From the IMG/VR virus record IMGVR_UViG_3300010396_000050, positions 1 to 56,786 of that record: DNA of 56,786 bases, one strand, 5' to 3'. This document shows, in pieces, positions 1 to 56,786 of this stretch. A program made the translations under genes and the position numbers. The notes below the pieces were generated by a model. The model was not told the origin of the DNA. It was given only the letters and a program-made list of their open reading frames with translations, and made no database searches. Within the stretch, counting starts at the first letter, position 1; each line of letters starts with the position of its first letter. Source of the DNA: a virus.

Positions 1-473
1 GTCTCGTCTTCCCATCGCCGCACCGCGAGGTCGATCGTGTTGGGGCGTTCGTCGTCCCAATGGACGCGGATCAGCTTCGGGTTCTGCGACCAGTACTGGA
101 CCTCTCCCGTGGTCGGATTCACGTCAACGAGCACGTAGGAGTCGCCATCGCCGAACTGGTCGGCGTAGACGTGCCCCTCATGCACGCTCATTCGGTTCGC
201 TTCCCAGAGTTCCTGCGCTTCCTCGGCGATTGTCGGGTCGGTGGCGTCGAACCCCGAGACCTGAAGCCGGTCGGCGTGGGCGTCAACGACTGCAGCAGAC
301 CGGTTGTACGCGAACGCGCGGAAGCGTTGGCCGAACGTGGTGAGGAACTTCTGTGTCGCGAACGCGAGCTGCTGATTGCCCGCGATGTAGTCCTCGTACC
401 GGGCGTAGTGATCGTTGCGGCCGTCCGTGAAGGCGTCGATGGCCCACGCGAGGGGGTTGGCTGGTAGGGTCAT
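1..473 (-). CDS. Portal protein, N-terminal part (gene crosses the window ends)
   Basis: The portal forms the dodecameric ring at the capsid vertex through which TerL pumps DNA. The ATG at 473 directly follows the TerL stop codon. The frame stays open for 157 codons to base 1, giving a protein that begins MTLPANPLAWAIDAFTDGRN and contains GQRFRAFAYNRSAAVVDAHADR-like sequence typical of SPP1-type portals. It breaks off in ...RRWEDET, and the minus strand at the other window end resumes with YFTDRIEKYVSAKA. Together they give a portal of about 459 residues, normal for the family. One base is missing at the join. The TerS-TerL-portal order supports the call. Confidence 0.85.
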   Translation of the reverse strand, partial: MTLPANPLAWAIDAFTDGRNDHYARYEDYIAGNQQLAFATQKFLTTFGQRFRAFAYNRSAAVVDAHADRLQVSGFDATDPTIAEEAQELWEANRMSVHEGHVYADQFGDGDSYVLVDVNPTTGEVQYWSQNPKLIRVHWDDERPNTIDLAVRRWEDE

Positions 474-1949
474 CTAGGCACTCCAGAGTTTGCGTGATGC
501 TGCGAGCGCGAGCCGCGTCAACGCCATGCTTGTCGTATCGACCTGGTCATCGTGGTCACCGTGAGGGAAGGCCTGATGCTCCAGAAGCCAGTCTTCTCGC
601 CAGTCTGCGTTCTCAGGGATATGCGCCCGGCCACCTTCTACGATAGCGGTCACCCCATCTGCTCGAGCCGTCTTCGATTGCGTTCCGTCGATCTTGAAGG
701 CCACGACCGGGAGGGCAGGAAGCTTCTCGTCCTTGGTGTAATAGGGGAGTTTCCACGTCTGGATCGCCGATTGCCCGCTCGCCTTGTCTTCGACGACGAG
801 CGCGATCTTGAGCCCCGGAAACAATCGAGACGCCCACGCATAGGCCGTATGTCCAAGTCGGATCAAATCGGGGAAGGACACACGTTCACGCCAGACGCGA
901 ACGAGATACAGGTTCCCGTCTCCGTCTGCGCCCCAGAGCGCGAAGACGGAATAGTCGTTCTCCACGCCCTCTTTGAAGGCTGAGTCGACGTAGAGCTCCG
1001 CCTTGACGATCTTGGGCAAATCGCGGTACGACTGCCACCACGAACGCTTGAACATCCCGCCTTCTTGGCGAACGGGCTTCTGCTGATACTGTGCCGAATA
1101 TGCCTGTGATCCCAGTTCAACTTTCTTCTCGGTGATTTCCTTGGCGCCGTACCGCTCGGGGTCGAGGAGTTCACCTGGAATGTTCCGGGGGTCCGTCCAT
1201 CCGATACCGGTGACCTGTGTCGTGGGCTCGTACTCCATCGGCAAGTTGAGGTGCTCATAGCCTTGCTCGATGACATTGCCGGCAAGATCGTTAACGTGGA
1301 GACGCTGCTGAATCACGATTTTGGGACTGGTCTTCGGATCGTTGAGGCGAGATGGCATCGTCTCATTCCACCAGCGCACCGTTTCCGCAAGAGCCTTCGG
1401 GCTATGCGCGTCTTTCGCGTCGTGGGGGTCGTCCACGATCAGCAAATCGCCCCGCTTCCCCGTCACGCCTGATCCCGTCCCGAGCGAGATGCGATGTCCC
1501 GTCTGATCGTTCTCGTAACGTGTCTTTACATTTTGATCTGTTGTCATAGCAAACCGATCGCCCCACCGCTCTTGATACCAATCCGACGCGATGACTCGCC
1601 GGGAACGTACGGCGTCCCGCATGGCGAGATCGCTATCGTGTGAGGTCGTCAGGAAGCGGAAAGACGGGTGGTCGATCCAGAGCCACGCCGGGAAAAGAAC
1701 AGATACCAAGGTGGACTTAAGAAAACCCGGCGGAAGCGTAATAACAAGACGCTTGATGTCCCCCTCGGCAACCGCTTGCAGATGGTCGCAGATCGCATCA
1801 ACGTAGAAGCCGGGGATGAGATCGCGTCCTGGCTCAACCTCTGGCCATGCCTGGCGAACAAAATTGCGAAGCTGGCGTTCCGCCTTGAGGGTGCGAATCA
1901 CGTCGAGATCGAGCAACTCGCCGTATGTCGGCTGGACAGCGGCGAGCAT
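474..1949 (-). CDS. terL: Terminase large subunit
   Basis: This is the ATP-driven DNA-packaging motor with a headful or end-cutting nuclease. The protein has 491 residues. The ATPase domain shows a P-loop-like PPGFLKST (about 73-80) and a Walker B DLLIVDDP (168-175). The RNase H-like nuclease domain has candidate metal ligands in YVDSAF (about 320-325), VVEDKASG (385-392) and HDDQVD (466-471). The ATG overlaps the TerS stop by one base, and the stop is followed at once by the portal start, so the three are translationally coupled. The P-loop lacks the classical GxxxxGKS glycine pattern, as in several phage terminases of this type. Confidence 0.93.
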   Translation of the reverse strand: MLAAVQPTYGELLDLDVIRTLKAERQLRNFVRQAWPEVEPGRDLIPGFYVDAICDHLQAVAEGDIKRLVITLPPGFLKSTLVSVLFPAWLWIDHPSFRFLTTSHDSDLAMRDAVRSRRVIASDWYQERWGDRFAMTTDQNVKTRYENDQTGHRISLGTGSGVTGKRGDLLIVDDPHDAKDAHSPKALAETVRWWNETMPSRLNDPKTSPKIVIQQRLHVNDLAGNVIEQGYEHLNLPMEYEPTTQVTGIGWTDPRNIPGELLDPERYGAKEITEKKVELGSQAYSAQYQQKPVRQEGGMFKRSWWQSYRDLPKIVKAELYVDSAFKEGVENDYSVFALWGADGDGNLYLVRVWRERVSFPDLIRLGHTAYAWASRLFPGLKIALVVEDKASGQSAIQTWKLPYYTKDEKLPALPVVAFKIDGTQSKTARADGVTAIVEGGRAHIPENADWREDWLLEHQAFPHGDHDDQVDTTSMALTRLALAASRKLWSA

Positions 1950-2575
1950 CAGACGGCCACCTGATGCTCAGAGGAGGTGGCTTTGAGCGCAATCCGTTCG
2001 AGCGCGTCAAGCTCATCGTTGGAGAGATTGCGAAGGCCATCCGGAATCCGGTGAACGTGATCGATTCTGCCGGAGTGGCGAACGTTGACGCTCGTATCCC
2101 ACTGACCGAGTTCCTTGGCAATCTGTTCCTGAATCGAACGGAGTTCCTTGAGCGTGGCGACGTCAACGGCTGCTTCGCGACTGATACTCTCGAGACCGAT
2201 CGTCTCTTTCGTCGCGATTAGCCCGGTGTGCTCACCCGGCGCCCATTGTCGTTCGGACTCCTGTGCGTAACTTCGGGCCTCAATGACCTGGAGAATCTTA
2301 TTGTGGAGATCGGCGAGAACCCGAATCCGTCCGGCCTTGGTGGCGACCGCTTCGTGGCGGATTGCTTCTGACGCCTCACCGATCAGTCCTTGAACGAGAG
2401 AGGCGAACGTCGGGTCTTTCTTCCAACGGTCAAGTTGACGTTGGGTGACACCGGCAATCTGCGCAATTTCACGGTCGGGGATCGTCCCATCGGCAAGCTG
2501 GGACGCCGCTCGATACTTACGTGCATCGACGGTAATCCTACTGACATTTGCTGACGTTTTGGGAGCGTCCGCCAT
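1949..2575 (-). CDS. terS: Terminase small subunit
   Basis: This 208-residue protein lies immediately upstream of terL and overlaps it by one base. An N-terminal helix-turn-helix (about residues 30-57, IPDREIAQIAGVTQRQLDRW) fits the DNA-recognition domain that binds the packaging site. A helical middle (about 60-170) suits oligomerisation, and the C-terminal tail may contact TerL. Position, size and HTH support the call. The packaging site itself was not identified. Confidence 0.82.
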   Translation of the reverse strand: MADAPKTSANVSRITVDARKYRAASQLADGTIPDREIAQIAGVTQRQLDRWKKDPTFASLVQGLIGEASEAIRHEAVATKAGRIRVLADLHNKILQVIEARSYAQESERQWAPGEHTGLIATKETIGLESISREAAVDVATLKELRSIQEQIAKELGQWDTSVNVRHSGRIDHVHRIPDGLRNLSNDELDALERIALKATSSEHQVAV

Positions 2576-2631
2576 CCGGGAATCCGAGCACGATAAGCCG
2601 CGTCTCCCCCGAGTCGTAAGTAAAGTATAGC

Positions 2632-2877
2632 CTATCGGTCACCGTCGGACGATTGGCTGAGGTCATCAAGTTCCGCTTTCCCGCGCAAGACATCGGTGAC
2701 GGTGCGCAGATCAGCCATCGCCCGGTAGAGCATGTCGCTGACGGCGATCTCCTGACCCGCTGGCAGGTCCAGAGCGCGCAGCAGGTCACGCGCCTGACCG
2801 TTGAGCCGTTCGGCCTCCTCCACGAGCGCCTTGGCCATCCTGCGACGTTCTACTGGGTCACGGCTGCTCCCTCGCAT
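2632..2877 (-). CDS. Small helical protein, unknown
   Basis: An 81-residue, highly charged, mostly helical protein (MAKALVEEAERLNGQARDLL in its first half). It has no membrane segment and no recognised family. Its 5' end overlaps the end of the preceding gene by 20 bases, which supports membership of the early operon. A start at the internal Met at base 2838 is also possible. A 56-bp gap with a TATACT hexamer separates it from terS. Confidence 0.6.
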   Translation of the reverse strand: MRGSSRDPVERRRMAKALVEEAERLNGQARDLLRALDLPAGQEIAVSDMLYRAMADLRTVTDVLRGKAELDDLSQSSDGDR

Positions 2878-3160
2878 CCCGGATGATCTGCTCGGCGGCG
2901 CTGACGTGTCCGGTTACCTGCCTGTCGAGGTAGCTATCGACCTCACGCCAGATTGATCGGATCACCTCGTTTTGGTCAGCGTGTGGGGAGTCGGCCCACT
3001 GGTACAGCACGCTCTCAATACCGACAAGCATGTCGTCCTCTTCTTGATCGTCGGTCGCATCAATGCAGTTCTGAAAGAACCAGGTACTGAATCGGGCAAT
3101 GTCGTCATGAGTTCCGCCGCGATAGGGGAGATGCTTGTTGAGTTCAGCAGTCAGTCCCAT
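2858..3160 (-). CDS. Hypothetical protein with a paralogue at 27.1 kb
   Basis: This 100-residue protein starts at the ATG that overlaps the TGA of the preceding gene (TGATG). Its core, FSTWFFQNCIDATDD...GIESVLYQWADS...EVIRSIWREV, matches the rightward gene at 27149-27424 (FSSWFFM...GVESILYQWGDF...EIVTSIRQEL). The two are therefore divergent paralogues carried in different transcription units. Function unknown. The aromatic, acidic, helical composition suggests a small soluble protein. Confidence 0.7.
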   Translation of the reverse strand: MGLTAELNKHLPYRGGTHDDIARFSTWFFQNCIDATDDQEEDDMLVGIESVLYQWADSPHADQNEVIRSIWREVDSYLDRQVTGHVSAAEQIIRDAREQP

Positions 3161-3498
3161 CACCCCGCCTCCCCGCTTCCAATTGTGGCGAATCTGCCAC
3201 AATTAGCATGCTCACGCAACCACGCGGCCAGCTCTTTCGCCCGGAGCTCGTCGTAGTTGTCGCATAAGGCATCAACGTGTTCCTCCGCCTCCCGCGCCAG
3301 CTCCTCGATCACGCGTCGCCGTTCGTCGGCCCGTTCTGCCGCCACCTGCTCCCGGTACGCCGGGTTGCTCTGCCAGAGATTCATCATTGGTGCTGCCTCA
3401 CGTTGCTGCTGAAGCCAGACATCGGACGGCAGACCATCGGTCATATCCGGCGCGATACCGACAAGCTCAGATGGATGGATTCGTTTCTTGTTGCTCAT
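3160..3498 (-). CDS. Small hypothetical protein with charged helical C-terminus
   Basis: A 112-residue protein starting MSNKKRIHPSELVGIAPDMT. The start at 3498 is chosen because it overlaps the stop of the upstream gene (TGATG), while the longer frame before it is R/P-rich and unlike coding sequence. Residues about 50-100 form a charged helix (EQVAAERADERRRVIEELAR) that probably makes a coiled coil. The family was not recognised. It overlaps the next gene's start by one base. Confidence 0.65.
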   Translation of the reverse strand: MSNKKRIHPSELVGIAPDMTDGLPSDVWLQQQREAAPMMNLWQSNPAYREQVAAERADERRRVIEELAREAEEHVDALCDNYDELRAKELAAWLREHANCGRFATIGSGEAG

Positions 3499-3764
3499 CA
3501 CCACTCCAACCTTCCGCCGCGTTCCTGATGCTGGCGCGGTACACGTTTGCCGTCGATCAGGGCATGGTACCGCTCCAGCATATCGAGGATGCGGCCCACG
3601 CTCACCGATTCGGACACACCGTATTCCTTGCGCAACTCGATCCCGATCCACATCGCCGCGTTGTGAGCACCCTCACGCTTCACGTCGGCCATGGCCTGGG
3701 TGCAGGCGTCGTGGGAGGGGCATGTGTCAGTCACCGCATCCCCCTCACCGCCTCTCGTGACCAT
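3498..3764 (-). CDS. Small hypothetical protein
   Basis: An 88-residue protein beginning MVTRGGEGDAVTDTCPSHDA. It has a helical central part (IGIELRKEYGVSESVSVGRILDMLERYH) and a basic tail. It overlaps the genes on both sides (33 bases upstream, one base downstream), typical of this tightly packed early operon. No family recognised. Confidence 0.55.
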   Translation of the reverse strand: MVTRGGEGDAVTDTCPSHDACTQAMADVKREGAHNAAMWIGIELRKEYGVSESVSVGRILDMLERYHALIDGKRVPRQHQERGGRLEW

Positions 3765-4000
3765 CCCAAGTCCACCAGCGTGATCCGTGCGCCCATCCGT
3801 GGCCCGCTGTGGTGGATGCCAAGGTCCGGGTTGGTGGACAGGTCAGTGAACCAGATCGTCTTTTGGCCACGATCGTTCGGCTCGACACGGATGCCGCGCA
3901 ACGGTGGACCGTTGGGACTGGTAGCGGCAAACTCGTCCATCCATCTCTCGTACCACGAAAGCGGTTGATCTTGGATCAGCGGGTCGTCGTGCTGGGTCAT
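3731..4000 (-). CDS. Small hypothetical protein
   Basis: An 89-residue acidic protein (MTQHDDPLIQDQPLSWYERW) with alternating hydrophobic strands around IRVEPNDRGQKTIWFTDLST. It overlaps the upstream gene by four bases (ATGA type) and the downstream gene by 34. No recognised domain. Confidence 0.6.
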   Translation of the reverse strand: MTQHDDPLIQDQPLSWYERWMDEFAATSPNGPPLRGIRVEPNDRGQKTIWFTDLSTNPDLGIHHSGPRMGARITLVDLGWSREAVRGMR

Positions 4001-4344
4001 GCGGCCCGCCTTTCTGCTTCGTCGGCCAGTACGGCATTCATCAGCGTGTAGAACGAACTGTCTCGCAGGGACGGCGTGTTGGCCCGGAAGACCCGCCAGC
4101 CGAGTGCCTGTGCGAGATTGATCTTCTCACTGTCTCGCAGCATACCGTTCAGACTGTTGTGCCCCGGCCCGGTGATCCCATCGTATTCGATCGCGATCTT
4201 TGGGACAGTCCAGCAAAAATCGAATCTGAACCGGCGCACCGGGTGAAAGCGCACCTCAGTGGTCAGCTCCCAGTCAAGCCCGAACGACTGCGGGGCGTAG
4301 GCGAGATACGTGTGCAGGTCGGCCTTGTAGTCCTGCTTACTCAC
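3997..4344 (-). CDS. Putative PD-(D/E)XK-type endonuclease
   Basis: A 115-residue protein with the core of a restriction-endonuclease-like fold: EVRFHPVRRFRFDFCW, then a strand ending KIAIEYDG, then a helix with K (DSEKINLAQALGWRVFR). The spaced acidic residues (D of FDF, E and D of IEYDG) fit metal-binding positions, and the last strand (WRVFR) is typical of VRR-NUC/DUF559-like nucleases. Inferred role: structure-specific or nicking nuclease in replication or recombination. It is in the middle of the early operon. Confidence 0.65.
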   Translation of the reverse strand: MSKQDYKADLHTYLAYAPQSFGLDWELTTEVRFHPVRRFRFDFCWTVPKIAIEYDGITGPGHNSLNGMLRDSEKINLAQALGWRVFRANTPSLRDSSFYTLMNAVLADEAERRAA

Positions 4345-4567
4345 CGGTCGCCTCCAGCCATGCGGTCATCCAGTCCCGCATCGCCGTCACTTGCGCACGA
4401 TCCAGCGTCGTAAAGATCGACTCATAGTCTGCCAGCCGCCGGTACGGGCTGAACCAGACCTTGACCTGATCGGTGTGCCCCTCCAGCGACAGGTCATCGT
4501 GGACCGTGCGTGGAGTCTGGATCAGCAGCTCGTGGACGGGCGGGAACGTCAGTTTCTTGTCGGTCAT
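4337..4567 (-). CDS. Small hypothetical protein
   Basis: A 76-residue protein (MTDKKLTFPPVHELLIQTPR) with predicted strands followed by a C-terminal helix (VTAMRDWMTAWLEATGE). It overlaps the upstream gene by four bases and the downstream nuclease gene by eight. No family recognised. Confidence 0.6.
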   Translation of the reverse strand: MTDKKLTFPPVHELLIQTPRTVHDDLSLEGHTDQVKVWFSPYRRLADYESIFTTLDRAQVTAMRDWMTAWLEATGE

Positions 4568-4965
4568 CCCTGCCCCTCTTTCATCGCTCGCAACTTCGCG
4601 ATCGCCTCTTCTTCGCTGTCGGCGTGAATGAAGTGCTCATCATTGTGACCCGGCGGGATGAGGCGCGAGAGATCACATGGCTCAAAGGGATCGTCCCATT
4701 CCACCCATGCGTCAGGGGGCCGTGCAGTGTGCTTCCCGTCACCGTCGAAGTCTGCGATGACTCGGTAGAGTGGCTGTGTGTGGGTCGGAATCTCGGGATT
4801 CCGTTCGACATCATGGAACTCGCAGTAGTTGCCGCCAAGCGCGGTGTTGATGCTCGCCGTAGCAGCGCTGGCGTCCGCCTCGTTATCGAATACGGCGGCA
4901 GGAAACCATGTGGCGTAGTCAAAATCGGGATTAGTGCTGTACACCATCACAACGAAAGCCTTCAT
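4564..4965 (-). CDS. Hypothetical protein, acidic
   Basis: A 133-residue acidic protein beginning MKAFVVMVYSTNPDFDYATW, with a central LYRVIADFDGDGKHTARP segment and a C-terminal HADSEEEAIAKLRAMKEG helix. The alternating strands and C-terminal helix resemble small alpha/beta phage proteins. No catalytic motif is evident. It overlaps both neighbours by four bases. Confidence 0.6.
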   Translation of the reverse strand: MKAFVVMVYSTNPDFDYATWFPAAVFDNEADASAATASINTALGGNYCEFHDVERNPEIPTHTQPLYRVIADFDGDGKHTARPPDAWVEWDDPFEPCDLSRLIPPGHNDEHFIHADSEEEAIAKLRAMKEGQG

Positions 4966-5177
4966 CCCTGCCCCTCCTGCCGTGACCGGTCAGGTTTTCG
5001 TCCCGGTGTGATTACCCAGTCAGGGACAAGAGCGTGACGCATCTCGTCACACCAACAACAGATGATGCGTGGGCTGTCACCATCCCATCGCCACGTATGC
5101 TTTTGGCCGTCCACCCGCTGCGAGAATGGGCAATACTCCGGGTCCAGCGCCGTGATGCGGTCCTCGTGGTCGGTCAT
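4962..5177 (-). CDS. Small Cys-containing (zinc-ribbon-like) protein
   Basis: A 71-residue protein starting MTDHEDRITALDPEYCPFSQ. The start at 5177 overlaps the stop of the 46-residue membrane-protein gene (ATGA). Cysteines at PEYC and IICCWCDEMRH, with nearby histidines, suggest a small metal-binding knuckle. HTWRWDGDSPRIICCWC resembles phage zinc-ribbon proteins of unknown role. Confidence 0.6.
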   Translation of the reverse strand: MTDHEDRITALDPEYCPFSQRVDGQKHTWRWDGDSPRIICCWCDEMRHALVPDWVITPGRKPDRSRQEGQG

Positions 5178-5314
5178 GATGCGGCCTCGTTTTTTGGGTT
5201 GATGTCGAGGAGCGCACACCAGATGACGAAGCAGATGAACGACGCGATGAAGATGGTGACAGCCACGCCAACCCACGCGAAAAACGCATTGGTGAGAAAG
5301 TCACTGCTCGGCAT
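5174..5314 (-). CDS. 46-residue single-pass membrane protein
   Basis: A very short gene: MPSSDFLTNAFFAWVGVAVT at the start, one strongly hydrophobic segment (about residues 10-37, AVTIFIASFICFVIWCALL), and a polar DINPKNEAAS tail. Its start overlaps the preceding stop (TGATG) and its stop overlaps the next start (ATGA), which strongly suggests it is translated. Function unknown. Candidates are a superinfection-exclusion or membrane-anchored accessory peptide. Confidence 0.65.
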   Translation of the reverse strand: MPSSDFLTNAFFAWVGVAVTIFIASFICFVIWCALLDINPKNEAAS

Positions 5315-6624
5315 CACTTGCCCTCCCGGTCCCGGAGCGCGCTGACGGCGTCGTCGTAGTCCTTGATCAATGAGCGCAATACCGTTTTCGACATCGAATC
5401 GAGTCCAGCGCCTGGATCGTCGGCAATATCCACAATCTCATCTCGTAAAGCAGCCGCCGCCTCCAGCACCCGCGTCACCGCGTCGTCGGCGCTCGGGGTC
5501 GGCTGCGGCTGCCGGGAGAATTCGCCATGAAAGTGCGTCATGTGATCGCGCTCCCACTCCTCGATCATGACCAACCCTTGATCGATGTAAGCCTTTTGCC
5601 CATCCATCCGCGCGGCCAGTTCGTCAAGGCGCTTGTCGAATGTGGCATCGGCTTCATGGAGCGCGTAAACCTCGCAACCAAGCTCGTCATCCAGCATGCC
5701 CAAATCCACATGCAACCCGTTGATCCGCTTCTCGTGCTGCTCGATGCGTTCGTGGTGCGCGTACTCGGTGGACGAGTCGGCGTCTATAGAGGTGCTATGA
5801 ACGCTATGAACGTCTTTAGCCGCGTTCTTAGCGTTCATAGCCTCATCTTCCGCAACTCTCCGGGATTCCCGGAGAGTTGGATCGGCGTCCGGCTGAAGCG
5901 GTATCGTCCACCGCATGCCGTTCGGACCACGGCGGTACACCCATCCGTCTTCCGTGATCTCGGCGTCCGCTGGCATCTTTCCGCAGTGGGGGCAACCACC
6001 GTCTTCGTTGGCGTCAGGAACAGGGTAGTCGCAGACACCCGTAGCATGGCAGTACGGACACGTAGATATCGGCTCTTCGATATCCGCCTCGGACTCCCCA
6101 CCCCGAATCTTGCGAAGCAGTGCTGCCTGATCGCGTTTGATCGCGTACTTCAGCGGACCGACTTCCGACTCCTCGGCGTCTGTTGGAGGGGTGGCGGCAT
6201 CGAATCTCCTGATTGCCCCATGAATCTCTGTCGCTTCATCACTGCTTTCCGGTAGCGCGTGTAGGAGGTACGCCATATCACGGCGCAGCTCCCTCCCCGC
6301 CGCCACCTGTGCCGTCAGCCGCGCGTTCTCGGCCCGAAGATCGCCGCATTTGGTGTCGCTGTTGTGCGAAAGGTTGTAGTAGGCATCGCGTTCGACACGA
6401 ATGGCGGCGAGGTCGCTGGTCAGCCGCGCGTTCTTGTCGATCTCTTCTTTGCGCCAGGTAAGCAGGTTGGCGCGATCCTCTTTCAGCCGCGCGATTTCGG
6501 CGTCCTTCGGGGCTAGCAGTTCGGCTTCGATCAGATCAAGGTTATTCCCGCCGACGGAGTAGATCGATAGCGGGTTGTGATTGTTCATTCGGTACGGGGT
6601 CATCAAGTCTCGCAGCTTGCTCAT
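5314..6624 (-). CDS. Large coiled-coil protein with a zinc-ribbon
   Basis: A 436-residue protein. The N-terminal half is a coiled coil (about residues 30-145, many K/E/R heptads). It is followed by a zinc-binding block, CPYCHATGVCDY...GGCPHCGKMPADA (about 190-220), with two CxxC pairs, and then a second coiled coil (about 285-345). The layout suggests an elongated oligomeric protein that binds nucleic acid or metal. The early-operon position argues against a structural role, but the function is not known. It overlaps neighbours by four bases and one base. Confidence 0.65.
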   Translation of the reverse strand: MSKLRDLMTPYRMNNHNPLSIYSVGGNNLDLIEAELLAPKDAEIARLKEDRANLLTWRKEEIDKNARLTSDLAAIRVERDAYYNLSHNSDTKCGDLRAENARLTAQVAAGRELRRDMAYLLHALPESSDEATEIHGAIRRFDAATPPTDAEESEVGPLKYAIKRDQAALLRKIRGGESEADIEEPISTCPYCHATGVCDYPVPDANEDGGCPHCGKMPADAEITEDGWVYRRGPNGMRWTIPLQPDADPTLRESRRVAEDEAMNAKNAAKDVHSVHSTSIDADSSTEYAHHERIEQHEKRINGLHVDLGMLDDELGCEVYALHEADATFDKRLDELAARMDGQKAYIDQGLVMIEEWERDHMTHFHGEFSRQPQPTPSADDAVTRVLEAAAALRDEIVDIADDPGAGLDSMSKTVLRSLIKDYDDAVSALRDREGK

Positions 6625-6917
6625 TCGGTCTCAGCTCCTTCGCTGGCGGTCGGGGCGGGCAGGTACGTGCGGATGAATGCCTGTACGTCAGACGGGTAGC
6701 AGGTCCATTCGCTGTCACGGTCGATCAGCCGGGCAGGCAGTTCAAACGGGGCCTCGTCGATCATGCGTTGCAGCACATCGGTCACGACGGCGCGTTTCGC
6801 GGCTTCGATGTAGGGATCGGCGATCTCAAGAACAGTCTCTACGTCGCCATAACCAACATAGCTGGAAACCCGAGGATTCCAGGAGATTGCAGCGATCTCA
6901 CTCTCAGCGAACTTCAT
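6621..6917 (-). CDS. Small hypothetical protein
   Basis: A 98-residue protein starting MKFAESEIAAISWNPRVSSY. The start at 6917 is preferred because the extension upstream is low-complexity and overlaps the neighbouring gene. The helical core (YIEAAKRAVVTDVLQRMIDE) resembles short phage proteins paired with the gene upstream. No family recognised. Confidence 0.55.
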   Translation of the reverse strand: MKFAESEIAAISWNPRVSSYVGYGDVETVLEIADPYIEAAKRAVVTDVLQRMIDEAPFELPARLIDRDSEWTCYPSDVQAFIRTYLPAPTASEGAETE

Positions 6918-7224
6918 CGTCGCCCCTTTCCGTTCCGGCGAGTGCGGATACGATCCAGTTACTGAGACTCCCCCCTTCGCCGTGGTACTGGCCTGTGTTG
7001 TCATCCCAGAATGCAAGGATGTTCTCGTGCGGATCGTTACCCGCCTTCTCCATCAACTGCGCCAGGAGGTCCGCCGTGATGACGGGGATCAGATGGGGCA
7101 GGGCGGCTTCGAGTGCCACAAACGGGAGCTCCGAAACGTCATGTCCCCTCGTATCTGCCCACCAGGCGTCGCATGCGTCCCGTGCGGCATCCTGTGCCGC
7201 GTCCGGTATCTCGATGGTCATCAC
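6904..7224 (-). CDS. Small hypothetical protein
   Basis: A 106-residue protein, MMTIEIPDAAQDAARDACDA, with a helical second half (ALPHLIPVITADLLAQLMEK). It overlaps its downstream neighbour by 14 bases and the upstream gene by four. The pattern of hydrophobic helices with W/H residues recurs in several genes here, but no family is recognised. Confidence 0.55.
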   Translation of the reverse strand: MMTIEIPDAAQDAARDACDAWWADTRGHDVSELPFVALEAALPHLIPVITADLLAQLMEKAGNDPHENILAFWDDNTGQYHGEGGSLSNWIVSALAGTERGDDEVR

Positions 7225-7661
7225 GCGCCCCCTTCGCCCATGTAGTCGATTTCATCCGCTCCGAGATGACGGGCGAGCTCTTCGCCGTACAGCGGCGATT
7301 CCGCGCCCCCTTCGCCCAGATCTCCCGGATATCGCGCCTCTGATGCCAGCACGCCATACGCGATACACAATGGCGTCAAGTGATCCCGGTCCTCTTGGGA
7401 GACGTCTGGCAGCATCACGTCCAGCCACGTATGGATGTCGTCAGCCACACTCAGCGCAGCTTCCAGCCGCTCGATCTGCGCCACCAGTGCCGCGCGATCC
7501 GGGTCGAGGGCTGCATCAATGACGACACGAGCATGGCTGATATAGCTACTCTGGTCGCCTTCTCGAACGTTGTCCCATCCGACGATGATCTTGGGATTGT
7601 GATAGCGATGCACGTACGCATACAGCGCCTGTGCCCCTCGAATTTCCGCGTCTGTTGCCAT
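7221..7661 (-). CDS. Hypothetical protein
   Basis: A 146-residue protein starting MATDAEIRGAQALYAYVHRY. The start at 7661 overlaps the stop of the small membrane-protein gene (TGATG). Residues about 45-75 form an amphipathic helix (DRAALVAQIERLEAALSVAD). The C-terminus is acidic with a GEEGGAESPLY-like stretch. No domain identified. Confidence 0.55.
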   Translation of the reverse strand: MATDAEIRGAQALYAYVHRYHNPKIIVGWDNVREGDQSSYISHARVVIDAALDPDRAALVAQIERLEAALSVADDIHTWLDVMLPDVSQEDRDHLTPLCIAYGVLASEARYPGDLGEGGAESPLYGEELARHLGADEIDYMGEGGA

Positions 7662-7825
7662 CACCACACCATCCATCCGTACACGTAACCCAGAATCATC
7701 CACACGCCCCACAGCGTCACGCCGACGATCAGCGCCACGGCGGCGGCGATCAGGACGTACATACTCGTCAGCAGCGCCATCTCCAGCCGGGTCAGCGGCA
7801 CATCGGGGTCAAGGTCATCGTTCAC
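7661..7825 (-). CDS. 54-residue single-pass membrane protein (GTG start)
   Basis: Starts at GTG overlapping the preceding TGA (GTGA): VNDDLDPDVPLTRLEMALLT, then a hydrophobic stretch (about residues 15-54, YVLIAAAVALIVGVTLWGVW and beyond) reaching the C-terminus. It resembles short phage membrane proteins. Because it lies in the early operon it is unlikely to be the lysis holin. Role unknown. Confidence 0.6.
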   Translation of the reverse strand: MNDDLDPDVPLTRLEMALLTSMYVLIAAAVALIVGVTLWGVWMILGYVYGWMVW

Positions 7826-8121
7826 GCGGCGTTCCTTTCCTGCGCCTTGCACGGACGACCGGTGCGCCTTGGCAGTGGCGGGTATCCCCACTGCCGTCCC
7901 CGCGCGATCTCCTTCACGGCATTGCGATGCACCCCGAACCGGGCGGCGATCGCGACAACGGTCATTTCTCCTTCCGCGTACAGCTCCCGAATTTCTTCGA
8001 CCTGCCCGCGGTGCAACTTGCCGCCGCGGGTTTCGGCGCGGGTGGCCTCGTACCGGATGTGCGCAACACGTTCGGCGTCGGTCCACGGGGTCAGCGGTGC
8101 GCTCGGGTCGATCGTGCTCAT
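7822..8121 (-). CDS. Small helix-turn-helix protein
   Basis: A 99-residue protein starting MSTIDPSAPLTPWTDAERVA. Residues about 41-75 (EEIRELYAEGEMTVVAIAARFGVHRNAVKEIARG) form an HTH like that of resolvase/Hin-type or sigma-4-like DNA-binding domains. A basic tail follows (LPRRTGRPCKAQERNAA). The start at 8121 overlaps the upstream stop. Probable DNA-binding regulator in the early operon. Target unknown. Confidence 0.7.
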   Translation of the reverse strand: MSTIDPSAPLTPWTDAERVAHIRYEATRAETRGGKLHRGQVEEIRELYAEGEMTVVAIAARFGVHRNAVKEIARGRQWGYPPLPRRTGRPCKAQERNAA

Positions 8122-8498
8122 GCGGCTTGCTCCTCTTCCCTCATCAATGCTTCGATGCGTTCGACCGTGACGCCGTAGCGTTCGGCCAGTGCCAGACGGG
8201 TTGCGCCCCGTGGCGTCGACTCGCCGGATCGCCAGCGGCCTACCGCGCTCATGCCGACGTCGAGCGTGGCGGCAAGGGACGCGATCGTGTCGCCGCGCGT
8301 CTCCATCACCCGGCGCAACCAGTCGGCAAAGCGCCCGTGGGTAACGCGTTGCGGCATCGGCTTGACCTTGTCGGAGCGGGTGCGTTTGGCCATGATCGCC
8401 TTGACGCGGGCGACCGCTGCGGCCGCTTCCGGCGACCCCTCGGGCAAGCCGCCCGCGTTGGTCCCGTACATCGCCGGGACGAATCGGATGGTGGTCAT
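8118..8498 (-). CDS. XRE-family helix-turn-helix protein
   Basis: A 126-residue protein starting MTTIRFVPAMYGTNAGGLPE. The C-terminal part (about 60-120, GRFADWLRRVMETRGDTIASLAATLDVGMSAVGRWRSG...RLALAERYGVTVERI) is a Cro/C1-type HTH. The N-terminus is unrelated and may bind a partner. Adjacent to another HTH gene, which suggests a pair of early regulators. Confidence 0.7.
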   Translation of the reverse strand: MTTIRFVPAMYGTNAGGLPEGSPEAAAAVARVKAIMAKRTRSDKVKPMPQRVTHGRFADWLRRVMETRGDTIASLAATLDVGMSAVGRWRSGESTPRGATRLALAERYGVTVERIEALMREEEQAA

Positions 8499-8713
8499 GC
8501 CGCCCGCCTTTCCTGCTGTGCCTGCGCCCACGCGCGGGCGTGCCGCTCGAACTCGAACTCCGCGAGCGGGCGACCATCGGGATCGCGCGGGTCCTTGACG
8601 GCGTAGACCGTGACCGGGATGCCGAGAAAGGCGTCGTGGCGGTCCGTGCGGTGGATCGGGAATCCGGCTTCCCATGTGAGGTTCTTTCGGTGGAAGTAGT
8701 GACGGTCGATCAT
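8495..8713 (-). CDS. Small hypothetical protein
   Basis: A 72-residue protein, MIDRHYFHRKNLTWEAGFPI, with strands around FLGIPVTVYAVKDPRDP and a C-terminal charged helix (EFEFERHARAWAQAQQERRA). It overlaps both neighbours by four bases. No family recognised. Confidence 0.55.
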   Translation of the reverse strand: MIDRHYFHRKNLTWEAGFPIHRTDRHDAFLGIPVTVYAVKDPRDPDGRPLAEFEFERHARAWAQAQQERRAA

Positions 8714-9084
8714 CGGCCAGCCTCCCAGTCGATTTGACTTGCAGGAACGTAGGTCGGCTTCACGTGTGCGATACGCAGCCGGATCGGAGACGGCATCCCC
8801 TGCTCCTTCAGCTTGCCGCGGACCATCTGAATCGACCGTTCGCGAAGAAGGCGCATGACGTTGTCGTATTTGTCCGGCGGGCAGTCAGGAAGCGGCACGA
8901 TGAGAAAAACAGTCCGTCCCCCTTTTGCTTTTCCGCCGTTCGCCTCGAGCATCCACTCTTCGCAGGCCACGATGTCGCCGCGAAGGAGTTGGTATCTGTT
9001 GCGCTCGTTGAGCACCTGGTATTTCGTCTTGGCTGTGTTCGGGGGAACCTCGCCGTTTTCGGCGGGTTTATGTCGTGTCTGCAT
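8710..9084 (-). CDS. Hypothetical protein
   Basis: A 124-residue protein, MQTRHKPAENGEVPPNTAKT at the start, then YQLLRGDIVACEEWMLEA, a basic loop (GGKAKGGRT) and a VFLIVPLPDCPPD strand region. It is preceded by a 14-base gap to the upstream gene. No motif gives a function. Confidence 0.55.
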   Translation of the reverse strand: MQTRHKPAENGEVPPNTAKTKYQVLNERNRYQLLRGDIVACEEWMLEANGGKAKGGRTVFLIVPLPDCPPDKYDNVMRLLRERSIQMVRGKLKEQGMPSPIRLRIAHVKPTYVPASQIDWEAGR

Positions 9085-9098
9085 GTGTGCTCCTGGGT

Positions 9099-9644
9099 CT
9101 AGGCGACGCTGGTGAACGGCACCACCTGGTCGATAAGCGGCGCCTGAACGAAGGTCTCACGAGCATCCTTGAGTTCGGATGTCCACGCGCCATAGCGAGC
9201 GATCTCGGCGGTGAACGCCACGACCTCCGGCGATCGAAGCGCCGGCTTCGCGGTTTCGGGATCGATATCCGCGCGCATCAATTGCGAGAACATGAGCGCT
9301 TCGAACTGCATCGCGTTCAGCGCGAGGTCACGGCTGTTGTCGGCGGCGACCCAGATCACGAACTGGTACCCATCGAAGAAGGTCAGAAGTGCCGGCGCGA
9401 GCACGGTGCGTCCCAACGTGAGCCGACCGCTTGCCTTGCCGCCGGCGCGCTTCCAGAGATAGGCGATTGACGCGGTGGTCAGATGTGCGAGTTCCGGGCA
9501 TTCGGCGATCAGATGCTGCCCGATGCGATCTATCTCCGGCGCCGGAAGGAACGGAATCGGTTCGTCGTTTTCGTTGACGAACGCGTTGTCTACGGGCGGG
9601 ACGATGCGGAACGAGCGGGTGATGTCGTGGATATTGCTGGTCAT
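9099..9644 (-). CDS. Putative metal-dependent or structural early protein, unknown family
   Basis: A 181-residue protein starting MTSNIHDITRSFRIVPPVDN. The start at 9644 overlaps the upstream stop by four bases. The middle (GKASGRLTLGRTVLAPALLTFFDGYQFVIWVAADNSRDL) has the strand-helix rhythm of putative-metallopeptidase or phage DUF proteins, but no HExxH is present. It lies directly after a helper gene and the primase-helicase, so a replication accessory role is possible. Confidence 0.55.
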   Translation of the reverse strand: MTSNIHDITRSFRIVPPVDNAFVNENDEPIPFLPAPEIDRIGQHLIAECPELAHLTTASIAYLWKRAGGKASGRLTLGRTVLAPALLTFFDGYQFVIWVAADNSRDLALNAMQFEALMFSQLMRADIDPETAKPALRSPEVVAFTAEIARYGAWTSELKDARETFVQAPLIDQVVPFTSVA

Positions 9645-9850
9645 GCGGACATCCTTCCTGGGTGAAGTCGCTCGAGGATCCGGTTGATCCATGAGGCATG
9701 GCGGTCGTCACGAAAGATGTGCTGCTCAACGGCGGTCAACGCCTCACGCATCGCCTTCGCTTCGGACGCAAGTCCGCACGATTGCGCATACTCGAGACGC
9801 GCCGTCAGAACATCGACGACGGTGCTGAGTGATGGCGTATGGTCCGTCAT
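9641..9850 (-). CDS. Small helical protein beside the primase-helicase
   Basis: A 69-residue helical protein (MTDHTPSLSTVVDVLTARLE; EAKAMREALTAVEQHIFRDD). It overlaps the primase-helicase stop by four bases, indicating coupled translation. A helicase-loader or replication accessory role would fit, but nothing in the sequence proves it. Confidence 0.55.
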   Translation of the reverse strand: MTDHTPSLSTVVDVLTARLEYAQSCGLASEAKAMREALTAVEQHIFRDDRHASWINRILERLHPGRMSA

Positions 9851-11532
9851 GAGACGACTCCCACTTCCCGCAGCCGCTTCGAGATCGGGTCAAACTGAAA
9901 TCTCACCCGCCCCAGCTTTGCCGCGTCGATCCGTCGCGTCTTGGTCACGACGATGTCGACTGGATTATCCGGAGCCTTGAGGTCGCGCCAGACGGAGAGG
10001 CCGAAGTCGGCCTTGTTCCGGAAGTTGTTTGACCCGGAGATATTGCCAAGGCCCGGCACTTGCTCCTCGCCGGCATCCGACATCGGCATCTTGGTCGGAT
10101 GGGCCACGAGCCACAGATGGAGATTGTGATTCCGCGCGAAGCTCCGTAGTTTCCGCAGGACCACGCTGACGTATTCGGTCTCCGAGAGGTTCGCCGGACG
10201 TGCGTGTTCGAGTTCGTTCCACGGGTCGATGACAATCCCCTGTGCCCCCGTCCGATAGACCTGGATCTTCGCGAGTTCGATGATCGAGTCGATCGACGGT
10301 TCTTCCGGGAGGATGAACGCGAAGTGATCGCGCACCCACCGGTTCGCCGTGAGCATCTCGTCCTCACTCATACGGGGACTCGGCCCATCCCAGAACGGGA
10401 AACCCATGTACTGCTCGATAAGCTGCGCCTGATGCCACGCCAGTGGTTGTTGCTCCGGCGAGAAGATCGAGAATTTCCAGTCGTGCCGCTCGGCGAGGAG
10501 GATCAGCAATTGATCCAGCGCCGTTGACTTGCCGTGTCCGGCGTGACCCGTGACGATCGTCATGTACCCCGGTAGCACGCTGTAGAAGCGGTCGAAGACG
10601 GGATATCCGAACGTGTAGCCCTTGTCGCGTCCCTGCCGGTAGAGCCGAACGAGGTCATCCTCGAACGCGTCGCCGTCGTAGATGCCAACGATCGGTTCCG
10701 GCCGCGCCTGGTCGATCAGATCGCAAACGGCCGTAATGCCATTCGCCATCAGGACATCGTTGGCATCCTTCGTCCCGGAAGGGAAGCGCACCCGCCAGCA
10801 CTTCTCCGGACCGATGCGGCGCTTCAGTTCTTCCGCCAACGTCTCGCCGGCCGGGTCGGCGTCAGTCGCGATGACGACCCGCTTTGCCCCCGCGATAATC
10901 TGCTCGGCGGAGTGGAGGCAGTCGAGCTTGGCACCGGGATTCGCGCCCGGCTGGATTGCTCCGTTTGGCACGGACATCACCGTCGTGATCCCCGCCGTCA
11001 TCAACGCGAGGCGATCCATCTCGCCTTCGCAAATAACGACCGTGTCGGCATCCCGGCATTCGTCCAGCCCGTACATTACGAGTTCGGTGTTCTGGGTTGA
11101 CCAGAACGCCTTCTCCCGCAGCCGCCGGTACTTCACATGGACGACCTCGCCGTCCCGCTGGTACGGGAACGCGATCGCCGTATCTTCGGGATTCGAGTAG
11201 ACGCCGAGTTCGATCGCGAGATCAGGATCGATCGCCCGATCTGCGAGAAAGGCGCGCGCCCGATCGCCAAGTCGTCGTTCGGCCGCAATCTGTGGACGAT
11301 CGTAGTGGCGCTCCGACTTGATCGGGGTCTGCCAGTCCTCCGGCTTGAGGCTGCCCGTGAATCCGCAGTTGTGGCAGAGCCACACGCCATCGTCGATGTT
11401 GACGGAGAGCGGGCGGTCGTTGCGGTGCGCCGGCTTGCGGTCGTGATCGCATCGCGGGCATTTGGTCTTGACCTGACCGCTCGCACGACCCTTCGTGTCG
11501 ATGCCGAGGTCGGCAAAGGTTGTTGTCACCAT
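9847..11532 (-). CDS. Replicative primase-helicase (T7 gp4/Twinkle type)
   Basis: This 561-residue enzyme combines primer synthesis and DNA unwinding at the phage fork. An N-terminal zinc-binding domain has CPRC (25-28) and CHNC (53-56). The TOPRIM primase fold shows ICEGEMD (about 167-173) and DADPAGE (224-230). The RecA-like helicase has Walker A GHAGHGKST (328-336) and a Walker B ending GIVIDPWNE (431-439). A later VAHPTKMP segment fits helicase motif 3. It lies just downstream of the initiator gene and overlaps it by seven bases, forming a replication block with the iteron origin. Confidence 0.93.
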   Translation of the reverse strand: MVTTTFADLGIDTKGRASGQVKTKCPRCDHDRKPAHRNDRPLSVNIDDGVWLCHNCGFTGSLKPEDWQTPIKSERHYDRPQIAAERRLGDRARAFLADRAIDPDLAIELGVYSNPEDTAIAFPYQRDGEVVHVKYRRLREKAFWSTQNTELVMYGLDECRDADTVVICEGEMDRLALMTAGITTVMSVPNGAIQPGANPGAKLDCLHSAEQIIAGAKRVVIATDADPAGETLAEELKRRIGPEKCWRVRFPSGTKDANDVLMANGITAVCDLIDQARPEPIVGIYDGDAFEDDLVRLYRQGRDKGYTFGYPVFDRFYSVLPGYMTIVTGHAGHGKSTALDQLLILLAERHDWKFSIFSPEQQPLAWHQAQLIEQYMGFPFWDGPSPRMSEDEMLTANRWVRDHFAFILPEEPSIDSIIELAKIQVYRTGAQGIVIDPWNELEHARPANLSETEYVSVVLRKLRSFARNHNLHLWLVAHPTKMPMSDAGEEQVPGLGNISGSNNFRNKADFGLSVWRDLKAPDNPVDIVVTKTRRIDAAKLGRVRFQFDPISKRLREVGVVS

Positions 11533-12395
11533 GACGCCAACCCCAGCGGTCCCTTGCCGGATTTCGTCTCTGGCTCAACTTCGTCCTGCCAGTTCTGATC
11601 GCGAAGCCAGCGGTGCGGTGCCTTGACGTAGCCCTCTTGCCACTTCCGCGACGACTTCTGTGACGCGATCGCCGCGAGGATCGTTGCCTGGAGTTCGGCT
11701 GATGGCTTCAACCGGCGCCATTGGTCGACCGCTTGTTTTTTCTCGGCGTGTTTCGGGTATGCCAACCAGAACGCATCGAAGCCGTTCGGTGGTGCCAACG
11801 CGGTAGATAGATCTTGTTCTTTTGGTTTTAGTTCTACTGGTTCTTGTTCAACCCGCTGTGGACGGGTACTCAACCCGCTGTCAGCGGGTACCTGACCCGC
11901 TGACAGCGGGTACGTTACCGTTGGTGCCGGGTGCGTACCCGCTGTGGACGGTATGCGTTCGTTCGCACTATTCCGCTCGGGAAACTCAACGATACCGTTG
12001 TCAGCGGGATGCTTTTTCCCGGAATAGTGATGAACGAGTACGTATTGGTTGGAACGCTTGAATCCGTTCGATTCGCGTTGGTCGATGCGGATAATTTCGA
12101 GCATAGCGAGTGCCTTTACCGCTCGGGTCACGTGGTCCTCGGACCACCCGGTATCGTCTGCGATCTTCTTGAGAGATGGGTAGGCGACGGCTCGATGATC
12201 GGCATAGGAAGCGATCGCCTGGTAGACGGCGACAAGCACCCCCTTGGCAATCGGCTTCCGTCCGTCGCCCACATCGATCGGCCCGGTGATCGTCCGGAAG
12301 ACGGCCGGGATCAAGACGAACCCGGTATCAAATCCGACAGGTGGAGCGTCATATGCCGCTGGCTCTTCGTCGTGGACCATCCGTAATGCGCTCAT
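11526..12395 (-). CDS. Replication initiator with winged HTH (origin inside gene)
   Basis: A 289-residue protein. Residues about 40-120 form a winged-helix domain (AYPSLKKIADDTGWSEDHVTRAVKALAMLEIIRID). A linker (about 125-200) is encoded by the repeat array at 11851-12010. The C-terminal part (about 205-275, FDAFWLAYPKHAEKKQAVDQWRRL) is typical of phage O/DnaD-like initiators that recruit helicase. As in lambda O, the origin appears to lie within the initiator gene. The start overlaps the HNH gene stop (ATGA). Confidence 0.82.
   Translation of the reverse strand: MSALRMVHDEEPAAYDAPPVGFDTGFVLIPAVFRTITGPIDVGDGRKPIAKGVLVAVYQAIASYADHRAVAYPSLKKIADDTGWSEDHVTRAVKALAMLEIIRIDQRESNGFKRSNQYVLVHHYSGKKHPADNGIVEFPERNSANERIPSTAGTHPAPTVTYPLSAGQVPADSGLSTRPQRVEQEPVELKPKEQDLSTALAPPNGFDAFWLAYPKHAEKKQAVDQWRRLKPSAELQATILAAIASQKSSRKWQEGYVKAPHRWLRDQNWQDEVEPETKSGKGPLGLASW
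11803..12010. repeat. Iteron array and AT-rich segment: putative replication origin
   Basis: Six copies of an ~18-bp repeat of the form ACCCGCTGT(C/G)(A/G)(G/A)CGGGTA start at 11851, 11873, 11895, 11917 (degenerate), 11937 and 11994 (degenerate). The first four are spaced exactly 22 bp. Several copies are themselves palindromic (ACCCGCTG/CAGCGGGT). The adjacent 11803-11850 stretch (TTGTTCTTTTGG, TTAGTTCTACTGG) is AT-rich relative to its surroundings and could melt. The layout of iterons plus AT-rich block inside the initiator gene is that of lambda-type origins. Inferred, not shown. Confidence 0.7.
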
Positions 12396-12889
12396 GCTGC
12401 CTGCTCCCCACTGTTCGGGAAGTTCAGCCGTGCATACTCGCCGAAGTGTTTTCGGGCGGCATTGTCTCGCGCAATTGCCGCCTCTTCGGGTGTGTCAAAC
12501 GTCCCGAAGTAGTGGCAGATTCCGTCCGTCTTTAGGCGAGCGGCCCAACGACCAGATCTCGTCTGGACAACACCACGGTATCCCGACCTGCTCGGCGTGG
12601 ACCTGATGATGTTCTGTTGGTTTTGCTGATGCGTGCAGATGCGAAGGTTGCTTCGGCAATTGTTGAGTGTGTTTCCATCGATGTGGTCGACATCGAATCC
12701 AGGATCGGCACCCATGACGAAACGATGTAGGTAGCTGTGAGATTCCCGCCCGGTGGCGACGTAGAAGCTTCCTCGAATAAGGACGGGATGCCAACGTTTT
12801 GCGAGGACTCGGTCGGCGTCTTCTTCGTCAACGAGGGCAAAGAGGTCCGGATATTTCCGGGAGTGGAGGGGTACGCGTATACTACGCAT
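12392..12889 (-). CDS. HNH endonuclease with AP2-like DNA-binding domain
   Basis: A 165-residue protein. The N-terminal half has the HNH metal site SYLHRFVMG...DVDHIDGNTLNN (about 55-85), then NLRICTHQQN. The C-terminal half (SGYRGVVQTRSGRWAARLKT...YFGTFDTPEEAAIARD) is an AP2/integrase-type domain, as in free-standing homing endonucleases. The start at 12889 is chosen because GGAAGG lies nine bases upstream. It sits between ssb and the initiator, a common site for homing-endonuclease insertion. Confidence 0.85.
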   Translation of the reverse strand: MRSIRVPLHSRKYPDLFALVDEEDADRVLAKRWHPVLIRGSFYVATGRESHSYLHRFVMGADPGFDVDHIDGNTLNNCRSNLRICTHQQNQQNIIRSTPSRSGYRGVVQTRSGRWAARLKTDGICHYFGTFDTPEEAAIARDNAARKHFGEYARLNFPNSGEQAA

Positions 12890-13031
12890 GGCGGTCATCC
12901 TTCCGTGATGATCGTCCGCGCTCCGGGGTGTTGCAAGCACCGCCGGAGCACTTCTATTCGTTGGATGAATTATACCACGGAACATCGCCGAAACCCCCAT
13001 ACGTACGAGGTAAATCAACCCACAGAGGTTG
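12890..13031 (-). promoter_or_regulatory. Leader with GGTATAAT -10 element and hairpin upstream of the HNH gene
   Basis: Minus-strand TATAAT (12974 to 12969) lies in the context GTGGTATAATTC without a good -35. About 20 bases downstream the transcript could fold a hairpin (GCTCCGG / CCGGAGC flanking an inner GGTG / CACC), with no T-run after it. It may give separate, structured expression of the HNH gene. The same GGTATAAT string precedes both tRNA-like RNA loci. Confidence 0.4.
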
Positions 13032-13409
13032 CTAAAACGGAGCCTCTTCCTTTGATGCGGACTGATCCCCACCGCCGACGAACTGGAAGTCCGTCATCGT
13101 GACGTCGTAGGAAATCCGCGTCGACCCATCGTTGCCGGAGAACTCACGCGGCTCGAACGACCCCTCCACATAGAGATGCCGGCCCTTGGCGATGTACTGC
13201 TGCTGGGCAAGACGATCGACGCGCTCGGCCAACTTGTCCCAAGCGCTCACCCGATACCAGACTGGCTTCGCATCGCTCCCATCGGCACCCTTGCGGCGCG
13301 GGTTGACGGCGAGACTGAACGAAACGACCATCGCCCCGTTTGGTGTGTACTTGGTCTCCGGGTCACTTCCGAGATTCCCGAAGACGACGATCCTGGCGAA
13401 ACTTGCCAT
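13032..13409 (-). CDS. ssb: Single-stranded DNA-binding protein
   Basis: A 125-residue OB-fold SSB: MASFARIVVFGNLGSDPETK, then VVSFSLAVNPRR, WYRVSAWDKLAERV, YIAKGRHLYVEGSFE and SYDVTMTDFQFVGG, ending with the acidic tip KEEAPF that recruits partner proteins. Start at 13409 fits the family. It coats ssDNA at the phage fork and in recombination with the annealing protein two genes upstream. Confidence 0.93.
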   Translation of the reverse strand: MASFARIVVFGNLGSDPETKYTPNGAMVVSFSLAVNPRRKGADGSDAKPVWYRVSAWDKLAERVDRLAQQQYIAKGRHLYVEGSFEPREFSGNDGSTRISYDVTMTDFQFVGGGDQSASKEEAPF

Positions 13410-13422
13410 TGGTGTTGTGCTC

Positions 13423-13755
13423 CTAATCCGCGGCGATCGCATCGTCTGATGCGCGAATTCGTGCGGCGTTCATGGCGATTGCGATACGTTCCCAAACTTG
13501 TTGTTCGCGGCGTGTCTTATCTCTCCATGCCTTGACGCCGTAGGCACCCTCCATGCGTCGCTCAAAGACGTCCTGCGGCGACGTGGCGCCCTTGTCGACC
13601 ACGTAGCGCCACCAGATGCGGTCGAGTTCGTCCGCCTCTTCCCATGACCGACTGTGGCGCAGCCCGCCCCTCATGTGAGCGCGGTATTCGAGTTCGACCT
13701 CTGCGGCCTCGAAGCCGGCGCGCGCCACGGCTTCGGTGACAGGTGAGCGGCTCAT
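13423..13755 (-). CDS. Hypothetical protein between ssb and the annealing protein
   Basis: A 110-residue charged protein (MSRSPVTEAVARAGFEAAEV; RSWEEADELDRIWWRYVVDK) that overlaps the annealing-protein stop by four bases and lies 13 bases before ssb. It is helical and W-rich, with no recognised domain. The location suggests a recombination accessory protein. Confidence 0.6.
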   Translation of the reverse strand: MSRSPVTEAVARAGFEAAEVELEYRAHMRGGLRHSRSWEEADELDRIWWRYVVDKGATSPQDVFERRMEGAYGVKAWRDKTRREQQVWERIAIAMNAARIRASDDAIAAD

Positions 13756-14432
13756 GCGTTCATGAGCCGGGTGGCATGCGCAATGTTGGCGTCCAGATCA
13801 GCCACCGGAGCCGGACCCTTGGCTTTTGGGAGTTCGGCGACCTTCTTCTTCATCCGATCAATTGCTTCCTTTGCTTGTGGCACCGAGAGGTCGGCCAGCG
13901 GCGTGCCAACTGCTGCGGTCAATGCCTGGTCGAGCTTTGCTCCGTCGTGATGTCCGTTGTCCTTCACCATCCCCAATTGCTTGCCGAGACCGATGATGAA
14001 ATTCCGCTGCTGGTCGGTGGCCCTCGGCGCCGGCGTTTCGGAGCGCGGTCGTGCTTGGGGTGTTTGCGGTCGCGCCACCGGTGAATCGACGATCCGCTCT
14101 CCCTCATCGAGTTCAGGTGCGAATTGCGTCCCGAAGCCGAGTGCAGCGAGGGCACGACCAATCGCCTTGGTTTCGGCCTTCTCGATGAAGTCACCGAAGT
14201 CCTTCACCGACTCCGACCCGATCCCCGACCCGATCCCGCCGACGCCGTCGTCCACCTGGGCGGTGACGATCGCGTGCGTGTCCGTGATGTGGTGGATCGC
14301 CGTGGTGATCCGCCCATGTGGGTATTGATCGCGGAACCACACGAGGCGCCACTTGACCTCCAAATAGTCTTTCCCCTTGAGCTTTATCAGGTGCTCGTTG
14401 GGGTCGAATGCGTTCCGTGTCAGCTCAGCCAT
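13752..14432 (-). CDS. Rad52/ERF-like ssDNA-annealing protein
   Basis: A 226-residue protein. The N-terminal core (KLKGKDYLEVKWRLVWFRDQ, then GGIGSGIGSESVKDFGDFIE and AETKAIGRALAALGFGTQFA) matches the phage Rad52-superfamily single-strand annealing proteins, where the ETKAIGRALAALG-like helix is characteristic. The C-terminal part (about 140-226) is P/K-rich and helical, probably for SSB interaction. It anneals homologous ssDNA in phage recombination or replication restart. Neighbouring ssb supports this. Confidence 0.75.
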   Translation of the reverse strand: MAELTRNAFDPNEHLIKLKGKDYLEVKWRLVWFRDQYPHGRITTAIHHITDTHAIVTAQVDDGVGGIGSGIGSESVKDFGDFIEKAETKAIGRALAALGFGTQFAPELDEGERIVDSPVARPQTPQARPRSETPAPRATDQQRNFIIGLGKQLGMVKDNGHHDGAKLDQALTAAVGTPLADLSVPQAKEAIDRMKKKVAELPKAKGPAPVADLDANIAHATRLMNA

Positions 14433-14486
14433 TGCCGTTTCCTCAACAGGAACGGGCGGTCGCACTGCCGCCCGTCATCCCCTCAG

Positions 14487-14780
14487 CTATGCCGCTACCC
14501 GCTCGTTACCAGCCATCGCCTGGAGGTCGGCTTGCAGCTCGTAACTCCGCTCTTGCAGCGCAAACGCGCGCTCAAGAAGTCGCGCACCCGTCTTCCGCTG
14601 TCCCAACAGCACGGCCTCCGACAGCATGTCCCAGACGTACGTGCCTTCCTCGTTGACCTTGCGCAGTTCCTCGCCAACGGCCAGTTGGCGCGCCGAGCGG
14701 ATCGGCTTGACGACCGGGTGCGCGGTGCGGCGCTTCGGGGCTTGGGTTGTCCACTTGTGGGCATTGATTGCGGTGTTCAT
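14487..14780 (-). CDS. Small helical protein
   Basis: A 97-residue protein (MNTAINAHKWTTQAPKRRTA) with a long helical C-terminus (ELRKVNEEGTYVWDMLSEAV...ALQERSYELQADLQ). The start at 14780 has AAGGA about eleven bases upstream. A GTG at 14822 is an alternative. No known family. Confidence 0.55.
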   Translation of the reverse strand: MNTAINAHKWTTQAPKRRTAHPVVKPIRSARQLAVGEELRKVNEEGTYVWDMLSEAVLLGQRKTGARLLERAFALQERSYELQADLQAMAGNERVAA

Positions 14781-14849
14781 GAGGTATACTGTCCTTGCAT
14801 TTGATTCGTCTGGCGCTTTCACCCTTGCCCGGTGAAGGCGCTTTGTCGT

Positions 14850-15212
14850 TCAGGCCGCTCGCTGCGGCTCATTTCCGTCCGGGAAGTCGACGATGTTTGC
14901 CGGTCGCTGGACCAGCCGGAGATAGTCCTGCGCTCGTGTCCGCGTCTGGCGTTCGACCCAGGGCGTCACGGCCCCGGCGTTGAGCACGGTCTGCGCGAGC
15001 GTGTGTGCGTCCGAGATGACCGAGAGTTCGGCCTTGATCCCCTCTTCCTCGATCTCGATGTCGCGTTGCCGTGCGCGATAGCCCTCCCACTCCTCGGCGG
15101 TCACGATGTGATCGGCCACCATCTCTGCGACGTAGGCGTCGCGCTCCTCGACACGCTCGATGAAGTCATCGAACCGGTTCTGCAATCGAATGATTCGGGT
15201 CGTTGCGGACAC
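14850..15212 (-). CDS. Coiled-coil protein
   Basis: About 120 residues from a GTG at 15212: ATTRIIRLQNRFDDFIERVE and then EEWEGYRARQRDIEIEEEGI, a long heptad-patterned helix. The C-terminus (NIVDFPDGNEPQRAA) is polar. The frame is open further upstream to 15611, but that extension is S/T/P/R-rich and spans a large inverted repeat, so it was not included. Function unknown. Confidence 0.5.
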   Translation of the reverse strand: MSATTRIIRLQNRFDDFIERVEERDAYVAEMVADHIVTAEEWEGYRARQRDIEIEEEGIKAELSVISDAHTLAQTVLNAGAVTPWVERQTRTRAQDYLRLVQRPANIVDFPDGNEPQRAA

Positions 15213-15613
15213 TGCGGGGGTCTTTCTTTCTGCGTATGTACGCTTGTCGGATCGGCGGGATACAGTAAAGAGACGGACGGGGACGGGGACTCCGTACGGT
15301 TCTACAGAGGCGTTCGCCCCGGTCCGTGTCGTGGCGTGGGCAACTCCTTTCGTGTGCAGCAAGGTCGGCGTGTTCGGCGTGTTCGGCGTCGAGTCGGATC
15401 GATGACCCGAGAGCCTGTTCCGAAGCTGGGTGGGGAAGGTCGATGCGAGGGGAGAGGTCGCAACGACAGGGACATACCAGCTTCGGAACAGGCCCCCCGG
15501 CAAGCGGAGGACGTGCACGGTCGCGACGGAAGACGCCGGGCGATCGACCGTGGAGGAGAGTGGGGACGGTGCCGCCGTGCGCGTGCGGGCGGGGAAGAGA
15601 GGGAAAATCATGG
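15213..15613. other. 400-bp gap with a 17-bp inverted repeat
   Basis: No convincing gene. The segment contains a perfect 17-bp inverted repeat, GCCTGTTCCGAAGCTGG at 15413-15429 and its complement at 15477-15493, enclosing 47 bases. It also holds a short direct duplication (GTTCGGCGT twice near 15372-15389). The minus frame is open throughout but has low-complexity composition. It could be a structured mRNA leader, a regulatory RNA, or the scar of an insertion. Confidence 0.5.
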
Positions 15614-15976
15614 CTACGCGGCCTCGGCCAGTGTGGCGGCGGGACGATTCGTATGCTTGATGTAGGTTGGGTATCCCGTGTGCTTAGAGGAGTCGAGATA
15701 GGTGAAGGTGACGTTGCCCGCGACATCGATCGTCGCGACTTCCTGGCGGAAAACTCCATCCGTCTCCCAGTCGACGTATACGCGAATCGAGTTGACGTCC
15801 GTGTCTCCAGAGTTGAGCACGTGGTCAAGCGCCTTCCGGGCCATCGCGAAGTCGGTCCCGCATCGGTACGTCGGCCGGTACTGCTTGTCGAGCTTCTTGA
15901 GCGTGGCGACCCAGATATTGCCGTTGGTGATCGTGTCCGGGGCATGAAGGAAAGGATCGGCGGTGAGTGTTGGCAT
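15614..15976 (-). CDS. Hypothetical early protein
   Basis: A 120-residue protein starting MPTLTADPFLHAPDTITNGN. Strand-rich centre (NSIRVYVDWETDGVFRQEVA, TIDVAGNVTFTYLDSS) and YRCGTDFAMARKALDHVLNS helix. It follows a ten-base gap after the upstream gene. No recognised family. Confidence 0.6.
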   Translation of the reverse strand: MPTLTADPFLHAPDTITNGNIWVATLKKLDKQYRPTYRCGTDFAMARKALDHVLNSGDTDVNSIRVYVDWETDGVFRQEVATIDVAGNVTFTYLDSSKHTGYPTYIKHTNRPAATLAEAA

Positions 15977-15986
15977 CGGAACTCCC

Positions 15987-16313
15987 CTATGCAACATCGG
16001 CCAGCAGCGCGTTGATCTGCTCGGCGACCTGAATGCGACGGATCGACTGCACCGTGTCATCGGTGGTCTGGCGGGCCGTGACGGCGCGACCGCACCACCA
16101 GTTGAGGAAGGGCTTGAGTGCTACGAGGTAGGTGCCCTCGTCTGCGTTCGTGTCGCTCGGGATGAAGAGGATGCCCTTGTCTTCGAACTTCCCCGCTTTG
16201 GCGCCCCGGCGAAGGAGCGGCGCCGGAATCCCGGTCATCTCGCTTAACTGGTCGACGGTGACGCGGCGAATCTCCGGGTCCGTGAAGGTCAGCGGCTTGG
16301 TCTCTTCGCTCAT
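15987..16313 (-). CDS. Excisionase/MerR-like small DNA-binding protein
   Basis: A 108-residue protein starting MSEETKPLTFTDPEIRRVTV. Residues about 19-45 (TVDQLSEMTGIPAPLLRRGAKAGKF) form a winged-HTH recognition module like excisionases and MerR-type adaptors, followed by strands GILFIPSDTNADEGTYLVAL. As the second gene after the early promoter it could be Xis or an early regulator. The start overlaps the upstream stop by four bases. Confidence 0.6.
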   Translation of the reverse strand: MSEETKPLTFTDPEIRRVTVDQLSEMTGIPAPLLRRGAKAGKFEDKGILFIPSDTNADEGTYLVALKPFLNWWCGRAVTARQTTDDTVQSIRRIQVAEQINALLADVA

Positions 16314-16546
16314 GCCGCCCGGCTTTCGATCGGCTCGTCGGCCTCCGCGATGGCAGCTGCGATTGCCTTCCAGTTCAGTCCGTACCGATGCTCCAACCCG
16401 ATGACCACCATCTCCCCGAGGAATTCGGATCGCTTCCCAACACCGCGTGAAAGGGCATCTGCCAGGCGAATCGTCTCGGTGGTCAGAGAAACGCCAACAC
16501 CCTTCTTCTTGAGTTCCTTTGGCACTTCCGGGTAGGACATCGGCAC
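16310..16546 (-). CDS. Small DNA-binding-like protein, first gene of the early operon
   Basis: A 78-residue protein (MPMSYPEVPKELKKKGVGVS, then LTTETIRLADALSRGVGKRS) with the strand-helix-helix pattern of ribbon-helix-helix repressors (GVSLTTETIRLADAL). It is the first gene behind the strong leftward promoter and faces the lysogeny repressor, the position of a Cro/anti-repressor gene. Confidence 0.6.
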   Translation of the reverse strand: MPMSYPEVPKELKKKGVGVSLTTETIRLADALSRGVGKRSEFLGEMVVIGLEHRYGLNWKAIAAAIAEADEPIESRAA

Positions 16547-16587
16547 GTCTCCATATCACTTGTCACGTTTCGTGTTTCGTTACACGC

Positions 16588-16616
16588 ATTATGACACAGA
16601 GGTTTTTGAGTGTCAA
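16588..16616 (-). promoter_or_regulatory. Main early leftward promoter (PL-like)
   Basis: Minus strand: TTGACA (16616-16611), 17-base spacer, CATAAT (16593-16588). Near-consensus sigma-70 type. Transcription would begin near 16581 and run into the early operon. The surrounding 16559-16616 stretch holds CTTGTCAC, ATGACAC and (minus) CTTGACAC half-sites, likely operators for the divergent repressor. Confidence 0.78.
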
Positions 16617-16654
16617 GCATTGCAACGACTTTTTCAGAGACTGAAAATGCTGGG

Positions 16655-17035
16655 ATGAGCACAGTAGGAAGTCTTGGTGAATTGATATTTGCCGCGAGAA
16701 CGGCCAGGGGGTGGACGATCGAGGAAGCCGCATCCCGGATCGGTCGTACTCATACGTGGCTTTGGAGAATCGAGAAGGGCAAGAATGCAAATCCGCCCAG
16801 CCCTGGGGAGCTTCGAGACATAGGGAAAGTCTTAGGTCTCTCCTCATTGGAGATGCTGGAGGCGCTCGGGTATCTCGATCCGCCCCAAGCAGGTCACCAC
16901 CCGAACAGTCACGAGTATCCCGACACAGACATCGGGCAGCTTCAGAGCTTTATTGATACTGGAGAACTGACGGAGCGGGAGGCCGGAGAACTGCTTAGCT
17001 ATCTCGATTTCATTCGAACAAAGCCTGCGCGGTAG
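16655..17035 (+). CDS. XRE-family phage repressor (cI-like)
   Basis: A 126-residue protein starting MSTVGSLGELIFAARTARGW. HTH at about residues 8-60 (GWTIEEAASRIGRTHTWLWRIEKGKNANP...LRDIGKVLGLS). The C-terminal tail (DIGQLQSFIDTGELTEREAG ... LLSYLDF) may mediate dimerisation. No LexA-like protease domain. Transcribed divergently from the early operon across the operator region, the standard arrangement of a lysogeny repressor. A start at 16610 would place translation inside the promoter and is less likely. Confidence 0.78.
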   Translation: MSTVGSLGELIFAARTARGWTIEEAASRIGRTHTWLWRIEKGKNANPPSPGELRDIGKVLGLSSLEMLEALGYLDPPQAGHHPNSHEYPDTDIGQLQSFIDTGELTEREAGELLSYLDFIRTKPAR

Positions 17036-17046
17036 GGAGGGGGCAA

Positions 17047-17520
17047 GTGGCGGGTGAAATGACTGATAAGGAAGACGGACGTGATCCCGAAGGCGACCAC
17101 GCGATGGTCGAGCCCATCACGATGCTTCACTACCCAATCGGGACTCAGTGGCATCAATCGGTTGATACGAGCGACCCGGCCTTCGTCTGTTGGGATCCTC
17201 TCCATCGCGAGATCGTCCTCACGACATTTCAATGGGAGTCTCATATCGAAGCGACCCATCCCGCACTATCCGGTATGATGAATCATGTCGAGATGACGAT
17301 CCGGTACCCTGAACTGATTACGACCGATCAAAAAGTCTCCGAGCGGCGAGGGTATTATCTGGATCATGTCTTCTCGAATGGACAACGCTACTGGATCAAG
17401 GTCGTTGTTCACTTTGACGAGACTGTCAAACTCAACTACGACGTCGATGGATTTGTTGTCACCAGCTTCATGCCCGTCCAGCCTCACCGAAAGGAGAAAC
17501 GCGAATGGATACGACATTAG
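17047..17520 (+). CDS. Possible PBECR-type nuclease/toxin-like protein
   Basis: A 157-residue protein. The core WESHIEATHPALSGMMNHVE, MTIRYPELITTDQKVSERRG and YWIKVVVHFDE...DGFVVTSFMP resembles phage-associated barnase/EndoU/colicin-like nuclease domains (H near the start, R in the middle, TSF at the end). It lies between the repressor and a gene that it overlaps by 16 bases, so the two are probably translated as a pair. Family assignment is by pattern only. It could instead be a regulator replacing ImmA. Confidence 0.45.
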   Translation: MAGEMTDKEDGRDPEGDHAMVEPITMLHYPIGTQWHQSVDTSDPAFVCWDPLHREIVLTTFQWESHIEATHPALSGMMNHVEMTIRYPELITTDQKVSERRGYYLDHVFSNGQRYWIKVVVHFDETVKLNYDVDGFVVTSFMPVQPHRKEKREWIRH

Positions 17521-17945
17521 ACAATGTTTCTCTTCAAACGCTCGACGGGCCATCTCCGGCCGGCACGGTCGGCGTATTTGTCGATGCGGTCGCCGATAAT
17601 CTCACCTTCTGGACCACAGAGAAACCAGTTCCCAGTTTCAGCGCGCAAATCAATGACTACTCTTCAGTGCTTTTCAATCTTGATGACCAACGAGCCGTTG
17701 GCGTGCAGATCGAAAACTTCCTTACCTATGCCGTCCACGAGCACCCTTCGCTGATGCCCCTTGTCCGGGTGCTCAACCTGATACCGCGCCCATATGGCGA
17801 TACGAGACTTGTCACGAATCGCCTGCTCGCCGAGTTGCGCCCTACAGATCCAGATGATCTGAAGCAGATCGACTTCATTCTCCGCCACATTATTGATCTC
17901 ACTGGCGGTGTGGATCCGGACCTCGCCGTCATTACGCCGCGATAA
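17505..17945 (+). CDS. Partner of the preceding gene; DUF2283-like N-terminal region
   Basis: A 146-residue protein, MDTTLDNVSLQTLDGPSPAG at the start. NLTFWTTEKPVPSF...INDYSSVLFNLDDQRAVGVQIENFLTY has the strand pattern of DUF2283-type proteins (aa change D-x-x-x-x-V-G-x-x-I). The C-terminus is helical. Start overlaps the upstream gene, implying coupled translation, as for antitoxin/immunity partners. Function inferred only from this arrangement. Confidence 0.5.
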   Translation: MDTTLDNVSLQTLDGPSPAGTVGVFVDAVADNLTFWTTEKPVPSFSAQINDYSSVLFNLDDQRAVGVQIENFLTYAVHEHPSLMPLVRVLNLIPRPYGDTRLVTNRLLAELRPTDPDDLKQIDFILRHIIDLTGGVDPDLAVITPR

Positions 17946-17952
17946 TCTGCGA

Positions 17953-17995
17953 GAAGGAGGATTACTATCAGAAAACCCGATAGTAATCCTCCTTC
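17953..17995. terminator. Bidirectional terminator between converging genes
   Basis: Perfect 16-bp stem (17953-17968 with 17980-17995, GAAGGAGGATTACTAT and complement), 11-base loop, followed by GATTT on the plus strand. It separates the rightward lysogeny genes from the leftward pair at 18.0-18.7 kb. Confidence 0.75.
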
Positions 17996-17998
17996 GAT

Positions 17999-18409
17999 TT
18001 AGATGGTCCACCCCTTGCCTTTGCACTCCGGGCAAGCGAACTTGTCATCCATCACCTGGACCCGCCCCCTTTCACAGAACGGATTTGTGCATGGTTTGCG
18101 AGACCGCTTTCGCCGCTCCGCTCGCCGATGCCGGCGCCGTTCGTTTTCAGGGAGATTCGGCGTGCTGCGGGCCACTTCGTCAACGCCGTATTTCTGCTTC
18201 AGCTCCCAGATCGCGACAATCTTGTTCTTCGACGTGATGACTTTCTTCCCGCCTGGCGCTTCTGCGCTCGTCAGTTCCGCCGTTGTCGTGCCGTTTTCCA
18301 CACGTACCGTTCGATCGATCTCGACAACATCATCGGGGTTGCCATCGCGAAGGGCGCGGATACGGGCGCGCAACTCCTGAAAAGACGGTGTATAGGGCGG
18401 GGTATGCAT
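17999..18409 (-). CDS. Zinc-finger (DnaJ-type Cys repeat) protein
   Basis: A 136-residue protein. The N-terminal helical part (QELRARIRALRDGNPDDVVE) is followed by a basic linker (ENERRRHRRAERRKRSRK). At the C-terminus, CTNPFCERGRVQV...FACPECKGKGW is one DnaJ-like zinc module. It is second in a two-gene unit under the operator-controlled promoter at 18.7 kb. RNA or nucleic-acid binding is plausible from the basic block plus zinc finger. Confidence 0.65.
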   Translation of the reverse strand: MHTPPYTPSFQELRARIRALRDGNPDDVVEIDRTVRVENGTTTAELTSAEAPGGKKVITSKNKIVAIWELKQKYGVDEVARSTPNLPENERRRHRRAERRKRSRKPCTNPFCERGRVQVMDDKFACPECKGKGWTI

Positions 18410-18667
18410 TTACTCGATCTCCCCCGGTCCAGTGCCAGCGAACTCGCCAAGCTCCGCACGAATCAGCGTTTCACAGATCAACGCGACCGCATATCTCGAC
18501 TCGGGATCGTCCGGGATGGCAATCGCAACGGCGGAACCGTCACTCGCGCGTGCCCACCATTGATGCGTGCGCACATTTACCCATCCGTATGCGGGATGCT
18601 TATCCTGCTCATGCTCGCGAAGCACCACCGGCCGCACTGCCGGATCGCGAGGATCAAAGGCCAACAT
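18410..18667 (-). CDS. Small hypothetical protein
   Basis: An 85-residue protein (MLAFDPRDPAVRPVVLREHE; YGWVNVRTHQWWARASDGSA). The stop directly abuts the next gene's ATG. It is first in the transcript from the promoter at 18712-18740. No family recognised. Confidence 0.6.
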   Translation of the reverse strand: MLAFDPRDPAVRPVVLREHEQDKHPAYGWVNVRTHQWWARASDGSAVAIAIPDDPESRYAVALICETLIRAELGEFAGTGPGEIE

Positions 18668-18711
18668 CGTCCGCTCCTCTCGTACGGGATCGCTCCCTCG
18701 GGTCTGTCTAG

Positions 18712-18740
18712 ATCATATGTTCTAAAATGAAGTCTGACAA
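18712..18740 (-). promoter_or_regulatory. Leftward promoter with shared operator AGAACATATGATCT
   Basis: Minus strand: TTGTCA (18740-18735), 17-base spacer, TATGAT (18717-18712). The -10 lies inside a 14-bp near-palindrome, AGATCATATGTTCT on the plus strand at 18710-18723. The exact inverted copy covers the -10 of the promoter at 20286-20314, so one regulator probably controls both. Confidence 0.7.
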
Positions 18741-18783
18741 GTCGTTTTCCTTATTGACATCATGTCACCGAAGGGAAGTCGGA

Positions 18784-20013
18784 ATGGCCAAGCAGACGAA
18801 ACTCACGCCGGGACGCTATCAGGACCGCGACCCGCTGACCGGGAGACCGATCGAGTCCGGGATCACAGCGATCGTCTCCGATGCGTTGGGCGTGACGTAT
18901 CAGGCGCGCTGGTCGTGGACGGGACCGGACGGCAAGCGGCACCAGGAAGCGGAGACCTTCAAAACGCTGGACGCGGCGGAAGAGACGTTGTTGGAGAACA
19001 AGCTGAAGATCAAACGCGGCATCTACGTCCCGAACAACAAGATCACGATGCAGGAATACTACGACCAGTGGTACAAGCGGCTCTCGATCTCCAAGTGGCG
19101 AACGTCGACGGCGTTTCGCGTCCGGTCGACGTGGGAGCATCACTTCAAGGATTCCGTCGGCGGTGTCCCGTTGACGAAGATGAACCGGTCACTCTGCCAG
19201 CGCGAAGCAGACCGACTCATGAACCTGAAGAATCCTCGTGACGCGGCTAAGCCGCTCGCCGAGCAACGCCCGCTCTACGCGCCGGGAACGATCCGGCTCT
19301 TCCTCACGGTGCTCACAGGCGTGCTGGAGGGTGCGTTCCGTGAGGGGATCATCGACCGCAACCCAGCGCTCCGATTAGAGATCCCGAAGGACCGGACGAA
19401 GACGAAAGCCGTCTGGACGGTGGCGCAGGCGAAGACGTTCCTGGCGAAGACGGCGGACGATCCGTTTCACGTCCTCTGGTGGTTCATGCTCACGACGGGA
19501 TGCAGGGTCGGGGAAGCCGCGGCACTGAGTTGGTCTGCCGTCGACCTCGACGCCGGACGCGTGACGTTCCGCGCCACCCGTCGCCGGAAAGCGGATGGCG
19601 GCTGGGAGATCGCCGCCGGCACGAAGACGTCAGACGAGGATCAGACAATCCCGCTCGTACCCGAGATGGTGACGCTCTTCGCCGAATTGCGGCGTGACCA
19701 ACGATCAAAGCCCGTCGTCGATCTTGATGGACTCGTGTTTCCTACCAAGACGGGCGCGCCGATGGGAGAGCGTGTCGTCGCGCACGCGTTGGACCGCTGC
19801 ATCCTGACTGCTGGCGTCCCCCGAATCACGCCACACGGGATGCGACACACGACGTCGATGTTGCTCCGGGCGCTCAAGGTGCCCGATAGCGTGATCAAGG
19901 ATGTGCTGCGGCACAAGTCGATCGAGACGACCGTCGACATCTATATGCAGTCGGACGAGGAACTGCTCCGCGAAGCCGTCACCCGGCTGGAGCAGGCGTA
20001 CGGGAGTCGGTAG
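18784..20013 (+). CDS. int: Tyrosine-type site-specific integrase
   Basis: A 409-residue recombinase that integrates and excises the phage genome. Arm-binding N-terminal domain (about 25-85, YQARWSWTGPDGKRHQEAET), SAM-like core-binding domain (about 88-200), catalytic domain after 210. Active-site residues visible: R241 in TGCRVGEAAAL, K281 in GTKTSDEDQ, H351/R354 in HGMRHTT, H377 in LRHKS, nucleophile Y387 in DIYMQ. The start MAKQTKL follows GAAGGGAAG. Repeats just downstream look like arm-type sites of attP. Confidence 0.95.
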   Translation: MAKQTKLTPGRYQDRDPLTGRPIESGITAIVSDALGVTYQARWSWTGPDGKRHQEAETFKTLDAAEETLLENKLKIKRGIYVPNNKITMQEYYDQWYKRLSISKWRTSTAFRVRSTWEHHFKDSVGGVPLTKMNRSLCQREADRLMNLKNPRDAAKPLAEQRPLYAPGTIRLFLTVLTGVLEGAFREGIIDRNPALRLEIPKDRTKTKAVWTVAQAKTFLAKTADDPFHVLWWFMLTTGCRVGEAAALSWSAVDLDAGRVTFRATRRRKADGGWEIAAGTKTSDEDQTIPLVPEMVTLFAELRRDQRSKPVVDLDGLVFPTKTGAPMGERVVAHALDRCILTAGVPRITPHGMRHTTSMLLRALKVPDSVIKDVLRHKSIETTVDIYMQSDEELLREAVTRLEQAYGSR

Positions 20014-20285
20014 CTTGCGACTACATCTGAGGGCGAATCCGGGCGGGTGTGTAGACTCTGTGTAGGAGTCGAGGAGAAAGGTACCGGAAACCCCGATGGA
20101 TCAAGGAAAATCGGGGAAGAGCGTACTACAGCCGGTAGACGAATACCGGTTTTCTCCCTCGCTGTTTCCTTGATATGGCGGGAAAATCCGAACCAAGAAC
20201 GATCGTCGGCGATTGTCGACGATCGTTCTGTGTGTAGGAATTGTGTAGGAAATCCGTTCAAACCCGTGCGCCCCGTAGGCCAGTC
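20014..20285. other. Putative attP region with paired arm-type repeats
   Basis: Downstream of int, TGTGTAGAC/TGTGTAGGA occur as a pair at 20048 and 20059, and TGTGTAGGA as a pair at 20231 and 20242. Both pairs are spaced 11 bp (one helical turn) and bracket ~165 bp. Between them lie inverted repeats: ATCAAGGAAA/TTTCCTTGAT, CCGGTA/TACCGG, and a 12-bp GAACGATCGTCG with its complement around 20200-20231, which could also terminate int transcription. The core crossover site was not identified. Confidence 0.55.
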
Positions 20286-20314
20286 TTGACGCGCTCCTAT
20301 ACAGAACATATGAT
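20286..20314 (+). promoter_or_regulatory. Rightward promoter with shared operator AGAACATATGATCT
   Basis: TTGACG (20286-20291), 17-base spacer, TATGAT (20309-20314). The operator-like 14-mer 20303-20316 overlaps the -10 exactly as at the 18.7-kb promoter. No gene follows; instead a short terminator-ended RNA does. Confidence 0.72.
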
Positions 20315-20319
20315 CTATT

Positions 20320-20399
20320 CGTCAGGGCGGACGTGTCGCAACGTGTTCCTACCGCCCTGATCCCTGCGAGCCCCGGCGAAGGGATGCCGGGGCTTTGCT
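20320..20399 (+). ncRNA. Candidate ~80-nt small RNA with intrinsic terminator
   Basis: It begins about six bases after the -10 of the upstream promoter. First hairpin: TCAGGGCGG (20322-20330) with CCGCCCTGA (20352-20360), containing an inner ACG/CGT. Then a terminator, AGCCCCGGC (20369-20377) with GCCGGGGCT (20386-20394), followed by TTGCTC. There is no open reading frame of note. A further hairpin, TGAGCCCC/GGGGCTCA (20413-20440), follows. Target unknown; possibly antisense or protein-sequestering RNA. Confidence 0.55.
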
Positions 20400-20484
20400 C
20401 CCTTCATCCCACTGAGCCCCAGACCCGCATCCGGGGCTCAGGACCAGAGCGATCCATACCCTAACGAGATCAACGGCGACCAAC

Positions 20485-20523
20485 ACACAAAGGCCGGTGG
20501 ATGTTCTCCACCGGCCTTTGTGT
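20485..20523. terminator. Strong hairpin ending the Ro/Y RNA transcript
   Basis: 17-bp perfect stem, ACACAAAGGCCGGTGGA at 20485-20501 with its complement at 20507-20523, and a five-base loop. On the minus strand it is followed by CCTTTGTGTGTTGG. It separates the leftward Ro/Y RNA unit from the rightward small RNA. Confidence 0.68.
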
Positions 20524-20550
20524 CTGCGAGATATGGAGCGAGACGAGCGG

Positions 20551-20603
20551 CATCACGTTGCCGTGATGTGGCGGTTTGCGCGCCGCCGTTGGGGTGTGAC
20601 CCC
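20551..20603 (-). other. Run of three hairpins between the third motif copy and the terminator
   Basis: On the minus strand: GGGG/CCCC (20591-20603), GGCGG/CCGCC (20570-20587), and CATCACG-GCAA-CGTGATG with a GNRA-type loop (20551-20568). They follow the third copy of the GGGTTGA motif. This may be the structured end of the Y RNA precursor or a further Y-like RNA lacking a tRNA-like module. Confidence 0.45.
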
Positions 20604-20607
20604 TGGA

Positions 20608-20859
20608 GCAGGAACTCGAACTCATCAACCCGGCAGAAGAAGTCTCGTGTGACGCTGGATACGGAAGTGAGACGGGGGTTTACGCGCTCTGCCATTGAGC
20701 TACATCCACCGAAGCGGATGACGGGATTCGAACCCGCAACCACGTGCTTAGCAGGCAATAACCCGAACTCGTCAACCCAGCGATTGATTCGCGAGTATGT
20801 CGGATGCGTGTGTGGCACGGGGGGATTTGTGTCAAGCAATAACCCCAAGCCTTCAACCC
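20608..20859 (-). repeat. Three copies of a 24-nt GGGTTGA...GTT motif
   Basis: Minus-strand copies at 20836-20859, 20755-20778 and 20608-20631 share GGGTTGA, a central G(G/A)(C/G)TT(G/C)G and GTTATTGC or GTTCCTGC at the end. The middle copy is the 5' strand of the Y RNA stem. The upstream copy can pair with AATCCCC and GCC at 20814-20832 to form a simple hairpin. Repetition at this locus suggests a protein-binding strand, perhaps for Ro. Confidence 0.6.
20644..20795 (-). ncRNA. yrlA: YrlA-like Y RNA with permuted tRNA-like module
   Basis: A noncoding RNA partner for Ro. In RNA order the minus strand gives: stem strand CGCUGG (20782-20777), GACG, GGGUU; T arm with loop UUCGAAU (stem GCGGG/CCCGU); acceptor strand CAUCCGC, tetraloop UUCG (20713-20710), acceptor strand GUGGAUG; UA; D arm GCUCAAUGGCAGAGC (20700-20686); then AACCC, CGUC, CCAGCG closing the stem. 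CUCG/CGAG extends it to 20795/20644. The T arm preceding the D arm with a capped acceptor stem is the fold of bacterial YrlA tRNA mimics. It lies directly downstream of the Ro gene. Confidence 0.8.
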
Positions 20860-20868
20860 GACACGTCC

Positions 20869-20874
20869 ATTATA
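20869..20874 (-). promoter_or_regulatory. TATAAT element overlapping the Ro stop codon
   Basis: Minus-strand GGTATAATGG: the TAA of this hexamer is the Ro stop codon. It would start RNA near 20863, just before the first GGGTTGA motif. No good -35 is visible, so this is weak alone. The same GGTATAAT precedes the tRNA-like cluster at 28.6 kb, also immediately after a stop codon. Confidence 0.45.
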
Positions 20875-22438
20875 CCTGACCGCTCAGGAAAAGGGCGAGC
20901 GTGCGCGGGACCGACGCGTCCATGCCTACAAGGTCCATCTGGCGCGGGTCGCTCGGATCCGCAATTGAAATCTCGTTCGTGGCCATCGCGAGCACCGCGT
21001 GCCGGAACGCCGGGCGCGTCGCCTGAATCTCCGTGATCCGGTGCAACCCGTAGCGACTTGGCCACGTCTCGCTGTCGGTGATACTCACGACCGCCGAAAC
21101 CTCAGGATCGCTCATCGCCGCCGTGAGCGGCAGCGAACAGTCGGTGCCGCCTCCCTGAATGCGGCCAAGTGCTTGTCGAAGCTCGTCATAGCCCTCACCG
21201 CGAACCTCCAGGTGGTACGCGCGGTTCTCGTACGCCATGAACGTCGCATTCGGAAACTGGTACGCGAACACGAGCGCTAGGGAGGTTTCTGCGTCGACAC
21301 AGGTCAGATGCGTGCCGGATGCGTTGCCGTATGTCATGCTCCCCGATACGTCAAGCGCGATGAGGGGCGTCTGGTCCGGATAGATTTCCAGCCCTGTGAA
21401 CGCCTCCCCGAATCCTTCCGCCAACGCGGTCGAGATGCGACTGTTCGGCGTCCACGTCAACGAACCCTTGATGCCACGCCCGGCATCGTAGACCGAGCGA
21501 GCGAGCAGAAATTCGAACGGATGACAGACTTTCGTCGCCCCGTGAATCTTGCGAACGATGAGGTCTACCGAATGCTCGTCATCCATCCCGAGGGATGATA
21601 GCTTGCCAAGATTGCGCAGGAGCGCGCGACCCGGCATGTCCGGCAGCAAGGCGCGCCAGACGGCTTCGTGCCCGAGGAGTGGCCCCGGTACCATCTCGCG
21701 CGGGAGTCGCGCCGACGTGATCGCTTCTGCCGCTTGCTCCGGGGTGATGTCATCGCGTCGCAGTGCGGAATAGCCGACGAACAACCGGGACGCGTGGCTG
21801 TCGGTGAGCAAATCCGCCTCGAACGTCGTCCGCTTGTCCGGATGAGCGATCCAGTCGAAGATCAACGCATGGTCCGAGGATGGCGCCGTCGGACGTGCAA
21901 GGCGCAGCGCATCCCGGAGGGACCACCCGTCGCGCTGATCGTACTTGACTGCCTGGAGCGCGAGAACGTCCGGTGTGCGCATGGTGAACCATCGACTCAC
22001 GGCACGGCGGAACGTCCGATTGCTCTTGCGATCCGCGAAGCGATACCCAAGCCAGTGCAGCAGGTCAGTCCCGATCCGGCACACCTCCGCGACCGCCTCC
22101 ACCGCCTCCCGCTTGACCGCGAGATCAGCACTGCGCGTGAGTGCCGCGAGGACGTAGATTGCCGGGTCAATGCGGAGCGCGAGATTGCCACGCGAGACCT
22201 CGATCACCATATCGAGCGCCGCCCGTGGTTGCTCGTGAATGACGCGCTGAATGGTCTCGTCAGCCCCCTTTGTCACGTCGTAGCCGGTGGCGTAGAACGT
22301 GCCGGTCGATCCCAGGATTAGGAATCGGCGCAGGTGCGTGAGCGGATCAACGCGATAGACGTCGCCTCCCTCATTGCTGAGGACCGTTCCGTTCGCGCGT
22401 GCATTGGCCTGTCGAAGAAGAATAGCGTTCTGGCTCAT
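20870..22438 (-). CDS. rsr: Ro60-like TROVE/vWA RNA-binding protein
   Basis: A 522-residue Ro homologue. The TROVE domain is a ring of HEAT-like helices (about 25-345; LTHLRRFLILGSTGTFYATG, then VIEVSRGNLALRIDPAIYVL, GLEALLPDMPGRALLRNLGKL-like segment near 260-280) that binds misfolded RNA ends in its hole and Y RNA outside. The vWA domain has a complete MIDAS: DVSGSM (363-368), T432 in GGGTDCS, D455 in SITDSE. GGAGCGATGA lies ahead of the ATG. In bacteria Ro works with Y RNA and exonucleases in RNA decay and rRNA maturation. Length matches the family. Confidence 0.93.
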   Translation of the reverse strand: MSQNAILLRQANARANGTVLSNEGGDVYRVDPLTHLRRFLILGSTGTFYATGYDVTKGADETIQRVIHEQPRAALDMVIEVSRGNLALRIDPAIYVLAALTRSADLAVKREAVEAVAEVCRIGTDLLHWLGYRFADRKSNRTFRRAVSRWFTMRTPDVLALQAVKYDQRDGWSLRDALRLARPTAPSSDHALIFDWIAHPDKRTTFEADLLTDSHASRLFVGYSALRRDDITPEQAAEAITSARLPREMVPGPLLGHEAVWRALLPDMPGRALLRNLGKLSSLGMDDEHSVDLIVRKIHGATKVCHPFEFLLARSVYDAGRGIKGSLTWTPNSRISTALAEGFGEAFTGLEIYPDQTPLIALDVSGSMTYGNASGTHLTCVDAETSLALVFAYQFPNATFMAYENRAYHLEVRGEGYDELRQALGRIQGGGTDCSLPLTAAMSDPEVSAVVSITDSETWPSRYGLHRITEIQATRPAFRHAVLAMATNEISIADPSDPRQMDLVGMDASVPRTLALFLSGQV

Positions 22439-22500
22439 TCATCGCTCCATTCATAAAGGACGTGAAGTCTACCTGCCGGGCGCTTGTTATGTCGAATGAT

Positions 22501-22821
22501 TCACGCCGCCTCCCCTTCCTGCCGCATGCCGCGACGCTTGAGCGCAAACCTGCCAAGGTCCGTCATCGCGTAATACCGCACCGTGATCGTCTTGCCGTCG
22601 TAGGACGGTGTGGAGATCGAGCGGTGGACCTCGATCATGCCGGTATCCCGCAGTCGCCAGAGGGCGTGCTGGACGGTCGGAATGTCGAGCGTGAGGCCGA
22701 ACAGCAGATCGTGCTCCGCGTGCGCCTGGTAGATGCTGAACGCCGTCGCCTCGCCAAGGGAGTTGATCGTGGCGAGGACGATGACGGCGATGTCGTCCGG
22801 GTGTCCGATGTCGGCGATCAT
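22501..22821 (-). CDS. PadR-like winged-helix regulator
   Basis: A 106-residue protein. Residues about 17-95 (VLATINSLGEATAFSIYQAH...TLDIPTVQHALWRLRDTGMIEVHRS...YYAMTDLGRFAL) carry the winged helix of PadR-type repressors: helix, recognition helix (PTVQHALWRLRDTGMI), wing, and Y-x-M-T-x-x-G. It is immediately upstream of Ro in the same transcript (62-base gap), so it may regulate the Ro/RtcB unit. Confidence 0.72.
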   Translation of the reverse strand: MIADIGHPDDIAVIVLATINSLGEATAFSIYQAHAEHDLLFGLTLDIPTVQHALWRLRDTGMIEVHRSISTPSYDGKTITVRYYAMTDLGRFALKRRGMRQEGEAA

Positions 22822-23180
22822 TTCAGACGCACCCCATTACGGCGAGCATGAAGCATGATGGCGGAAAACGACGCGAACTCAGCGAAGATCATCGTTCGTT
22901 TCGCCTGCCAATTGGACTCGGTTCGCTCGTTGATTCGCTCCTCGACCTGTCCGTCCGGGAGCACGATGACGGTGACAAGGGCATCCGGCGGAACTGACCC
23001 CAAAGAGGCTGATCCAAGCACCATCCATGTCCCATCATGATCTGGCGTTGCAACGCTGCCGAAATATGGGTAAGTGGAGACGATCTGAGCCATGGCGTCA
23101 TACGACTCAATGGACACATCCTTCCTCACGATAAGGAATGCCCAATCATCGTGGCGCGAAATCACGTAGTCTTCGCTCAT
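22818..23180 (-). CDS. Hypothetical protein
   Basis: A 120-residue protein starting MSEDYVISRHDDWAFLIVRK. The start at 23180 overlaps the upstream stop by four bases. Strands in the first half, helical C-terminus (SFSAIMLHARRNG). It overlaps the PadR-like gene by four bases. No family recognised. Confidence 0.6.
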   Translation of the reverse strand: MSEDYVISRHDDWAFLIVRKDVSIESYDAMAQIVSTYPYFGSVATPDHDGTWMVLGSASLGSVPPDALVTVIVLPDGQVEERINERTESNWQAKRTMIFAEFASFSAIMLHARRNGVRLK

Positions 23181-23278
23181 GCCGCTTCGTCCTCCCACGT
23201 CTCGGCGATTGCATCCGCCAGCCAGTCGAGCCAGTCCGGATCGTCGGAGGGCTTGGGCGGGGCGTGCTCGTCAGTCAT
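23177..23278 (-). CDS. 33-residue acidic peptide
   Basis: A tiny gene: MTDEHAPPKPSDDPDWLDWL followed by ADAIAETWEDEAA. The start overlaps the preceding gene's end and the stop overlaps the next ATG (ATGA), which supports real translation. Amphipathic, W-rich and acidic. It could be a protein-interaction peptide. Role unknown. Confidence 0.5.
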   Translation of the reverse strand: MTDEHAPPKPSDDPDWLDWLADAIAETWEDEAA

Positions 23279-23501
23279 CGACGTACTCCTTCAGGACGAT
23301 CGTTGCGAGGTAGAGGAACTTGTCTCCATCGTGGGCCAGTGATTCGCTGACGATGCAGAACTCTCCTTGCGGATATTCTTTGGCGATCTCACTGAAGCGC
23401 TCGATCTTCTTGTCGTATAGAGCGTTGGCATTTTGCCCCTGCAACATCACTTGGAGAACGATCTGCTTGACGCGCTGGGTGACAGGTTCGGTCCACATCA
23501 C
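23271..23501 (-). CDS. Small hypothetical protein
   Basis: A 76-residue protein, MMWTEPVTQRVKQIVLQVML, with strands (GEFCIVSESLAHDG, FLYLATIVLKEYV). It overlaps the upstream gene by four bases. Alpha-beta character, family not recognised. Confidence 0.6.
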   Translation of the reverse strand: MMWTEPVTQRVKQIVLQVMLQGQNANALYDKKIERFSEIAKEYPQGEFCIVSESLAHDGDKFLYLATIVLKEYVDD

Positions 23502-23839
23502 TGGTCCTCGTGTGGTGGCGGGGCGGCGGGAAGATGATCGCGAATCACGGCGAGGACCGCGGGCAGTTCGACGAATCGCTTGTTCCCGACATGTTCGGCG
23601 CGCATCGCGAACTCACCCTTGAATACTTTCTCCAGCGCGACGATTAGGTCCCGCTGGGCCGCGAGCGCGACGGGCGTTGACATCTCCTCGTACTGGTGAC
23701 GGTCGATTGGTACGAGCTCGTCCCATATATCGTTGTCACGATCAGGCATGGGGTGACGATCCCACCATTCCCAATTCACGCGGTGCATGATCCGTGCGTA
23801 CTTCTCGCGCTGCTCCGGGGTGAGCGTCATGGTCATCAC
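23498..23839 (-). CDS. Hypothetical protein
   Basis: A 113-residue protein (MMTMTLTPEQREKYARIMHR; EKVFKGEFAMRAEHVGNKRF). W/H-rich N-terminus (VNWEWWDRHPMPD). It directly abuts the preceding gene's stop. No motif indicates function. Confidence 0.55.
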   Translation of the reverse strand: MMTMTLTPEQREKYARIMHRVNWEWWDRHPMPDRDNDIWDELVPIDRHQYEEMSTPVALAAQRDLIVALEKVFKGEFAMRAEHVGNKRFVELPAVLAVIRDHLPAAPPPHEDQ

Positions 23840-24265
23840 CTACCAGTCCCCTTCCGCATACCGGCGCTCTGATCCTAAGTCATCGCCGATCGGGTTGGGG
23901 AACCCATACTTGACCGCGGTTGCTTTGAAAAGCGGAAGTCCATACAGAGCGTAGTCCTCGAAATCCTCGAGCCCGTCTTCAAGTATCCAGTTCCACATCG
24001 CCACTACGTCATACATCATTCCGGCTGAAAGCCCTCGCTGATTCAGTGCCTTGCTAAAGCCGAACGCAACATCCTTCTTGAGTTGTCCCAGGATGTTTTC
24101 GCGGGTGAACGGGACGCAGCTATGCTTGCCGACGAACTCTTCCTTGAGCGTTGCGCCAATCCGGTGTAGGTCAACCTCGGGAACAAAATCCACGAGCCGT
24201 AAAATATCCCGACCGTCCAACGTCTTCGATGTATAGCCCGCGTAAACCTGCTCGAGTGTCTTCAT
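23840..24265 (-). CDS. Hypothetical protein downstream of RtcB
   Basis: A 141-residue protein, MKTLEQVYAGYTSKTLDGRD. Helical, with FSKALNQRGLSAGMMYDVVA and a tail ending ALYGLPLFKATAVKYGFPNP. It follows RtcB after a 55-base gap that can fold a GCCACG-type hairpin. It is not an archease or RtcA by sequence. An RNA-repair accessory role is possible only by position. Confidence 0.55.
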   Translation of the reverse strand: MKTLEQVYAGYTSKTLDGRDILRLVDFVPEVDLHRIGATLKEEFVGKHSCVPFTRENILGQLKKDVAFGFSKALNQRGLSAGMMYDVVAMWNWILEDGLEDFEDYALYGLPLFKATAVKYGFPNPIGDDLGSERRYAEGDW

Positions 24266-24320
24266 CTCTACTCCTCAGTGGTGCGGCCACGAGCCGTGAG
24301 CCCGTGGCGCTGGTGGGTGG

Positions 24321-25523
24321 TTAGTCGTCTTTCGCGCGGCTGTCGCCCTTGACCGTGCGGAGCGGTCGGAGCGTGTGCACGATGTCGATCAGGTCTCTCT
24401 GGCGACCGATCACGGTCGCGATGTCCTTGTAAGCCCCAGGTGCCTCGTCAAGCTGGCCCTTCGTGATCGTCGTGAACGTGGCAGCGTCTTCCAGCTCGAT
24501 GTTCACCAGATCGACGTCGAACGTCTTCTTGGCGACATTGCGCCCCATCTTGCGACCGGCACCATGCGAGCACGATGCGTAGCTGTCGAGGTTCCCCTTG
24601 CCATGCACGATGTAGCTCGTCGATCCCATGCTGCCGGGGATGATGCCGATGCTCGACGCTCCGGCATCCGTCGCACCCTTGCGATGCAACACGATGCCGT
24701 GATCCTCCGGCCCATCGAACTCGGCATAGTTGTGCATGCAATCGAACGTATCGATCCGGTCCACCGGAATCCCGATCGCCGCCTCCAATGCGCGGACCAA
24801 TTGTTCGATCATCCACATCCGGCTCTCACGTGCGAACGCCATCCCCCAGTTCATGTCATGCATGTAGTCATGGGCGGCCTGTTCATCGAAGCTCAGTGAG
24901 GCGAGGTCCTTCGCCACTTTGACGCCCCGCTTCTCGGTCTCTGCAACGGCGAGCGTGTGGTAATAGCGCGCGAGCTGGTTTCCGGTCCCACGCGATCCCG
25001 AGTGCACCATGAGCCAGATAGCGTCTTCCTCGTCCACTTGTGCTTCGAGGAAGTGATTGCCGCCGCCAAGGGTGCCGAGTTGCGCGGGCCCCTTGCGGAG
25101 CATCGTGTCTTGGAGGGCATCCGCGCGGAGCGACATCTCGAAGAGCCAGTGATGCTCCCGCGCCGGATCCGCTGTACGGTGTGCCTCGAATCCGGTCGGG
25201 ATGCGTTCATTCACTTCGCTTGCCCATGCGTCCCAGAAGTGCTGACCCATCCCCGGATCGAAGTCGATGCTCGTGCGAACGGCTTGCATTCCACATCCAA
25301 TGTCAACGCCCACCGCGTTCGGGATGACGACGCCTTCGGTGGGAAAGACGCAGCCGATCGGGACACCGAAGCCGCCGTGTGCGTCGGGCATCAATGCGAC
25401 GTGGTCACTGACTTCTGGGTGGTTCGCGACGTTGATGACTTGTTCGACCGCCATCGCGTCAAGCTCGTAGTCGGGTACCCACATCTTCACAGGGACACGG
25501 GTCTTCGCGCTGAACTCAATCAT
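24321..25523 (-). CDS. rtcB: RtcB-type RNA-splicing/repair ligase
   Basis: A 400-residue GTP/Mn-dependent ligase that joins RNA 2',3'-cyclic phosphate or 3'-phosphate ends to 5'-OH ends. Metal and nucleotide motifs are complete: DAHGGFGVPIGCVF (47-60), VGVDIGCGM (71-79, D74 and C78), GGGNHFLE (153-160), MVHSGSRGTGN (172-182), HNYAEF (264-269), and SCSHGAGRKMGR (317-328) with H320 as the guanylylated nucleophile. AAGGAG stands eight bases before the ATG. Length is normal. It shares the operon with Ro, a pairing known from bacterial RNA-repair loci. Confidence 0.96.
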   Translation of the reverse strand: MIEFSAKTRVPVKMWVPDYELDAMAVEQVINVANHPEVSDHVALMPDAHGGFGVPIGCVFPTEGVVIPNAVGVDIGCGMQAVRTSIDFDPGMGQHFWDAWASEVNERIPTGFEAHRTADPAREHHWLFEMSLRADALQDTMLRKGPAQLGTLGGGNHFLEAQVDEEDAIWLMVHSGSRGTGNQLARYYHTLAVAETEKRGVKVAKDLASLSFDEQAAHDYMHDMNWGMAFARESRMWMIEQLVRALEAAIGIPVDRIDTFDCMHNYAEFDGPEDHGIVLHRKGATDAGASSIGIIPGSMGSTSYIVHGKGNLDSYASCSHGAGRKMGRNVAKKTFDVDLVNIELEDAATFTTITKGQLDEAPGAYKDIATVIGRQRDLIDIVHTLRPLRTVKGDSRAKDD

Positions 25524-25540
25524 TGGTATGTCTCCTTGTG

Positions 25541-25562
25541 GGCCGCCCGTGTGAGCGGCCCG
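25541..25562 (-). promoter_or_regulatory. Hairpin in the rtcB leader
   Basis: GGGCCGC/GCGGCCC stem just ahead of the rtcB ribosome-binding site, with no T-run. A similar GGGC-rich hairpin lies after rtcB at about 24287-24307. These may set mRNA stability or translation of the ligase gene. Confidence 0.35.
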
Positions 25563-25578
25563 TGCTGAATACCAGGCG

Positions 25579-25827
25579 TCAGAACGGAAAACCGTCGTGC
25601 GTCGCGGCAATCTCCGTCGTGAAGATCCCCATCCCTGCGAAGACCTGCTCGCGCGCGTCCTCGGCGCCGCATCGTTGGCAGCGGTCCGGCGTGTCCATCT
25701 CGCTCCAGCAGAGGGCTTCGCGACCGCACCGCTCGCAGCGGTAGTCCGCGCACTCCAGCCAGTCCATATCCACGTCGTCCGCGTAGCCCTGCGTGTCGTC
25801 GTCGTCCATCCATGCGTTCATGCTCAT
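25579..25827 (-). CDS. Small zinc-ribbon protein
   Basis: An 82-residue protein starting MSMNAWMDDDDTQGYADDVD. Acidic N-terminus followed by YRCERCGREALCWSEMDTPD and RCQRCGAEDAREQ, a CxxC...CxxC ribbon. The start at 25827 lies next to the upstream stop. Likely metal-binding and protein- or RNA-interacting. It sits directly before rtcB. Confidence 0.65.
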   Translation of the reverse strand: MSMNAWMDDDDTQGYADDVDMDWLECADYRCERCGREALCWSEMDTPDRCQRCGAEDAREQVFAGMGIFTTEIAATHDGFPF

Positions 25828-25828
25828 G

Positions 25829-26431
25829 TCAGCTCCATCCCATCTCAACGGCGTGCTCGTAGCCCTTGCGCAGTTGCGTTTCGTCACTCAAGTCCTCGTT
25901 GCGCGTGCTGCACCGATACCTGGTGTGGCCGGGCTGGTAGAAATCGTTCTGGATCAGCCACTCTTCTTCTGCGGGGGTGACGTACGGGTGCTGACCGTGG
26001 CTCGTGCGTTCCGCGATCCGGGCAAGCAACCCGTCCCACGTCATCCGGGTTCCGGGCATATCGCCGTCAACGAACGTCAGGGCGCCTCGCATCGCGTAGA
26101 GCGCCGCCTCGCGGATCGTGGCGTGGTCAGGGACACCGTTGGCGACCATGTGGGTGTCCATGTCGTCTACCTCAAAATGGATCGAGTAGGTGAAGGTCCG
26201 CTCGGTCCCGCGGTACGGGATGGGGTAGCCGTCGAACCGGAAATGCGTCTGAAGCTCGAACGATCCGACCAGCCGTGCCAACTCTGCGAAAACCGCCTCG
26301 GTGTCCCACGTCTCCACCTCCTCCATACGGGATTCCAGCGCGTGCACGCCGTCTGCGTATTGACGGGCGAGGGATGGCTTTCCACTCGCCCGCTTCGTGG
26401 TCGCCGCCTTGCTCACGACCATGCACTCCAC
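25829..26431 (-). CDS. Hypothetical protein
   Basis: A 200-residue protein starting MECMVVSKAATTKRASGKPS. An alpha/beta core (FELQTHFRFDGYPIPYRGTE, RTFTYSIHFEVDDMDTHMVA) is followed by WDGLLARIAERTSHGQHPYV and a basic C-terminal part. No catalytic motif is obvious. It overlaps the upstream gene by 19 bases. Confidence 0.6.
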   Translation of the reverse strand: MECMVVSKAATTKRASGKPSLARQYADGVHALESRMEEVETWDTEAVFAELARLVGSFELQTHFRFDGYPIPYRGTERTFTYSIHFEVDDMDTHMVANGVPDHATIREAALYAMRGALTFVDGDMPGTRMTWDGLLARIAERTSHGQHPYVTPAEEEWLIQNDFYQPGHTRYRCSTRNEDLSDETQLRKGYEHAVEMGWS

Positions 26432-26703
26432 GCCAGTCGCTCCCGGTCGTGCGCGTCCTGCGGCTCCCGGATGCCCGCCTTCATTTCCCAGATCATCGGC
26501 GCCCGCTTGGCGGCGGGCTTGGCGACCGGGGCGACCGGCTTCGTGTCGTTGAGACGCGCGACCAGTTCGGCCTCCGCCTCCGTGATCCAGACCCGCATCC
26601 GCTCCTTCGTGACCGGGGTAACGCGCGGGTTGGACAATCCGGCGATGAGGGAAACCCTCGCGGCTCGGATGGCTTCGGTGGACTTCTCGGCGTATCGGTA
26701 CAT
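26413..26703 (-). CDS. First gene of the RtcB/Ro operon, unknown
   Basis: A 96-residue protein starting MYRYAEKSTEAIRAARVSLI. The first half is helical and basic (KERMRVWITEAEAELVARLN), then a P/A/K-rich linker (VAPVAKPAAKRAP). The start at 26703 has AGGAGAACACCG ahead of it. It is the first gene after the promoter at 26.8 kb. Function unknown. Confidence 0.58.
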   Translation of the reverse strand: MYRYAEKSTEAIRAARVSLIAGLSNPRVTPVTKERMRVWITEAEAELVARLNDTKPVAPVAKPAAKRAPMIWEMKAGIREPQDAHDRERLAWSAWS

Positions 26704-26788
26704 CGGTGTTCTCCTGCGTGTGGTCCGTCCGGCTGCAACCGGTCGGGACTTCGGTTCGGGTGAAAGCCTTGCGTCTTTCAATACACTT

Positions 26789-26817
26789 ATATTAGCACGC
26801 TTAGTGCGGAGAGTCAA
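26789..26817 (-). promoter_or_regulatory. Leftward promoter of the RtcB/Ro operon
   Basis: Minus strand: TTGACT (26817-26812), 17-base spacer, TAATAT (26794-26789). Close to consensus. It faces the divergent regulator gene starting at 26870, whose own -10 TATAAT is at 26843-26848. The 50 bases between them probably hold the operators of that regulator. Confidence 0.75.
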
Positions 26818-26842
26818 TAGTACACGCAGAGTAGTTCACTGC

Positions 26843-26848
26843 TATAAT
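26843..26848 (+). promoter_or_regulatory. -10 element for the divergent Cro-like regulator
   Basis: TATAAT in the context TGCTATAATCATG, 22 bases before the GTG start at 26870. No clear -35 is seen (GTACAC at the expected place), so activation or an atypical promoter is possible. Confidence 0.45.
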
Positions 26849-26869
26849 CATGCACAGAGAGGAGGGACG

Positions 26870-27085
26870 GTGAAGACGATCAAGGAACTTCGCGAAGAGC
26901 ACAACGAAACCCAGCTCGAACTAGCCAGGGTGCTCAACGTCACGCCGGTCACGGTGTACAACTGGGAACGTGGGAAGTTTGAGCCGAAGGCATCACAGGT
27001 ACGCGCCATTGCTCGGCACTATGAGGTGTCTATGGATGACATCGCGTTTGAGGTGGAGAGCGCAAAGAACCACCGCCAGGACTGA
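26870..27085 (+). CDS. Cro/XRE-like regulator (GTG start)
   Basis: A 71-residue HTH protein: VKTIKELREEHNETQLELAR, VLNVTPVTVYNWERGKFEPK, then RAIARHYEVSMDDIAFEV. GAGAGGAGGGACG precedes the GTG. It reads away from the RtcB/Ro promoter across a shared intergenic region and is therefore the likely local regulator of that operon. Confidence 0.8.
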   Translation: MKTIKELREEHNETQLELARVLNVTPVTVYNWERGKFEPKASQVRAIARHYEVSMDDIAFEVESAKNHRQD

Positions 27086-27148
27086 CCCAGCGGTGGCCGC
27101 AAGACTCTCACCCTTGCAGGGGTAAGAACAGTGTGCAGTGTACCGGAT

Positions 27149-27424
27149 ATGCCTCTTCCAACCACAATCGAAACCGAACGGGATCTTCTCGTGGCTCACC
27201 TCAACGCGGTAGCGGCTGGCACGGAGAGCTTGAACGACTTTTCGTCGTGGTTCTTTATGTCGTCGCGTCCGGAAGAGTTCGACGATGGCGTAGAATTGGT
27301 ATGGGGAGTCGAGTCGATCTTGTATCAGTGGGGAGATTTCCATGACCTTGTGGGCGCCGAAGAAATTGTCACGAGCATTCGGCAGGAACTAGCTGCGCAT
27401 GGATGTAATGACGATCCTCATTAG
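27149..27424 (+). CDS. Small protein, paralogue of the gene at 2858-3160
   Basis: A 91-residue protein starting MPLPTTIETERDLLVAHLNA. The core FSSWFFMSSRP...GVESILYQWGDF...EIVTSIRQEL matches the early-operon protein at 2858-3160. It follows a Cro-like regulator and overlaps the next gene by 26 bases. Function unknown. Confidence 0.7.
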   Translation: MPLPTTIETERDLLVAHLNAVAAGTESLNDFSSWFFMSSRPEEFDDGVELVWGVESILYQWGDFHDLVGAEEIVTSIRQELAAHGCNDDPH

Positions 27425-28025
27425 TATTCCGCTTGCGATCCTCGCCAATGTGGTGTGGGCTGGACTTCTGATCGCGCGGGACCACTGGCAACACGGCAAG
27501 CTCAAGATTCAAGGGCACTGGGCAGAATGGGCCCCTGACTCCAAGGGACGCGAGTTCAGTATTGGGACGATTGAATACCGGTGGCTCAAGCGCCGGATCG
27601 AATTCAACGGAACGAACTACCACAGCAACGGCATGCCATTTTGCCACTGGACCACAACGGCAAGTACGCTCAATCTTCCGGCGGGGAAGCTGTATTACAT
27701 CTTCGATTCGACGAACGTCGGCGCGCTCCAGTCGTCATCGACGGGGTTCGGCGTGCTGAATCTTCGTCGACGGGCAGACAAGACGATCGTCCCTGAGGAC
27801 GGCTATTTCATGTACCGCGACACGCGAGCCTTCTCCGTCAGCCACAGCATGGTCCGTATTGACGAAGTTCCAATGTCTCGGGGAGATAGCGCGGCCGCGA
27901 TCCTGGCTCGTGTCTTTCCGCATGAGTGGGCCGCGTTGAACGGTGACGACGCCATCGAACCCCGAAGCCCGTTCCGCGTTGTGGCGCGCGATGTCCATGC
28001 ACACCCGGAGGATGTTGCGTCATAG
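27399..28025 (+). CDS. Membrane-anchored protein with beta-rich domain
   Basis: A 208-residue protein. One N-terminal transmembrane helix (about 5-25, ILISIPLAILANVVWAGLLI) is followed by a soluble, strand-rich domain: IQGHWAEWAPDSKG, SIGTIEYRWLKRRIEFNG, HWTTTASTLNLPAGKLYYIF, GYFMYRDTRAFSV. The GxW start and repeated strands are reminiscent of lipocalin-like beta-barrels. Next to a Cro-like gene and read apart from the late genes, it may be expressed in lysogens as an exclusion or defence protein. That is inference. Confidence 0.6.
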   Translation: MDVMTILISIPLAILANVVWAGLLIARDHWQHGKLKIQGHWAEWAPDSKGREFSIGTIEYRWLKRRIEFNGTNYHSNGMPFCHWTTTASTLNLPAGKLYYIFDSTNVGALQSSSTGFGVLNLRRRADKTIVPEDGYFMYRDTRAFSVSHSMVRIDEVPMSRGDSAAAILARVFPHEWAALNGDDAIEPRSPFRVVARDVHAHPEDVAS

Positions 28026-28090
28026 CACGCATGTTCTGACCGGCAGACCGGCGACGGCGTGCCCCTTGCCGAACAGTATTTCGCACATTC

Positions 28091-28131
28091 GCACGAGAGA
28101 CCGGACGTTGATAGCGTCCGGTCTCTCGTGC
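28091..28131. terminator. Long hairpin between converging transcripts
   Basis: 17-bp perfect stem (28091-28107 with 28115-28131, GCACGAGAGACCGGACG and complement), loop TTGATAG. No T-run on either side, so termination efficiency is uncertain. It could also be an RNase III-type processing site behind the tRNA-like cluster. Confidence 0.6.
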
Positions 28132-28134
28132 AGT

Positions 28135-28258
28135 TGATGGCAACAGGATTCGAACCTGCGGCGATTCGACCATTGGGTATCTGGCCCCCGTCGAAACGCT
28201 AGCCAGTAAGAGACGGGCTCATCCGTCATTCAGCGTTAAACCACTCCGCCAAACCATC
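28135..28258 (-). ncRNA. Irregular tRNA-like element, enlarged between D and T arms
   Basis: Minus strand: 5' acceptor GATGGTT, D arm GCG-GAGUGGUUUAA-CGC, T arm GCAGG-UUCGAAU-CCUGU (28159-28143), 3' acceptor UGCCAUC, flanked by UU/AA that extend the stem. Between the D and T arms are 72 nt, against about 35 in class II tRNAs. These include GACGG-AUGAGC-CCGUC (a 6-nt loop holding GAG) and a CUGGC/GCCAG hairpin capped by UUCG. Canonical arm order, but no proper anticodon arm. It may be a decayed tRNA-Leu, or a tRNA mimic. Confidence 0.5.
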
Positions 28259-28415
28259 AACCACGTTGCCTGAGAACCCAAGGCCTAGCCGGACTGGATA
28301 CCGGCCCGCCGGGAATGCACCCAACGCCTACAACCACGGGAAAGACGTGGACTTCCGTCTTGGTGGTCTCATGTCTGCCGGCGTAGAGACCAACCGCCGC
28401 GTGCCTCGGGCACGG
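28259..28415 (-). other. Structured spacer between tRNA-Thr and the irregular tRNA-like element
   Basis: No gene. The minus-strand transcript can form GTGCC-CGA-GGCAC, GGTCTC/GAGACC, CCACG/CGTGG and GCCGG/CCGGC hairpins. This is probably an extended structured RNA or the processing spacer of the tRNA-like cluster. Confidence 0.4.
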
Positions 28416-28487
28416 AGCCCCTCACAGGAGTCGAACCTGTACCCGGCTGTTTACAAAACAGCTGCTCTGCCTTCGAGCTAGAGGGGC
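28416..28487 (-). tRNA. tRNA-Thr (anticodon UGU)
   Basis: A complete cloverleaf: acceptor GCCCCTC/GAGGGGC (7 bp), TA, D arm GCTC-GAAGGCA-GAGC, anticodon arm GCTGT-TTTGTAA-ACAGC with anticodon TGT, variable CGGGT, T arm ACAGG-TTCGACT-CCTGT, discriminator T. CCA is not encoded (TCCG follows). Its 5' end is only three bases after the second permuted tRNA-like module, so both come from one precursor. Confidence 0.93.
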
Positions 28488-28490
28488 AAA

Positions 28491-28559
28491 GCGGACGGCT
28501 TGCCATTCGCCTACATGGCCCAAGGGCCACGCCCGGATTCGAACCGGGAATCTTCCGCC
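28491..28559 (-). ncRNA. Permuted tRNA-like module 2 (CUUG-capped)
   Basis: RNA order on the minus strand: anticodon-stem strand GCGGA (28558-28554), variable AGAUU, T arm CCCGG-UUCGAAU-CCGGG, acceptor CGUGGCC, tetraloop CUUG (28524-28521), acceptor GGCCAUG, UA, D arm GGC-GAAUGGCAA-GCC, G, anticodon-stem strand UCCGC (28495-28491). Every stem pairs (acceptor 7 bp with one G-U, anticodon stem 5 bp), while the anticodon loop is left open. The fold is a tRNA cut at the anticodon and closed at the acceptor end, as in YrlA RNAs. Confidence 0.82.
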
Positions 28560-28560
28560 T

Positions 28561-28626
28561 GACGGCGCCTGACCGATCGGCCATCCCGCTTTCGCCAGAC
28601 CGGGAGTCGAACCCGGCTACTCCGTC
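28561..28626 (-). ncRNA. Permuted tRNA-like module 1 (GAAA-capped)
   Basis: Immediately upstream of module 2, two bases apart: GACGG (28626-28622), variable AGUAG, T arm CCGGG-UUCGACU-CCCGG, acceptor UCUGGC, tetraloop GAAA (28593-28590), acceptor GCGGGA, UG, D arm GCC-GAUCGGUCA-GGC, G, CCGUC (28565-28561). The anticodon-type stem GACGG/CCGUC is perfect. The six-pair acceptor has one G-G mismatch. A TATAAT (28641-28636) seven bases upstream would start the RNA right at this module. Confidence 0.78.
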
Positions 28627-28635
28627 CTGTGACGA

Positions 28636-28641
28636 TTATAC
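28636..28641 (-). promoter_or_regulatory. TATAAT element for the tRNA-like cluster
   Basis: Minus-strand GCGGTATAATCG, directly after the stop codon of the upstream membrane-protein gene. No consensus -35. Expected RNA start near 28629, at the edge of module 1. It matches the GGTATAAT context found ahead of the Y RNA at 20.9 kb. Confidence 0.5.
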
Positions 28642-28643
28642 CG

Positions 28644-29051
28644 CTACGGCGTCGCCACGTCCGGCGTGACGGGTGCTGCCGGCGTCTCTGGCGTCGCCAC
28701 AGGCACGACAGGCGCGACAGGCACCACGACCGGCGTCACGGCCTCCATGCTCGCCTTGGCCTCTTCCAGCAGCTTGACGACGGTCGCAGGAGAGAAGACG
28801 GCGCTCCGCGTGTCCTGCGCCTGGTGCCAGCGCGACCACAGTCCCCACGCGATCAGGGCGACGGGCCACGCGACGTTGACCCACTCGTAGGCGTTGTCGA
28901 GGACGTGCTGCGTGACGGTAAAGCCGAGCGAGGTCGCGACGACGGCCAGCACGTCGATGATCCGGTAAACCTTGGCGATGGTCAGGACGGGCTCATCTGC
29001 GTAGATGGACGACGTGGGCGCAACGACGGCGGGCTTGGGGATAGTGCTCAT
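28644..29051 (-). CDS. Holin-like membrane protein
   Basis: A 135-residue protein starting MSTIPKPAVVAPTSSIYADE. Two hydrophobic segments (about 32-50, DVLAVVATSLGFTV; 58-75, WPVALIAWGLWSRW) precede a soluble helix and a P/V/T-rich tail (VTPVVVPVAPVVPVATPETP). Start overlaps the preceding stop (ATGA). Two-TM topology next to the endolysin fits a class II holin. Confidence 0.62.
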   Translation of the reverse strand: MSTIPKPAVVAPTSSIYADEPVLTIAKVYRIIDVLAVVATSLGFTVTQHVLDNAYEWVNVAWPVALIAWGLWSRWHQAQDTRSAVFSPATVVKLLEEAKASMEAVTPVVVPVAPVVPVATPETPAAPVTPDVATP

Positions 29052-29143
29052 ACCGCAACCTTTCCGAGGAGAATGAGAATCAGCACGAAGATGAGTAGGA
29101 CGCCGACGACGCTCCATAGGGTGTTGTTGGTGTTGGGGTTCAT
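29048..29143 (-). CDS. 31-residue transmembrane peptide
   Basis: MNPNTNNTLWSVVGVLLIFV followed by LILILLGKVAV: a single membrane segment and almost nothing else. It lies between the endolysin and the holin-like gene, with an ATGA overlap into the latter. It may be a holin regulator or an antiholin-like peptide. Confidence 0.6.
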   Translation of the reverse strand: MNPNTNNTLWSVVGVLLIFVLILILLGKVAV

Positions 29144-29151
29144 CCGGTCCT

Positions 29152-29214
29152 CCGTTAGCTAAGCAAATGGCCGTTTCCTTAGCTAACGGGCCACGTTCGG
29201 CGGCGTTAGCTAAG
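29152..29214. repeat. Three copies of CGTTAGCTAAG
   Basis: CCGTTAGCTAAG (29152-29163) and its exact complement (29178-29189) form an inverted pair. A third copy, CGTTAGCTAAG, is at 29204-29214. Each contains the palindrome TTAGCTAA. The array fills the 81-bp gap after the endolysin gene. It could be a hairpin terminator/processing site or binding sites for a dimeric protein. Confidence 0.6.
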
Positions 29215-29224
29215 GCGGCTTGGG

Positions 29225-30835
29225 TTAGGCGAGTTTTGCCGGGTCACCGCCGAGCGAGGTGATGATCCGGTCGAGCGGAAAGGTTGGGGAGGGGCAGTAC
29301 TCACGGGTGAGTGCATTCACGTCCGAGTGGCGCCACTGGTGCGAGCGATCGGTGTTGAGGCCGTACACGGCGGGGTGTGCGAAGTAGCGGGCAAGCCGGA
29401 TCGAGGCGTCAATCTGCACCTGGGGGAAGGCCATATTCGGCTTGCCAACGTGCTCGATCGTGATCGTGTAGTCGTTCAGGTTCGGCCCGGCATTGATGGA
29501 ATTGACCAACGCCGGGATGTCCGTCCGGTAGCCAAGCTGCCCGTTCAGCTCGAAGTCGCCGTTCGTCCACGCACCGTCCGTGCTGCTGACGAACTGGTAC
29601 ACCGTGCCATCCGTGTCGATCACGAAGTGGGACGATGCTTGCGAACTCGAGTTCTGGAACCAACTGATCGTGTTGTTCAGCACGAGGTCGTCCGTGACGT
29701 GGTAGCACATCGCGATCGGCTTCTTGCCCGCGCGGTTCGCGAAGAAGTTCGGTGACCCCTTCCAGACGATCGGTGGCAGCAGAATCGACGGGTCTTTCAC
29801 CGTCTTGTAGTTCGCCGCGGTGACCTGCGAATAGTCCGTGATCGCGGCACTTCCGCCGCCGGTGATGACGCCGCCGGGGTTCGTGTCCGGGATGGTAAAG
29901 AGACCGTCCCAGAACTTGCCGACGAGCCGTTCACCCTTCGTGTCATAGAGCCAGACGTCGCCTTTGGTGTCCGTCCACGACCACGAGGCGACGCGGGTCT
30001 CCCCCTTCTTGACGTCCGCCGTCTTTGGCGCGCCCTTGGGATCGGCCCACTGATACGCGGCGGTATCCTCGGTCGCCGTCACCGTCGTGTCCGGGATGTT
30101 GAAGTACACGCCGTTCTTGTCGCGGGTCATCGGCGCCTTGACCGCGTCCGCATCGGTGAACAGTTTCAGCAGCTTCGGCGGTGCGTACGTCGTTGGTGTT
30201 GGTGTTGTGGGCACGGTGGTTCCTCCTGATGCTTGTATCGGTGGTGTGGATAATTGATCGGGGATATTGGGAAAGAACTTGTTTCCTCGAATCGCGAGGT
30301 TGGCGGCCCCCTGTGTTTCTGACCACCACTTGCCACCGAGATCGTTCACCGTCTTCACGGTGCCACGATTCGCTACCGGAACGGCGCTGTATCGGGGATC
30401 GAGTGAGATGTAGGGCAGGAGGGCTGTCCACGCGGCCGAGTCCGACACGGGGATCTCGTATCGTGCGTGATGAACCACGTGCGCCTGTGCCGCTTCCTTT
30501 CCACCGGCGAAGCGATAACCGAGGTCTTGAACATCCGTAATCCCGATGCCAGCGGGGTTGTAGCGATTCCGCGTGTCCCGGTACGCCTCCACGGTTGCCC
30601 ATGCGGGAGAAGAGAAGGGGCGAATCCCGTCAGTGCCACCGCCGGTCTCCACGCAGACGTGAGCGATCAAGAGCACGGCATCGAGCGTGAGGAGACCGCA
30701 GAGCCGATAGACCTCATCAACGAAGTCGTCGACGTCCTTGCCCGCAATGACTCCCGCCGCATGCAATGCCGCCTTGATCTGGTCAGGCGTCCCGCGCGAT
30801 GGGGATCGCCATGTGTCGGTGATCTTTATGGCCAC
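29225..30835 (-). CDS. Two-domain endolysin (glucosaminidase-like + amidase)
   Basis: A 536-residue peptidoglycan hydrolase. The N-terminal domain (about 1-170) resembles mannosyl-glycoprotein endo-beta-N-acetylglucosaminidase folds: HVCVETGGGTDGIRPFSSPA with catalytic Glu, then YNPAGIGITD. The middle (about 225-310) has SH3-like strands. The C-terminal Amidase_2 domain (about 365-530) has zinc ligands in MCYHVTDD, HSDVN and the CPSP segment, plus SSHFVIDTDG. It cleaves host murein at lysis. Unusually large for an endolysin, so tail-associated use is conceivable. Confidence 0.87.
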   Translation of the reverse strand: MAIKITDTWRSPSRGTPDQIKAALHAAGVIAGKDVDDFVDEVYRLCGLLTLDAVLLIAHVCVETGGGTDGIRPFSSPAWATVEAYRDTRNRYNPAGIGITDVQDLGYRFAGGKEAAQAHVVHHARYEIPVSDSAAWTALLPYISLDPRYSAVPVANRGTVKTVNDLGGKWWSETQGAANLAIRGNKFFPNIPDQLSTPPIQASGGTTVPTTPTPTTYAPPKLLKLFTDADAVKAPMTRDKNGVYFNIPDTTVTATEDTAAYQWADPKGAPKTADVKKGETRVASWSWTDTKGDVWLYDTKGERLVGKFWDGLFTIPDTNPGGVITGGGSAAITDYSQVTAANYKTVKDPSILLPPIVWKGSPNFFANRAGKKPIAMCYHVTDDLVLNNTISWFQNSSSQASSHFVIDTDGTVYQFVSSTDGAWTNGDFELNGQLGYRTDIPALVNSINAGPNLNDYTITIEHVGKPNMAFPQVQIDASIRLARYFAHPAVYGLNTDRSHQWRHSDVNALTREYCPSPTFPLDRIITSLGGDPAKLA

Positions 30836-31182
30836 AATCGATTCCTTTCCTCGACCAGCACCTTGCAGAGGTGCGTCCCGCAGAGGCAGACGGCGACGAC
30901 CGCGAACGTCGCCAGCATGTAGAGGCCGAGGCGCAAGTGGAACTCGAGCGTGAAGAACGCCGCCTTCTTCGTGCCGAAGTAGAGAAACACGATGCTCAGG
31001 AGCATCCCTTGAATCCAGAGCGCCCGGAAGAGCGCGCGGCAGGCCGGCCCGACCTTGGTCTTCGATTCCTGTGCGCCCATCACCCAGTCGAGGTAGGCGC
31101 AGATGATGGACTTGATGAAAAACGCACCGCTCATGATCCAGAGCATGTACGTAATCACCTCAACTTCCGTGGCACCCATCAT
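30826..31182 (-). CDS. Membrane protein, second holin candidate
   Basis: A 118-residue protein with about three membrane segments (VITYMLWIMSGAFFIKSIIC; ALWIQGMLLSIVFLYFGTKK; LGLYMLATFAVVAVCLCGTH). It overlaps the endolysin start by ten bases. Topology and place suggest a class I holin. Confidence 0.6.
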   Translation of the reverse strand: MMGATEVEVITYMLWIMSGAFFIKSIICAYLDWVMGAQESKTKVGPACRALFRALWIQGMLLSIVFLYFGTKKAAFFTLEFHLRLGLYMLATFAVVAVCLCGTHLCKVLVEERNRLWP

Positions 31183-31358
31183 GATCGTTGTCCCTGATCT
31201 CCGAGCAGCTCGCGCTCCAGGAAGTTCTGCTCACGTTTGATCTCGTCCTCGACCACCGCCTGCACGCGCTTTTGCCGGCGGTACTCGTCAAGACTGAAGA
31301 ATGGAAAGAGATTGAAGAAGTGGAGCAGGGCGTCCCGCATCCGTTCCAGTCCATTCAT
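31179..31358 (-). CDS. Small charged protein
   Basis: A 59-residue protein starting MNGLERMRDALLHFFNLFPF, then a charged helix (RRQKRVQAVVEDEIKREQNF). The start overlaps the upstream stop by four bases and the stop overlaps the holin-candidate start. It is probably membrane-peripheral. Function unknown. Confidence 0.55.
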   Translation of the reverse strand: MNGLERMRDALLHFFNLFPFFSLDEYRRQKRVQAVVEDEIKREQNFLERELLGDQGQRS

Positions 31359-31597
31359 GACGTCGTCCCCGCCGATGAGCGCGCCCGCAGGCGGTCGTTG
31401 TCGTCTTGAAGGGAGCGAATAGTTTGCTGCGAAATCATGTCCTTGGTTTGCAACTGCGAGATGCGGTCTTCGAGCGTTTTGACGGTCTGCGCGCTTTGAC
31501 GCTGGACGATTTTGACGAGGACGCCGAGCGCCGTGGTGAACCCGCCGAGCGCCACCAGGACGGCCGCGGTCATCGATCCGACTGCTACGTAGTCCAT
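31355..31597 (-). CDS. TM-plus-coiled-coil protein
   Basis: An 80-residue protein, MDYVAVGSMTAAVLVALGGF. One N-terminal membrane segment (about 5-28) is followed by a coiled coil (TVKTLEDRISQLQTKDMISQ). The pattern resembles phage hemolysin XhlA-like or i-spanin-like lysis accessory proteins. Confidence 0.58.
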   Translation of the reverse strand: MDYVAVGSMTAAVLVALGGFTTALGVLVKIVQRQSAQTVKTLEDRISQLQTKDMISQQTIRSLQDDNDRLRARSSAGTTS

Positions 31598-31655
31598 CTG
31601 GTCGCCCCCGGATATCGTGAAGTGGCGTGTCCATCGTTCATCCTCCGTGTCATCA

Positions 31656-33497
31656 CTAGGCCGTCTTGAGTGACATCAGCGGGACGACCTGCTGATCCGT
31701 GTAGCTATAGGTCGGCGTGGTCGCGAACCCGGTCGAATACGTGACCCCGGTCGTGCGTCCCGCCGTGACGTTGAGGAGCATGTTTCCGGATCGATACATG
31801 TTCCGCCCCCCGCTCGTCACATCCAGCGCCGTGAGCGTGACCGTCCCGTCGAAGACCACTGCGAGGTTGTATTCGTTTGGCAGTCCCGCCCCGAGCGCGA
31901 TTGCCGGGGAGATTGACCCAACCTTGAGTCCGGTTCCGCTGAGCGCGATCGTGCCGGTCGCCAGCGGTGCGCCCGTCGCGTTGCCGGATGAGCTCCGCGC
32001 GTAGATCGCCCATTTGGCATTCGCCGCTGTGCCGGTGGCGCTGACGTTGAACGAGATGTTGGTGAGCGATCCGCTGCTGTAATCCAGCTCGATCGGGACG
32101 AAATACCCGTTATTTGCCGTACAGGCGAGCGTCGAAATCTTGCCGTAGCAGCCGTTGTTGGCGTTGCTGTAGTACTGGCCGGACGGGATCGCGGTGCGTG
32201 GCACGAGGAGCGCCTCCGACGTTGCCCGGTTGGCAATTTCCGTCGAGAGCGCGGAGGCCGTGGCGAAGTTGGCCGTCACCGCAGACGAGAGGTCCGCGAG
32301 GGAGATCGTGCCGTCGAGGATCATCGCGCTCGTGATGTAGCCCGTGCCGATGGAGGTCAGGAGCGGCACGCCGTCGATGGTGAGCACGCCCGTGCCCGTG
32401 TTGACGCCGAGCGTGTGGACCGTGCCGTCGGACGCGTGGAGCTTGAGGACGGTGGGATCGTTCGTCTGGAGGACGTTGGAGACCGTGCGAGACGGCGTGA
32501 CCTCTAGCGAGTTGTTTTTCCAGAGACCAACGTCCGGCGTGCTGGCAGGAATGGAGACCGATGCGCCGACTCCATTCGATCGCGGGGAATTCGCCCCGAT
32601 ACTGGACTTCGCCCCAAGCAGACTGCCACTGTCAGAGCCGGAGTTGATTGTCGCGCCGGTCCCGACACCGGTAGTGAACGCGCCGTGAACCTGCGCGTTC
32701 ACCGCGACTGCGCCCGCACCGTCAGCAATCGCGGTAGGGACGCCAAACAAAGAGACATACCGGCCGATGGCCAGCGTATCATCGCCGAGTGCCTGAGCGC
32801 CGTTCCCGAGAGCGGACGCACTGTCGCCATCGGCAAGGGAGTCAATCCCAAACGCGGCGCTATGAGCACCGTTGGCGACAGACCCGTCGCCGAAGTGCGT
32901 GCCCTGCACGTCGGATTGCGCGACGACCGGTCCCGCGGGCGGCTCCCCGACAGAGTTCTGGCCGAACACGGTCACCGACGCTGGACCGTTGAACGCATCC
33001 CAATCCGTCGAGGAAATGTTGGACCCGCTCGCCAGCCGCACGACCTGGATTTCGCCTGTCTGCGCGCCCGTGCCATCGACCACGGTCGTGACGCTCTGGG
33101 CGTCGTTGCCTTTGTCGGTGAGATACTGGCTGATCTGGTCGACGCGGATGTTGTCCCCCGCCGTCCAGCCGAGCACGGTATCGGCAAGATCGAGCGTGTA
33201 CGTCACCGTATCCGGCGTCGCGTTCGGCGTGAAATCCTCTTCGATGGTTGGCGGCGTCGGCAACGGGTCGCCGATCTGCCACGACACGTTGTTCCAGTAG
33301 AGCGGCCACGAGTCCTGCAAGTCCGGCTCGGCGCTGGCATCGACGTGGATCAGCGACGGGTCAGCAGGATCGACCGTGAGCGACGTCACGGTGATGCCAC
33401 CGCTGACGAGCCACGCGTTCAGCAGGTCCAAATTGGCGGGTTCCCCGGCAACGTAGCCGCCTTTTGTATCAGCGAGCGAAAGATCGTACGTGGACAT
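31656..33497 (-). CDS. Tail fibre / receptor-binding protein with YadA-like head repeats
   Basis: A 613-residue protein. The N-terminal ~200 residues (DLSLADTKGGYVAGEPANLD; DLADTVLGWTAGDNIRVDQI) look like virion-anchoring repeats. About 200-300 is a left-handed beta-roll of trimeric-adhesin type (AFGIDSLADGDSASALGNGA, then QALGDDTLAIGR). A stalk and a C-terminal beta domain follow. Placed just before the lysis genes and overlapping the upstream tail gene by one base, it is the best candidate for host recognition. Confidence 0.75.
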   Translation of the reverse strand: MSTYDLSLADTKGGYVAGEPANLDLLNAWLVSGGITVTSLTVDPADPSLIHVDASAEPDLQDSWPLYWNNVSWQIGDPLPTPPTIEEDFTPNATPDTVTYTLDLADTVLGWTAGDNIRVDQISQYLTDKGNDAQSVTTVVDGTGAQTGEIQVVRLASGSNISSTDWDAFNGPASVTVFGQNSVGEPPAGPVVAQSDVQGTHFGDGSVANGAHSAAFGIDSLADGDSASALGNGAQALGDDTLAIGRYVSLFGVPTAIADGAGAVAVNAQVHGAFTTGVGTGATINSGSDSGSLLGAKSSIGANSPRSNGVGASVSIPASTPDVGLWKNNSLEVTPSRTVSNVLQTNDPTVLKLHASDGTVHTLGVNTGTGVLTIDGVPLLTSIGTGYITSAMILDGTISLADLSSAVTANFATASALSTEIANRATSEALLVPRTAIPSGQYYSNANNGCYGKISTLACTANNGYFVPIELDYSSGSLTNISFNVSATGTAANAKWAIYARSSSGNATGAPLATGTIALSGTGLKVGSISPAIALGAGLPNEYNLAVVFDGTVTLTALDVTSGGRNMYRSGNMLLNVTAGRTTGVTYSTGFATTPTYSYTDQQVVPLMSLKTA

Positions 33498-34285
33498 TAC
33501 TTCACCACCTTTATCCCAAACATCATTGCTGATCGAATGTCGGAGTTGCCGGAGCCGCCGAAGCAGCTCCAGCGGAGATTGATGTTCTGGTCGCTGTAGG
33601 CATCGGTGGTGCTGGCGACGTTGAACGTGCGCGCGTGGACGGTGAACAGCGATTGGACGGACGTGTCCTTGCCGGCGGAACTTGGCGGGCCGACAGCGCC
33701 ATTGAGGTTGGCAAATGACGGGTCGGCAATCGTGGTGTTGCCGCCGATCCGGATGCGCATATCGACCTGGGTCGCGGCCGTTGCCGGGCGAATCTGGGCG
33801 TACGCGAGCATCGCGACGGTGACGTTCTTGTTCGTGGGGATGCGGACGGTCGTGGCGACGTTGCCCGGCACGCCGATCTTGTCGTCGATGGTGACGGACT
33901 GCGATGTCTGGACCGGCAGCGCGCGTGTCGCGAACGCCTTCCGGGCGAAGATCAGTTCGGGCGCGTCGTACGGTCCGGCAATGCGCCCGAGCACGACCGG
34001 GACGCCGGAACTGCTGGCATCCCCGAACGCCTGCGTCATCGCGATCAGGACGTCGCCAACGGCCATCGGGTCGACCGAGGCCACCCGGTCCATCGCTTCG
34101 ACGCCGGAGCCGTAGACATTGACCGCCGTCTTGGTGAGGGTCTGCGGATCGTCGCCGTAGCCGTCGTCATCGGTGATCGTGCGGCCGAGCATCTGCCCAA
34201 GGACGAGGCCGGTGAAGACGCGGGCGATGTCGCCTTCGTCAGACGCGATGTTGTTGAGGATCGTGGCGATACTGGTCGTCGTCAT
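33497..34285 (-). CDS. Minor structural (tail-tip/fibre-associated) protein
   Basis: A 262-residue protein, MTTTSIATILNNIASDEGDI. Beta-rich second half (TVRIPTNKNVTVAMLAYAQI, VDMRIRIGGNTTIADPSFAN). It overlaps the fibre gene start and follows the hub gene by two bases. Probably a fibre attachment or upper fibre protein. No specific family recognised. Confidence 0.6.
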   Translation of the reverse strand: MTTTSIATILNNIASDEGDIARVFTGLVLGQMLGRTITDDDGYGDDPQTLTKTAVNVYGSGVEAMDRVASVDPMAVGDVLIAMTQAFGDASSSGVPVVLGRIAGPYDAPELIFARKAFATRALPVQTSQSVTIDDKIGVPGNVATTVRIPTNKNVTVAMLAYAQIRPATAATQVDMRIRIGGNTTIADPSFANLNGAVGPPSSAGKDTSVQSLFTVHARTFNVASTTDAYSDQNINLRWSCFGGSGNSDIRSAMMFGIKVVK

Positions 34286-34287
34286 GG

Positions 34288-35460
34288 CTACCCCTGCCCC
34301 ACGTTGACGAGCCGCGCCGTCTTGGCGAGCGTGGCCGTCTGCGTCGCCGGGGAGTTGGCGTCACTGCCCCACGAGAACGTTGTCGAGATGAGCCGCCAGT
34401 TCGCGGGCTGGATCACCGACGCGGCGTCATCCGTCTTGATATCGAGCCACCACGCCTCATTCGGTTCGACGCGGGGATCGGGGACGACGGAAAGCGTCAC
34501 CCGCGTTGGGATGCCGGTCTTCTGTTGCAGCATCTGCCGGGCACGAACCTTGGCGGTATCGGAGATCGTGTCGTTGGAGTCGACGATCAGCTTGGGGAAC
34601 GGGCCAATGCTGGGCACCGACCACGGGTCGTCTTGGTCAGCGGAATCGACGATGAAGCCGATCTTCGTCGCGTTGTCGGCGTCCGGGTTCGAGGATTTGA
34701 GCAGGATGCGATTGGCAAACGCGGTGCTGTCCGGTTCGATCGCGATCGAGTCATAGAGGTCGTTGCGCCAGTCGTAGATCGCACGATGCGGTTCCGCCTG
34801 GGCCACTTCGTAGGCGCGTTCAGTCGTGACGACGCCCGTCGAGGTCGCATAGAGTTTGAAGTAGCCCGCCGCCTGCAAGACTTCGTTCGCCGCGGCAAGG
34901 AGGTTATCGCCGGGACGAATCGTCCGAATCTTGCCGGTCTTGACGCCCGTCTTCGGAATGCGAATGTCGAGGCCGGTCGGCGAGTTGTTGAGGATCGTCT
35001 GGGCGACGCTACCGCAGTCGATCCCGAACCCGAAGACCATCCGCTTCGAGGCGATCTGCTGGCTGAGTTGCCAGATCATGTCGCGCCCGTCGATGGTGGT
35101 CGTCTGCTGGTTGCGGCTGAAGTCGCGGCGCGGCGGCACGAAGGCGAAAAGGCCGAGCTGACGCCGTACGATCGTCTGTTCGCCCGCCGCGTTGAGCCAC
35201 CACGTACACCAGTAGGGCGCGAGCAACTGCTGGTACGCCTTGATCCCGTTCGGCCCGTCCAGCGTGGCGTTCATCGTCCACGGGACATCGTTGTCGGTGT
35301 TGAGCGTGACGTTGCACGAGATGACCTGATCGGTGATATCGATCTGGCCGTCCGGGCTATTGCGATCCTCGCGAACGTACATCTCGCCCCACGACTCAAC
35401 CACGCTGTTGACGGGAAGGATCGGCTGATCGACGGGCAAGCTGTGGGAGAGGTTGACCAT
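34288..35460 (-). CDS. Tail hub / baseplate-like protein
   Basis: A 390-residue protein. N-terminal strands (ITDQVISCNVTLNTDNDVPW, TMNATLDGPNGIKAYQ) are followed by QTTTIDGRDMIWQLSQQIAS, the pattern of gp27/late-control-D-like hub proteins. A LysM-like middle (RTIRPGDNLLAAANEVLQAA) precedes a beta domain. It forms the ring closing the tail tube at the tip. It lies between the distal tail protein and fibre genes. Confidence 0.72.
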   Translation of the reverse strand: MVNLSHSLPVDQPILPVNSVVESWGEMYVREDRNSPDGQIDITDQVISCNVTLNTDNDVPWTMNATLDGPNGIKAYQQLLAPYWCTWWLNAAGEQTIVRRQLGLFAFVPPRRDFSRNQQTTTIDGRDMIWQLSQQIASKRMVFGFGIDCGSVAQTILNNSPTGLDIRIPKTGVKTGKIRTIRPGDNLLAAANEVLQAAGYFKLYATSTGVVTTERAYEVAQAEPHRAIYDWRNDLYDSIAIEPDSTAFANRILLKSSNPDADNATKIGFIVDSADQDDPWSVPSIGPFPKLIVDSNDTISDTAKVRARQMLQQKTGIPTRVTLSVVPDPRVEPNEAWWLDIKTDDAASVIQPANWRLISTTFSWGSDANSPATQTATLAKTARLVNVGQG

Positions 35461-35464
35461 CGCC

Positions 35465-37246
35465 CTACCCCAATCCCACGGGCGGATCGACCTGGAGCCC
35501 GGTCAGCGCGACGTGCGTGATCCGGTAATCCACGTCATCCGTCGGGACGAACGAGGTCAGGACGCAGTAGAAGCGCTCACCGAGCCCGTCGCGATAGAGC
35601 AGCACTTGCCGCGTCTGGCAGAGGATGTCGAGCGCGGCAAGCTGGTCCTGCACGGTCGTGCCGAAGACGGGATCGTCCCAGAGGATGTGGTAGGTCGCGG
35701 TGAAGCTCTTGCCGTACGCCTTGTCGCGGTAGATGACCGGAAGTTGCGCGCCCCACGGTGTCCGGGCGGTTCGGTTGAAGATGCGAGGGATCGAGCGCGT
35801 ATCGCGTCCCGGCAGGACCACGTACGTCCGGCCCGACCCGGTGGTCTGCGAGAGCACCGTGCCGGAGATGCCACGGTTCAGGATTTTGCCGCCCGGCGGT
35901 GTCCACTCTTTCGCGACGCTGTAGAGGTCAGAGCCGGAGACGACGGTATGGACGAAGATGCCGACAACAATCGGGGTGTTGAGCGGCAGTTCGAGCGAGC
36001 GGTAGCCCACGACGGTGGAGTCACTGAACGTGATGAAGGTCGTCTCTGAACCGTCCCACGCCGCATCCGCAAGCCGGTACGCGAGCCGGTATTCGGCGAA
36101 TCCGGTGGCCGTTGACGCGGTCCACGCAAGATCGGCGTACGCCCCGTCGGCACTGACCGATCCGGTGAACGTCGCCGGAGCGGACGGCGGCGTGAACGTG
36201 ATCGAAAAGTCGCGATCGACAAACGACTCCTGCCCCGCCTCGTTGTAGACGCGGAATCCGGCCCGGTACGCTTTCGGATTCTTCAGGATGTTGTGGGGGA
36301 GCCGGTACTGGACGTCGGTCGTCTTCAACGTCGTATCAGTGACCGGCGGCACCGATCCGTCCGGGCGCGCCGGTGAGGTCGCGACGAACCAGACCGACTG
36401 GTTGGTCACATCATCGACGTAGTTGATCTCCTGATACGCAATCGGGGTGGACGCGTCGGTGGCGATCGCCCATTGGAAGAGCGGCGCCGTGCCGTCGAAG
36501 GCGGGATCGGTCGCGTCCGGGCGACTCACCGTCAGCGTGGCGGGCTGGGAGTACCACCACGGCCATTTGCCGGCCTGCCCTGCCTGCCGGAAGGTCGTCG
36601 AGCCGCCGGAGTAGATCAGGTCGCCGTCGCGGTAGGAGACGACGTACCAGTACCAGCGGCCACGTCCACTGTAGGCACCTGCGGTGATATGGCCGGTCCC
36701 CTGTGTCACGATCGTCCTCGTGATCGTCAGCGTCGTGCCGCTGCTGTTGCGATAGCCCGCCGTCATCCACCAGCCGAGCTGGCTGTGCATGAGGTAGGAG
36801 ACGCCCGCCCGGTTGTTGCGCATCTGGATCGTGATCCCGCCCGGATCGACCGGGCGACCGGTGACGAGGGCGTCGCCGGGGTTGATGTCGGGCAGGGCGT
36901 CAACGATCGCCTGAATCTGGGCGGTCGTGGCGTTCCACGGGACCGGATCGCCGAGGGCGCCGAAGAGCGAGATCGTCGAGGAGCCGGACGTCGGGGTCCC
37001 GCTGAACGTGAAGTTGAGCTTGTGGGAGGTGCCGGGCGGCTGGACGGCGAACGAGTAGTTCGACCCGGAGCGCGTCATCTCCTGCACGGTGACGATGCGT
37101 CCGGCGTCGGTGACGATCGCCATGAAGACGCGCGTGTCCGCCTGGTCGCTATCGACGCACGTCGCCGTAAACGTCGTCGGCAGGGACGCGACGATGTCGT
37201 TGTAGAGCGGATACGTTCGACTGGGGACGACGGGGGCAATGGCCAT
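35465..37246 (-). CDS. Large tail-tip protein with FN3-like domain and Dit-like end
   Basis: A 593-residue protein. Beta-rich N-terminus, an FN3-type domain at about 355-445 (FTPPSAPATFTGSVSADGAY ... LAWTASTATGFAEYRLAYR), and a C-terminal piece (VFGTTVQDQLAALDILCQTR, QVLLYRDGLGERFYCVL) of distal-tail type. First gene after the tape measure once the inserted cassette at 37.3-40.9 kb is left out. The Dit-like end supports tail-tip location. Confidence 0.7.
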   Translation of the reverse strand: MAIAPVVPSRTYPLYNDIVASLPTTFTATCVDSDQADTRVFMAIVTDAGRIVTVQEMTRSGSNYSFAVQPPGTSHKLNFTFSGTPTSGSSTISLFGALGDPVPWNATTAQIQAIVDALPDINPGDALVTGRPVDPGGITIQMRNNRAGVSYLMHSQLGWWMTAGYRNSSGTTLTITRTIVTQGTGHITAGAYSGRGRWYWYVVSYRDGDLIYSGGSTTFRQAGQAGKWPWWYSQPATLTVSRPDATDPAFDGTAPLFQWAIATDASTPIAYQEINYVDDVTNQSVWFVATSPARPDGSVPPVTDTTLKTTDVQYRLPHNILKNPKAYRAGFRVYNEAGQESFVDRDFSITFTPPSAPATFTGSVSADGAYADLAWTASTATGFAEYRLAYRLADAAWDGSETTFITFSDSTVVGYRSLELPLNTPIVVGIFVHTVVSGSDLYSVAKEWTPPGGKILNRGISGTVLSQTTGSGRTYVVLPGRDTRSIPRIFNRTARTPWGAQLPVIYRDKAYGKSFTATYHILWDDPVFGTTVQDQLAALDILCQTRQVLLYRDGLGERFYCVLTSFVPTDDVDYRITHVALTGLQVDPPVGLG

Positions 37247-37332
37247 GGCGAACAGCAGTTCCCTTGTTCAGGGGCACTGCGCACCACGGCGACGGGCCTT
37301 CGGAGTTACGTCATTTTAGCATGTGGAGAGGG

Positions 37333-37803
37333 CTAGGACGGGACGTTATCGAACTCAAACTTCAACTTGTCGTCTAGATCGTTTAACAACTTCAGTATCT
37401 CTGCCCGCTGCTCCTCGGTCATTGCGCGAAACGCGTACACCAAGGCAGCAGCGAGCACTCCATACGGACTCCCTTGGACCCGATGCAGTCCTGGGATGTA
37501 GGTCGAGATTCGTTCTTCCCGTTGGGCAATCGGTTCCTGTGTTGGCGTTCGCTCAGGAACCCACTCATTCCCATTCTGATCCTGTGCCAATAACTCCAGG
37601 TCTACGAGTTCATCATCTGAACTACCAAGGACACTATGAATCTTGGCGCGCGTTGCGAACTGTGGAAGCTTGATTCGACCATTCTCTATAGCATTGATGT
37701 ATGTTCGCCCAAGCCCTGATTCCTCGGCAAGCTTTTCCTGAGTGAGCTTCTGCTCACGTCTCTTTGCTTTGAGCCAGTCTGAGTACGTTTCTAATCCTGC
37801 CAT
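37333..37803 (-). CDS. XRE-family regulator with long C-terminal domain
   Basis: A 156-residue protein starting MAGLETYSDWLKAKRREQKL. HTH at about 8-65 (LTQEKLAEESGLGRTYINAIENGRIKLP). The C-terminal helices (ALVYAFRAMTEEQRAEILKL) may dimerise. The -10 TAATAA ends nine bases before the ATG, so the mRNA may be nearly leaderless. Divergent from the 37926 regulator, with TGACGCA operators between. It is the likely master regulator of the inserted cassette. Confidence 0.75.
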   Translation of the reverse strand: MAGLETYSDWLKAKRREQKLTQEKLAEESGLGRTYINAIENGRIKLPQFATRAKIHSVLGSSDDELVDLELLAQDQNGNEWVPERTPTQEPIAQREERISTYIPGLHRVQGSPYGVLAAALVYAFRAMTEEQRAEILKLLNDLDDKLKFEFDNVPS

Positions 37804-37811
37804 GGGACGCA

Positions 37812-37905
37812 TTATTACAGCGCTAGCGGTATTGACGCAAGGAACTACTACTGTCATACTCACTGTGTTACTTGGAGTGACGCAGCGTCAGATGCGAACT
37901 ATAGC
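37812..37905. promoter_or_regulatory. Divergent promoters with TGACGCA operators
   Basis: Minus: TTGCGT (37840-37835), 17-base spacer, TAATAA (37817-37812). Plus: GTGACG (37877-37882), 17-base spacer, TATAGC (37900-37905). A perfect palindrome TGACGCAGCGTCA (37878-37890) overlaps the rightward -35, and TGACGCA recurs at 37833-37839 over the leftward -35. One regulator could thus repress both directions. Confidence 0.65.
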
Positions 37906-37925
37906 ATCGCAAGTGAGGAGGAACC

Positions 37926-38171
37926 GTGAACACGCAAGGGCTCGGAGTATTCGTTCGCCAGCGACGGGGAGAGCTTGGATTGACCCAGAATGAATTGGGG
38001 GCAAAGACGGGGCTGACACAGGCATACATTAGCCAGATTGAGCGCGGGGTTCGTCGTTGGCCGCAGCCTTATGTGAGAGCTATCGCTGATGTGCTCGGCG
38101 TCTCCGAGATTCAGTTGGCACAGGAAGCCGGACTCATCTCGCGCCAACCGGAAGGAAAGGATGGAGAGTGA
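37926..38171 (+). CDS. XRE-family regulator (GTG start)
   Basis: An 81-residue HTH protein: VNTQGLGVFVRQRRGELGLT, QNELGAKTGLTQAYISQIER, then AIADVLGVSEIQLAQEAGL. GAGGAGGAACC precedes the GTG. Its stop overlaps the ParB start (GTGA), so both are in one operon. Confidence 0.78.
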   Translation: MNTQGLGVFVRQRRGELGLTQNELGAKTGLTQAYISQIERGVRRWPQPYVRAIADVLGVSEIQLAQEAGLISRQPEGKDGE

Positions 38172-39109
38172 ACCGGACCACCGAACTCGTGTCCACCAAC
38201 AGCATTGTTGTCGCTGACCGCCTCCGTGAGGACTTCGGCGACATTTCGGGACTCGCCGAGTCTATCCGCGAGCATGGTCTTCTCCACCCGCTCACGATCG
38301 ATCAGGACAACAAGCTCATCGCTGGCGAGCGCCGACTTCGTGCGATGAAGGAGTTGGGCTTCCTTGAGGTTGAAGTTCGCCGGTGGTCACTTCTTGACGA
38401 GAATGAGCGGCGCGAGATCGAACTCGAAGAGAACATTCGCCGCAAGGATCTGACATCGTTCGAGCGTTCAAAGAATTTGGTCGAGTTGGCGCAGGTCGCC
38501 AAAGAAGTTGCGGCGCAAGAGGTTTTCACGGATTCCGTGAAAACTCCCAAAGGAGGACGACCACCAAAGAGTCTGGTTCCCGAAGCGAAGGTAGCCGAAC
38601 GTATCGGCGTTCCCGCCCAGACGATTCGTGATGCAAAAAAACACGTCGCCGCCGCCGAGACCTATCCCGTGCTTCAGAAGCCGGGATGGAAGGCATATCA
38701 GGCAATGGAGGCAGCCGAGGTCATCGAAAAGCTCCCCGAAGAGGATCGTCAGCCCGTCGCCCGACTCATTGATCAGCCCGGAATCCCACCAGACAAGGCA
38801 ATTTCGATGCTACGCAACGTCGCCAGCCAGACACAGGAGGAACGAAAGGAGGTCGTCAAACTTGCCCAGAGTACGGACTCACGAGACCGGACCCTCGCCA
38901 TCACGAAGGCCGCGAAGGTCCCGCCGATGCCAGACGAACGAATCGCGATGCTCGGGCAAGCGGAGCGACACCTTCAAAAGGCGATCAGCACCCGGCCAAC
39001 AGATCCAGAGGCATCGGAACTCAAGGAGATGGTAAGCACGATTCGGCGACTAATCCGCTCAATGGAAGGAAACACGCATGGTGTTCGAACTCAAGATTCA
39101 GCAGCCTGA
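38168..39109 (+). CDS. ParB-like partition/nuclease-domain protein
   Basis: A 313-residue protein. ParB N-terminal box II region: LAESIREHGLLHPLTIDQDN, KLIAGERRLRAMKELGF, IELEENIRRKDL, followed by an HTH (about 125-155, PEAKVAERIGVPAQTIRDAK). C-terminal helices may dimerise. CTP-dependent clamp proteins of this family bind centromere-like sites or act as regulators. No ParA gene is seen, so a regulatory or solo-ParB role in prophage maintenance is more likely. Confidence 0.85.
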   Translation: MNRTTELVSTNSIVVADRLREDFGDISGLAESIREHGLLHPLTIDQDNKLIAGERRLRAMKELGFLEVEVRRWSLLDENERREIELEENIRRKDLTSFERSKNLVELAQVAKEVAAQEVFTDSVKTPKGGRPPKSLVPEAKVAERIGVPAQTIRDAKKHVAAAETYPVLQKPGWKAYQAMEAAEVIEKLPEEDRQPVARLIDQPGIPPDKAISMLRNVASQTQEERKEVVKLAQSTDSRDRTLAITKAAKVPPMPDERIAMLGQAERHLQKAISTRPTDPEASELKEMVSTIRRLIRSMEGNTHGVRTQDSAA

Positions 39110-39512
39110 CGGACCGCGAGACCAGAGAATTCGGGATGAATTCGCCAACAACCAGATGAGTCTGTCAGCGTTCACCCATCACTGCGCTGCGCGGGGATTC
39201 TGGACACCGGAAGAGGTCGACGCGTACGCATTCCGCGCACAGCAGAACGAGATTCGACGCGCGTTGAAGATTCGAACAGAGAATGGACTTCCGTTTGCCG
39301 GACCAACGACAAAAATGGACGAGTCCGGTGCTCCCATCTGGTCTCAACGCGCATTCTGGGACCTGGACGATTATGTCGGCAACATCCGCGAACTGAAGGA
39401 TCAGGCCGAAACAATGATCGCGATTGCGGAGGAGATGATTCGAGAGGCTATCTATCGTTACGGCCTTGAGGCAGTGAATGACGCCTTGAGCCGGATTCCG
39501 CTCGCAGCCTAA
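39078..39512 (+). CDS. Hypothetical protein coupled to ParB
   Basis: A 144-residue protein starting MVFELKIQQPDGPRDQRIRD. It overlaps the ParB 3' end by 32 bases. The middle is helical (VGNIRELKDQAETMIAIAEE). It may be a ParB partner. Family not recognised. Confidence 0.62.
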   Translation: MVFELKIQQPDGPRDQRIRDEFANNQMSLSAFTHHCAARGFWTPEEVDAYAFRAQQNEIRRALKIRTENGLPFAGPTTKMDESGAPIWSQRAFWDLDDYVGNIRELKDQAETMIAIAEEMIREAIYRYGLEAVNDALSRIPLAA

Positions 39513-39519
39513 ATAAAGC

Positions 39520-39552
39520 GAAGCGGTGACGACTGCAATTCGTCACCGCTTC
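39520..39552. terminator. Hairpin after the ParB operon
   Basis: 13-bp stem GAAGCGGTGACGA (39520-39532) with its complement (39540-39552), loop CTGCAAT, no T-run. It marks the end of the ParB operon before the exported-protein gene. Confidence 0.6.
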
Positions 39553-39597
39553 CCGAACTACTTGTAGCAACAGTTCACCCACAAGGATAGCACACCG

Positions 39598-40089
39598 ATG
39601 TCTCCCACACGACGTGACATTCTCGCCGCCATAGTCGCCGCTCCCGTGGCGGCGATTCTTCCCGCCGCAACGTGGATACCGGATGCCTCAGCGGCTCCGG
39701 TCGTCCCTCCCCAGGCCAACCCGTTTGAGCATGGGGTTCACTTTACCGGCTTCTCAACGTGGCAGGATGTGGGGACCGAGACATTGCTTAGCGGTCGCGT
39801 TGAGCTATACGCCGATCACAAGAAGGCGATCGTTCACGTGGCGAACTGGGACCGCACCGACAAAGGCACGAATCTCGTCTTTCGGCATCCGGTGGTGGTC
39901 AGCGCGCTCCAGATCGTCATGTCCGCGATGAATGAAGCCTTTGACGGGAAACGCGACATGGAGTTGATCCGTGAGGATTATGTGATGTGCGGCGACTGTC
40001 TCGGGGTCGGATGGTTCAAGGACGTGGAAGGCGAATCCGACTGCGCATTGTGCAGCGGAAAAGGGTATGGAATGCGCTCGTCTCGGTAG
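39598..40089 (+). CDS. Tat-exported zinc-finger protein
   Basis: A 163-residue protein. N-terminal twin-arginine signal (SPTRRDILAAIVAAPVAAIL) with likely cleavage near ASA-AP (about 33). The soluble part ends with CGDCLGVGWFKDV...CALCSGKGYG, a DnaJ-type Cys pair that folds around zinc. Inferred lysogenic-conversion protein acting outside the membrane. Unrelated to phage assembly. Confidence 0.7.
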   Translation: MSPTRRDILAAIVAAPVAAILPAATWIPDASAAPVVPPQANPFEHGVHFTGFSTWQDVGTETLLSGRVELYADHKKAIVHVANWDRTDKGTNLVFRHPVVVSALQIVMSAMNEAFDGKRDMELIREDYVMCGDCLGVGWFKDVEGESDCALCSGKGYGMRSSR

Positions 40090-40092
40090 CCG

Positions 40093-40144
40093 CACGCAGC
40101 AGGAAGGCCCGGAGGTTCATGCCTCCGGGCCTTCCTGCTGCGTG
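40093..40144. terminator. Very long terminator hairpin between converging exported-protein genes
   Basis: 23-bp perfect stem (40093-40115 with 40122-40144; begins CACGCAGCAGGAAGGCCCGG) and a six-base loop. It serves both the 39.6-kb gene and the leftward gene at 40.2 kb. Confidence 0.75.
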
Positions 40145-40154
40145 GCATATCGGT

Positions 40155-40871
40155 CTATCCGGCCGCATTCACGCTATCAGTGATATCTGCTTGGAATGCG
40201 AGCGAGAAGTCGACAGGGAAATCCGCGAGGACGGGGATTGCGTCCCAAAGACCTCCGACCATCTCGCCGTCCGACTGTGACTTCACAGCCGCTTTCGAGG
40301 GCCATCGCTTATCGATCGCCTCGTACATCTTGATAAGTTGCGATGTTAGCCCGGCTCCTTGTGCCAGCCCGATCGCCAGAGCGATAGTGCCATCCTTGGC
40401 GACAGTCAAGACGGTTCCCGAAACAACAAGATTCACACCTCCGGCACTTCGCGTGATATTAACAATTGACGCCCGAGCGCTTCGTAGCTTCGTTGTACCC
40501 ACACTGATCGGTGCGGCGGGGTCAGAGGACACGAAGGGAAGTGACGAATCGTTCTGGTAACGAGCGACGATCGCGTTCTCAGCAGCCTTATGGACAGCGT
40601 CAACACTCCCAGACGCGTCCAGCGTGATGGCGAACGCCACAAGTGCGGCCAACGTTCCGAGATTAGCAGGGTCATTGAAGTTTTTGGTTGATGAGAAGTT
40701 CCGCACGAGTGCTTGCTTGCATCCGGCGAACCTGAGGTATCCGGCTGTTGCGCCGTCCGGGACAACATCGGAAATCTCGCCATCCTGCGCGTTGGCCGCG
40801 TTGCCTAATGAGATCCCCGCGATCGATGCCGCGGCACCAACAACGAACGATCGTCGAGAGATGTGCACCAC
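40155..40871 (-). CDS. Tat-exported protein, unknown
   Basis: About 238 residues from a GTG at 40871 (AAAGGAG seven bases upstream). Twin-arginine signal SRRSFVVGAAASIAGISLGN, cleavage likely after ANA. The mature part has alternating strands and helices (TLAALVAFAITLDASGSVDA; ASIVNITRSAGGVNLVVSGT) and looks like a secreted globular protein. Converges with the other exported-protein gene, and is absent from typical phage tail blocks, so it is cargo. Confidence 0.68.
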   Translation of the reverse strand: MVHISRRSFVVGAAASIAGISLGNAANAQDGEISDVVPDGATAGYLRFAGCKQALVRNFSSTKNFNDPANLGTLAALVAFAITLDASGSVDAVHKAAENAIVARYQNDSSLPFVSSDPAAPISVGTTKLRSARASIVNITRSAGGVNLVVSGTVLTVAKDGTIALAIGLAQGAGLTSQLIKMYEAIDKRWPSKAAVKSQSDGEMVGGLWDAIPVLADFPVDFSLAFQADITDSVNAAG

Positions 40872-40937
40872 CACAGAACTCCTTTGCAAACACTTGACCA
40901 GACCGGTCATTTCATGAGCAAGAGGATTCTCGCACCA

Positions 40938-41153
40938 TCATGCCGCTTGTGCGAATTTCTCGCCCTTGTCTGGCAGTTTAGCGCCTGTCACGACGTTCCA
41001 TGCATGGGTGATTAGCTGTCCTTGACGCTTACTGCATCGCGGACACTCAAATTCGATCGTGCGTTCGATCGCCGGATAGGGGTACTCATCGTCGAGCACC
41101 AGCACGCCATGCAGTCGCCAGCGGCACCTAAGCTCGACACGTCGAAGCGTCAT
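40938..41153 (-). CDS. Small zinc-knuckle protein after the tape measure
   Basis: A 71-residue protein starting MTLRRVELRCRWRLHGVLVL, with EFECPRCSKRQGQLITHAWN (one CxxC plus Cys/His nearby). It begins three bases after the tape-measure stop. Likely a small tail accessory or morphogenesis protein. Confidence 0.65.
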   Translation of the reverse strand: MTLRRVELRCRWRLHGVLVLDDEYPYPAIERTIEFECPRCSKRQGQLITHAWNVVTGAKLPDKGEKFAQAA

Positions 41154-41155
41154 CG

Positions 41156-44100
41156 CTAGCGCCTCCCCACGGTTGGGGTCGACGCCGTCTGCCGTATCTG
41201 TGTGAGTGCCGGGCCGAGGTTCGTTGCGAGATCGCTTCCAGCCTCGGCTTGCTCCATCAAATGCTGGAGTTCGTCGCTCTTGAGCGCCTGTACTACTGTG
41301 GTGCGATAGATGATGGTCTGGCTCGGTCGTGACGCGCTTTGTGTCGGCACCGAGGTCGGCACGGCCGCCCGCCATGGTCGCACGTAGCCGCCACGAGCGT
41401 AAGCAGGGATCGGACCTGCGCCGTCCATTCCCGCCAGCATGTTCTTCGTGCGCGGTGCGGTGAAAACATAGGTGTGTGCCGGAACAGCGTAGTATGCCTT
41501 CTCGCGTGCAAGTCCCATGCTCCCGTCCGGGTAGCGCAAAAGCTCTGGCCCCTCTTCTGCCATCAGCGTGAGCACGCCGTCGGTGTAGCCGCCTCGTGCT
41601 TGCGGCTTGCCGACAGCATTAAGGCCGCCTGTCGTAACTACATTGACGTAGGCCGTCACACTATGAACCGCGTCAATTGCATTGGCAAGGGCCAAGACGT
41701 CACCAATGCCACTCACAGATGCATCGACGGTCGAGAAGCGCGAATCCGGAATACTGAAGAGCGCGCTTGCTGCATCGTACGCCTTGTCGCGGACGGTCTC
41801 GGCGCCTTGTTGCGTAACCGAGGTGAACCACGAGACTGGGATGCTTCGCAGCGCTCCTTCCGTAATACCCGCCGCACCCGTCACGGCTTCCGCGCCCGAC
41901 TGACTCAAAAACGACTTCCACGCGGTTGGGATTGATTCGAGCGCCCCTTCGGTCAAGCCGGCCGATTTGGTGACGTCTTCCGCGCCCACCTGGGAAATCT
42001 TCGGCACTGCATGCACGCGGCCGAGGACGTCAAGCGCGCTCTGCGTCAGGCCGGTTGCGGCGGTCGCGCCGACCAGTGCGGCGGTCGCGTGTTGCACACC
42101 CGCTTCCGCGAAGTCGGCGAGCGACTTGCGCGCACTCCCGCTCGTGGCTGTCAAATTTTGAAGGTTCTTCTGCATCGCGGCGATCGCGGCGGCGTTTTCA
42201 CCGAATCCGCCCATCGCGCCGACACCACCTGCCCCCGTTGGACCCGGCATGGTCGGCTGGCGTTGGTCGGGCCCCTTCGGGTAAACGTTGTCCTTTGATT
42301 TGTCCCTGATCTGCTTGAGCTTGTCATCGTTCGCCTGCATCGCGTCGACAAGTTTTTTCATCGCAGCCGCGGCGGCATGCGCATCTTCCGGCGTGAAGTA
42401 GTCACCCGGGTTTGGGACGGTGTAGTTCCCTTGCGCATCCTTTGTGTAGTCTGTGTACCGCCCATTCTTGCTCGGGCCATTGAGCGTTCCGGTAGGCGAC
42501 TGCTGAACTATTCGTGGAATCCTGGGATCAGTTACCGCTGACTGGGCCACGTCACTGATCCCGCCCACAGCGTGTTGTCCAAGCTTTTCGCGAACAACCT
42601 TCGGCGTGTCGATTGTGCCGATCGAAACCCCCGGCAGTTTGTTGAGATAGCCGATCAGGGTGTTGATCGTATCTCCCCACTTCTGCTTGATGTCGGCCAG
42701 TACCTTGTCGAGGCTCGTCTCGATTGGATCCCAGAATCCGTCGAAGATCCCCGTTGCGAGCGCGGCAATGTCCTTGAATGCGGCGGTGACGCCGTCACTG
42801 AAGCCGTTCCAGAGATCGGCATAGGTGCTCGCCTGTGACGCTTTCTTCACCATTTCGGAAACGAAGCCGACGATGATCGACGCCGCCATAACGGGAAGTA
42901 CAAACGGCGAGATCGCAATAAGCAGCAGCCCATGTCCGATCGCCACGCCAATCGAATGGTAGTCAGCCGTGCTGAATTTCTTGGCGATGTCAGCAATGAA
43001 TCCGGGGATGCCGATAATCGCGTCGGCGAGACCCTTCCCGATATCAAACGGTGCCTTGATTATTCCGAAGGAGATTGCCGCCCCGAGGGGACTGTAGTCC
43101 GCGTCAGCGAGCTTCTTGCCGATCGCTCCCACAACCGAGTCTGTGCCGTCGACAACCCAGTTGGCGACGGTGACGGTGATCGATTCAATCGTGGTCAAGC
43201 TGGTTCCCGAGATGACACTGCCAGTCGAGGTGATGACTTTCCCAATGGCATCACCGAGTGGAGCGCCAGCACTCACGAGCCAATTCACGATAGATACAGC
43301 AACATTGGGGATGTTGGTGGCTACGCTACTGACTGCTGGCCACGCCGTTCCTGTGATCCACGAACCAACCGATGCGCCGATATCCTTTAGCGCATCAACG
43401 GCCCAGTCCCCGATGGAAACCAGAACCTTGCCGATATCCGTGGCCGCACCGCTCACGGCTGGCCACGCTGTGTCCTTGATCCATGAACCAACGGACGTGC
43501 CGATATCCGTGAGTGCATCAACGGCCCAATCAGAGATGCTGACGAGCACTTTTCCAATATCGACAGCCGCACCCGCAACAGCCGGAAGCGCGGTATCTTT
43601 GACCCACGATCCGATGGACTTGCCAAGGTCAACGATCGCGTCAACGCCCCAGTCGGTGATCGACACGAGCACCTTGCCGATGTCAACGGCAGCCCCGGCG
43701 ACCGCTGGCAAGGCCGTGTCCTTGACCCACGAGGCGATGGACTTTCCGATGTCGACCGCTTTGCCAATCGCATCAACCGCCCAATCCGAGATCGAGACGA
43801 GGACCTTGCCGATATCCGTTGCCGCGCCAGCGACGGCAGGGAGCGCGGTGTCGGTGATCCATTTCTTGATCGCGCTCCCGAGATCGAGCGCGTCACCTGC
43901 AAGGCCGACAAGCCAGCCGCCGATGTTCAGGGCAATTTGTCCGAGGTCGACGATGCCGTTCCAGACCCAGCCCGCAATGCCCGTGATCCCGTTCCAGACG
44001 TTCCCGGCGTTGTCGGCAATCCAGCCGGTAATCGTCGGTGCAACGGTGTTGAGCACCCAACTGCCGAGCGAGATGCCTGCGGTGCCGAGCCCGGTCAGCG

Positions 44101-46498
44101 TCGCGCCAATCGTGACGAATTGATCTCTGACGAGCGAGCCGAAGTCCGTAACGGCGTGCTCGCCCCACTTCATCGCGGTCGAGAAGTCGCCCTTCAGGAC
44201 GTAGCCTGCCGCCTTGCCGACGTCCTGGATGATCCGCCCGAGGTCGTCGAACTGACTGCCGATACCGCGTACGGCGCCCGCGAACGGTCCGGCGTACTGC
44301 GCGCCCAATCGGAAGAGATCGCCGACCCCGGTGAAGAAGCGCCGTGCTGCCGTCCCGGCGTTGCCGAGGGCACGCGGCACTTCCTGCGCGACGCCGAGCA
44401 ATCCGTTCCGGTCGTACGCCCGTTTGAAGTCGCCCATCGTGTCGAGCAGCGTGCCGACGCCATGGGCGACGCCTTGCAACGGTCCCGGCAAGGTCTTGAG
44501 CAGCTTTTCGGCATTGCCGCCGAACGCGGCCTTGAAGTAGTTCTGGAAGAGTTGCGTGTACCGCGCCGCCTTGAGCAGTCCCGCCGAGATGTCGTTCGCC
44601 CACGTGAACTTGCCACCGCCGATCTGGCCGAACGCGTAGGAGAGGGCGAGCAGGACGCGCGCAAGCCCCGTCGCCGTGCCGTAGAGCGCCTGAATGTGCT
44701 TCGTGGCACTGCCGACCCCGACATTGAACGGGTTCACCGCGTCCGTGACCCCGTTGACGCCCTTGGCAAGACCGTTCACCGCGTCACCGACCGACTTCGC
44801 GGGACCGGTGACGCCGTCGAGGCTCTTCTTCGTCGAGTCCGCCGCGCCGTTGAAGCCCTTGAGGAACCCGGCAACCTTGCCGACAGCGCCGCCGACGGCA
44901 TCGACCGTTTGCTTCATCGTCTTGAAGCCAGCCGATATCCCTTCTGCGACCCCCTTCACCGGCGCCATCGCGTCGTAGGCGAGGCCGAAGTTGTCGATGA
45001 AGTTGGAGATACCGCCGGTCAAGCCGTTCCAGGTGTCCGTGAGGTCAGACCCGATCGACCGCACCCCGTCAGCAAAGCCGAGGAAGTTCGTCTTGTAGGC
45101 GATGCCGAGGCCGATGATTGCCGCGGTGACGAGCAGAATCGGCGGGCTGAGCAGGCTGAACGAGGATGCCGCGCCTTCGGCTGCACTCGCACCACGAATC
45201 AGGGTCAACACCTCGCCGAACGCCTGCTTCATCTCGAGGATCTTCGGCAAGGCGAGACCAATGCTGCCAGCTACGAGCGCGACAACGCCAACGACGCCAC
45301 CAATCGCGGCAATCGCGGCAAGGACCGGCGTCGGCAAGCCGCTGATGACGTTGAAGAGCTTCGTCAGTCCTTCGGCGACGGTGTTGATCACGGGTTCGAG
45401 CTGCTGCCCGATCTTGATCTGGAGGACGGAGAACGCCGCGGCGAGCTGCTTGAGCTTGAACGCCGTCGTCTCCTGCTGCTTGTTCAGCGCGGTCTGCGTC
45501 GCGCCGAGGCCGTCGCTGGCGTGGTTCATCTTGTCGAGCTCGTCGGTGTACTGCTTGCCGTTGTCCTTCATGAGCAGCATCGCTGCCGCTGACGCGTTCT
45601 GCGTGCCGAGCAGATCCGTCAGCGCCGTCGCCGATCCCCCGGACGCGGTGGTCAGGAAGTCGAGGAAGCCGGGAAGGCCCTTCGATTTGATCAGCGATTC
45701 GGCGTTTGCGTACCCGTATTTCTGCACAGCCGTCGTCAGGGCGCTGGTAGGGTTGAGCGCCGAGGTCAGCAGGGCGTTGATGTCGGTCTGCGTTTCCGCG
45801 ACCGGCAGCCCGTTCTTGGTCATCAGGGCGTAAGAGGCGCCCAACTGTTCGATCGGGACGTTGAGCGCCGAGGCAATCGGGAGCGTCTGCCCCATGTACT
45901 GCGAGAGTTGCCCGAACGTGACCACGCCGTCGTTCACCGTCTGGAAGAGGACGTCCGAGGCGTGCCCGGCTTGATCGGCGCCGAGCGAATACGAGTTGAG
46001 GACGGCGGTGATGACCGCGGCAGACGTGCCGGTGTCGGAGAGCCCGGCATTCGCCGCGTTGGCGGCGGCGGTGAGGATCTTCAGCGCGTCCGCGCCGGCA
46101 AAGCCGGACGATTCGATGTCGTACAACCCGTCGGCCAACGTCGTCGGTGCCTGCCCGGTCGCTTTGGAGAGGTCAAGCACCTGGTTCGTCAGATCGGCAA
46201 GTTGGCCCTTCGTGAGTTGAGCAATCGAATTGACGTTGCCCATCGCGCCGTCGAACCCGATCGCGCCCTTCGCGGCGATCGCGAACGCGCCGGTGACCGC
46301 GAGCCCGAACCCGGCGGTGACGGCGCTGACCTTCTGGATCGACGCGCCGAACGTATTCACCTTGCCGGTCAGCGTGTCGAGGTTCTTTCCGCCGCCGGCA
46401 CCGATCCCGTTGATCGTAGTGTTGGCCTTGTTCGCCTTGCTCGTGAGGTCGGAGATGTCGAGGGTGATCTTCGCCGCAGCGGTCCCGAGGTTCAGCAT
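41156..46498 (-). CDS. Tail tape measure protein
   Basis: A 1780-residue tail-length ruler and DNA-injection protein. The N-terminus (SDLTSKANKANTTINGIGAG ... VTGAFAIAAKGAIGFDGAMGN) is the TP901-type TMP domain, followed by hydrophobic segments and long helices. Around residues 880-1075 a ~41-residue block (DTALPAVAGAA-DIGKVLVSI-DW) is repeated. At about 0.15 nm per residue the tail would be roughly 250 nm. The C-terminus ends before the cassette insertion. Confidence 0.93.
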   Translation of the reverse strand: MLNLGTAAAKITLDISDLTSKANKANTTINGIGAGGGKNLDTLTGKVNTFGASIQKVSAVTAGFGLAVTGAFAIAAKGAIGFDGAMGNVNSIAQLTKGQLADLTNQVLDLSKATGQAPTTLADGLYDIESSGFAGADALKILTAAANAANAGLSDTGTSAAVITAVLNSYSLGADQAGHASDVLFQTVNDGVVTFGQLSQYMGQTLPIASALNVPIEQLGASYALMTKNGLPVAETQTDINALLTSALNPTSALTTAVQKYGYANAESLIKSKGLPGFLDFLTTASGGSATALTDLLGTQNASAAAMLLMKDNGKQYTDELDKMNHASDGLGATQTALNKQQETTAFKLKQLAAAFSVLQIKIGQQLEPVINTVAEGLTKLFNVISGLPTPVLAAIAAIGGVVGVVALVAGSIGLALPKILEMKQAFGEVLTLIRGASAAEGAASSFSLLSPPILLVTAAIIGLGIAYKTNFLGFADGVRSIGSDLTDTWNGLTGGISNFIDNFGLAYDAMAPVKGVAEGISAGFKTMKQTVDAVGGAVGKVAGFLKGFNGAADSTKKSLDGVTGPAKSVGDAVNGLAKGVNGVTDAVNPFNVGVGSATKHIQALYGTATGLARVLLALSYAFGQIGGGKFTWANDISAGLLKAARYTQLFQNYFKAAFGGNAEKLLKTLPGPLQGVAHGVGTLLDTMGDFKRAYDRNGLLGVAQEVPRALGNAGTAARRFFTGVGDLFRLGAQYAGPFAGAVRGIGSQFDDLGRIIQDVGKAAGYVLKGDFSTAMKWGEHAVTDFGSLVRDQFVTIGATLTGLGTAGISLGSWVLNTVAPTITGWIADNAGNVWNGITGIAGWVWNGIVDLGQIALNIGGWLVGLAGDALDLGSAIKKWITDTALPAVAGAATDIGKVLVSISDWAVDAIGKAVDIGKSIASWVKDTALPAVAGAAVDIGKVLVSITDWGVDAIVDLGKSIGSWVKDTALPAVAGAAVDIGKVLVSISDWAVDALTDIGTSVGSWIKDTAWPAVSGAATDIGKVLVSIGDWAVDALKDIGASVGSWITGTAWPAVSSVATNIPNVAVSIVNWLVSAGAPLGDAIGKVITSTGSVISGTSLTTIESITVTVANWVVDGTDSVVGAIGKKLADADYSPLGAAISFGIIKAPFDIGKGLADAIIGIPGFIADIAKKFSTADYHSIGVAIGHGLLLIAISPFVLPVMAASIIVGFVSEMVKKASQASTYADLWNGFSDGVTAAFKDIAALATGIFDGFWDPIETSLDKVLADIKQKWGDTINTLIGYLNKLPGVSIGTIDTPKVVREKLGQHAVGGISDVAQSAVTDPRIPRIVQQSPTGTLNGPSKNGRYTDYTKDAQGNYTVPNPGDYFTPEDAHAAAAAMKKLVDAMQANDDKLKQIRDKSKDNVYPKGPDQRQPTMPGPTGAGGVGAMGGFGENAAAIAAMQKNLQNLTATSGSARKSLADFAEAGVQHATAALVGATAATGLTQSALDVLGRVHAVPKISQVGAEDVTKSAGLTEGALESIPTAWKSFLSQSGAEAVTGAAGITEGALRSIPVSWFTSVTQQGAETVRDKAYDAASALFSIPDSRFSTVDASVSGIGDVLALANAIDAVHSVTAYVNVVTTGGLNAVGKPQARGGYTDGVLTLMAEEGPELLRYPDGSMGLAREKAYYAVPAHTYVFTAPRTKNMLAGMDGAGPIPAYARGGYVRPWRAAVPTSVPTQSASRPSQTIIYRTTVVQALKSDELQHLMEQAEAGSDLATNLGPALTQIRQTASTPTVGRR
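43270..43860 (-). repeat. Tandem ~123-bp repeats within the tape measure gene
   Basis: Four good copies and one degenerate copy of a 41-44-residue unit: W-V/I-K-DTA-L/W-PAV, then GAA-DIGKVLVSI-DWAVDA-I/L-x-D-I/L-GKSI. The same motifs recur at DNA level (GCCGATATC..., ACGGC...). In-frame gain or loss of a unit would change tail length by about 6 nm. Confidence 0.7.
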
Positions 46499-46542
46499 GG
46501 CCGCTCACTCCGTTCGTTGGGTATGTCGTCATGCCAGACCAT
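46492..46542 (-). CDS. 16-residue peptide coupled to the tape measure
   Basis: MVWHDDIPNERSERPC, with AGGAG six bases before the ATG and its TGA two codons inside the tape-measure start (overlapping frames). The good ribosome site and overlap suggest translational coupling. Could be chance. The 130-bp gap around it has no other gene. Confidence 0.38.
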   Translation of the reverse strand: MVWHDDIPNERSERPC

Positions 46543-46628
46543 CGAGAGCTCCTAAACAACATGCGCGGTCCGACCGGTCTCCCGGCGGTACCGCGCATCA
46601 CGCGCGACATCTTCACTTCACGTTCGTC

Positions 46629-46991
46629 CTAGAACAGGACGGGCAAGTCGTCTTCCAGTGCCGCGACGGCGATGGCCATCTCTGCGGCGGTCAGTGGCGG
46701 CGGGTCGGGTGTCACGTCGGGCTGGTAGAGGGCGAGGATGTCGTCGGGACTCGCGTACTTCGGCACCCAGTCCTCGCCCTCTTTGAGCTTATCGGAGGCC
46801 GGAATCTTCCCCTTCATACGTGCTTCGCTCATCCGCTCGAACCACTGCATGAAGTCCTTCAGACTCTCGTCGAGGCTGAAGCGCATCGTTGCGGAATACC
46901 GCAGCTCCCGCATGTCCAGCAGGTCCGACGGGCGCACGCCCCAGTACTTCGCGGTCGTCCCGATCCGCCACATCGTCAGCGGGTCCTGGAC
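46629..46991 (-). CDS. +1-frame extension of the tail assembly chaperone
   Basis: Continues the upstream gene after a one-base skip at TTT-C: VQDPLTMWRIGTTAKYWGVR, then DLLDMRELRYSATMRFSLDE and KDFMQWFERMSEARMKGKIP. The extension is good coding sequence, whereas the unshifted frame here is R-rich. An internal ATG (MWRIG) might also give a free product. Tail phages commonly make G and G-T chaperones by frameshift at this position. Confidence 0.65.
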   Translation of the reverse strand, partial: VQDPLTMWRIGTTAKYWGVRPSDLLDMRELRYSATMRFSLDESLKDFMQWFERMSEARMKGKIPASDKLKEGEDWVPKYASPDDILALYQPDVTPDPPPLTAAEMAIAVAALEDDLPVLF

Positions 46992-47493
46992 GAAACGTCT
47001 CGAAGAGCCGGGCCTGCGCACTTTCCGCGTCATTGCATGCGAACAAGAACGCGATGCGATCCTCGGGCTTGATCCGTTCAACATGGAGGATGCCGTTCGC
47101 CACATCTTCATCCCGCTGATCGAGGACGATCTTGGGATAGATGAACGCCGCCAGGCAGTAGTAGTTTGCGGACTTCAGCGTGGCCTCGTTGTTCGCAAAA
47201 ACCTGGTTGATATCCCGCGCTTCTACCCCATCCTCCTGCATCTTCTGGATTGCCTTGTTGTTATCGCGAAGACTCTTCCAGACAAATTCCTGAATGTCGC
47301 TGGGAAGCACACCGAGTGACGCGCGGTCCATGAAGTTCAGGCGACGCACCAGTGCTTTCCAAACGGTCTTCTTGCCGACGGATGACGCGTGGAGCGGGAA
47401 GAGGAATTCCCGCTCGTTCTGGTGTTCGATGAAGTCATCAAGGTTGAAGTCAACGGCCTTGCGAAAGCTTTCAATGTGGGTGCTACTGACCAT
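46789..47493 (-). CDS. Tail assembly chaperone (G-like), frameshift at 46992-46995
   Basis: The 0-frame gives 234 residues. The first ~167 (MVSSTHIESFRKAVDFNLDD ... FLFACNDAESAQARLFETF) look coding. After ETF the frame becomes arginine-rich with no structure. Reading UUU-C with a +1 slip continues into the good frame that ends at 46629, making ~288 residues. It keeps the tape measure soluble during assembly. Either a programmed +1 frameshift or a sequence error. Confidence 0.7.
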   Translation of the reverse strand: MVSSTHIESFRKAVDFNLDDFIEHQNEREFLFPLHASSVGKKTVWKALVRRLNFMDRASLGVLPSDIQEFVWKSLRDNNKAIQKMQEDGVEARDINQVFANNEATLKSANYYCLAAFIYPKIVLDQRDEDVANGILHVERIKPEDRIAFLFACNDAESAQARLFETFRPGPADDVADRDDREVLGRAPVGPAGHAGAAVFRNDALQPRRESEGLHAVVRADERSTYEGEDSGLR

Positions 47494-47555
47494 GGGTGTC
47501 GTCTCCTGTCGCGCATCACGCGCATGTCGAGTCGATGAAGGGTGTCAGGCTAGGA

Positions 47556-48128
47556 TCAGGACGCCGGCGCCGTCAGGTTGACCGGCATCACGCCTGCGGT
47601 GAAGACGGGTGCGGTCGCCATCCATTCGTAGATGATCAGCGGGTCATCCCCGACCGGCGTCGCGTTGGTGCTCGCCGTCCACATGCCGGTCGACTCCTGA
47701 CCGCCCGACTTGGAAGCCGGAGAAGCGGAGGTGTGCGGCGTGGTCGTGCGGAGTCCGGCGACGTCCGGGTTGTGGCCACGGTCGACGTTCGGCTCCCACT
47801 TCGAGATGATGAAGTCGGTCGGGACAAAGACGCCCGGCTGTTCGTAGCGATCGATCACGGTTCCCGCCGTGCCACTGGACGAAACGGTACCGCCGTTGAT
47901 GATCCCGAGGACGGCGGAATTGCCGTCGATCCACGTCAGGTCGCCGCTCAGGTCAGGCGAGGCGTAGGCGGTGTAGTAGGTCGTGCCGTCGGCCTTGACC
48001 GGGGTCGGGGACGCCGAGATCGTCGGCTCCCAGTCCACAGAGCCGGGGACATCGACGAATGTCGGCGTGGCGCCAACGAGCCCCACCTGGACGTGTTGTG
48101 TGTTGTAACTCACGGTTCCGCTGGTCAT
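47556..48128 (-). CDS. Major tail (tube) protein
   Basis: A 190-residue protein, MTSGTVSYNTQHVQVGLVGA, rich in strands (PGVFVPTDFIISKWEPNVDR; LIIYEWMATAPVFTAGVMPV), typical of lambda gpV/phage tube subunits. It precedes the tail chaperones and tape measure. AAGGAG at the end of the previous frame serves as its ribosome site. Confidence 0.8.
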   Translation of the reverse strand: MTSGTVSYNTQHVQVGLVGATPTFVDVPGSVDWEPTISASPTPVKADGTTYYTAYASPDLSGDLTWIDGNSAVLGIINGGTVSSSGTAGTVIDRYEQPGVFVPTDFIISKWEPNVDRGHNPDVAGLRTTTPHTSASPASKSGGQESTGMWTASTNATPVGDDPLIIYEWMATAPVFTAGVMPVNLTAPAS

Positions 48129-48131
48129 CGG

Positions 48132-48332
48132 TTACTCCTTGTTCGGTGTGGACTCGTATTCGGTCCACTGCATGTGCGAATGAAGATCGGCGACGTGATA
48201 GGCCGCTTGGTGATTGGCCTTGGCGAGGGCAGCGTCGGGGCAATTGCGATCCCGGCACCGCCAGCGAATAAAGCGGTCATCGACGATAACGAACGAGGTG
48301 CGACCGCCGCACCCTACCGGGACCCAACCGAT
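48132..48332 (-). CDS. Continuation of the preceding gene in the -1 frame (no own start)
   Basis: A 66-residue coding stretch, IGWVPVGCGGRTSFVIVDDR ... RWRCRDRNCPDAALAKAN ... LHSHMQWTEYESTPNKE. It has no ATG, GTG or TTG of its own but joins in frame to the upstream gene if one more G is read in the GGGGG run at 48333-48337. C-G-G and CRDRNC suggest a zinc site. Either a -1 frameshift product or a homopolymer error. Confidence 0.55.
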   Translation of the reverse strand: MGWVPVGCGGRTSFVIVDDRFIRWRCRDRNCPDAALAKANHQAAYHVADLHSHMQWTEYESTPNKE

Positions 48333-48901
48333 CCCCCGCGAACGTAGTGCTTGCGTGTCAGGTCTTTCCGATACCGCAACGCCTCGTCCGGGTTGGTAAA
48401 GGTCAGGCGTTCCGTCACCGGCAAGTCCCACGCCCGTTTCACCGTCCACGGGCCGTAGACATCGGCATTCTGGAACCAGAGCCGCGCCTTCGGATGACGC
48501 CGGATGACCTCGACATCGGCATCGCTCACCGTTTGTGTCCATCCGTTCGCCAACCTCCAGACGTATGTCGTCTCCAGTGGGAGCGTGACATCCATCATCT
48601 GCAACCGGTCCGTGACCGGACGAATCTGATCGCGCTGTGCGTCGTACGCCTTGCCCCGTTCGGTCTTGGAGAACCACTGCCACGCCGGGATCGTGCGCGG
48701 GTCTTCCGAAAGGATGTCGCGCCCGATGAAGTGGACGATGTAGCCCTCCCAGCGGGGCGCGACGGCGCCGAGTTCGGCCTTCGCCATCTCCTGGATGCCG
48801 GTGATCGAGACGTGCGGGTAGAGACGTCGCAGGTGCTCCACGAACAGATCCATGTTGCGCCGTTGAATGTCCTTGCCCAGAAACTCAAGGTTCACCGGCA
48901 T
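48314..48901 (-). CDS. Virion-associated or tail-region protein, unknown
   Basis: A 195-residue protein starting MPVNLEFLGKDIQRRNMDLF. Central motifs RWEGYIVHFIGRDILSEDPR and TYVWRLANGWTQTVSDADVE, and a C-terminal RYRKDLTRKHYVRGG. Between connector and tube genes, so a tail completion or stabilising protein is possible. It may continue by frameshift into the following 66 codons. Confidence 0.55.
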   Translation of the reverse strand: MPVNLEFLGKDIQRRNMDLFVEHLRRLYPHVSITGIQEMAKAELGAVAPRWEGYIVHFIGRDILSEDPRTIPAWQWFSKTERGKAYDAQRDQIRPVTDRLQMMDVTLPLETTYVWRLANGWTQTVSDADVEVIRRHPKARLWFQNADVYGPWTVKRAWDLPVTERLTFTNPDEALRYRKDLTRKHYVRGGSVGSR

Positions 48902-48905
48902 TGCG

Positions 48906-49130
48906 TTACCCTTCCGCTCGTTTGGACATCACGCCCCGCGAGTAGACCCATCCCGCCGGGACGTGCCCGGTCTCGTGGAAGGTCGCCAGCGCCTTGTCTG
49001 CGGCAGCCGTTTCGGCCTTGGTCGGATCCTTGGCGGCAGGCGTTGCCCGCTTCGCCTTGGTGGCCGTCTTCGGCGTCGTGGTGACGGTCGTTGTCTCTGC
49101 TGATGTCGTCGCGTCGTCCGTATTGGGCAT
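48906..49130 (-). CDS. Small low-complexity protein
   Basis: A 74-residue protein, MPNTDDATTSAETTTVTTTP then KTATKAKRATPAAKDPTKAE, ending VPAGWVYSRGVMSKRAEG. Unstructured T/A/K-rich linker with a short globular end, similar to small virion accessory proteins. Confidence 0.55.
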   Translation of the reverse strand: MPNTDDATTSAETTTVTTTPKTATKAKRATPAAKDPTKAETAAADKALATFHETGHVPAGWVYSRGVMSKRAEG

Positions 49131-49141
49131 TGCTGCCTCCT

Positions 49142-49579
49142 TTACCACCGGCTCACCGCGAGGATGGACCCCGCGCTAAAGGTCAGCCGGTCAAAGACCA
49201 TGTCCTTGACGATGGTTTTGCCGACACGCCCGGCGTGGAACGCCTGCGCGCCCGTGACGGGGTCCTGCCAGCCATGCAGGACGTCCGTCACCCGTCCGAT
49301 CAGGGTGTCCACCGCCGCGTAGCCCGCATCCGAGAGCGGCGCGAAGGCGTAGATGTGGATCACCTCCCGTGTCATCGCCGGGCCGTCAAGCGATGAGCGC
49401 AGACTCCCCCGATCGAGGATCGAGAGAGCCGGTATGACCATGCCGTCCGCGTCGAAAGCGGCAGGGGACGCAAGTCGTCCCGCCGCCCGGATGTCGTAGG
49501 GATAGAGCCCTCCTGTCGCGGTCGCCGCGATCACGCTATCGGCGCTCAGTGCGGCGATGATGGACGTCGAGGGGATCAC
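49142..49579 (-). CDS. Tail terminator-like protein
   Basis: A 145-residue alpha/beta protein (MIPSTSIIAALSADSVIAAT; MTREVIHIYAFAPLSDAGYA; AVDTLIGRVTDVLHGW). Size, fold rhythm and position between the gp10-like gene and tube protein fit the tail-completion protein (lambda gpU class). It overlaps the upstream gene by four bases. Confidence 0.65.
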   Translation of the reverse strand: MIPSTSIIAALSADSVIAATATGGLYPYDIRAAGRLASPAAFDADGMVIPALSILDRGSLRSSLDGPAMTREVIHIYAFAPLSDAGYAAVDTLIGRVTDVLHGWQDPVTGAQAFHAGRVGKTIVKDMVFDRLTFSAGSILAVSRW

Positions 49580-49950
49580 GAGTGACCGCCCAGCAGTCCG
49601 TCGACCACCTTGACCGCATCGTCGAAGTACTCGGTCGCCGTCACCTGTGCCGCGGGCTCCAGAAACGGGCGCGCGGCCATGTGTTTCGTTCCGAGTTCAA
49701 CATCCGGCGCGTACTCCATCGTCGCGCCGATCTCGATCGTCGTGCCCTCCGCAACGCCGTACGTCGACTGGCGGAGGTTACCCGTCCGGTCGGTGTAGGC
49801 CGTTGTCGCCTTGGCGAGGGTTTCGCCGCGGCTAGCGTGGTACTGCGCCAGTTCATCGCACGCGGCTTCCGCCTTGCCCGAGAGCGCCGTGAGATGAGCA
49901 CCGATCTGCTGCGAGGGCTTGATCACCCAGCGGAACTCCGTGTTCGCCAT
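49576..49950 (-). CDS. HK97 gp10-like head-tail/tail-completion protein
   Basis: A 124-residue protein, MANTEFRWVIKPSQQIGAHL. The segment TDRTGNLRQSTYGVAEG ... YAPDVELGTKHMAARPFLEP is the signature of HK97 gp10/Mu gpG-like proteins (RTGNLRxS and E-x-GTK-xxA-x-PFLxPA). Function in tail-joining. Overlaps its neighbours by four and one bases. Confidence 0.82.
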   Translation of the reverse strand: MANTEFRWVIKPSQQIGAHLTALSGKAEAACDELAQYHASRGETLAKATTAYTDRTGNLRQSTYGVAEGTTIEIGATMEYAPDVELGTKHMAARPFLEPAAQVTATEYFDDAVKVVDGLLGGHS

Positions 49951-50333
49951 CAGACGTTGCCTTCCGCGAGTTCAAACCCGGCGTCAACCACGCCGAAGCG
50001 CGCTGGCATGACCGAGGTGATGCGGAAATGCCGCCCTTGCCACGTGAACCGGTCGTCGAGCTGGATCGGCAACGGTGCGAATCCCAGCAGCGATCCGAGC
50101 TTGTCCGTCTGGTCCATGCCCATGTTCTCCCCGCTCGCGATCGGGAAACGGTTGACAAACGCGATCCGGATCAGGTTGACCGTGAGCACATCCGCCATCG
50201 CGCCGGCGACAATCCGCCGGAAGGTGACGACCGGTTGCGGGTCCTGCACCTCCTGGATCGAGTGGAAGCCCTTGTCGAAGGCGTTCGCGATCTCCGCGAG
50301 GTTGCGGGCGGTGAGGAAGCTCTGCGTGCTCAT
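49950..50333 (-). CDS. Head closure/stopper-like protein
   Basis: A 127-residue protein, MSTQSFLTARNLAEIANAFD. Contains beta strands near LDDRFTWQGRHFRITSVMPA. Place directly after the adaptor and before gp10-like gene matches head-closure proteins of the SPP1 gp16 class. Family by position and size. Confidence 0.58.
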   Translation of the reverse strand: MSTQSFLTARNLAEIANAFDKGFHSIQEVQDPQPVVTFRRIVAGAMADVLTVNLIRIAFVNRFPIASGENMGMDQTDKLGSLLGFAPLPIQLDDRFTWQGRHFRITSVMPARFGVVDAGFELAEGNV

Positions 50334-50722
50334 CAGAAGTCCTGCCCGTCCACGACCATCTGGCCGACCGTCGAAATCGTGAACAGTCGTCGCCGGATGA
50401 CCGGGTCCATCAGGTCGGCACGGTCACGCAACCATGTGGCGTTCGCCCGGAGCGTCTTTGCGCGGTCGCCCCACCCGATCGTCATGTCGTTGGTTGCGCC
50501 AAAGTTGACGATGTTCTGGTCGAGGATCTCCGCAACCTGCACCGACATGTCCGCCGTCGCCCGCAGCCCCTGGTACGAGAAGGCGGAGTCGGCGCCGTAC
50601 ATGGCGATCACGGCGTCGTACGTCGCATCGGGCACAAGCTCCGTTGCGGCATCGTTCGATGTGTCCGTGGTCGCTTTTCGGATGTAGTCGCGCAGTGTTG
50701 GCAACGTTGGATCGTACGACAT
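50333..50722 (-). CDS. Head-tail connector (adaptor) protein
   Basis: A 129-residue helical protein starting MSYDPTLPTLRDYIRKATTD. Helical repeats (YDAVIAMYGADSAFSYQGLR; TIGWGDRAKTLRANATWLRD) and gene order fit the HK97 gp6/SPP1 gp15-type adaptor that binds under the portal. The start at 50722 follows GAGGGGCGCG. Confidence 0.68.
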   Translation of the reverse strand: MSYDPTLPTLRDYIRKATTDTSNDAATELVPDATYDAVIAMYGADSAFSYQGLRATADMSVQVAEILDQNIVNFGATNDMTIGWGDRAKTLRANATWLRDRADLMDPVIRRRLFTISTVGQMVVDGQDF

Positions 50723-50732
50723 GTCGCGCCCC

Positions 50733-50948
50733 TCAGTCCGGCGTCCAGCGGATGCGGTCGTGGAACTCAGGCGGCAGCGGATCGACCTGATAGCGCTCGT
50801 GCTCCCAGTCAACGACCGGTTGCCATGCCGCTTTCAGGGCGACGTGCGCATCCACCGAGCCGCGCAGCCGGATCGCGTTGTCACGCTCCCACTGGATGCG
50901 AGCCCGGTTGTTGCTGCGCCAGAGTTCCGCCCGTGCTTCCTCGTCCAT
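50733..50948 (-). CDS. Small head-region protein
   Basis: A 71-residue charged protein (MDEEARAELWRSNNRARIQW; VALKAAWQPVVDWEHERYQV). It lies between decoration-like and adaptor genes with two- and ten-base gaps. It could stabilise the head-tail interface. No family recognised. Confidence 0.55.
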   Translation of the reverse strand: MDEEARAELWRSNNRARIQWERDNAIRLRGSVDAHVALKAAWQPVVDWEHERYQVDPLPPEFHDRIRWTPD

Positions 50949-50950
50949 GA

Positions 50951-51355
50951 CTAGGCCCGCGAGAGCGTAATCGTGACAAGCCCACCGGGATCGGCGAGCC
51001 CGGTGCCCACGCTGTCCGACTGCCACGCCAGCACGTCACCCGCGGCGACGGCAAGATTCGCGGCGGTGCCGGAGAGCGTGATCGCGGTCTCGTCGTAAGC
51101 GGCGGCATTAGTGCCGCTGTTGAACTGGAGCGTGGCGACCACGGTCGTACCGGTGCCGTCCTGCTTGCGGTTGTAGAGCGTCAGCTTGCGCGTATTGGTC
51201 GCGGCGCCAGTAATGGCGACACTCGCGGCGTAGGTGACGCCGGTTACGGTGCCATCGAACGGCGCGACGGCGACGGCGATACCTGCGCTGGACGCCTGCG
51301 CGACGGCCGCGCCGGGGTAGGAATAGACTTTGATGAACGGTGCTGCAAGACTCAT
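50951..51355 (-). CDS. Head decoration-like protein
   Basis: A 134-residue, strand-rich, A/T/G-rich protein (MSLAAPFIKVYSYPGAAVAQ; GTVTGVTYAASVAITGAATN; NAAAYDETAITLSGTAANLA). Immediately after the capsid gene. The beta-tandem pattern resembles head fibre/decoration proteins. Confidence 0.62.
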   Translation of the reverse strand: MSLAAPFIKVYSYPGAAVAQASSAGIAVAVAPFDGTVTGVTYAASVAITGAATNTRKLTLYNRKQDGTGTTVVATLQFNSGTNAAAYDETAITLSGTAANLAVAAGDVLAWQSDSVGTGLADPGGLVTITLSRA

Positions 51356-51382
51356 AAGATCGCCTCCTTCAGGCACGACCGG

Positions 51383-52324
51383 TTAGGACGCCGGGCTGGT
51401 CATCACGGCGAACGGATAGCGCAAGCTCTTGTCTTCCTGCTGGTAGTTGATCGTGTTCGCCACCGCAAAGGCGCAGCGGAAGACCATGCGAAGACCGATC
51501 ATGTCCTGTTGGGCGAAGTTATAGATCGTCGATCCGTCCGCCCCCTGGATGGTGGCTTCTGTCAGGATCTTCCAAGTGAAGTCCTGGCGGATACCAAGGA
51601 TGCCCTGCCGGAAGTCGCCGGTGATCATCTCTGGCGCGCTCAGGCCGGCGGGCCAGAGTCCTTCAAGCGGATACGTGACGGGGATGCCGTAGACCTCAGT
51701 CGGCGAAAGCTCGTCGAGGCGCTCACCCTGCACGTCACGGGCGTTCCGGAGATTGCCCTTGTACGTGACGTTGGCGATCACGCCGGATGGGTTGTAGCCT
51801 TCGGCCTCGACGGTCTTGAAGAGGTCCGAAATATCGCCGGCCAGCGATCCGTGCGCAGCGTCATGCGTCCCGCGGACGACCACGTTGCTGGCTGCCGTGG
51901 CGCCGCTCACGATAGAGGGGTCCCACGTGCCGGGCTTGCCGACGCCAAAGAAGATGGCGTTGTCGATCGCGCGAATCGCCGAGTTGACGGCGAGCGGCTT
52001 GACCGCGCCCCAGATGTCGTACTCGCTGTCGTCGAGGACGGCCTCCGGGATCGGGATGATGGTCGCCAACTCTTCGACGTTGAGGTATTTGTTCGACCAG
52101 CTCATGTCGGTCGTCTGCTTGAGACCGGTTTCCCCGTTGACAAAGTAGGACATCGGCAGGGTCTCGATAACCGGCAGTCGGGTCTGGTTCCGTGCCATCT
52201 GGACGGTGCGGAACAGCGACATCGCAGCACTGTTGGTGGTGATATTGGTCAGGAGGTCGCGCGAGACGTCCTCGGTGTTCAGCGCCGAGACAAGTGCGCG
52301 CTCCATGTTGGCGTCAAATGCCAT
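51383..52324 (-). CDS. Major capsid protein (HK97 fold)
   Basis: A 313-residue protein. N-arm MAFDANMERALVSALNTEDV, E-loop region QTRLPVIETLPMSYFVNGET, spine helix around VEELATIIPIPEAVLDDSEY, A-domain segments IRAIDNAIFFGVGKPGTWDP, and a C-terminal strand LRMVFRCAFAVANTINYQ. It follows the scaffold gene. No delta-domain protease is visible nearby apart from the scaffold region, as in scaffold-driven phages. Confidence 0.9.
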   Translation of the reverse strand: MAFDANMERALVSALNTEDVSRDLLTNITTNSAAMSLFRTVQMARNQTRLPVIETLPMSYFVNGETGLKQTTDMSWSNKYLNVEELATIIPIPEAVLDDSEYDIWGAVKPLAVNSAIRAIDNAIFFGVGKPGTWDPSIVSGATAASNVVVRGTHDAAHGSLAGDISDLFKTVEAEGYNPSGVIANVTYKGNLRNARDVQGERLDELSPTEVYGIPVTYPLEGLWPAGLSAPEMITGDFRQGILGIRQDFTWKILTEATIQGADGSTIYNFAQQDMIGLRMVFRCAFAVANTINYQQEDKSLRYPFAVMTSPAS

Positions 52325-52371
52325 GCGTCATCTCTTTCGTTGGCACGTCGGGACAGCATGGTCACCGACGT

Positions 52372-52929
52372 CTAGGATGTTCGCCCCGCCAAATGGCGAA
52401 GAGCTGCGTTGATATCGGTCTTGGGGGCTTTGTCCTGCCCCTTGCCGCCGTCCCCTGATCCCTGCGCGGCGCGGAACAAGGACGGCTCGTCCTTCTTGGC
52501 CTGAGCAATCAGGGCGTTGATATTGGTGGGTTCGCCGTTGTCGTCGTATTCGAGATCGGGGGTAATCAGCGCCATCACCAGCCGGGTTGACGTCGCGTTA
52601 GCCTTCTGTGCGGCCTCGGTGATCGCCACTCTGGCATTGGCTGCGCGTAGACGGTTTTCGGCTGCGGTTGCCCGCTCCTCTGCCGCCTTCTGCGCTGCCT
52701 GACTCCGCTCCGTCTCGGTCTTGTCCTTGTTCTCGAATTCGGCGACCTTGGCCTGAAGCGCCTTCAGGTCCCGTTCGGCCTTGCGGCGGGCATCGCGCTC
52801 CGCCTTGATCGCTGCCGCGCCCTTGTCGCCGAGGTCGCTGCTGGTCGTGGTCGTCTGGTCTGTGCTCTGATCGTCGACGCCGGCATCGCGCTCGTCCGTC
52901 TGATCGGTTGTGGTCTGGTCGTCAGACAT
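52372..52929 (-). CDS. Scaffold protein
   Basis: A 185-residue protein starting MSDDQTTTDQTDERDAGVDD. Acidic T/D-rich N-terminus, a long coiled coil (about 40-105, AIKAERDARRKAERDLKALQ), and a C-terminal capsid-binding end (DKAPKTDINAALRHLAG). Composition and place just before the capsid gene are classic for phage scaffolds. Confidence 0.83.
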   Translation of the reverse strand: MSDDQTTTDQTDERDAGVDDQSTDQTTTTSSDLGDKGAAAIKAERDARRKAERDLKALQAKVAEFENKDKTETERSQAAQKAAEERATAAENRLRAANARVAITEAAQKANATSTRLVMALITPDLEYDDNGEPTNINALIAQAKKDEPSLFRAAQGSGDGGKGQDKAPKTDINAALRHLAGRTS

Positions 52930-52976
52930 CGCGTCTGTGCTCCCGTGGTATCCGGCATCGCGCCGAACGCAAAAAT

Positions 52977-53038
52977 GCCCGCTCCCGGTGAGAGCAGGCG
53001 GTGCGCTTTCGCGGCGGCGTGCACTTCCAAGAGCGGGC
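52977..53038 (-). promoter_or_regulatory. Structured leader / attenuator before the scaffold gene
   Basis: On the minus strand GCCCGCTC (53038-53031) pairs with GAGCGGGC (52984-52977), followed by ATTTTTG. The 46-base interior can form GTGC/GCAC and a GCGAAAGC hairpin. It looks like a partial terminator that could lower or tune transcription into the highly expressed capsid genes. Confidence 0.5.
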
Positions 53039-53110
53039 GATGCCAACGGTGTCGTTGGGTGGCCCTATGGGCTATACGTTCATTATGACATATCGACGGT
53101 GCAAACGGAA

Positions 53111-53299
53111 CTACGCGGCCCGTTCCTCCAGCCGCTCCTCAATCTTGGCCATTTCCTCAGCAACACGCGTCGCTCCCGTGAGATGACGACGTAGCGCCTC
53201 ACGCAATTTTCGCAAGCGTTCGATGTCGCTATCTGTCGTCTCCGGCGACGCGGGTTTCGGCTTCGGTGCGAGGCCGACGGGTTGGGATCGGGCGATCAT
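53111..53299 (-). CDS. Small coiled-coil protein
   Basis: A 62-residue protein: P-rich start (VGLAPKPKPASPETT) then a charged helix (DIERLRKLREALRRHLTGAT). It overlaps the upstream gene by one base. Unknown role. A 73-bp gap follows before the structured leader. Confidence 0.55.
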   Translation of the reverse strand: MIARSQPVGLAPKPKPASPETTDSDIERLRKLREALRRHLTGATRVAEEMAKIEERLEERAA

Positions 53300-53592
53300 C
53301 AGACGTCCTCCGCACGCATGCCGAATGACGGGTCAAAGCAAAAATCAGCACGAATACGACTCGCAATTGCGCCTGGATGATGCCGAGCGAGTTCGATTGC
53401 CCGTGCGGGATCGTTGAAGCACCCGATGATTCGCTCGGAGTCCAAAGCAAGGACCACAAAGACATCGCGCGAACCACCAAGTTGCACCTTTGGCCTGAAA
53501 CTCCAATCCTGAACTTCCATCCCTTCAATCTGAGCGAGAACGGCAGGGTTGTAGTGGATCATCGCGCTCGGCGTGTAAAGGTCGTAGAACAT
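53299..53592 (-). CDS. Hypothetical protein
   Basis: A 97-residue protein, MFYDLYTPSAMIHYNPAVLA, with alternating strands (DVFVVLALDSERIIGCFNDP). It directly abuts the upstream metallopeptidase-like gene. No recognised family. Confidence 0.58.
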   Translation of the reverse strand: MFYDLYTPSAMIHYNPAVLAQIEGMEVQDWSFRPKVQLGGSRDVFVVLALDSERIIGCFNDPARAIELARHHPGAIASRIRADFCFDPSFGMRAEDV

Positions 53593-54096
53593 CTACGCCG
53601 CCTCCTCTGCCGGGACATCGTCGCGGATCGGGAGCGGCAGAAGACGCGCCCATGCGGTCGAGATACCGTCGATGTGCAGTTCCATCTGGTCCGTAAAGCC
53701 GCTGTCGAACATCTCCCATTCCCGCTGCGTCATGCACTTCGCGGCATCGTTCACATGCCACTGCACCGGGGCGAAGTGGCAGTGGCAAAGTTCGTGGCAA
53801 ATAATCTCGCGCAACTCCCATCCTTCGAACGTTGCCCATTCTTCCGCGAGCTGAATCACGGCGTACTTGCGACCGTAGACCACATCGCAAAAGCCGCCCG
53901 GTCGCATGTCGCCGCCTGGGTGAGCCGGTGGCGGATCATCTGCGAGTTTGATGCGCCAATCGTGCATGCCCATGAGTTGCGCAAGCGACCAGATGTAGTC
54001 GGCGAGCTTTTCTCGGTCGCCGTTCAGCAACATCGGCGTCTTCTCCGCAGTCTCGGCCATCTCGCCGACGGTGTAGGGCACTTCGGTCTCGGTCAT
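53593..54096 (-). CDS. Putative zinc metallopeptidase (SprT-like)
   Basis: A 167-residue protein starting MTETEVPYTVGEMAETAEKT. The motif IICHELCHCH (about 112-121) is a perfect HExxH with extra His/Cys. The sequence KYAVIQLAEEWATFEGWELR precedes it, as in SprT/wss-type or phage metallopeptidases. A third ligand could be E/D in MFDSGFTDQMELHID. Role in the head region unknown (maturation or DNA-protein crosslink processing). Confidence 0.72.
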   Translation of the reverse strand: MTETEVPYTVGEMAETAEKTPMLLNGDREKLADYIWSLAQLMGMHDWRIKLADDPPPAHPGGDMRPGGFCDVVYGRKYAVIQLAEEWATFEGWELREIICHELCHCHFAPVQWHVNDAAKCMTQREWEMFDSGFTDQMELHIDGISTAWARLLPLPIRDDVPAEEAA

Positions 54097-54356
54097 GACG
54101 CTGGCTCCATCGCATCGAACTTCGCTCGGTTGTCGGCGTAGATCGTCGTGTATTCGAGTTGCATGAGCGACCGCTCTTCCTCGCATATGGGGCACACGAT
54201 CCTGACCGACATGCCCTCAAACTGGCTGTCATTCGACTCTTTGACGTATTCGGCGTCCCGCTCTTCGAGCCTGAACACGGAATTGCAGTAGACGCAGGCG
54301 TACCGCCCTTCCCACTGATACCGCTTCGGTCGCTTGCCTTGCACAAGGACTTTCAT
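54093..54356 (-). CDS. Zinc-ribbon protein
   Basis: An 87-residue protein. CVYCNSVFRLEE (about 21-32) and IVCPICEEERSLM (about 53-65) form a two-knuckle CxxC...CxxC ribbon. MKVLVQGKRPKRYQWEGRYA at the N-terminus is basic. It could bind nucleic acid. Overlaps neighbours by four bases on each side. Confidence 0.66.
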   Translation of the reverse strand: MKVLVQGKRPKRYQWEGRYACVYCNSVFRLEERDAEYVKESNDSQFEGMSVRIVCPICEEERSLMQLEYTTIYADNRAKFDAMEPAS

Positions 54357-54691
54357 AACGCACCCCTCCGCTCGACCGCGATCCGCTTCTGGTCTCCGGC
54401 GCCGTGCAGCGCCGCGCGCTGATGTTTGCGACTGGACGCTTGCCGGCGTTCGTGGCGGTTGGCGGGCGTGGTGTCGACGGGAACACTCGGTTCGTCATCG
54501 CGGACGTATCGGATCGAATACGTGTACGAGCCGTCGCCGTTGGATCGGGGAGGATCAACTACCCGGCGCCCCGGTACTTCTTCTGGTGCCCACGGGATAA
54601 TCGTGCTGAACTGGGTGGGCTCAGTCATGGGCCACTTGTGATCAACGTAGATGGTCTGCGGCGTTTGCATCGTGCGCGTTATGTCGCCCAT
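54353..54691 (-). CDS. Hypothetical protein, basic C-terminus
   Basis: A 112-residue protein starting MGDITRTMQTPQTIYVDHKW. Middle strands (GDGSYTYSIRYVRDDEPSVP). Basic tail (NRHERRQASSRKHQRAALHG). The start overlaps the preceding stop (TGATG). No known family. Confidence 0.55.
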   Translation of the reverse strand: MGDITRTMQTPQTIYVDHKWPMTEPTQFSTIIPWAPEEVPGRRVVDPPRSNGDGSYTYSIRYVRDDEPSVPVDTTPANRHERRQASSRKHQRAALHGAGDQKRIAVERRGAL

Positions 54692-54852
54692 CACCGCCTC
54701 CCCTCGTACTCGCCGCTCGCGATCAACGTCAGCACGCCCAGCACCATCAGCGATGCGATGGCCACCGATCCGCCGTAGACGCATTCCAGCCAGACGCTCG
54801 CAATGAGCATGGCGGTGCCACAGAGGGCGAACGTGGGCTTCTTGAGGGGCAT
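54691..54852 (-). CDS. 53-residue two-segment membrane protein
   Basis: MPLKKPTFALCGTAMLIASV, then WLECVYGGSVAIASLMVLGV and LTLIASGEYEGRR: two hydrophobic stretches with basic ends. It abuts the MuF-like gene stop and overlaps the next ATG. A membrane peptide in the head operon is unusual. Function unknown. Confidence 0.58.
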   Translation of the reverse strand: MPLKKPTFALCGTAMLIASVWLECVYGGSVAIASLMVLGVLTLIASGEYEGRR

Positions 54853-55878
54853 CTAGTCTCCTCCGTACTTGGCAATGAGGTCATCGATCATCTGTTCACG
54901 GGGTTTCGTCGCCGGTGTCAGCGTGCAGGTGCAATTAGGATGCTCGGGGTACGGCGGCACGTCGCCCGTCTTGTAGACGCCAGCGCCAAACCCGTCATCA
55001 CGGCTTGCATTGTCATTGCATCCGTCTTGTCCCTCGTGGCTCGCACTCAGGACCCAGCGCACACCGATGACGCCGGGCGTGACCTTCGCGGCCTCGATAA
55101 CTGCGGCGCCATGCACCCTGGTAGTTTCGGTCCGTGCCAGACGACGGGCGCTTACGTTGCCCCAGTCGCCGCGACCTGGCGCCAATGTCTGGTTCCGGCG
55201 AATCAGCTTGCCGTTCTTGGTCACGTCCTCCGATTTGAATGCGGGGTTTAGATGGGATTCCAAGGAACGCGCAATGGAAAGCGCATCTTCCCCGTTTGCT
55301 ATCCCCTCACGGAGACGCTGGTCGATTGCTTGCCGCACGTCACGACCGTTCTTCCAGAGCCGTTGACTGAGCCGGTATCCGGATCGGGTGTTCCACCGTT
55401 CTCGCTTGACCCAAGCCCGGTCAGCGTCGAGCGCCTTCGACCGCAGCAGCCGTTGCCGTTGCGTCTCAGGCCCGTTCAAATCGCCGAGGACGCGCAAAAA
55501 CGGGTCAGCACTCTTCGATGACGCCTTACTTGCGATGTTGCGCCCCCAGAACGTCGGGTCGCTTTTGTCGATCACGTTCTTCACCCGCTCGATGCTGCGT
55601 TGGAACGGCAGCGCGGCGGCGCTATCGGTGCTGGCCAGCATTTCCTTAAAGAGGGTGGATGACAGCGCGCCTTCGACGGTACTCCCATAGTACCGACTGA
55701 TGATTACATTTATGTCACGCAAGATAAGTTTCCGCCGGAATGAGGTTAGCGGTCCGGGCGGCTCTCGGAGAAACACGGCGTTCACCTCCTGCCAGAACTT
55801 CGCGAAGACCCGATCGTTCCGCGCCAACGCCTGCCTTATCAGATCGACAAGATCCTTCTGTTCGACCGATAGCGCCAT
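54853..55878 (-). CDS. MuF-like minor head protein
   Basis: A 341-residue protein of the Mu gpF/SPP1 gp7 class. The C-terminal signature (about 245-325) is clear: RRLARTETTRVHGAAVIEAA, then GVRWVLSASHEGQDGCNDNA and PPYPEHPNCTCTLTP with clustered cysteines and HPNC. N-terminal helices bind the portal side. It is injected or holds genome ends. Position right after portal fits. Confidence 0.88.
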   Translation of the reverse strand: MALSVEQKDLVDLIRQALARNDRVFAKFWQEVNAVFLREPPGPLTSFRRKLILRDINVIISRYYGSTVEGALSSTLFKEMLASTDSAAALPFQRSIERVKNVIDKSDPTFWGRNIASKASSKSADPFLRVLGDLNGPETQRQRLLRSKALDADRAWVKRERWNTRSGYRLSQRLWKNGRDVRQAIDQRLREGIANGEDALSIARSLESHLNPAFKSEDVTKNGKLIRRNQTLAPGRGDWGNVSARRLARTETTRVHGAAVIEAAKVTPGVIGVRWVLSASHEGQDGCNDNASRDDGFGAGVYKTGDVPPYPEHPNCTCTLTPATKPREQMIDDLIAKYGGD

Positions 55879-55880
55879 GA

Positions 55881-56786
55881 CTACGCGGCCTGTGCGTCAG
55901 GGGCAGCTTGCTCCGGGTTGATCTCGGCGCTCAGGGGCAGCGGGGCGCTGCTGTAGGTGGCGCTGTTGTCCCCGTACTTGGCGAGGTCTGCCTCGAACTG
56001 CGTGATCTGATCCTCCGTATAGCCGTTCCACCGCAGCGCCGTAATCAGCGGCACGCCGTCGTTGACTTGCTGCGTGATCAGGTCCCAGACGTCATCCTCG
56101 GACGTGTCCTCGACGCTCTCCCACTTGACGCGGATATCGCCAGCCTTGACGTCGTAGCCCTTGAGCCGGAGGCCGTAGCGCTGCACGTCGCCCCAGACGG
56201 AGCCCGCGGCCTTTGCCCGGTCGAGCATTTTCTTGATAAACGGAATCGACGCGAGCGACTGCGCGCGGCCAGACGGGAAGTTGCCGCTCATCTCCAGGTA
56301 ATGCACCGGGATCTTCGAGACGCGGCAGATCGCCTTGTCGAGGTACTCCGTGATCGTCGTGTACTGGGCGATGTTGACGGCGGTGAACTCGGCAATCTTC
56401 GACTCGGGGCTTTCCAGCGTGACGATCTTGCTGACGCCAGTCACGAAGTTGTCGTAGAGCTTCTGCTCGTCGGCGTCCCGTGGTGATTCGACGCCGATCA
56501 GGACGCGCTGAGGAAACGCCATCAGCTCCATTGCAACGAAGAGGTCCATCAGGCTCTTGTTGATCGCGTCCTGCAACGAGAGGATCGAGCGGAGTTCGCT
56601 GACGCCGTAGGCGTTGGTGCGGGCGTTGTTCGCGAAGTGGAAGACCGGCACCGTGTCGTTGATGGGGAGCATCACGGGCCACGATTCGCCGTCCACCAGA
56701 TACGGGACCATGTCGTCGGCGGAGGCCGATGTGCCGGGACTACTGGCCTTGGCGCTGACGTACTTTTCGATCCGGTCGGTGAAGTA
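55881..56786 (-). CDS. Portal protein, C-terminal part (gene crosses the window ends)
   Basis: The continuation of the gene starting at 473: open from base 56786 down to the stop at 55881 (301 residues). Features include YLDKAICRVSKIPVHYLEMS and SGNFPSGRAQSLASIPFIKK (the clip/stem core of SPP1-like portals) and an acidic C-terminal tail. Read with the N-terminal piece it gives a normal-length portal. It ends two bases before the MuF-like gene. Confidence 0.88.
   Translation of the reverse strand, partial: YFTDRIEKYVSAKASSPGTSASADDMVPYLVDGESWPVMLPINDTVPVFHFANNARTNAYGVSELRSILSLQDAINKSLMDLFVAMELMAFPQRVLIGVESPRDADEQKLYDNFVTGVSKIVTLESPESKIAEFTAVNIAQYTTITEYLDKAICRVSKIPVHYLEMSGNFPSGRAQSLASIPFIKKMLDRAKAAGSVWGDVQRYGLRLKGYDVKAGDIRVKWESVEDTSEDDVWDLITQQVNDGVPLITALRWNGYTEDQITQFEADLAKYGDNSATYSSAPLPLSAEINPEQAAPDAQAA

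What the first reader, a model, noticed from the sequence alone, without database searches (positions are those of the whole stretch)
20485..22438. Phage-borne Ro60 protein with its own YrlA-type Y RNA
Seen: a TROVE+vWA protein with an intact MIDAS is followed directly by an RNA whose T arm precedes its D arm, with the acceptor stem closed by UUCG and the 5' and 3' ends pairing as a long stem. Known: bacterial Ro proteins are encoded beside YrlA RNAs that mimic tRNA in this permuted way. Inferred: this phage carries a complete Ro ribonucleoprotein for RNA surveillance or degradation.
Basis: partly seen in the sequence, partly recalled or inferred. Interest (0 to 1): 0.93.

Follow-up and report, generated by a model that had tools for sequence, protein, structure and literature searches.

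The report
Phage Ro60 protein with Y RNAs
A temperate bacterial virus carries its own copy of the ring-shaped RNA-handling protein Ro60 together with two or three small partner "Y" RNAs, one shaped like a rearranged tRNA; this is a real but already recognised kind of system, here in an unusually divergent form with an RNA-repair ligase gene nearby.

Summary
Minus-strand gene 20870-22438 encodes a full-length Ro60/Rsr protein (TROVE + Ro60 vWA, MIDAS residues intact). Downstream lies a YrlA-type Y RNA, refined to 20652-20785: T arm, UUCG-capped acceptor, D arm, closed by a Ro-type two-part helix. A covariance model from 15 Y RNAs of other phages (window excluded) finds it over its full length with 98.9 bits (E 5.9e-25); the next full-length match in the window has 11.9 bits. 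Rfam YrlA matches only the tRNA-like part (38.7 bits, cut-off 69; 0 of 20 named phage loci reach that cut-off either). The order rsr-short Y-YrlA is that of Salmonella. Ro genes occur in 339 of 50,697 phage records, Y RNA matches accompany Ro in 18 of 20 named loci and 63 of 80 metagenomic ones, and phage Y RNAs are in print. Less usual are the divergence (at most 37% identity to 172 relatives) and an RtcB ligase gene 1.9 kb upstream (RtcB in 1 of those 20 and 0 of those 80). Function is inferred, not shown.

The parts
20870..22438 (-). Ro60/Rsr protein, 522 aa: TROVE (HEAT-repeat ring) plus Ro60-type vWA domain with intact MIDAS
   Evidence: Pfam TROVE and vWA_Ro60 over cut-off; phrog_850 RNA-binding protein 4.4e-42; 2nvo 5.8e-65; D363/S365/S367/T432/D455 invariant in 21 of 21
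20797..20864 (-). Y1: short Y-like RNA (YrlB-like) with the Ro-type two-part helix and no tRNA-like part
   Evidence: Model R2 of 15 short phage Y RNAs (window excluded): 20.3 bits, E 0.025 over the window, full length; next window match 14.7 bits, E 0.43. Arms repeat those of Y2: 5' arm 0 of 2000 shuffles as good, 3' arm 23 of 2000. Fold z -1.56, 18 of 200 shuffles
20652..20785 (-). Y2: YrlA-type Y RNA; permuted tRNA-like module (T arm - UUCG-capped acceptor - D arm) on a Ro-type helix
   Evidence: R1 98.9 bits, E 5.9e-25, 1-135/135; Rfam YrlA 38.7 bits; 8 of 8 pairs of helix 1 formed in the window row (read by eye); covariation in the family
20524..20636 (-). Y3 (possible): third Y-like element with the same 5' arm, carrying simple hairpins in place of the tRNA-like module
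   Evidence: 27-nt repeat, 81% identity between the Y3 and Y2 arms, 0 of 2000 shuffles; fold z -2.55, 0 of 200 shuffles. Against: 3' arm similarity reached by 112 of 2000 shuffles, and neither R1 nor R2 finds it
20485..20523 (-). perfect 17-bp hairpin after the array; possible terminator or 3'-end stabiliser (no clear U tract beyond the stem)
   Evidence: inverted repeat I1; z -8.29; the terminator scan, which demands a T run after the stem, listed none in 20400-25700
24321..25610 (-). RtcB-type RNA ligase, same strand, 1.9 kb upstream of the Ro gene
   Evidence: Pfam RtcB 1.5e-97, full profile 1-426

Best explanation
This is a phage-encoded Ro60 (Rsr) ribonucleoprotein locus. SHOWN: a full-length Ro protein with intact metal-site residues, followed on the same strand by a YrlA-type Y RNA with permuted tRNA-like module, with a short Y-like RNA before it (weaker evidence) and a possible third Y RNA after it, then a strong hairpin. 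INFERRED: the two-part helix of each Y RNA docks on the outside of the Ro ring; bound Y RNA gates the ring and tethers it to the host exonuclease PNPase, as in Deinococcus, giving a machine that handles structured or damaged RNA during infection. The tRNA-like module would recruit tRNA-binding or tRNA-modifying proteins, or compete with tRNA-cleaving nucleases; the phage RtcB ligase could reseal RNAs cut by host nucleases. I put the identity of the locus (Ro plus at least the YrlA-type RNA) at about 0.95, the PNPase-tether mechanism at about 0.5, and a functional link with RtcB at about 0.25.
For: Protein families and PDB match; invariant MIDAS residues and a KYxxRxGW stretch shared with Deinococcus Rsr and Ro60; full-length hit to an independent Y RNA model; short Y hit; arm repeats; family covariation: 94.5% of 929 cells paired against 33-45% when slid, 22 of 31 pairs with two-sided change; R1 matches near Ro in 18 of 20 named phage loci (2.5-kb flanks), in 63 of 80 metagenomic viral loci and in 65 of 79 bacterial loci (up to 6-kb flanks), all 55, 146 and 157 on the Ro strand; gene order rsr-yrlB-yrlA as in Salmonella (PMC9879122 passage).
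Against: No expression or binding data. The Rfam match is under the gathering score (38.7 of 69). The Y1 match is weak (E 0.025) and Y3 is found by neither model. In the window row helix 2 breaks 4 of 9 pairs in the family register (read by eye). The window Ro is a long, isolated branch (2.3 changes per column, at most 37% identity), so its RNA specificity may have shifted. RtcB was not found in 19 of 20 named and 80 of 80 metagenomic Ro-bearing viral records (the latter are often fragments), so it is no general partner of phage Ro.
Confidence: 0.8

Rival explanations
1. The tRNA-like stretch is the phage attachment site (attP): a tRNA 3' end used by the integrase encoded nearby (18727-20013), or a decayed tRNA gene, and the Ro gene beside it is a coincidence.
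For: A tyrosine integrase gene ends 0.6 kb away, convergent with the RNA; T arm plus acceptor 3' strand is a usual core of tRNA attB sites (general knowledge); phages carry tRNAs, this one too.
Against: The element also has a D arm in permuted order, a 7-bp acceptor hairpin closed by UUCG, and arms that match other phages' Y RNAs over the full model; the 5' arm recurs beside it without a tRNA part; ARAGORN calls no tRNA there.
Confidence: 0.03
2. The Y RNAs act as decoys: the tRNA-like module soaks up host anticodon nucleases or tRNA-targeting defence toxins, and Ro only stabilises the decoy. RtcB repairs what is cut.
For: The authors of PMC7790460 suggest that the YrlA tRNA-like domain may competitively inhibit an anticodon nuclease (passage); phage RNA repair against host RNases is an established theme (PMC7824862 passage); RtcB and a tRNA gene are in the same phage.
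Against: The tRNA-like module lacks an anticodon loop; the neighbouring Y elements have no tRNA-like part; RtcB rarely accompanies Ro in the viral records examined.
Confidence: 0.2
3. A lysogeny gene cargo: Ro and its Y RNAs benefit the lysogen (survival after UV or starvation) rather than the phage during lysis.
For: The phage has an integrase and HTH regulators; D. radiodurans Rsr contributes to UV survival (PMC7790460 passage); one weak promoter-like match lies just before the Ro gene (22495-22466 (-), 9 of 12), which could let it be expressed on its own, though the shuffles give 1.5 such matches on average.
Against: Many other Ro-bearing phages are of the large cluster C mycobacteriophage type (listed rows), which I recall as lytic; the genes upstream of Ro run on the same strand without a clear break.
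Confidence: 0.2

Closest known systems
Y RNAs of phages and bacteria beside Ro60 (Chen et al. 2014, RNA 20:1715; not held, known here by recall and through citing papers)
   Same: Ro gene with adjacent Y RNAs, one with a permuted tRNA-like module; in print for mycobacteriophages (PMC12282133 passage)
   Different: This Ro is at most 37% identical to the 172 relatives in my tree; its Y RNAs lie downstream of the gene, while 36 of 55 R1 hits in named phages and 127 of 146 in metagenomic viral loci lie upstream (my count)
Salmonella rsr-yrlB-yrlA-rtcB-rtcA RNA repair operon (PMC9879122 passage)
   Same: Same order Ro, short Y, YrlA; an RtcB gene nearby on the same strand
   Different: RtcB here is upstream and separated by several small genes; no RtcA or RtcR match among the proteins that I searched, which are not all ORFs; a possible third Y element
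Deinococcus radiodurans Rsr (2nvo) with its Y RNA and PNPase
   Same: Same protein family by sequence (5.8e-65); mechanism taken from it by analogy
   Different: The phage would rely on a host PNPase; binding not tested
Actinophage 'Ro-like RNA binding protein' loci (e.g. prophiGD43A-5, Cashline, Sixama, LinStu)
   Same: Ro with Y RNAs on one strand, often several and of both kinds
   Different: 30-34% identity to the 20 phage Ro proteins aligned; RtcB in 1 of those 20 genomes

Membership tests
Ro60/Rsr proteins | TROVE domain plus Ro60-type vWA domain over the whole length | tested here: met
   Pfam over cut-off for both; 2nvo match over residues 18-522
Ro60/Rsr proteins | MIDAS metal site in the vWA domain | tested here: met
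   D363, S365, S367, T432, D455 invariant in 21 of 21; naming them MIDAS residues is recalled knowledge
Ro60/Rsr proteins (NCBIfam NF041674 equivalog) | curated equivalog cut-off of 900 bits | tested here: not met
   271 bits, E 1.6e-80, positions 21-530 of 531; I read this as a narrow orthologue cut-off, so I do not claim that equivalog, only the wider family
Ro60/Rsr proteins | binds Y RNA and misfolded or structured RNA | not testable with these tools
   needs protein and RNA
YrlA-type Y RNA | tRNA-like module in permuted order (T arm, acceptor, D arm) | tested here: met
   Rfam YrlA alignment; R1
YrlA-type Y RNA | enclosing helix formed by the RNA's two ends, as in other Y RNAs beside Ro | tested here: met
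   R1 full length; helix 1 changes on both sides in 8 of 8 pairs across 30 sequences; helix 2 of the window forms only 5 of 9 pairs (by eye); actual Ro binding not tested
YrlA-type Y RNA | encoded next to a Ro gene | tested here: met
   starts about 85 bases downstream of the Ro stop codon
Rfam RF02553 YrlA | gathering score 69 | tested here: not met
   38.7 bits; 0 of 20 named phage Ro loci reach it, best 52.1, so the threshold excludes those phage members too
rtcBA RNA repair operon | rtcB, rtcA and rtcR with rsr | tested here: inconclusive
   RtcB present; RtcA and RtcR not seen among the proteins searched, but not every ORF was searched

The most novel reading that the evidence does not exclude
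The phage carries an integrated RNA counter-defence set: a divergent Ro ring with three Y RNAs of different heads (plain loop, tRNA mimic, multi-hairpin), an RtcB ligase, and a separate pair of free-standing permuted tRNA-like modules beside its tRNA-Thr gene (28488-28630), which together shield, sort and repair tRNAs cut by host nucleases. Free-standing tRNA mimics without a Ro helix would be a new kind of phage RNA.
Probability: 0.1. Interest if true: 0.75.

Novelty: new member of a known kind. Interest (0 to 1): 0.4.

Why it matters
It shows that phage Ro-Y RNA loci extend into a very divergent phage, and the survey shows that several Y RNAs per locus are common in phages and bacteria. The compact set here (one Ro, two or three Y RNAs, RtcB, a small genome) would make it practical to test what phages use Ro for, an open question. 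The survey also shows that Rfam's YrlA threshold misses the phage Y RNAs tested and that some phage tRNA calls are really Y RNAs.

Tried and rejected
Free energy as proof: the 310-nt stretch folds no better than shuffles (48 of 100 as good), so I relied on homology and covariation. attP or decayed-tRNA reading: considered and rejected (see rivals). Close relatives: Ro and RtcB as single queries found 0 and 1 locus in viral contigs; TerL found 50, best segments 30-43% identical, so synteny in close kin could not be tested. Host: terminase is 41.5% identical to its best-ranked phage match; I left the host open. RtcB as a general partner of phage Ro: rejected (1 of 20 named, 0 of 80 metagenomic records); near bacterial Ro genes 3 of 79 loci by tblastn (flanks up to 6 kb, many contigs shorter). 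The first tblastn run for RtcB had no positive control; I repeated it with the window included, which was found. Y3 by covariance model: not found. Tree: the window Ro is a long branch placed next to other long rows, not trusted; 7 of 179 loci, all bacterial, were dropped before the tree because my script could not read a clean protein of 400-749 aa.

Limits of the samples: the 20 named loci were picked by me for diversity from 339 records (60 best and 60 spread rows seen). The 80 metagenomic loci are the best 80 of 408, with near-copies among them (e.g. L097/L099, L091/L092, L058/L062). R1 and R2 training rows were picked by a GGTTAT-type motif and by end pairing. Of the 30 rows of A4, 19 are top R1 hits, 10 come from the training set and one is the window, and I set its structure by hand, so the pair counts lean towards the structure; the MAFFT alignment does not use structure, and the slid controls (33-45% paired) show the size of the effect. 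Junctions of two adjacent normal tRNAs give R1 scores of 24-32 bits (L012 5175, L009 5762, L023 10618), so local hits of that size are no proof and some counted hits may be such junctions.
Full report
WHAT THE WINDOW IS. The window is a whole IMG/VR virus record of 56,786 bases. It is a tailed phage: terminase large and small subunits, portal, head morphogenesis, scaffold, major head protein, tape measure, endolysin, primase/helicase and a tyrosine integrase. The portal gene is cut at the right end and the terminase sits at the left end, so the record looks like an almost complete genome opened between them (inference). Its terminase is 41.5% identical to the best-ranked match among 50,697 phage records, so it has no close named relative there.

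THE PROTEIN. The ORF 20870-22438 (-) encodes 522 aa with Pfam TROVE and vWA_Ro60 over their cut-offs, phrog_850 and D. radiodurans Rsr 2nvo as best PDB match, 5.8e-65 over residues 18-522. In an alignment with 20 phage Ro proteins the residues that I take as the MIDAS are invariant. It is 30-34% identical to those and at most 37% to any of 172 relatives in a tree, where it is a long isolated branch. The NCBIfam equivalog for Rsr matches at 271 bits, under its cut-off of 900.

THE YrlA-TYPE RNA. Rfam finds nothing at this locus at its gathering scores, but in a local scan YrlA matches 20680-20745 (-) with 38.7 bits, E 4.5e-7, in the permuted order T arm, acceptor, D arm. Named phages behave alike: YrlA matches at E up to 0.5 occur in the 2.5-kb flanks of Ro in 13 of 20 loci, and none reaches the gathering score (best 52.1). 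I collected Y-like elements from these loci by a shared GGTTAT-type motif and end pairing, aligned 15 tRNA-like ones and built model R1 without the window. R1 finds the window RNA at 20652-20785 with 98.9 bits, E 5.9e-25, over all 135 positions. The other five window matches up to E 10 are one of 30.5 bits, limited to the tRNA-like part, and four of 7.9-12.2 bits. On a MAFFT alignment of 30 such RNAs (the window, 10 from named phages, 10 from metagenomic viral loci, 9 from bacteria) with a structure set by hand, 94.5% of 929 cells of the 31 pairs are paired against 33-45% when the partners are slid; 22 of 31 pairs change on both sides, and none of 500 shuffles reaches any of the five measures. 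Nineteen rows were top R1 hits and ten came from the training set, which favours the structure; the slid control keeps that in view. In the window row all 8 pairs of helix 1 form and helix 2 forms 5 of 9 in the family register (read by eye).

THE ARRAY. The 5' arm of this RNA recurs, three copies in all, downstream of Ro (27 nt). The first is a 68-nt RNA (20797-20864) with no tRNA part: model R2, from 15 short phage Y RNAs without the window, finds it with 20.3 bits, E 0.025, the best of two matches in the window (the other 14.7 bits, E 0.43). Its 5' arm is as similar to that of Y2 in 0 of 2000 shuffles and its 3' arm in 23 of 2000; its fold is unremarkable (z -1.56, 18 of 200). The third (20524-20636) has the 5' arm (0 of 2000), folds better than 200 of 200 shuffles (z -2.55) and carries plain hairpins, but its 3' arm is weakly similar (112 of 2000) and neither model finds it. 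I call it possible. A perfect 17-bp hairpin follows. The order Ro, short Y, YrlA is that of Salmonella rsr-yrlB-yrlA (PMC9879122 passage).

HOW COMMON IT IS. Ro homologues occur in 339 of 50,697 phage records, mostly of Mycobacterium (195) and Streptomyces (115); most of the rows listed are annotated 'Ro-like RNA binding protein'. R1 hits occur in 18 of 20 named phage loci at E up to 0.05 (2.5-kb flanks), and at E up to 0.01 in 63 of 80 IMG/VR loci (the best 80 of 408) and 65 of 79 bacterial loci, with flanks of up to 6 kb; all 55, 146 and 157 hits are on the Ro strand. Twelve of the 20 named loci supplied the training rows, so the fair part of that count is the other eight, of which six have a hit (one of them, L018, only 21.8 bits). 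The two named loci without a hit, L004 and L016, are the large phages of Sinorhizobium and Agrobacterium. Several hits per locus are common, with and without a tRNA part. Some hits among tRNA arrays are junctions of adjacent tRNAs.

RtcB. An RtcB ligase with a full-length Pfam match lies at 24321-25610 on the same strand. RtcB homologues occur in 633 phage records, but among the Ro-bearing viral records tested only in 1 of 20 named (Microbacterium phage Zooman) and 0 of 80 metagenomic ones (the latter may be fragments). Within the flanks of bacterial Ro genes tblastn finds RtcB in 3 of 79 loci. So Ro plus RtcB in one phage is unusual in this sample, and a working link between them here is a guess by analogy with the Salmonella operon.

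PRIOR ART. Chen et al. 2014 (RNA 20:1715) is not held. From recall, it reported likely Y RNAs near Ro60 in more than 250 bacterial and phage species, at least one per species with a tRNA-like domain. PMC12282133 (passages) cites it for mycobacteriophages and proposes Rsr plus Y RNAs in a Listeria phage. PMC9569102 (passages) lists yrlA among ncRNAs of some mycobacteria. PMC7824862 (passages) lists TROVE proteins and RtcB ligases among jumbo-phage RNA repair genes. PMC7790460 (passages) gives the Deinococcus PNPase tether and the suggestion that YrlA may inhibit an anticodon nuclease. The finding is therefore a new, divergent member of a known kind.

MECHANISM. By analogy, the two-part helix of each Y RNA binds the Ro ring, gating it and tethering it to host PNPase for decay of structured RNA; the tRNA-like head recruits tRNA-binding proteins or competes with tRNA nucleases. 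None of this is shown here.

NOTICED ELSEWHERE. At 28488-28630 (-), just before tRNA-Thr, two further permuted tRNA-like modules seem to stand in tandem without a Ro helix, the second clearer than the first (by eye, sequence; R1 30.5 bits for the second). Folding is mixed: z -2.09 (5 of 200 shuffles) for the pair, but z -0.93 (30 of 200) for the second alone and 0.64 (148 of 200) for a stretch that holds most of the first, and the predicted fold of the pair is not the permuted one. ARAGORN calls only tRNA-Thr in the window. Adjacent-tRNA junctions can give such R1 scores, so this is a lead, not a result.

CHANGES AFTER CHECKING. On review against the calls I corrected one statement: the promoter scan did list one weak match just before the Ro gene. 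I also downgraded Y3 from probable to possible.

Noticed in passing
window 28488-28630 (-): Two tandem T arm - tetraloop-capped acceptor (GAAA, CUUG) - D arm modules without a visible Ro helix, just before tRNA-Thr(UGU) 28414-28487, with a TATAAT upstream near 28640 (by eye). R1 gives 30.5 bits to the second, a score that junctions of adjacent tRNAs can also reach; the predicted folds do not clearly support the permuted form.
   Followed up: partly
window 28135-28258 (-): Rfam tRNA match of 29.5 bits stretched over 124 nt, not called by ARAGORN: a tRNA with an odd long insertion or a decayed one.
   Followed up: no
L003 1705-1783, L010 1922-1998, L009 5337-5425: Y RNAs called as tRNAs: the annotated tRNA-Thr of prophiGD43A-5 and tRNA-Arg of Magritte, and an ARAGORN tRNA-Leu in Sixama, overlap full-length R1 matches of 112-126 bits; these three RNAs were in R1's training set, and Rfam YrlA matches them independently.
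   Followed up: partly
L029 12123-12198; L158, L159, L134, L169, L154, L111, L119, L177: R1 matches limited to the tRNA-like part in Ro loci of phages and bacteria; in L029 ARAGORN calls no tRNA there (the others were not checked). Possibly free-standing tRNA-like modules, Y RNAs with a divergent helix, or tRNA junctions.
   Followed up: no
L012 4949-5005: Pistol ribozyme (56.8 bits, over its cut-off) within the tRNA array of Gordonia phage GMA2, between tRNA-Trp and tRNA-Gln.
   Followed up: no
window 55881-56711 (-) and 474-1949 (-): The portal match lacks its N-terminal part at the right end and terminase is at the left end: the record is probably a nearly complete genome opened between the two.
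   Followed up: no

Follow-up and report, generated by a model that had tools for sequence, protein, structure and literature searches.

On the minus strand of a viral genome, directly in front of a real tRNA gene, we found two back-to-back tRNA cores that are turned inside out, with neither an anticodon loop nor an open acceptor end, and the same tandem arrangement recurs in many unrelated phages with matching base-pair changes. The structure is well supported by comparative evidence, whereas its function is inferred, and our favored reading (probability about 0.45) is that the pair is a standalone noncoding RNA, a "twin tRNA mimic", which acts in trans on host tRNA-binding enzymes. The window analyzed is a stretch of 56,786 nucleotides (IMG/VR record IMGVR_UViG_3300010396_000050), a virus record with an integrase, lysis and tail genes. 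The features that are important for the interpretation are the following.

28635-28640, minus strand: TATAAT −10-like element; the predicted start of transcription falls at or 1-3 nt before module 1.
28561-28626, minus strand: permuted tRNA module 1, with closing stem GACGG/CCGTC, T arm, 6-bp acceptor helix capped by GAAA, and D arm.
28559-28560, minus strand: 2-nt linker AG between the modules.
28491-28558, minus strand: permuted tRNA module 2, with closing stem GCGGA/TCCGC, T arm, 7-bp acceptor helix capped by CTTG, and D arm.
28488-28490, minus strand: 3-nt spacer TTT to tRNA-Thr.
28414-28487, minus strand: canonical tRNA-Thr(UGU) (ARAGORN; Rfam RF00005, 61.5 bits).
28135-28258, minus strand: 124-nt tRNA-like element of normal topology with an enlarged, non-canonical anticodon/variable region, probably on the same transcript.
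28091-28131, minus strand: perfect 17-bp hairpin with a 7-nt loop and no U run, a candidate end of the RNA transcript.
24321-25610, minus strand: RtcB RNA ligase (PF01139, E 1.5e-97).
20870-22438, minus strand: Ro60 (Rsr) protein with TROVE and vWA_Ro60 domains.
20682-20745, minus strand: third permuted module, the tRNA-like domain of a conventional Y RNA with a basal stem, 3' of ro60.

Read from 28626 to 28561, module 1 is GACGG AGTAG [CCGGG TTCGACT CCCGG] TCTGGC [GAAA] GCGGGA TG [GCC GATCGGTCA GGC] G CCGTC, and from 28558 to 28491, module 2 is GCGGA AGATT [CCCGG TTCGAAT CCGGG] CGTGGCC [CTTG] GGCCATG TA [GGC GAATGGCAA GCC] G TCCGC. Each module keeps canonical tRNA marks, namely a TTCRANN T loop, U8, a D loop with GG, and one base between the D stem and the anticodon-type stem. 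The acceptor helix of module 1 has one G-G mismatch, while the module 2 acceptor pairs at 7/7 positions with one G-U. No anticodon loop is present, as the closing stems lie 2 nt apart. To determine whether such modules could arise by chance we analyzed 60 dinucleotide-shuffled windows, in which no module scored ≥34 and no tandem pair scored ≥28 each, as compared to 35.5 and 41.5 for the two adjacent modules of the window. The closing stems pair only with their own partner (5/5, as compared to 3/5 and 2/5 when swapped). Single-sequence MFE folding prefers another fold (z −2.1) and did not recover the modules, and the structure therefore rests on homology and covariation rather than on MFE. The 5' GGACGG can also pair with CCGTCC at the end of module 2, but this breaks the D stem of that module. 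An ordinary tRNA spanning the promoter region and the T arm of module 1 (6/7 acceptor complementarity) was not supported by any tRNA model.

These results confirm a preliminary description made from the sequence alone, which had proposed two tandem permuted modules without anticodon loop or obvious Ro-binding stem, fused to tRNA-Thr. Two corrections are needed. First, to the description this looked like a new arrangement, but the same stemless pair recurs in many viruses, sometimes with identical spacing to tRNAs. Second, it missed that the window also encodes Ro60, RtcB and a proper Y-RNA cluster, so its comparison with Y RNA has real context, although the other viruses with stemless pairs that were searched lack Ro60.

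To look for relatives we scanned IMG/VR with patterns based only on sequence motifs and spacing. T-loop spacing alone also caught closely packed ordinary tRNAs and tRNA-plus-Y-RNA pairs, which we separated by hand and with ARAGORN, and one pattern, TAGCNCAN{24,33}, was too loose and mostly caught unrelated matches. Besides the window, at least 17 distinct stemless tandem pairs remained at the loci (numbered here with the prefix L) L075, L164 (same element as L493, Rhodopseudomonas pseudopalustris DSM 123), L169, L172, L361, L179, L184, L378 (same element as L441, Pygmaiobacter massiliensis), L381, L383, L506, L511, L515, L517, L524, L530 and L531; L514 and L539 look like two more by eye. The linkers are 0-5 nt and often purine-rich (AG, AAA, AAAA, ACAA, ATT), and the AG linker of the window is also found in L172, L361 and L383. 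L172 and L361 sit between tRNA-Lys and tRNA-Trp with 1-3 nt spacers; just beyond tRNA-Trp in L172 there is an Rfam tmRNA match (2616-2695, minus strand, 51.9 bits), possibly a fragmentary or split tmRNA. Among annotated phages, Microbacterium phage BAjuniper (OQ938582, on Microbacterium foliorum) has the same layout in an unannotated 145-nt gap: tRNA-Pro 2904-2993, 1 nt, module 2995-3063, AA, module 3066-3135, CCT, tRNA-Asn 3139-3213. Recovery from isolates and independent metagenomes rules out an assembly artefact. In contrast, blastn of the tandem region found only tRNAs, a Ro60 protein search of viral contigs for close relatives of the window gave nothing, and neither did megablast of 25 kb of the window against phages. 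In Mycobacterium phage Rey a single stemless permuted module with a 6-bp closing stem (1997-2072, plus strand) lies 2 nt after tRNA-Asn; Rey encodes RtcB but no TROVE.

The covariation test that the preliminary description named as refuting was passed in two forms. At fixed geometry, on loci chosen by sequence only and without regard to pairing, the permuted acceptor pairs in 22/34 for module 2 (shuffled 5.8, max 14) and 18/24 for module 1 (6.0, max 12), and the closing stem of module 2 in 16/32 (2.5, max 9), while the normal-topology anticodon stem occurs in only 3/30 (1.1). On 17 aligned tandem loci, the window's among them, RNAalifold without guidance returned precisely the two permuted modules, each with its own closing stem, and 29 of 38 pairs show kept double changes. 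The covariation score is 0.560, as compared to 0.152 (sd 0.016) for shuffles and at most 0.133 for slid structures, and the closing stems covary at all four positions in both modules. The loci in this second analysis had been filtered by a pairing-aware parser, which inflates the percentage paired; the fixed-geometry test is free of that. These data also bear on whether the modules are relics of normal-topology tRNAs or debris from tRNA-array recombination (including att-site fragments), read as permuted because of chance or duplicate acceptor stems. Tandem ordinary tRNAs with related acceptors do mimic permuted modules and gave many false hits, and in L172 the middle piece also matches Rfam tRNA. 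However, the normal reading requires the inner stems to pair, which they do not (in the window, CCGTC vs. GCGGA), and in its simple form this explanation is refuted; overall we consider it very unlikely.

The modules share the tRNA-like domain of the bacterial Y RNA YrlA (Rfam RF02553), with T arm, capped acceptor helix, D arm and closing stem in permuted order. Module 2 alone weakly matches YrlA (22 bits against a gathering score of 69), but as the module adjacent to ro60 also falls below this threshold (38.7 bits, E 9e-7), the score is not decisive. Just 3' of ro60, at 20600-20874 (minus strand) and preceded by a TATAAT box (20869-20874), there are three tandem Y-RNA-like units with the shared Ro-stem-like motif GGGUUGAnG...GGUUAUUG (the third has GAGUUCCUG), of which only the middle one carries a permuted module. 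The same kind of cluster stands before Ro in phage Magritte, and 339 phage records carry a Ro60 homologue. At 28491-28626, on the other hand, no Ro-stem sequence motif was found, no flank helix exceeded chance (longest 6 bp, shuffles mean 7.0), and the TATAAT box 8 nt before module 1 leaves no room for a 5' strand.

In this phage Ro60 and RtcB are encoded nearby, and we cannot exclude the possibility that the pair is a Y-RNA variant, working as the effector part of a Ro ribonucleoprotein with Ro60 binding the RNA without the usual basal stem or through another RNA of the cluster. A locus that supports this is L379 (2376-2520, plus strand), a Ro60-encoding virus in which two tandem modules are enclosed by a 10-bp basal stem (TGTCGAGAGA/TCTCTCGACA) followed by a T run, possibly an intermediate between Y RNA and stemless pair. 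Nevertheless, we regard a Ro-linked role as unlikely, since the pair lies 6-8 kb from ro60 with its own probable promoter and, among the virus records with stemless pairs that were searched, including BAjuniper, TROVE was found only in the window. Most viral records are fragments, and absence of Ro60 or Band-7 is therefore weak for any single record. Single modules with long outer basal stems (ACAGCAA-type, or CGGAGA...TCTCCG-type) were seen 20-30 nt after a tRNA at the viral loci L044, L071, L107, L116, L371, L372 and L364, L370, L373, L382, and are apparently further Y-RNA families in phage tRNA arrays.

A second group of related RNAs was found in bacterial chromosomes, where 97 of 120 hits of the tandem pattern have an SPFH gene within the 8-kb locus. 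These RNAs (e.g. in L440, L409, L420, L407, L417, L424 and L400) consist of tandem tRNA-like modules of about 65 nt in permuted order with short linkers, and appear to correspond to the SPFH-linked tRNA-like molecule of Burroughs and Aravind (2016). They lie next to SPFH (often RtcB) and are longer, and their last module often ends in an intact anticodon stem-loop (Lys UUU, Ile GAU, Asn GUU and others), which could serve as bait for anticodon nucleases. The viral pairs have no anticodon loop and no Band-7 gene (0/22 records including the window), and the conserved 5' motif of the SPFH-linked RNA gave only a chance-level match in the window. No gene family is shared next to three or more of the viral tandem loci. 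We therefore assign the pair neither to the Y RNAs nor to the SPFH-linked RNAs; it differs from YrlA by its tandem modules, lack of a basal stem, fusion to a tRNA and occurrence in other viruses whose searched records lack Ro60, although an earlier description of tandem modules cannot be excluded.

The 3' half precedes the 5' half also in the circularly permuted tRNA genes of red algae and archaea, and as an RtcB ligase is encoded in the window we considered whether the modules could be matured by circularisation into working tRNAs. This is highly improbable. Permuted tRNA genes rebuild a complete anticodon loop, which cannot be built here with 2 nt between the modules and 3 nt to the tRNA, and the acceptor ends are sealed by tetraloops with no CCA or processing space. 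Moreover, RtcB is absent from 16/16 viral records with such RNAs, and from BAjuniper.

We also considered a cis-acting role, where the modules form a structured 5' leader that protects the pre-tRNA or tunes its processing by recruiting RNase P or blocking 5' exonucleases. In line with this, the pairs are fused 1-3 nt from real tRNAs in the window, L172, L361, L378, L531 and BAjuniper. However, many tandem pairs have no tRNA nearby (L164, L169, L075, L184, L383, L381, L511, L517, L524), in L184 the pair is followed by a terminator-like hairpin with no tRNA, and a leader would not need two covarying tRNA cores, making this explanation unlikely.

Taken together, the best explanation is an RNA of about 140 nt in which the chain enters and leaves each core through the anticodon-type stem, while the acceptor helix is sealed by a tetraloop. 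Probably it is transcribed from the TATAAT promoter as the 5' leader of pre-tRNA-Thr and freed when RNase P cuts at the tRNA 5' end, and with a 2-nt linker the two anticodon-type stems can stack end to end. Promoter, release and stacking are inferred without expression data; the TATAAT is one of only 4 exact matches in the 57-kb window (2.5 expected), which by itself is weak, and neither a consensus −35 nor a classical terminator was found. For the 124-nt element further downstream, with extended acceptor pairing (GUUGAUGG/CCAUCAAC) and two extra hairpins in place of a normal anticodon arm, no homologue was found in phages. Nested RNAs in L100 (11351-11464, plus strand) and L093 (~6420-6570, minus strand), in which the anticodon loop of a tRNA-like outer fold is replaced by an inverted permuted tRNA core sharing the anticodon stem (in L100 with three perfect 5-bp helices), would be circular permutations of the same H-shape.

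With T loop, D loop and acceptor-T stack intact but no CCA end and no anticodon loop, the RNA cannot be charged, decode, or be cut in an anticodon loop, but it can bind enzymes that grip the tRNA elbow. The most likely role is thus a trans-acting decoy or adaptor for such host proteins, candidates being PNPase, tRNA-modifying enzymes or a tRNA-targeting defence nuclease, although no target protein has been identified. This is consistent with published data on the YrlA tRNA-like domain, which binds PNPase and is a substrate of DusA and TruB (PMC8394870), and which is not cut by the Salmonella anticodon nuclease and was proposed as its competitive inhibitor (PMC7790460). Phage tRNAs are known to counter tRNA-targeting defences (PMC10264068, PMC11555353), and the array neighbourhood makes a counter-defence context plausible, but those are functional tRNAs with altered or intact anticodon loops. 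It is possible, although doubtful at present, that the tandem and nested forms represent a distinct, unnamed class of phage noncoding RNA, spread across unrelated phages without any protein partner and acting as a counter-defence decoy for tRNA-targeting host enzymes.

Phage tRNA arrays are annotated with tools that cannot see permuted modules, so this RNA is invisible or miscalled as a tRNA. Annotated tRNAs in the records of SM23 (tRNA-Asn, 11983-12049), Magritte (tRNA-Arg, 9422-9498) and prophiGD43A-5 (tRNA-Thr, 3957-4035) overlap Y-RNA permuted modules and look misannotated. A covarying, recurrent pair of anticodon-less tRNA cores is a concrete candidate for RNA-based counter-defence or for takeover of host RNA decay or modification enzymes, and it also suggests that the tRNA-like module known from Y RNAs is used without Ro60.
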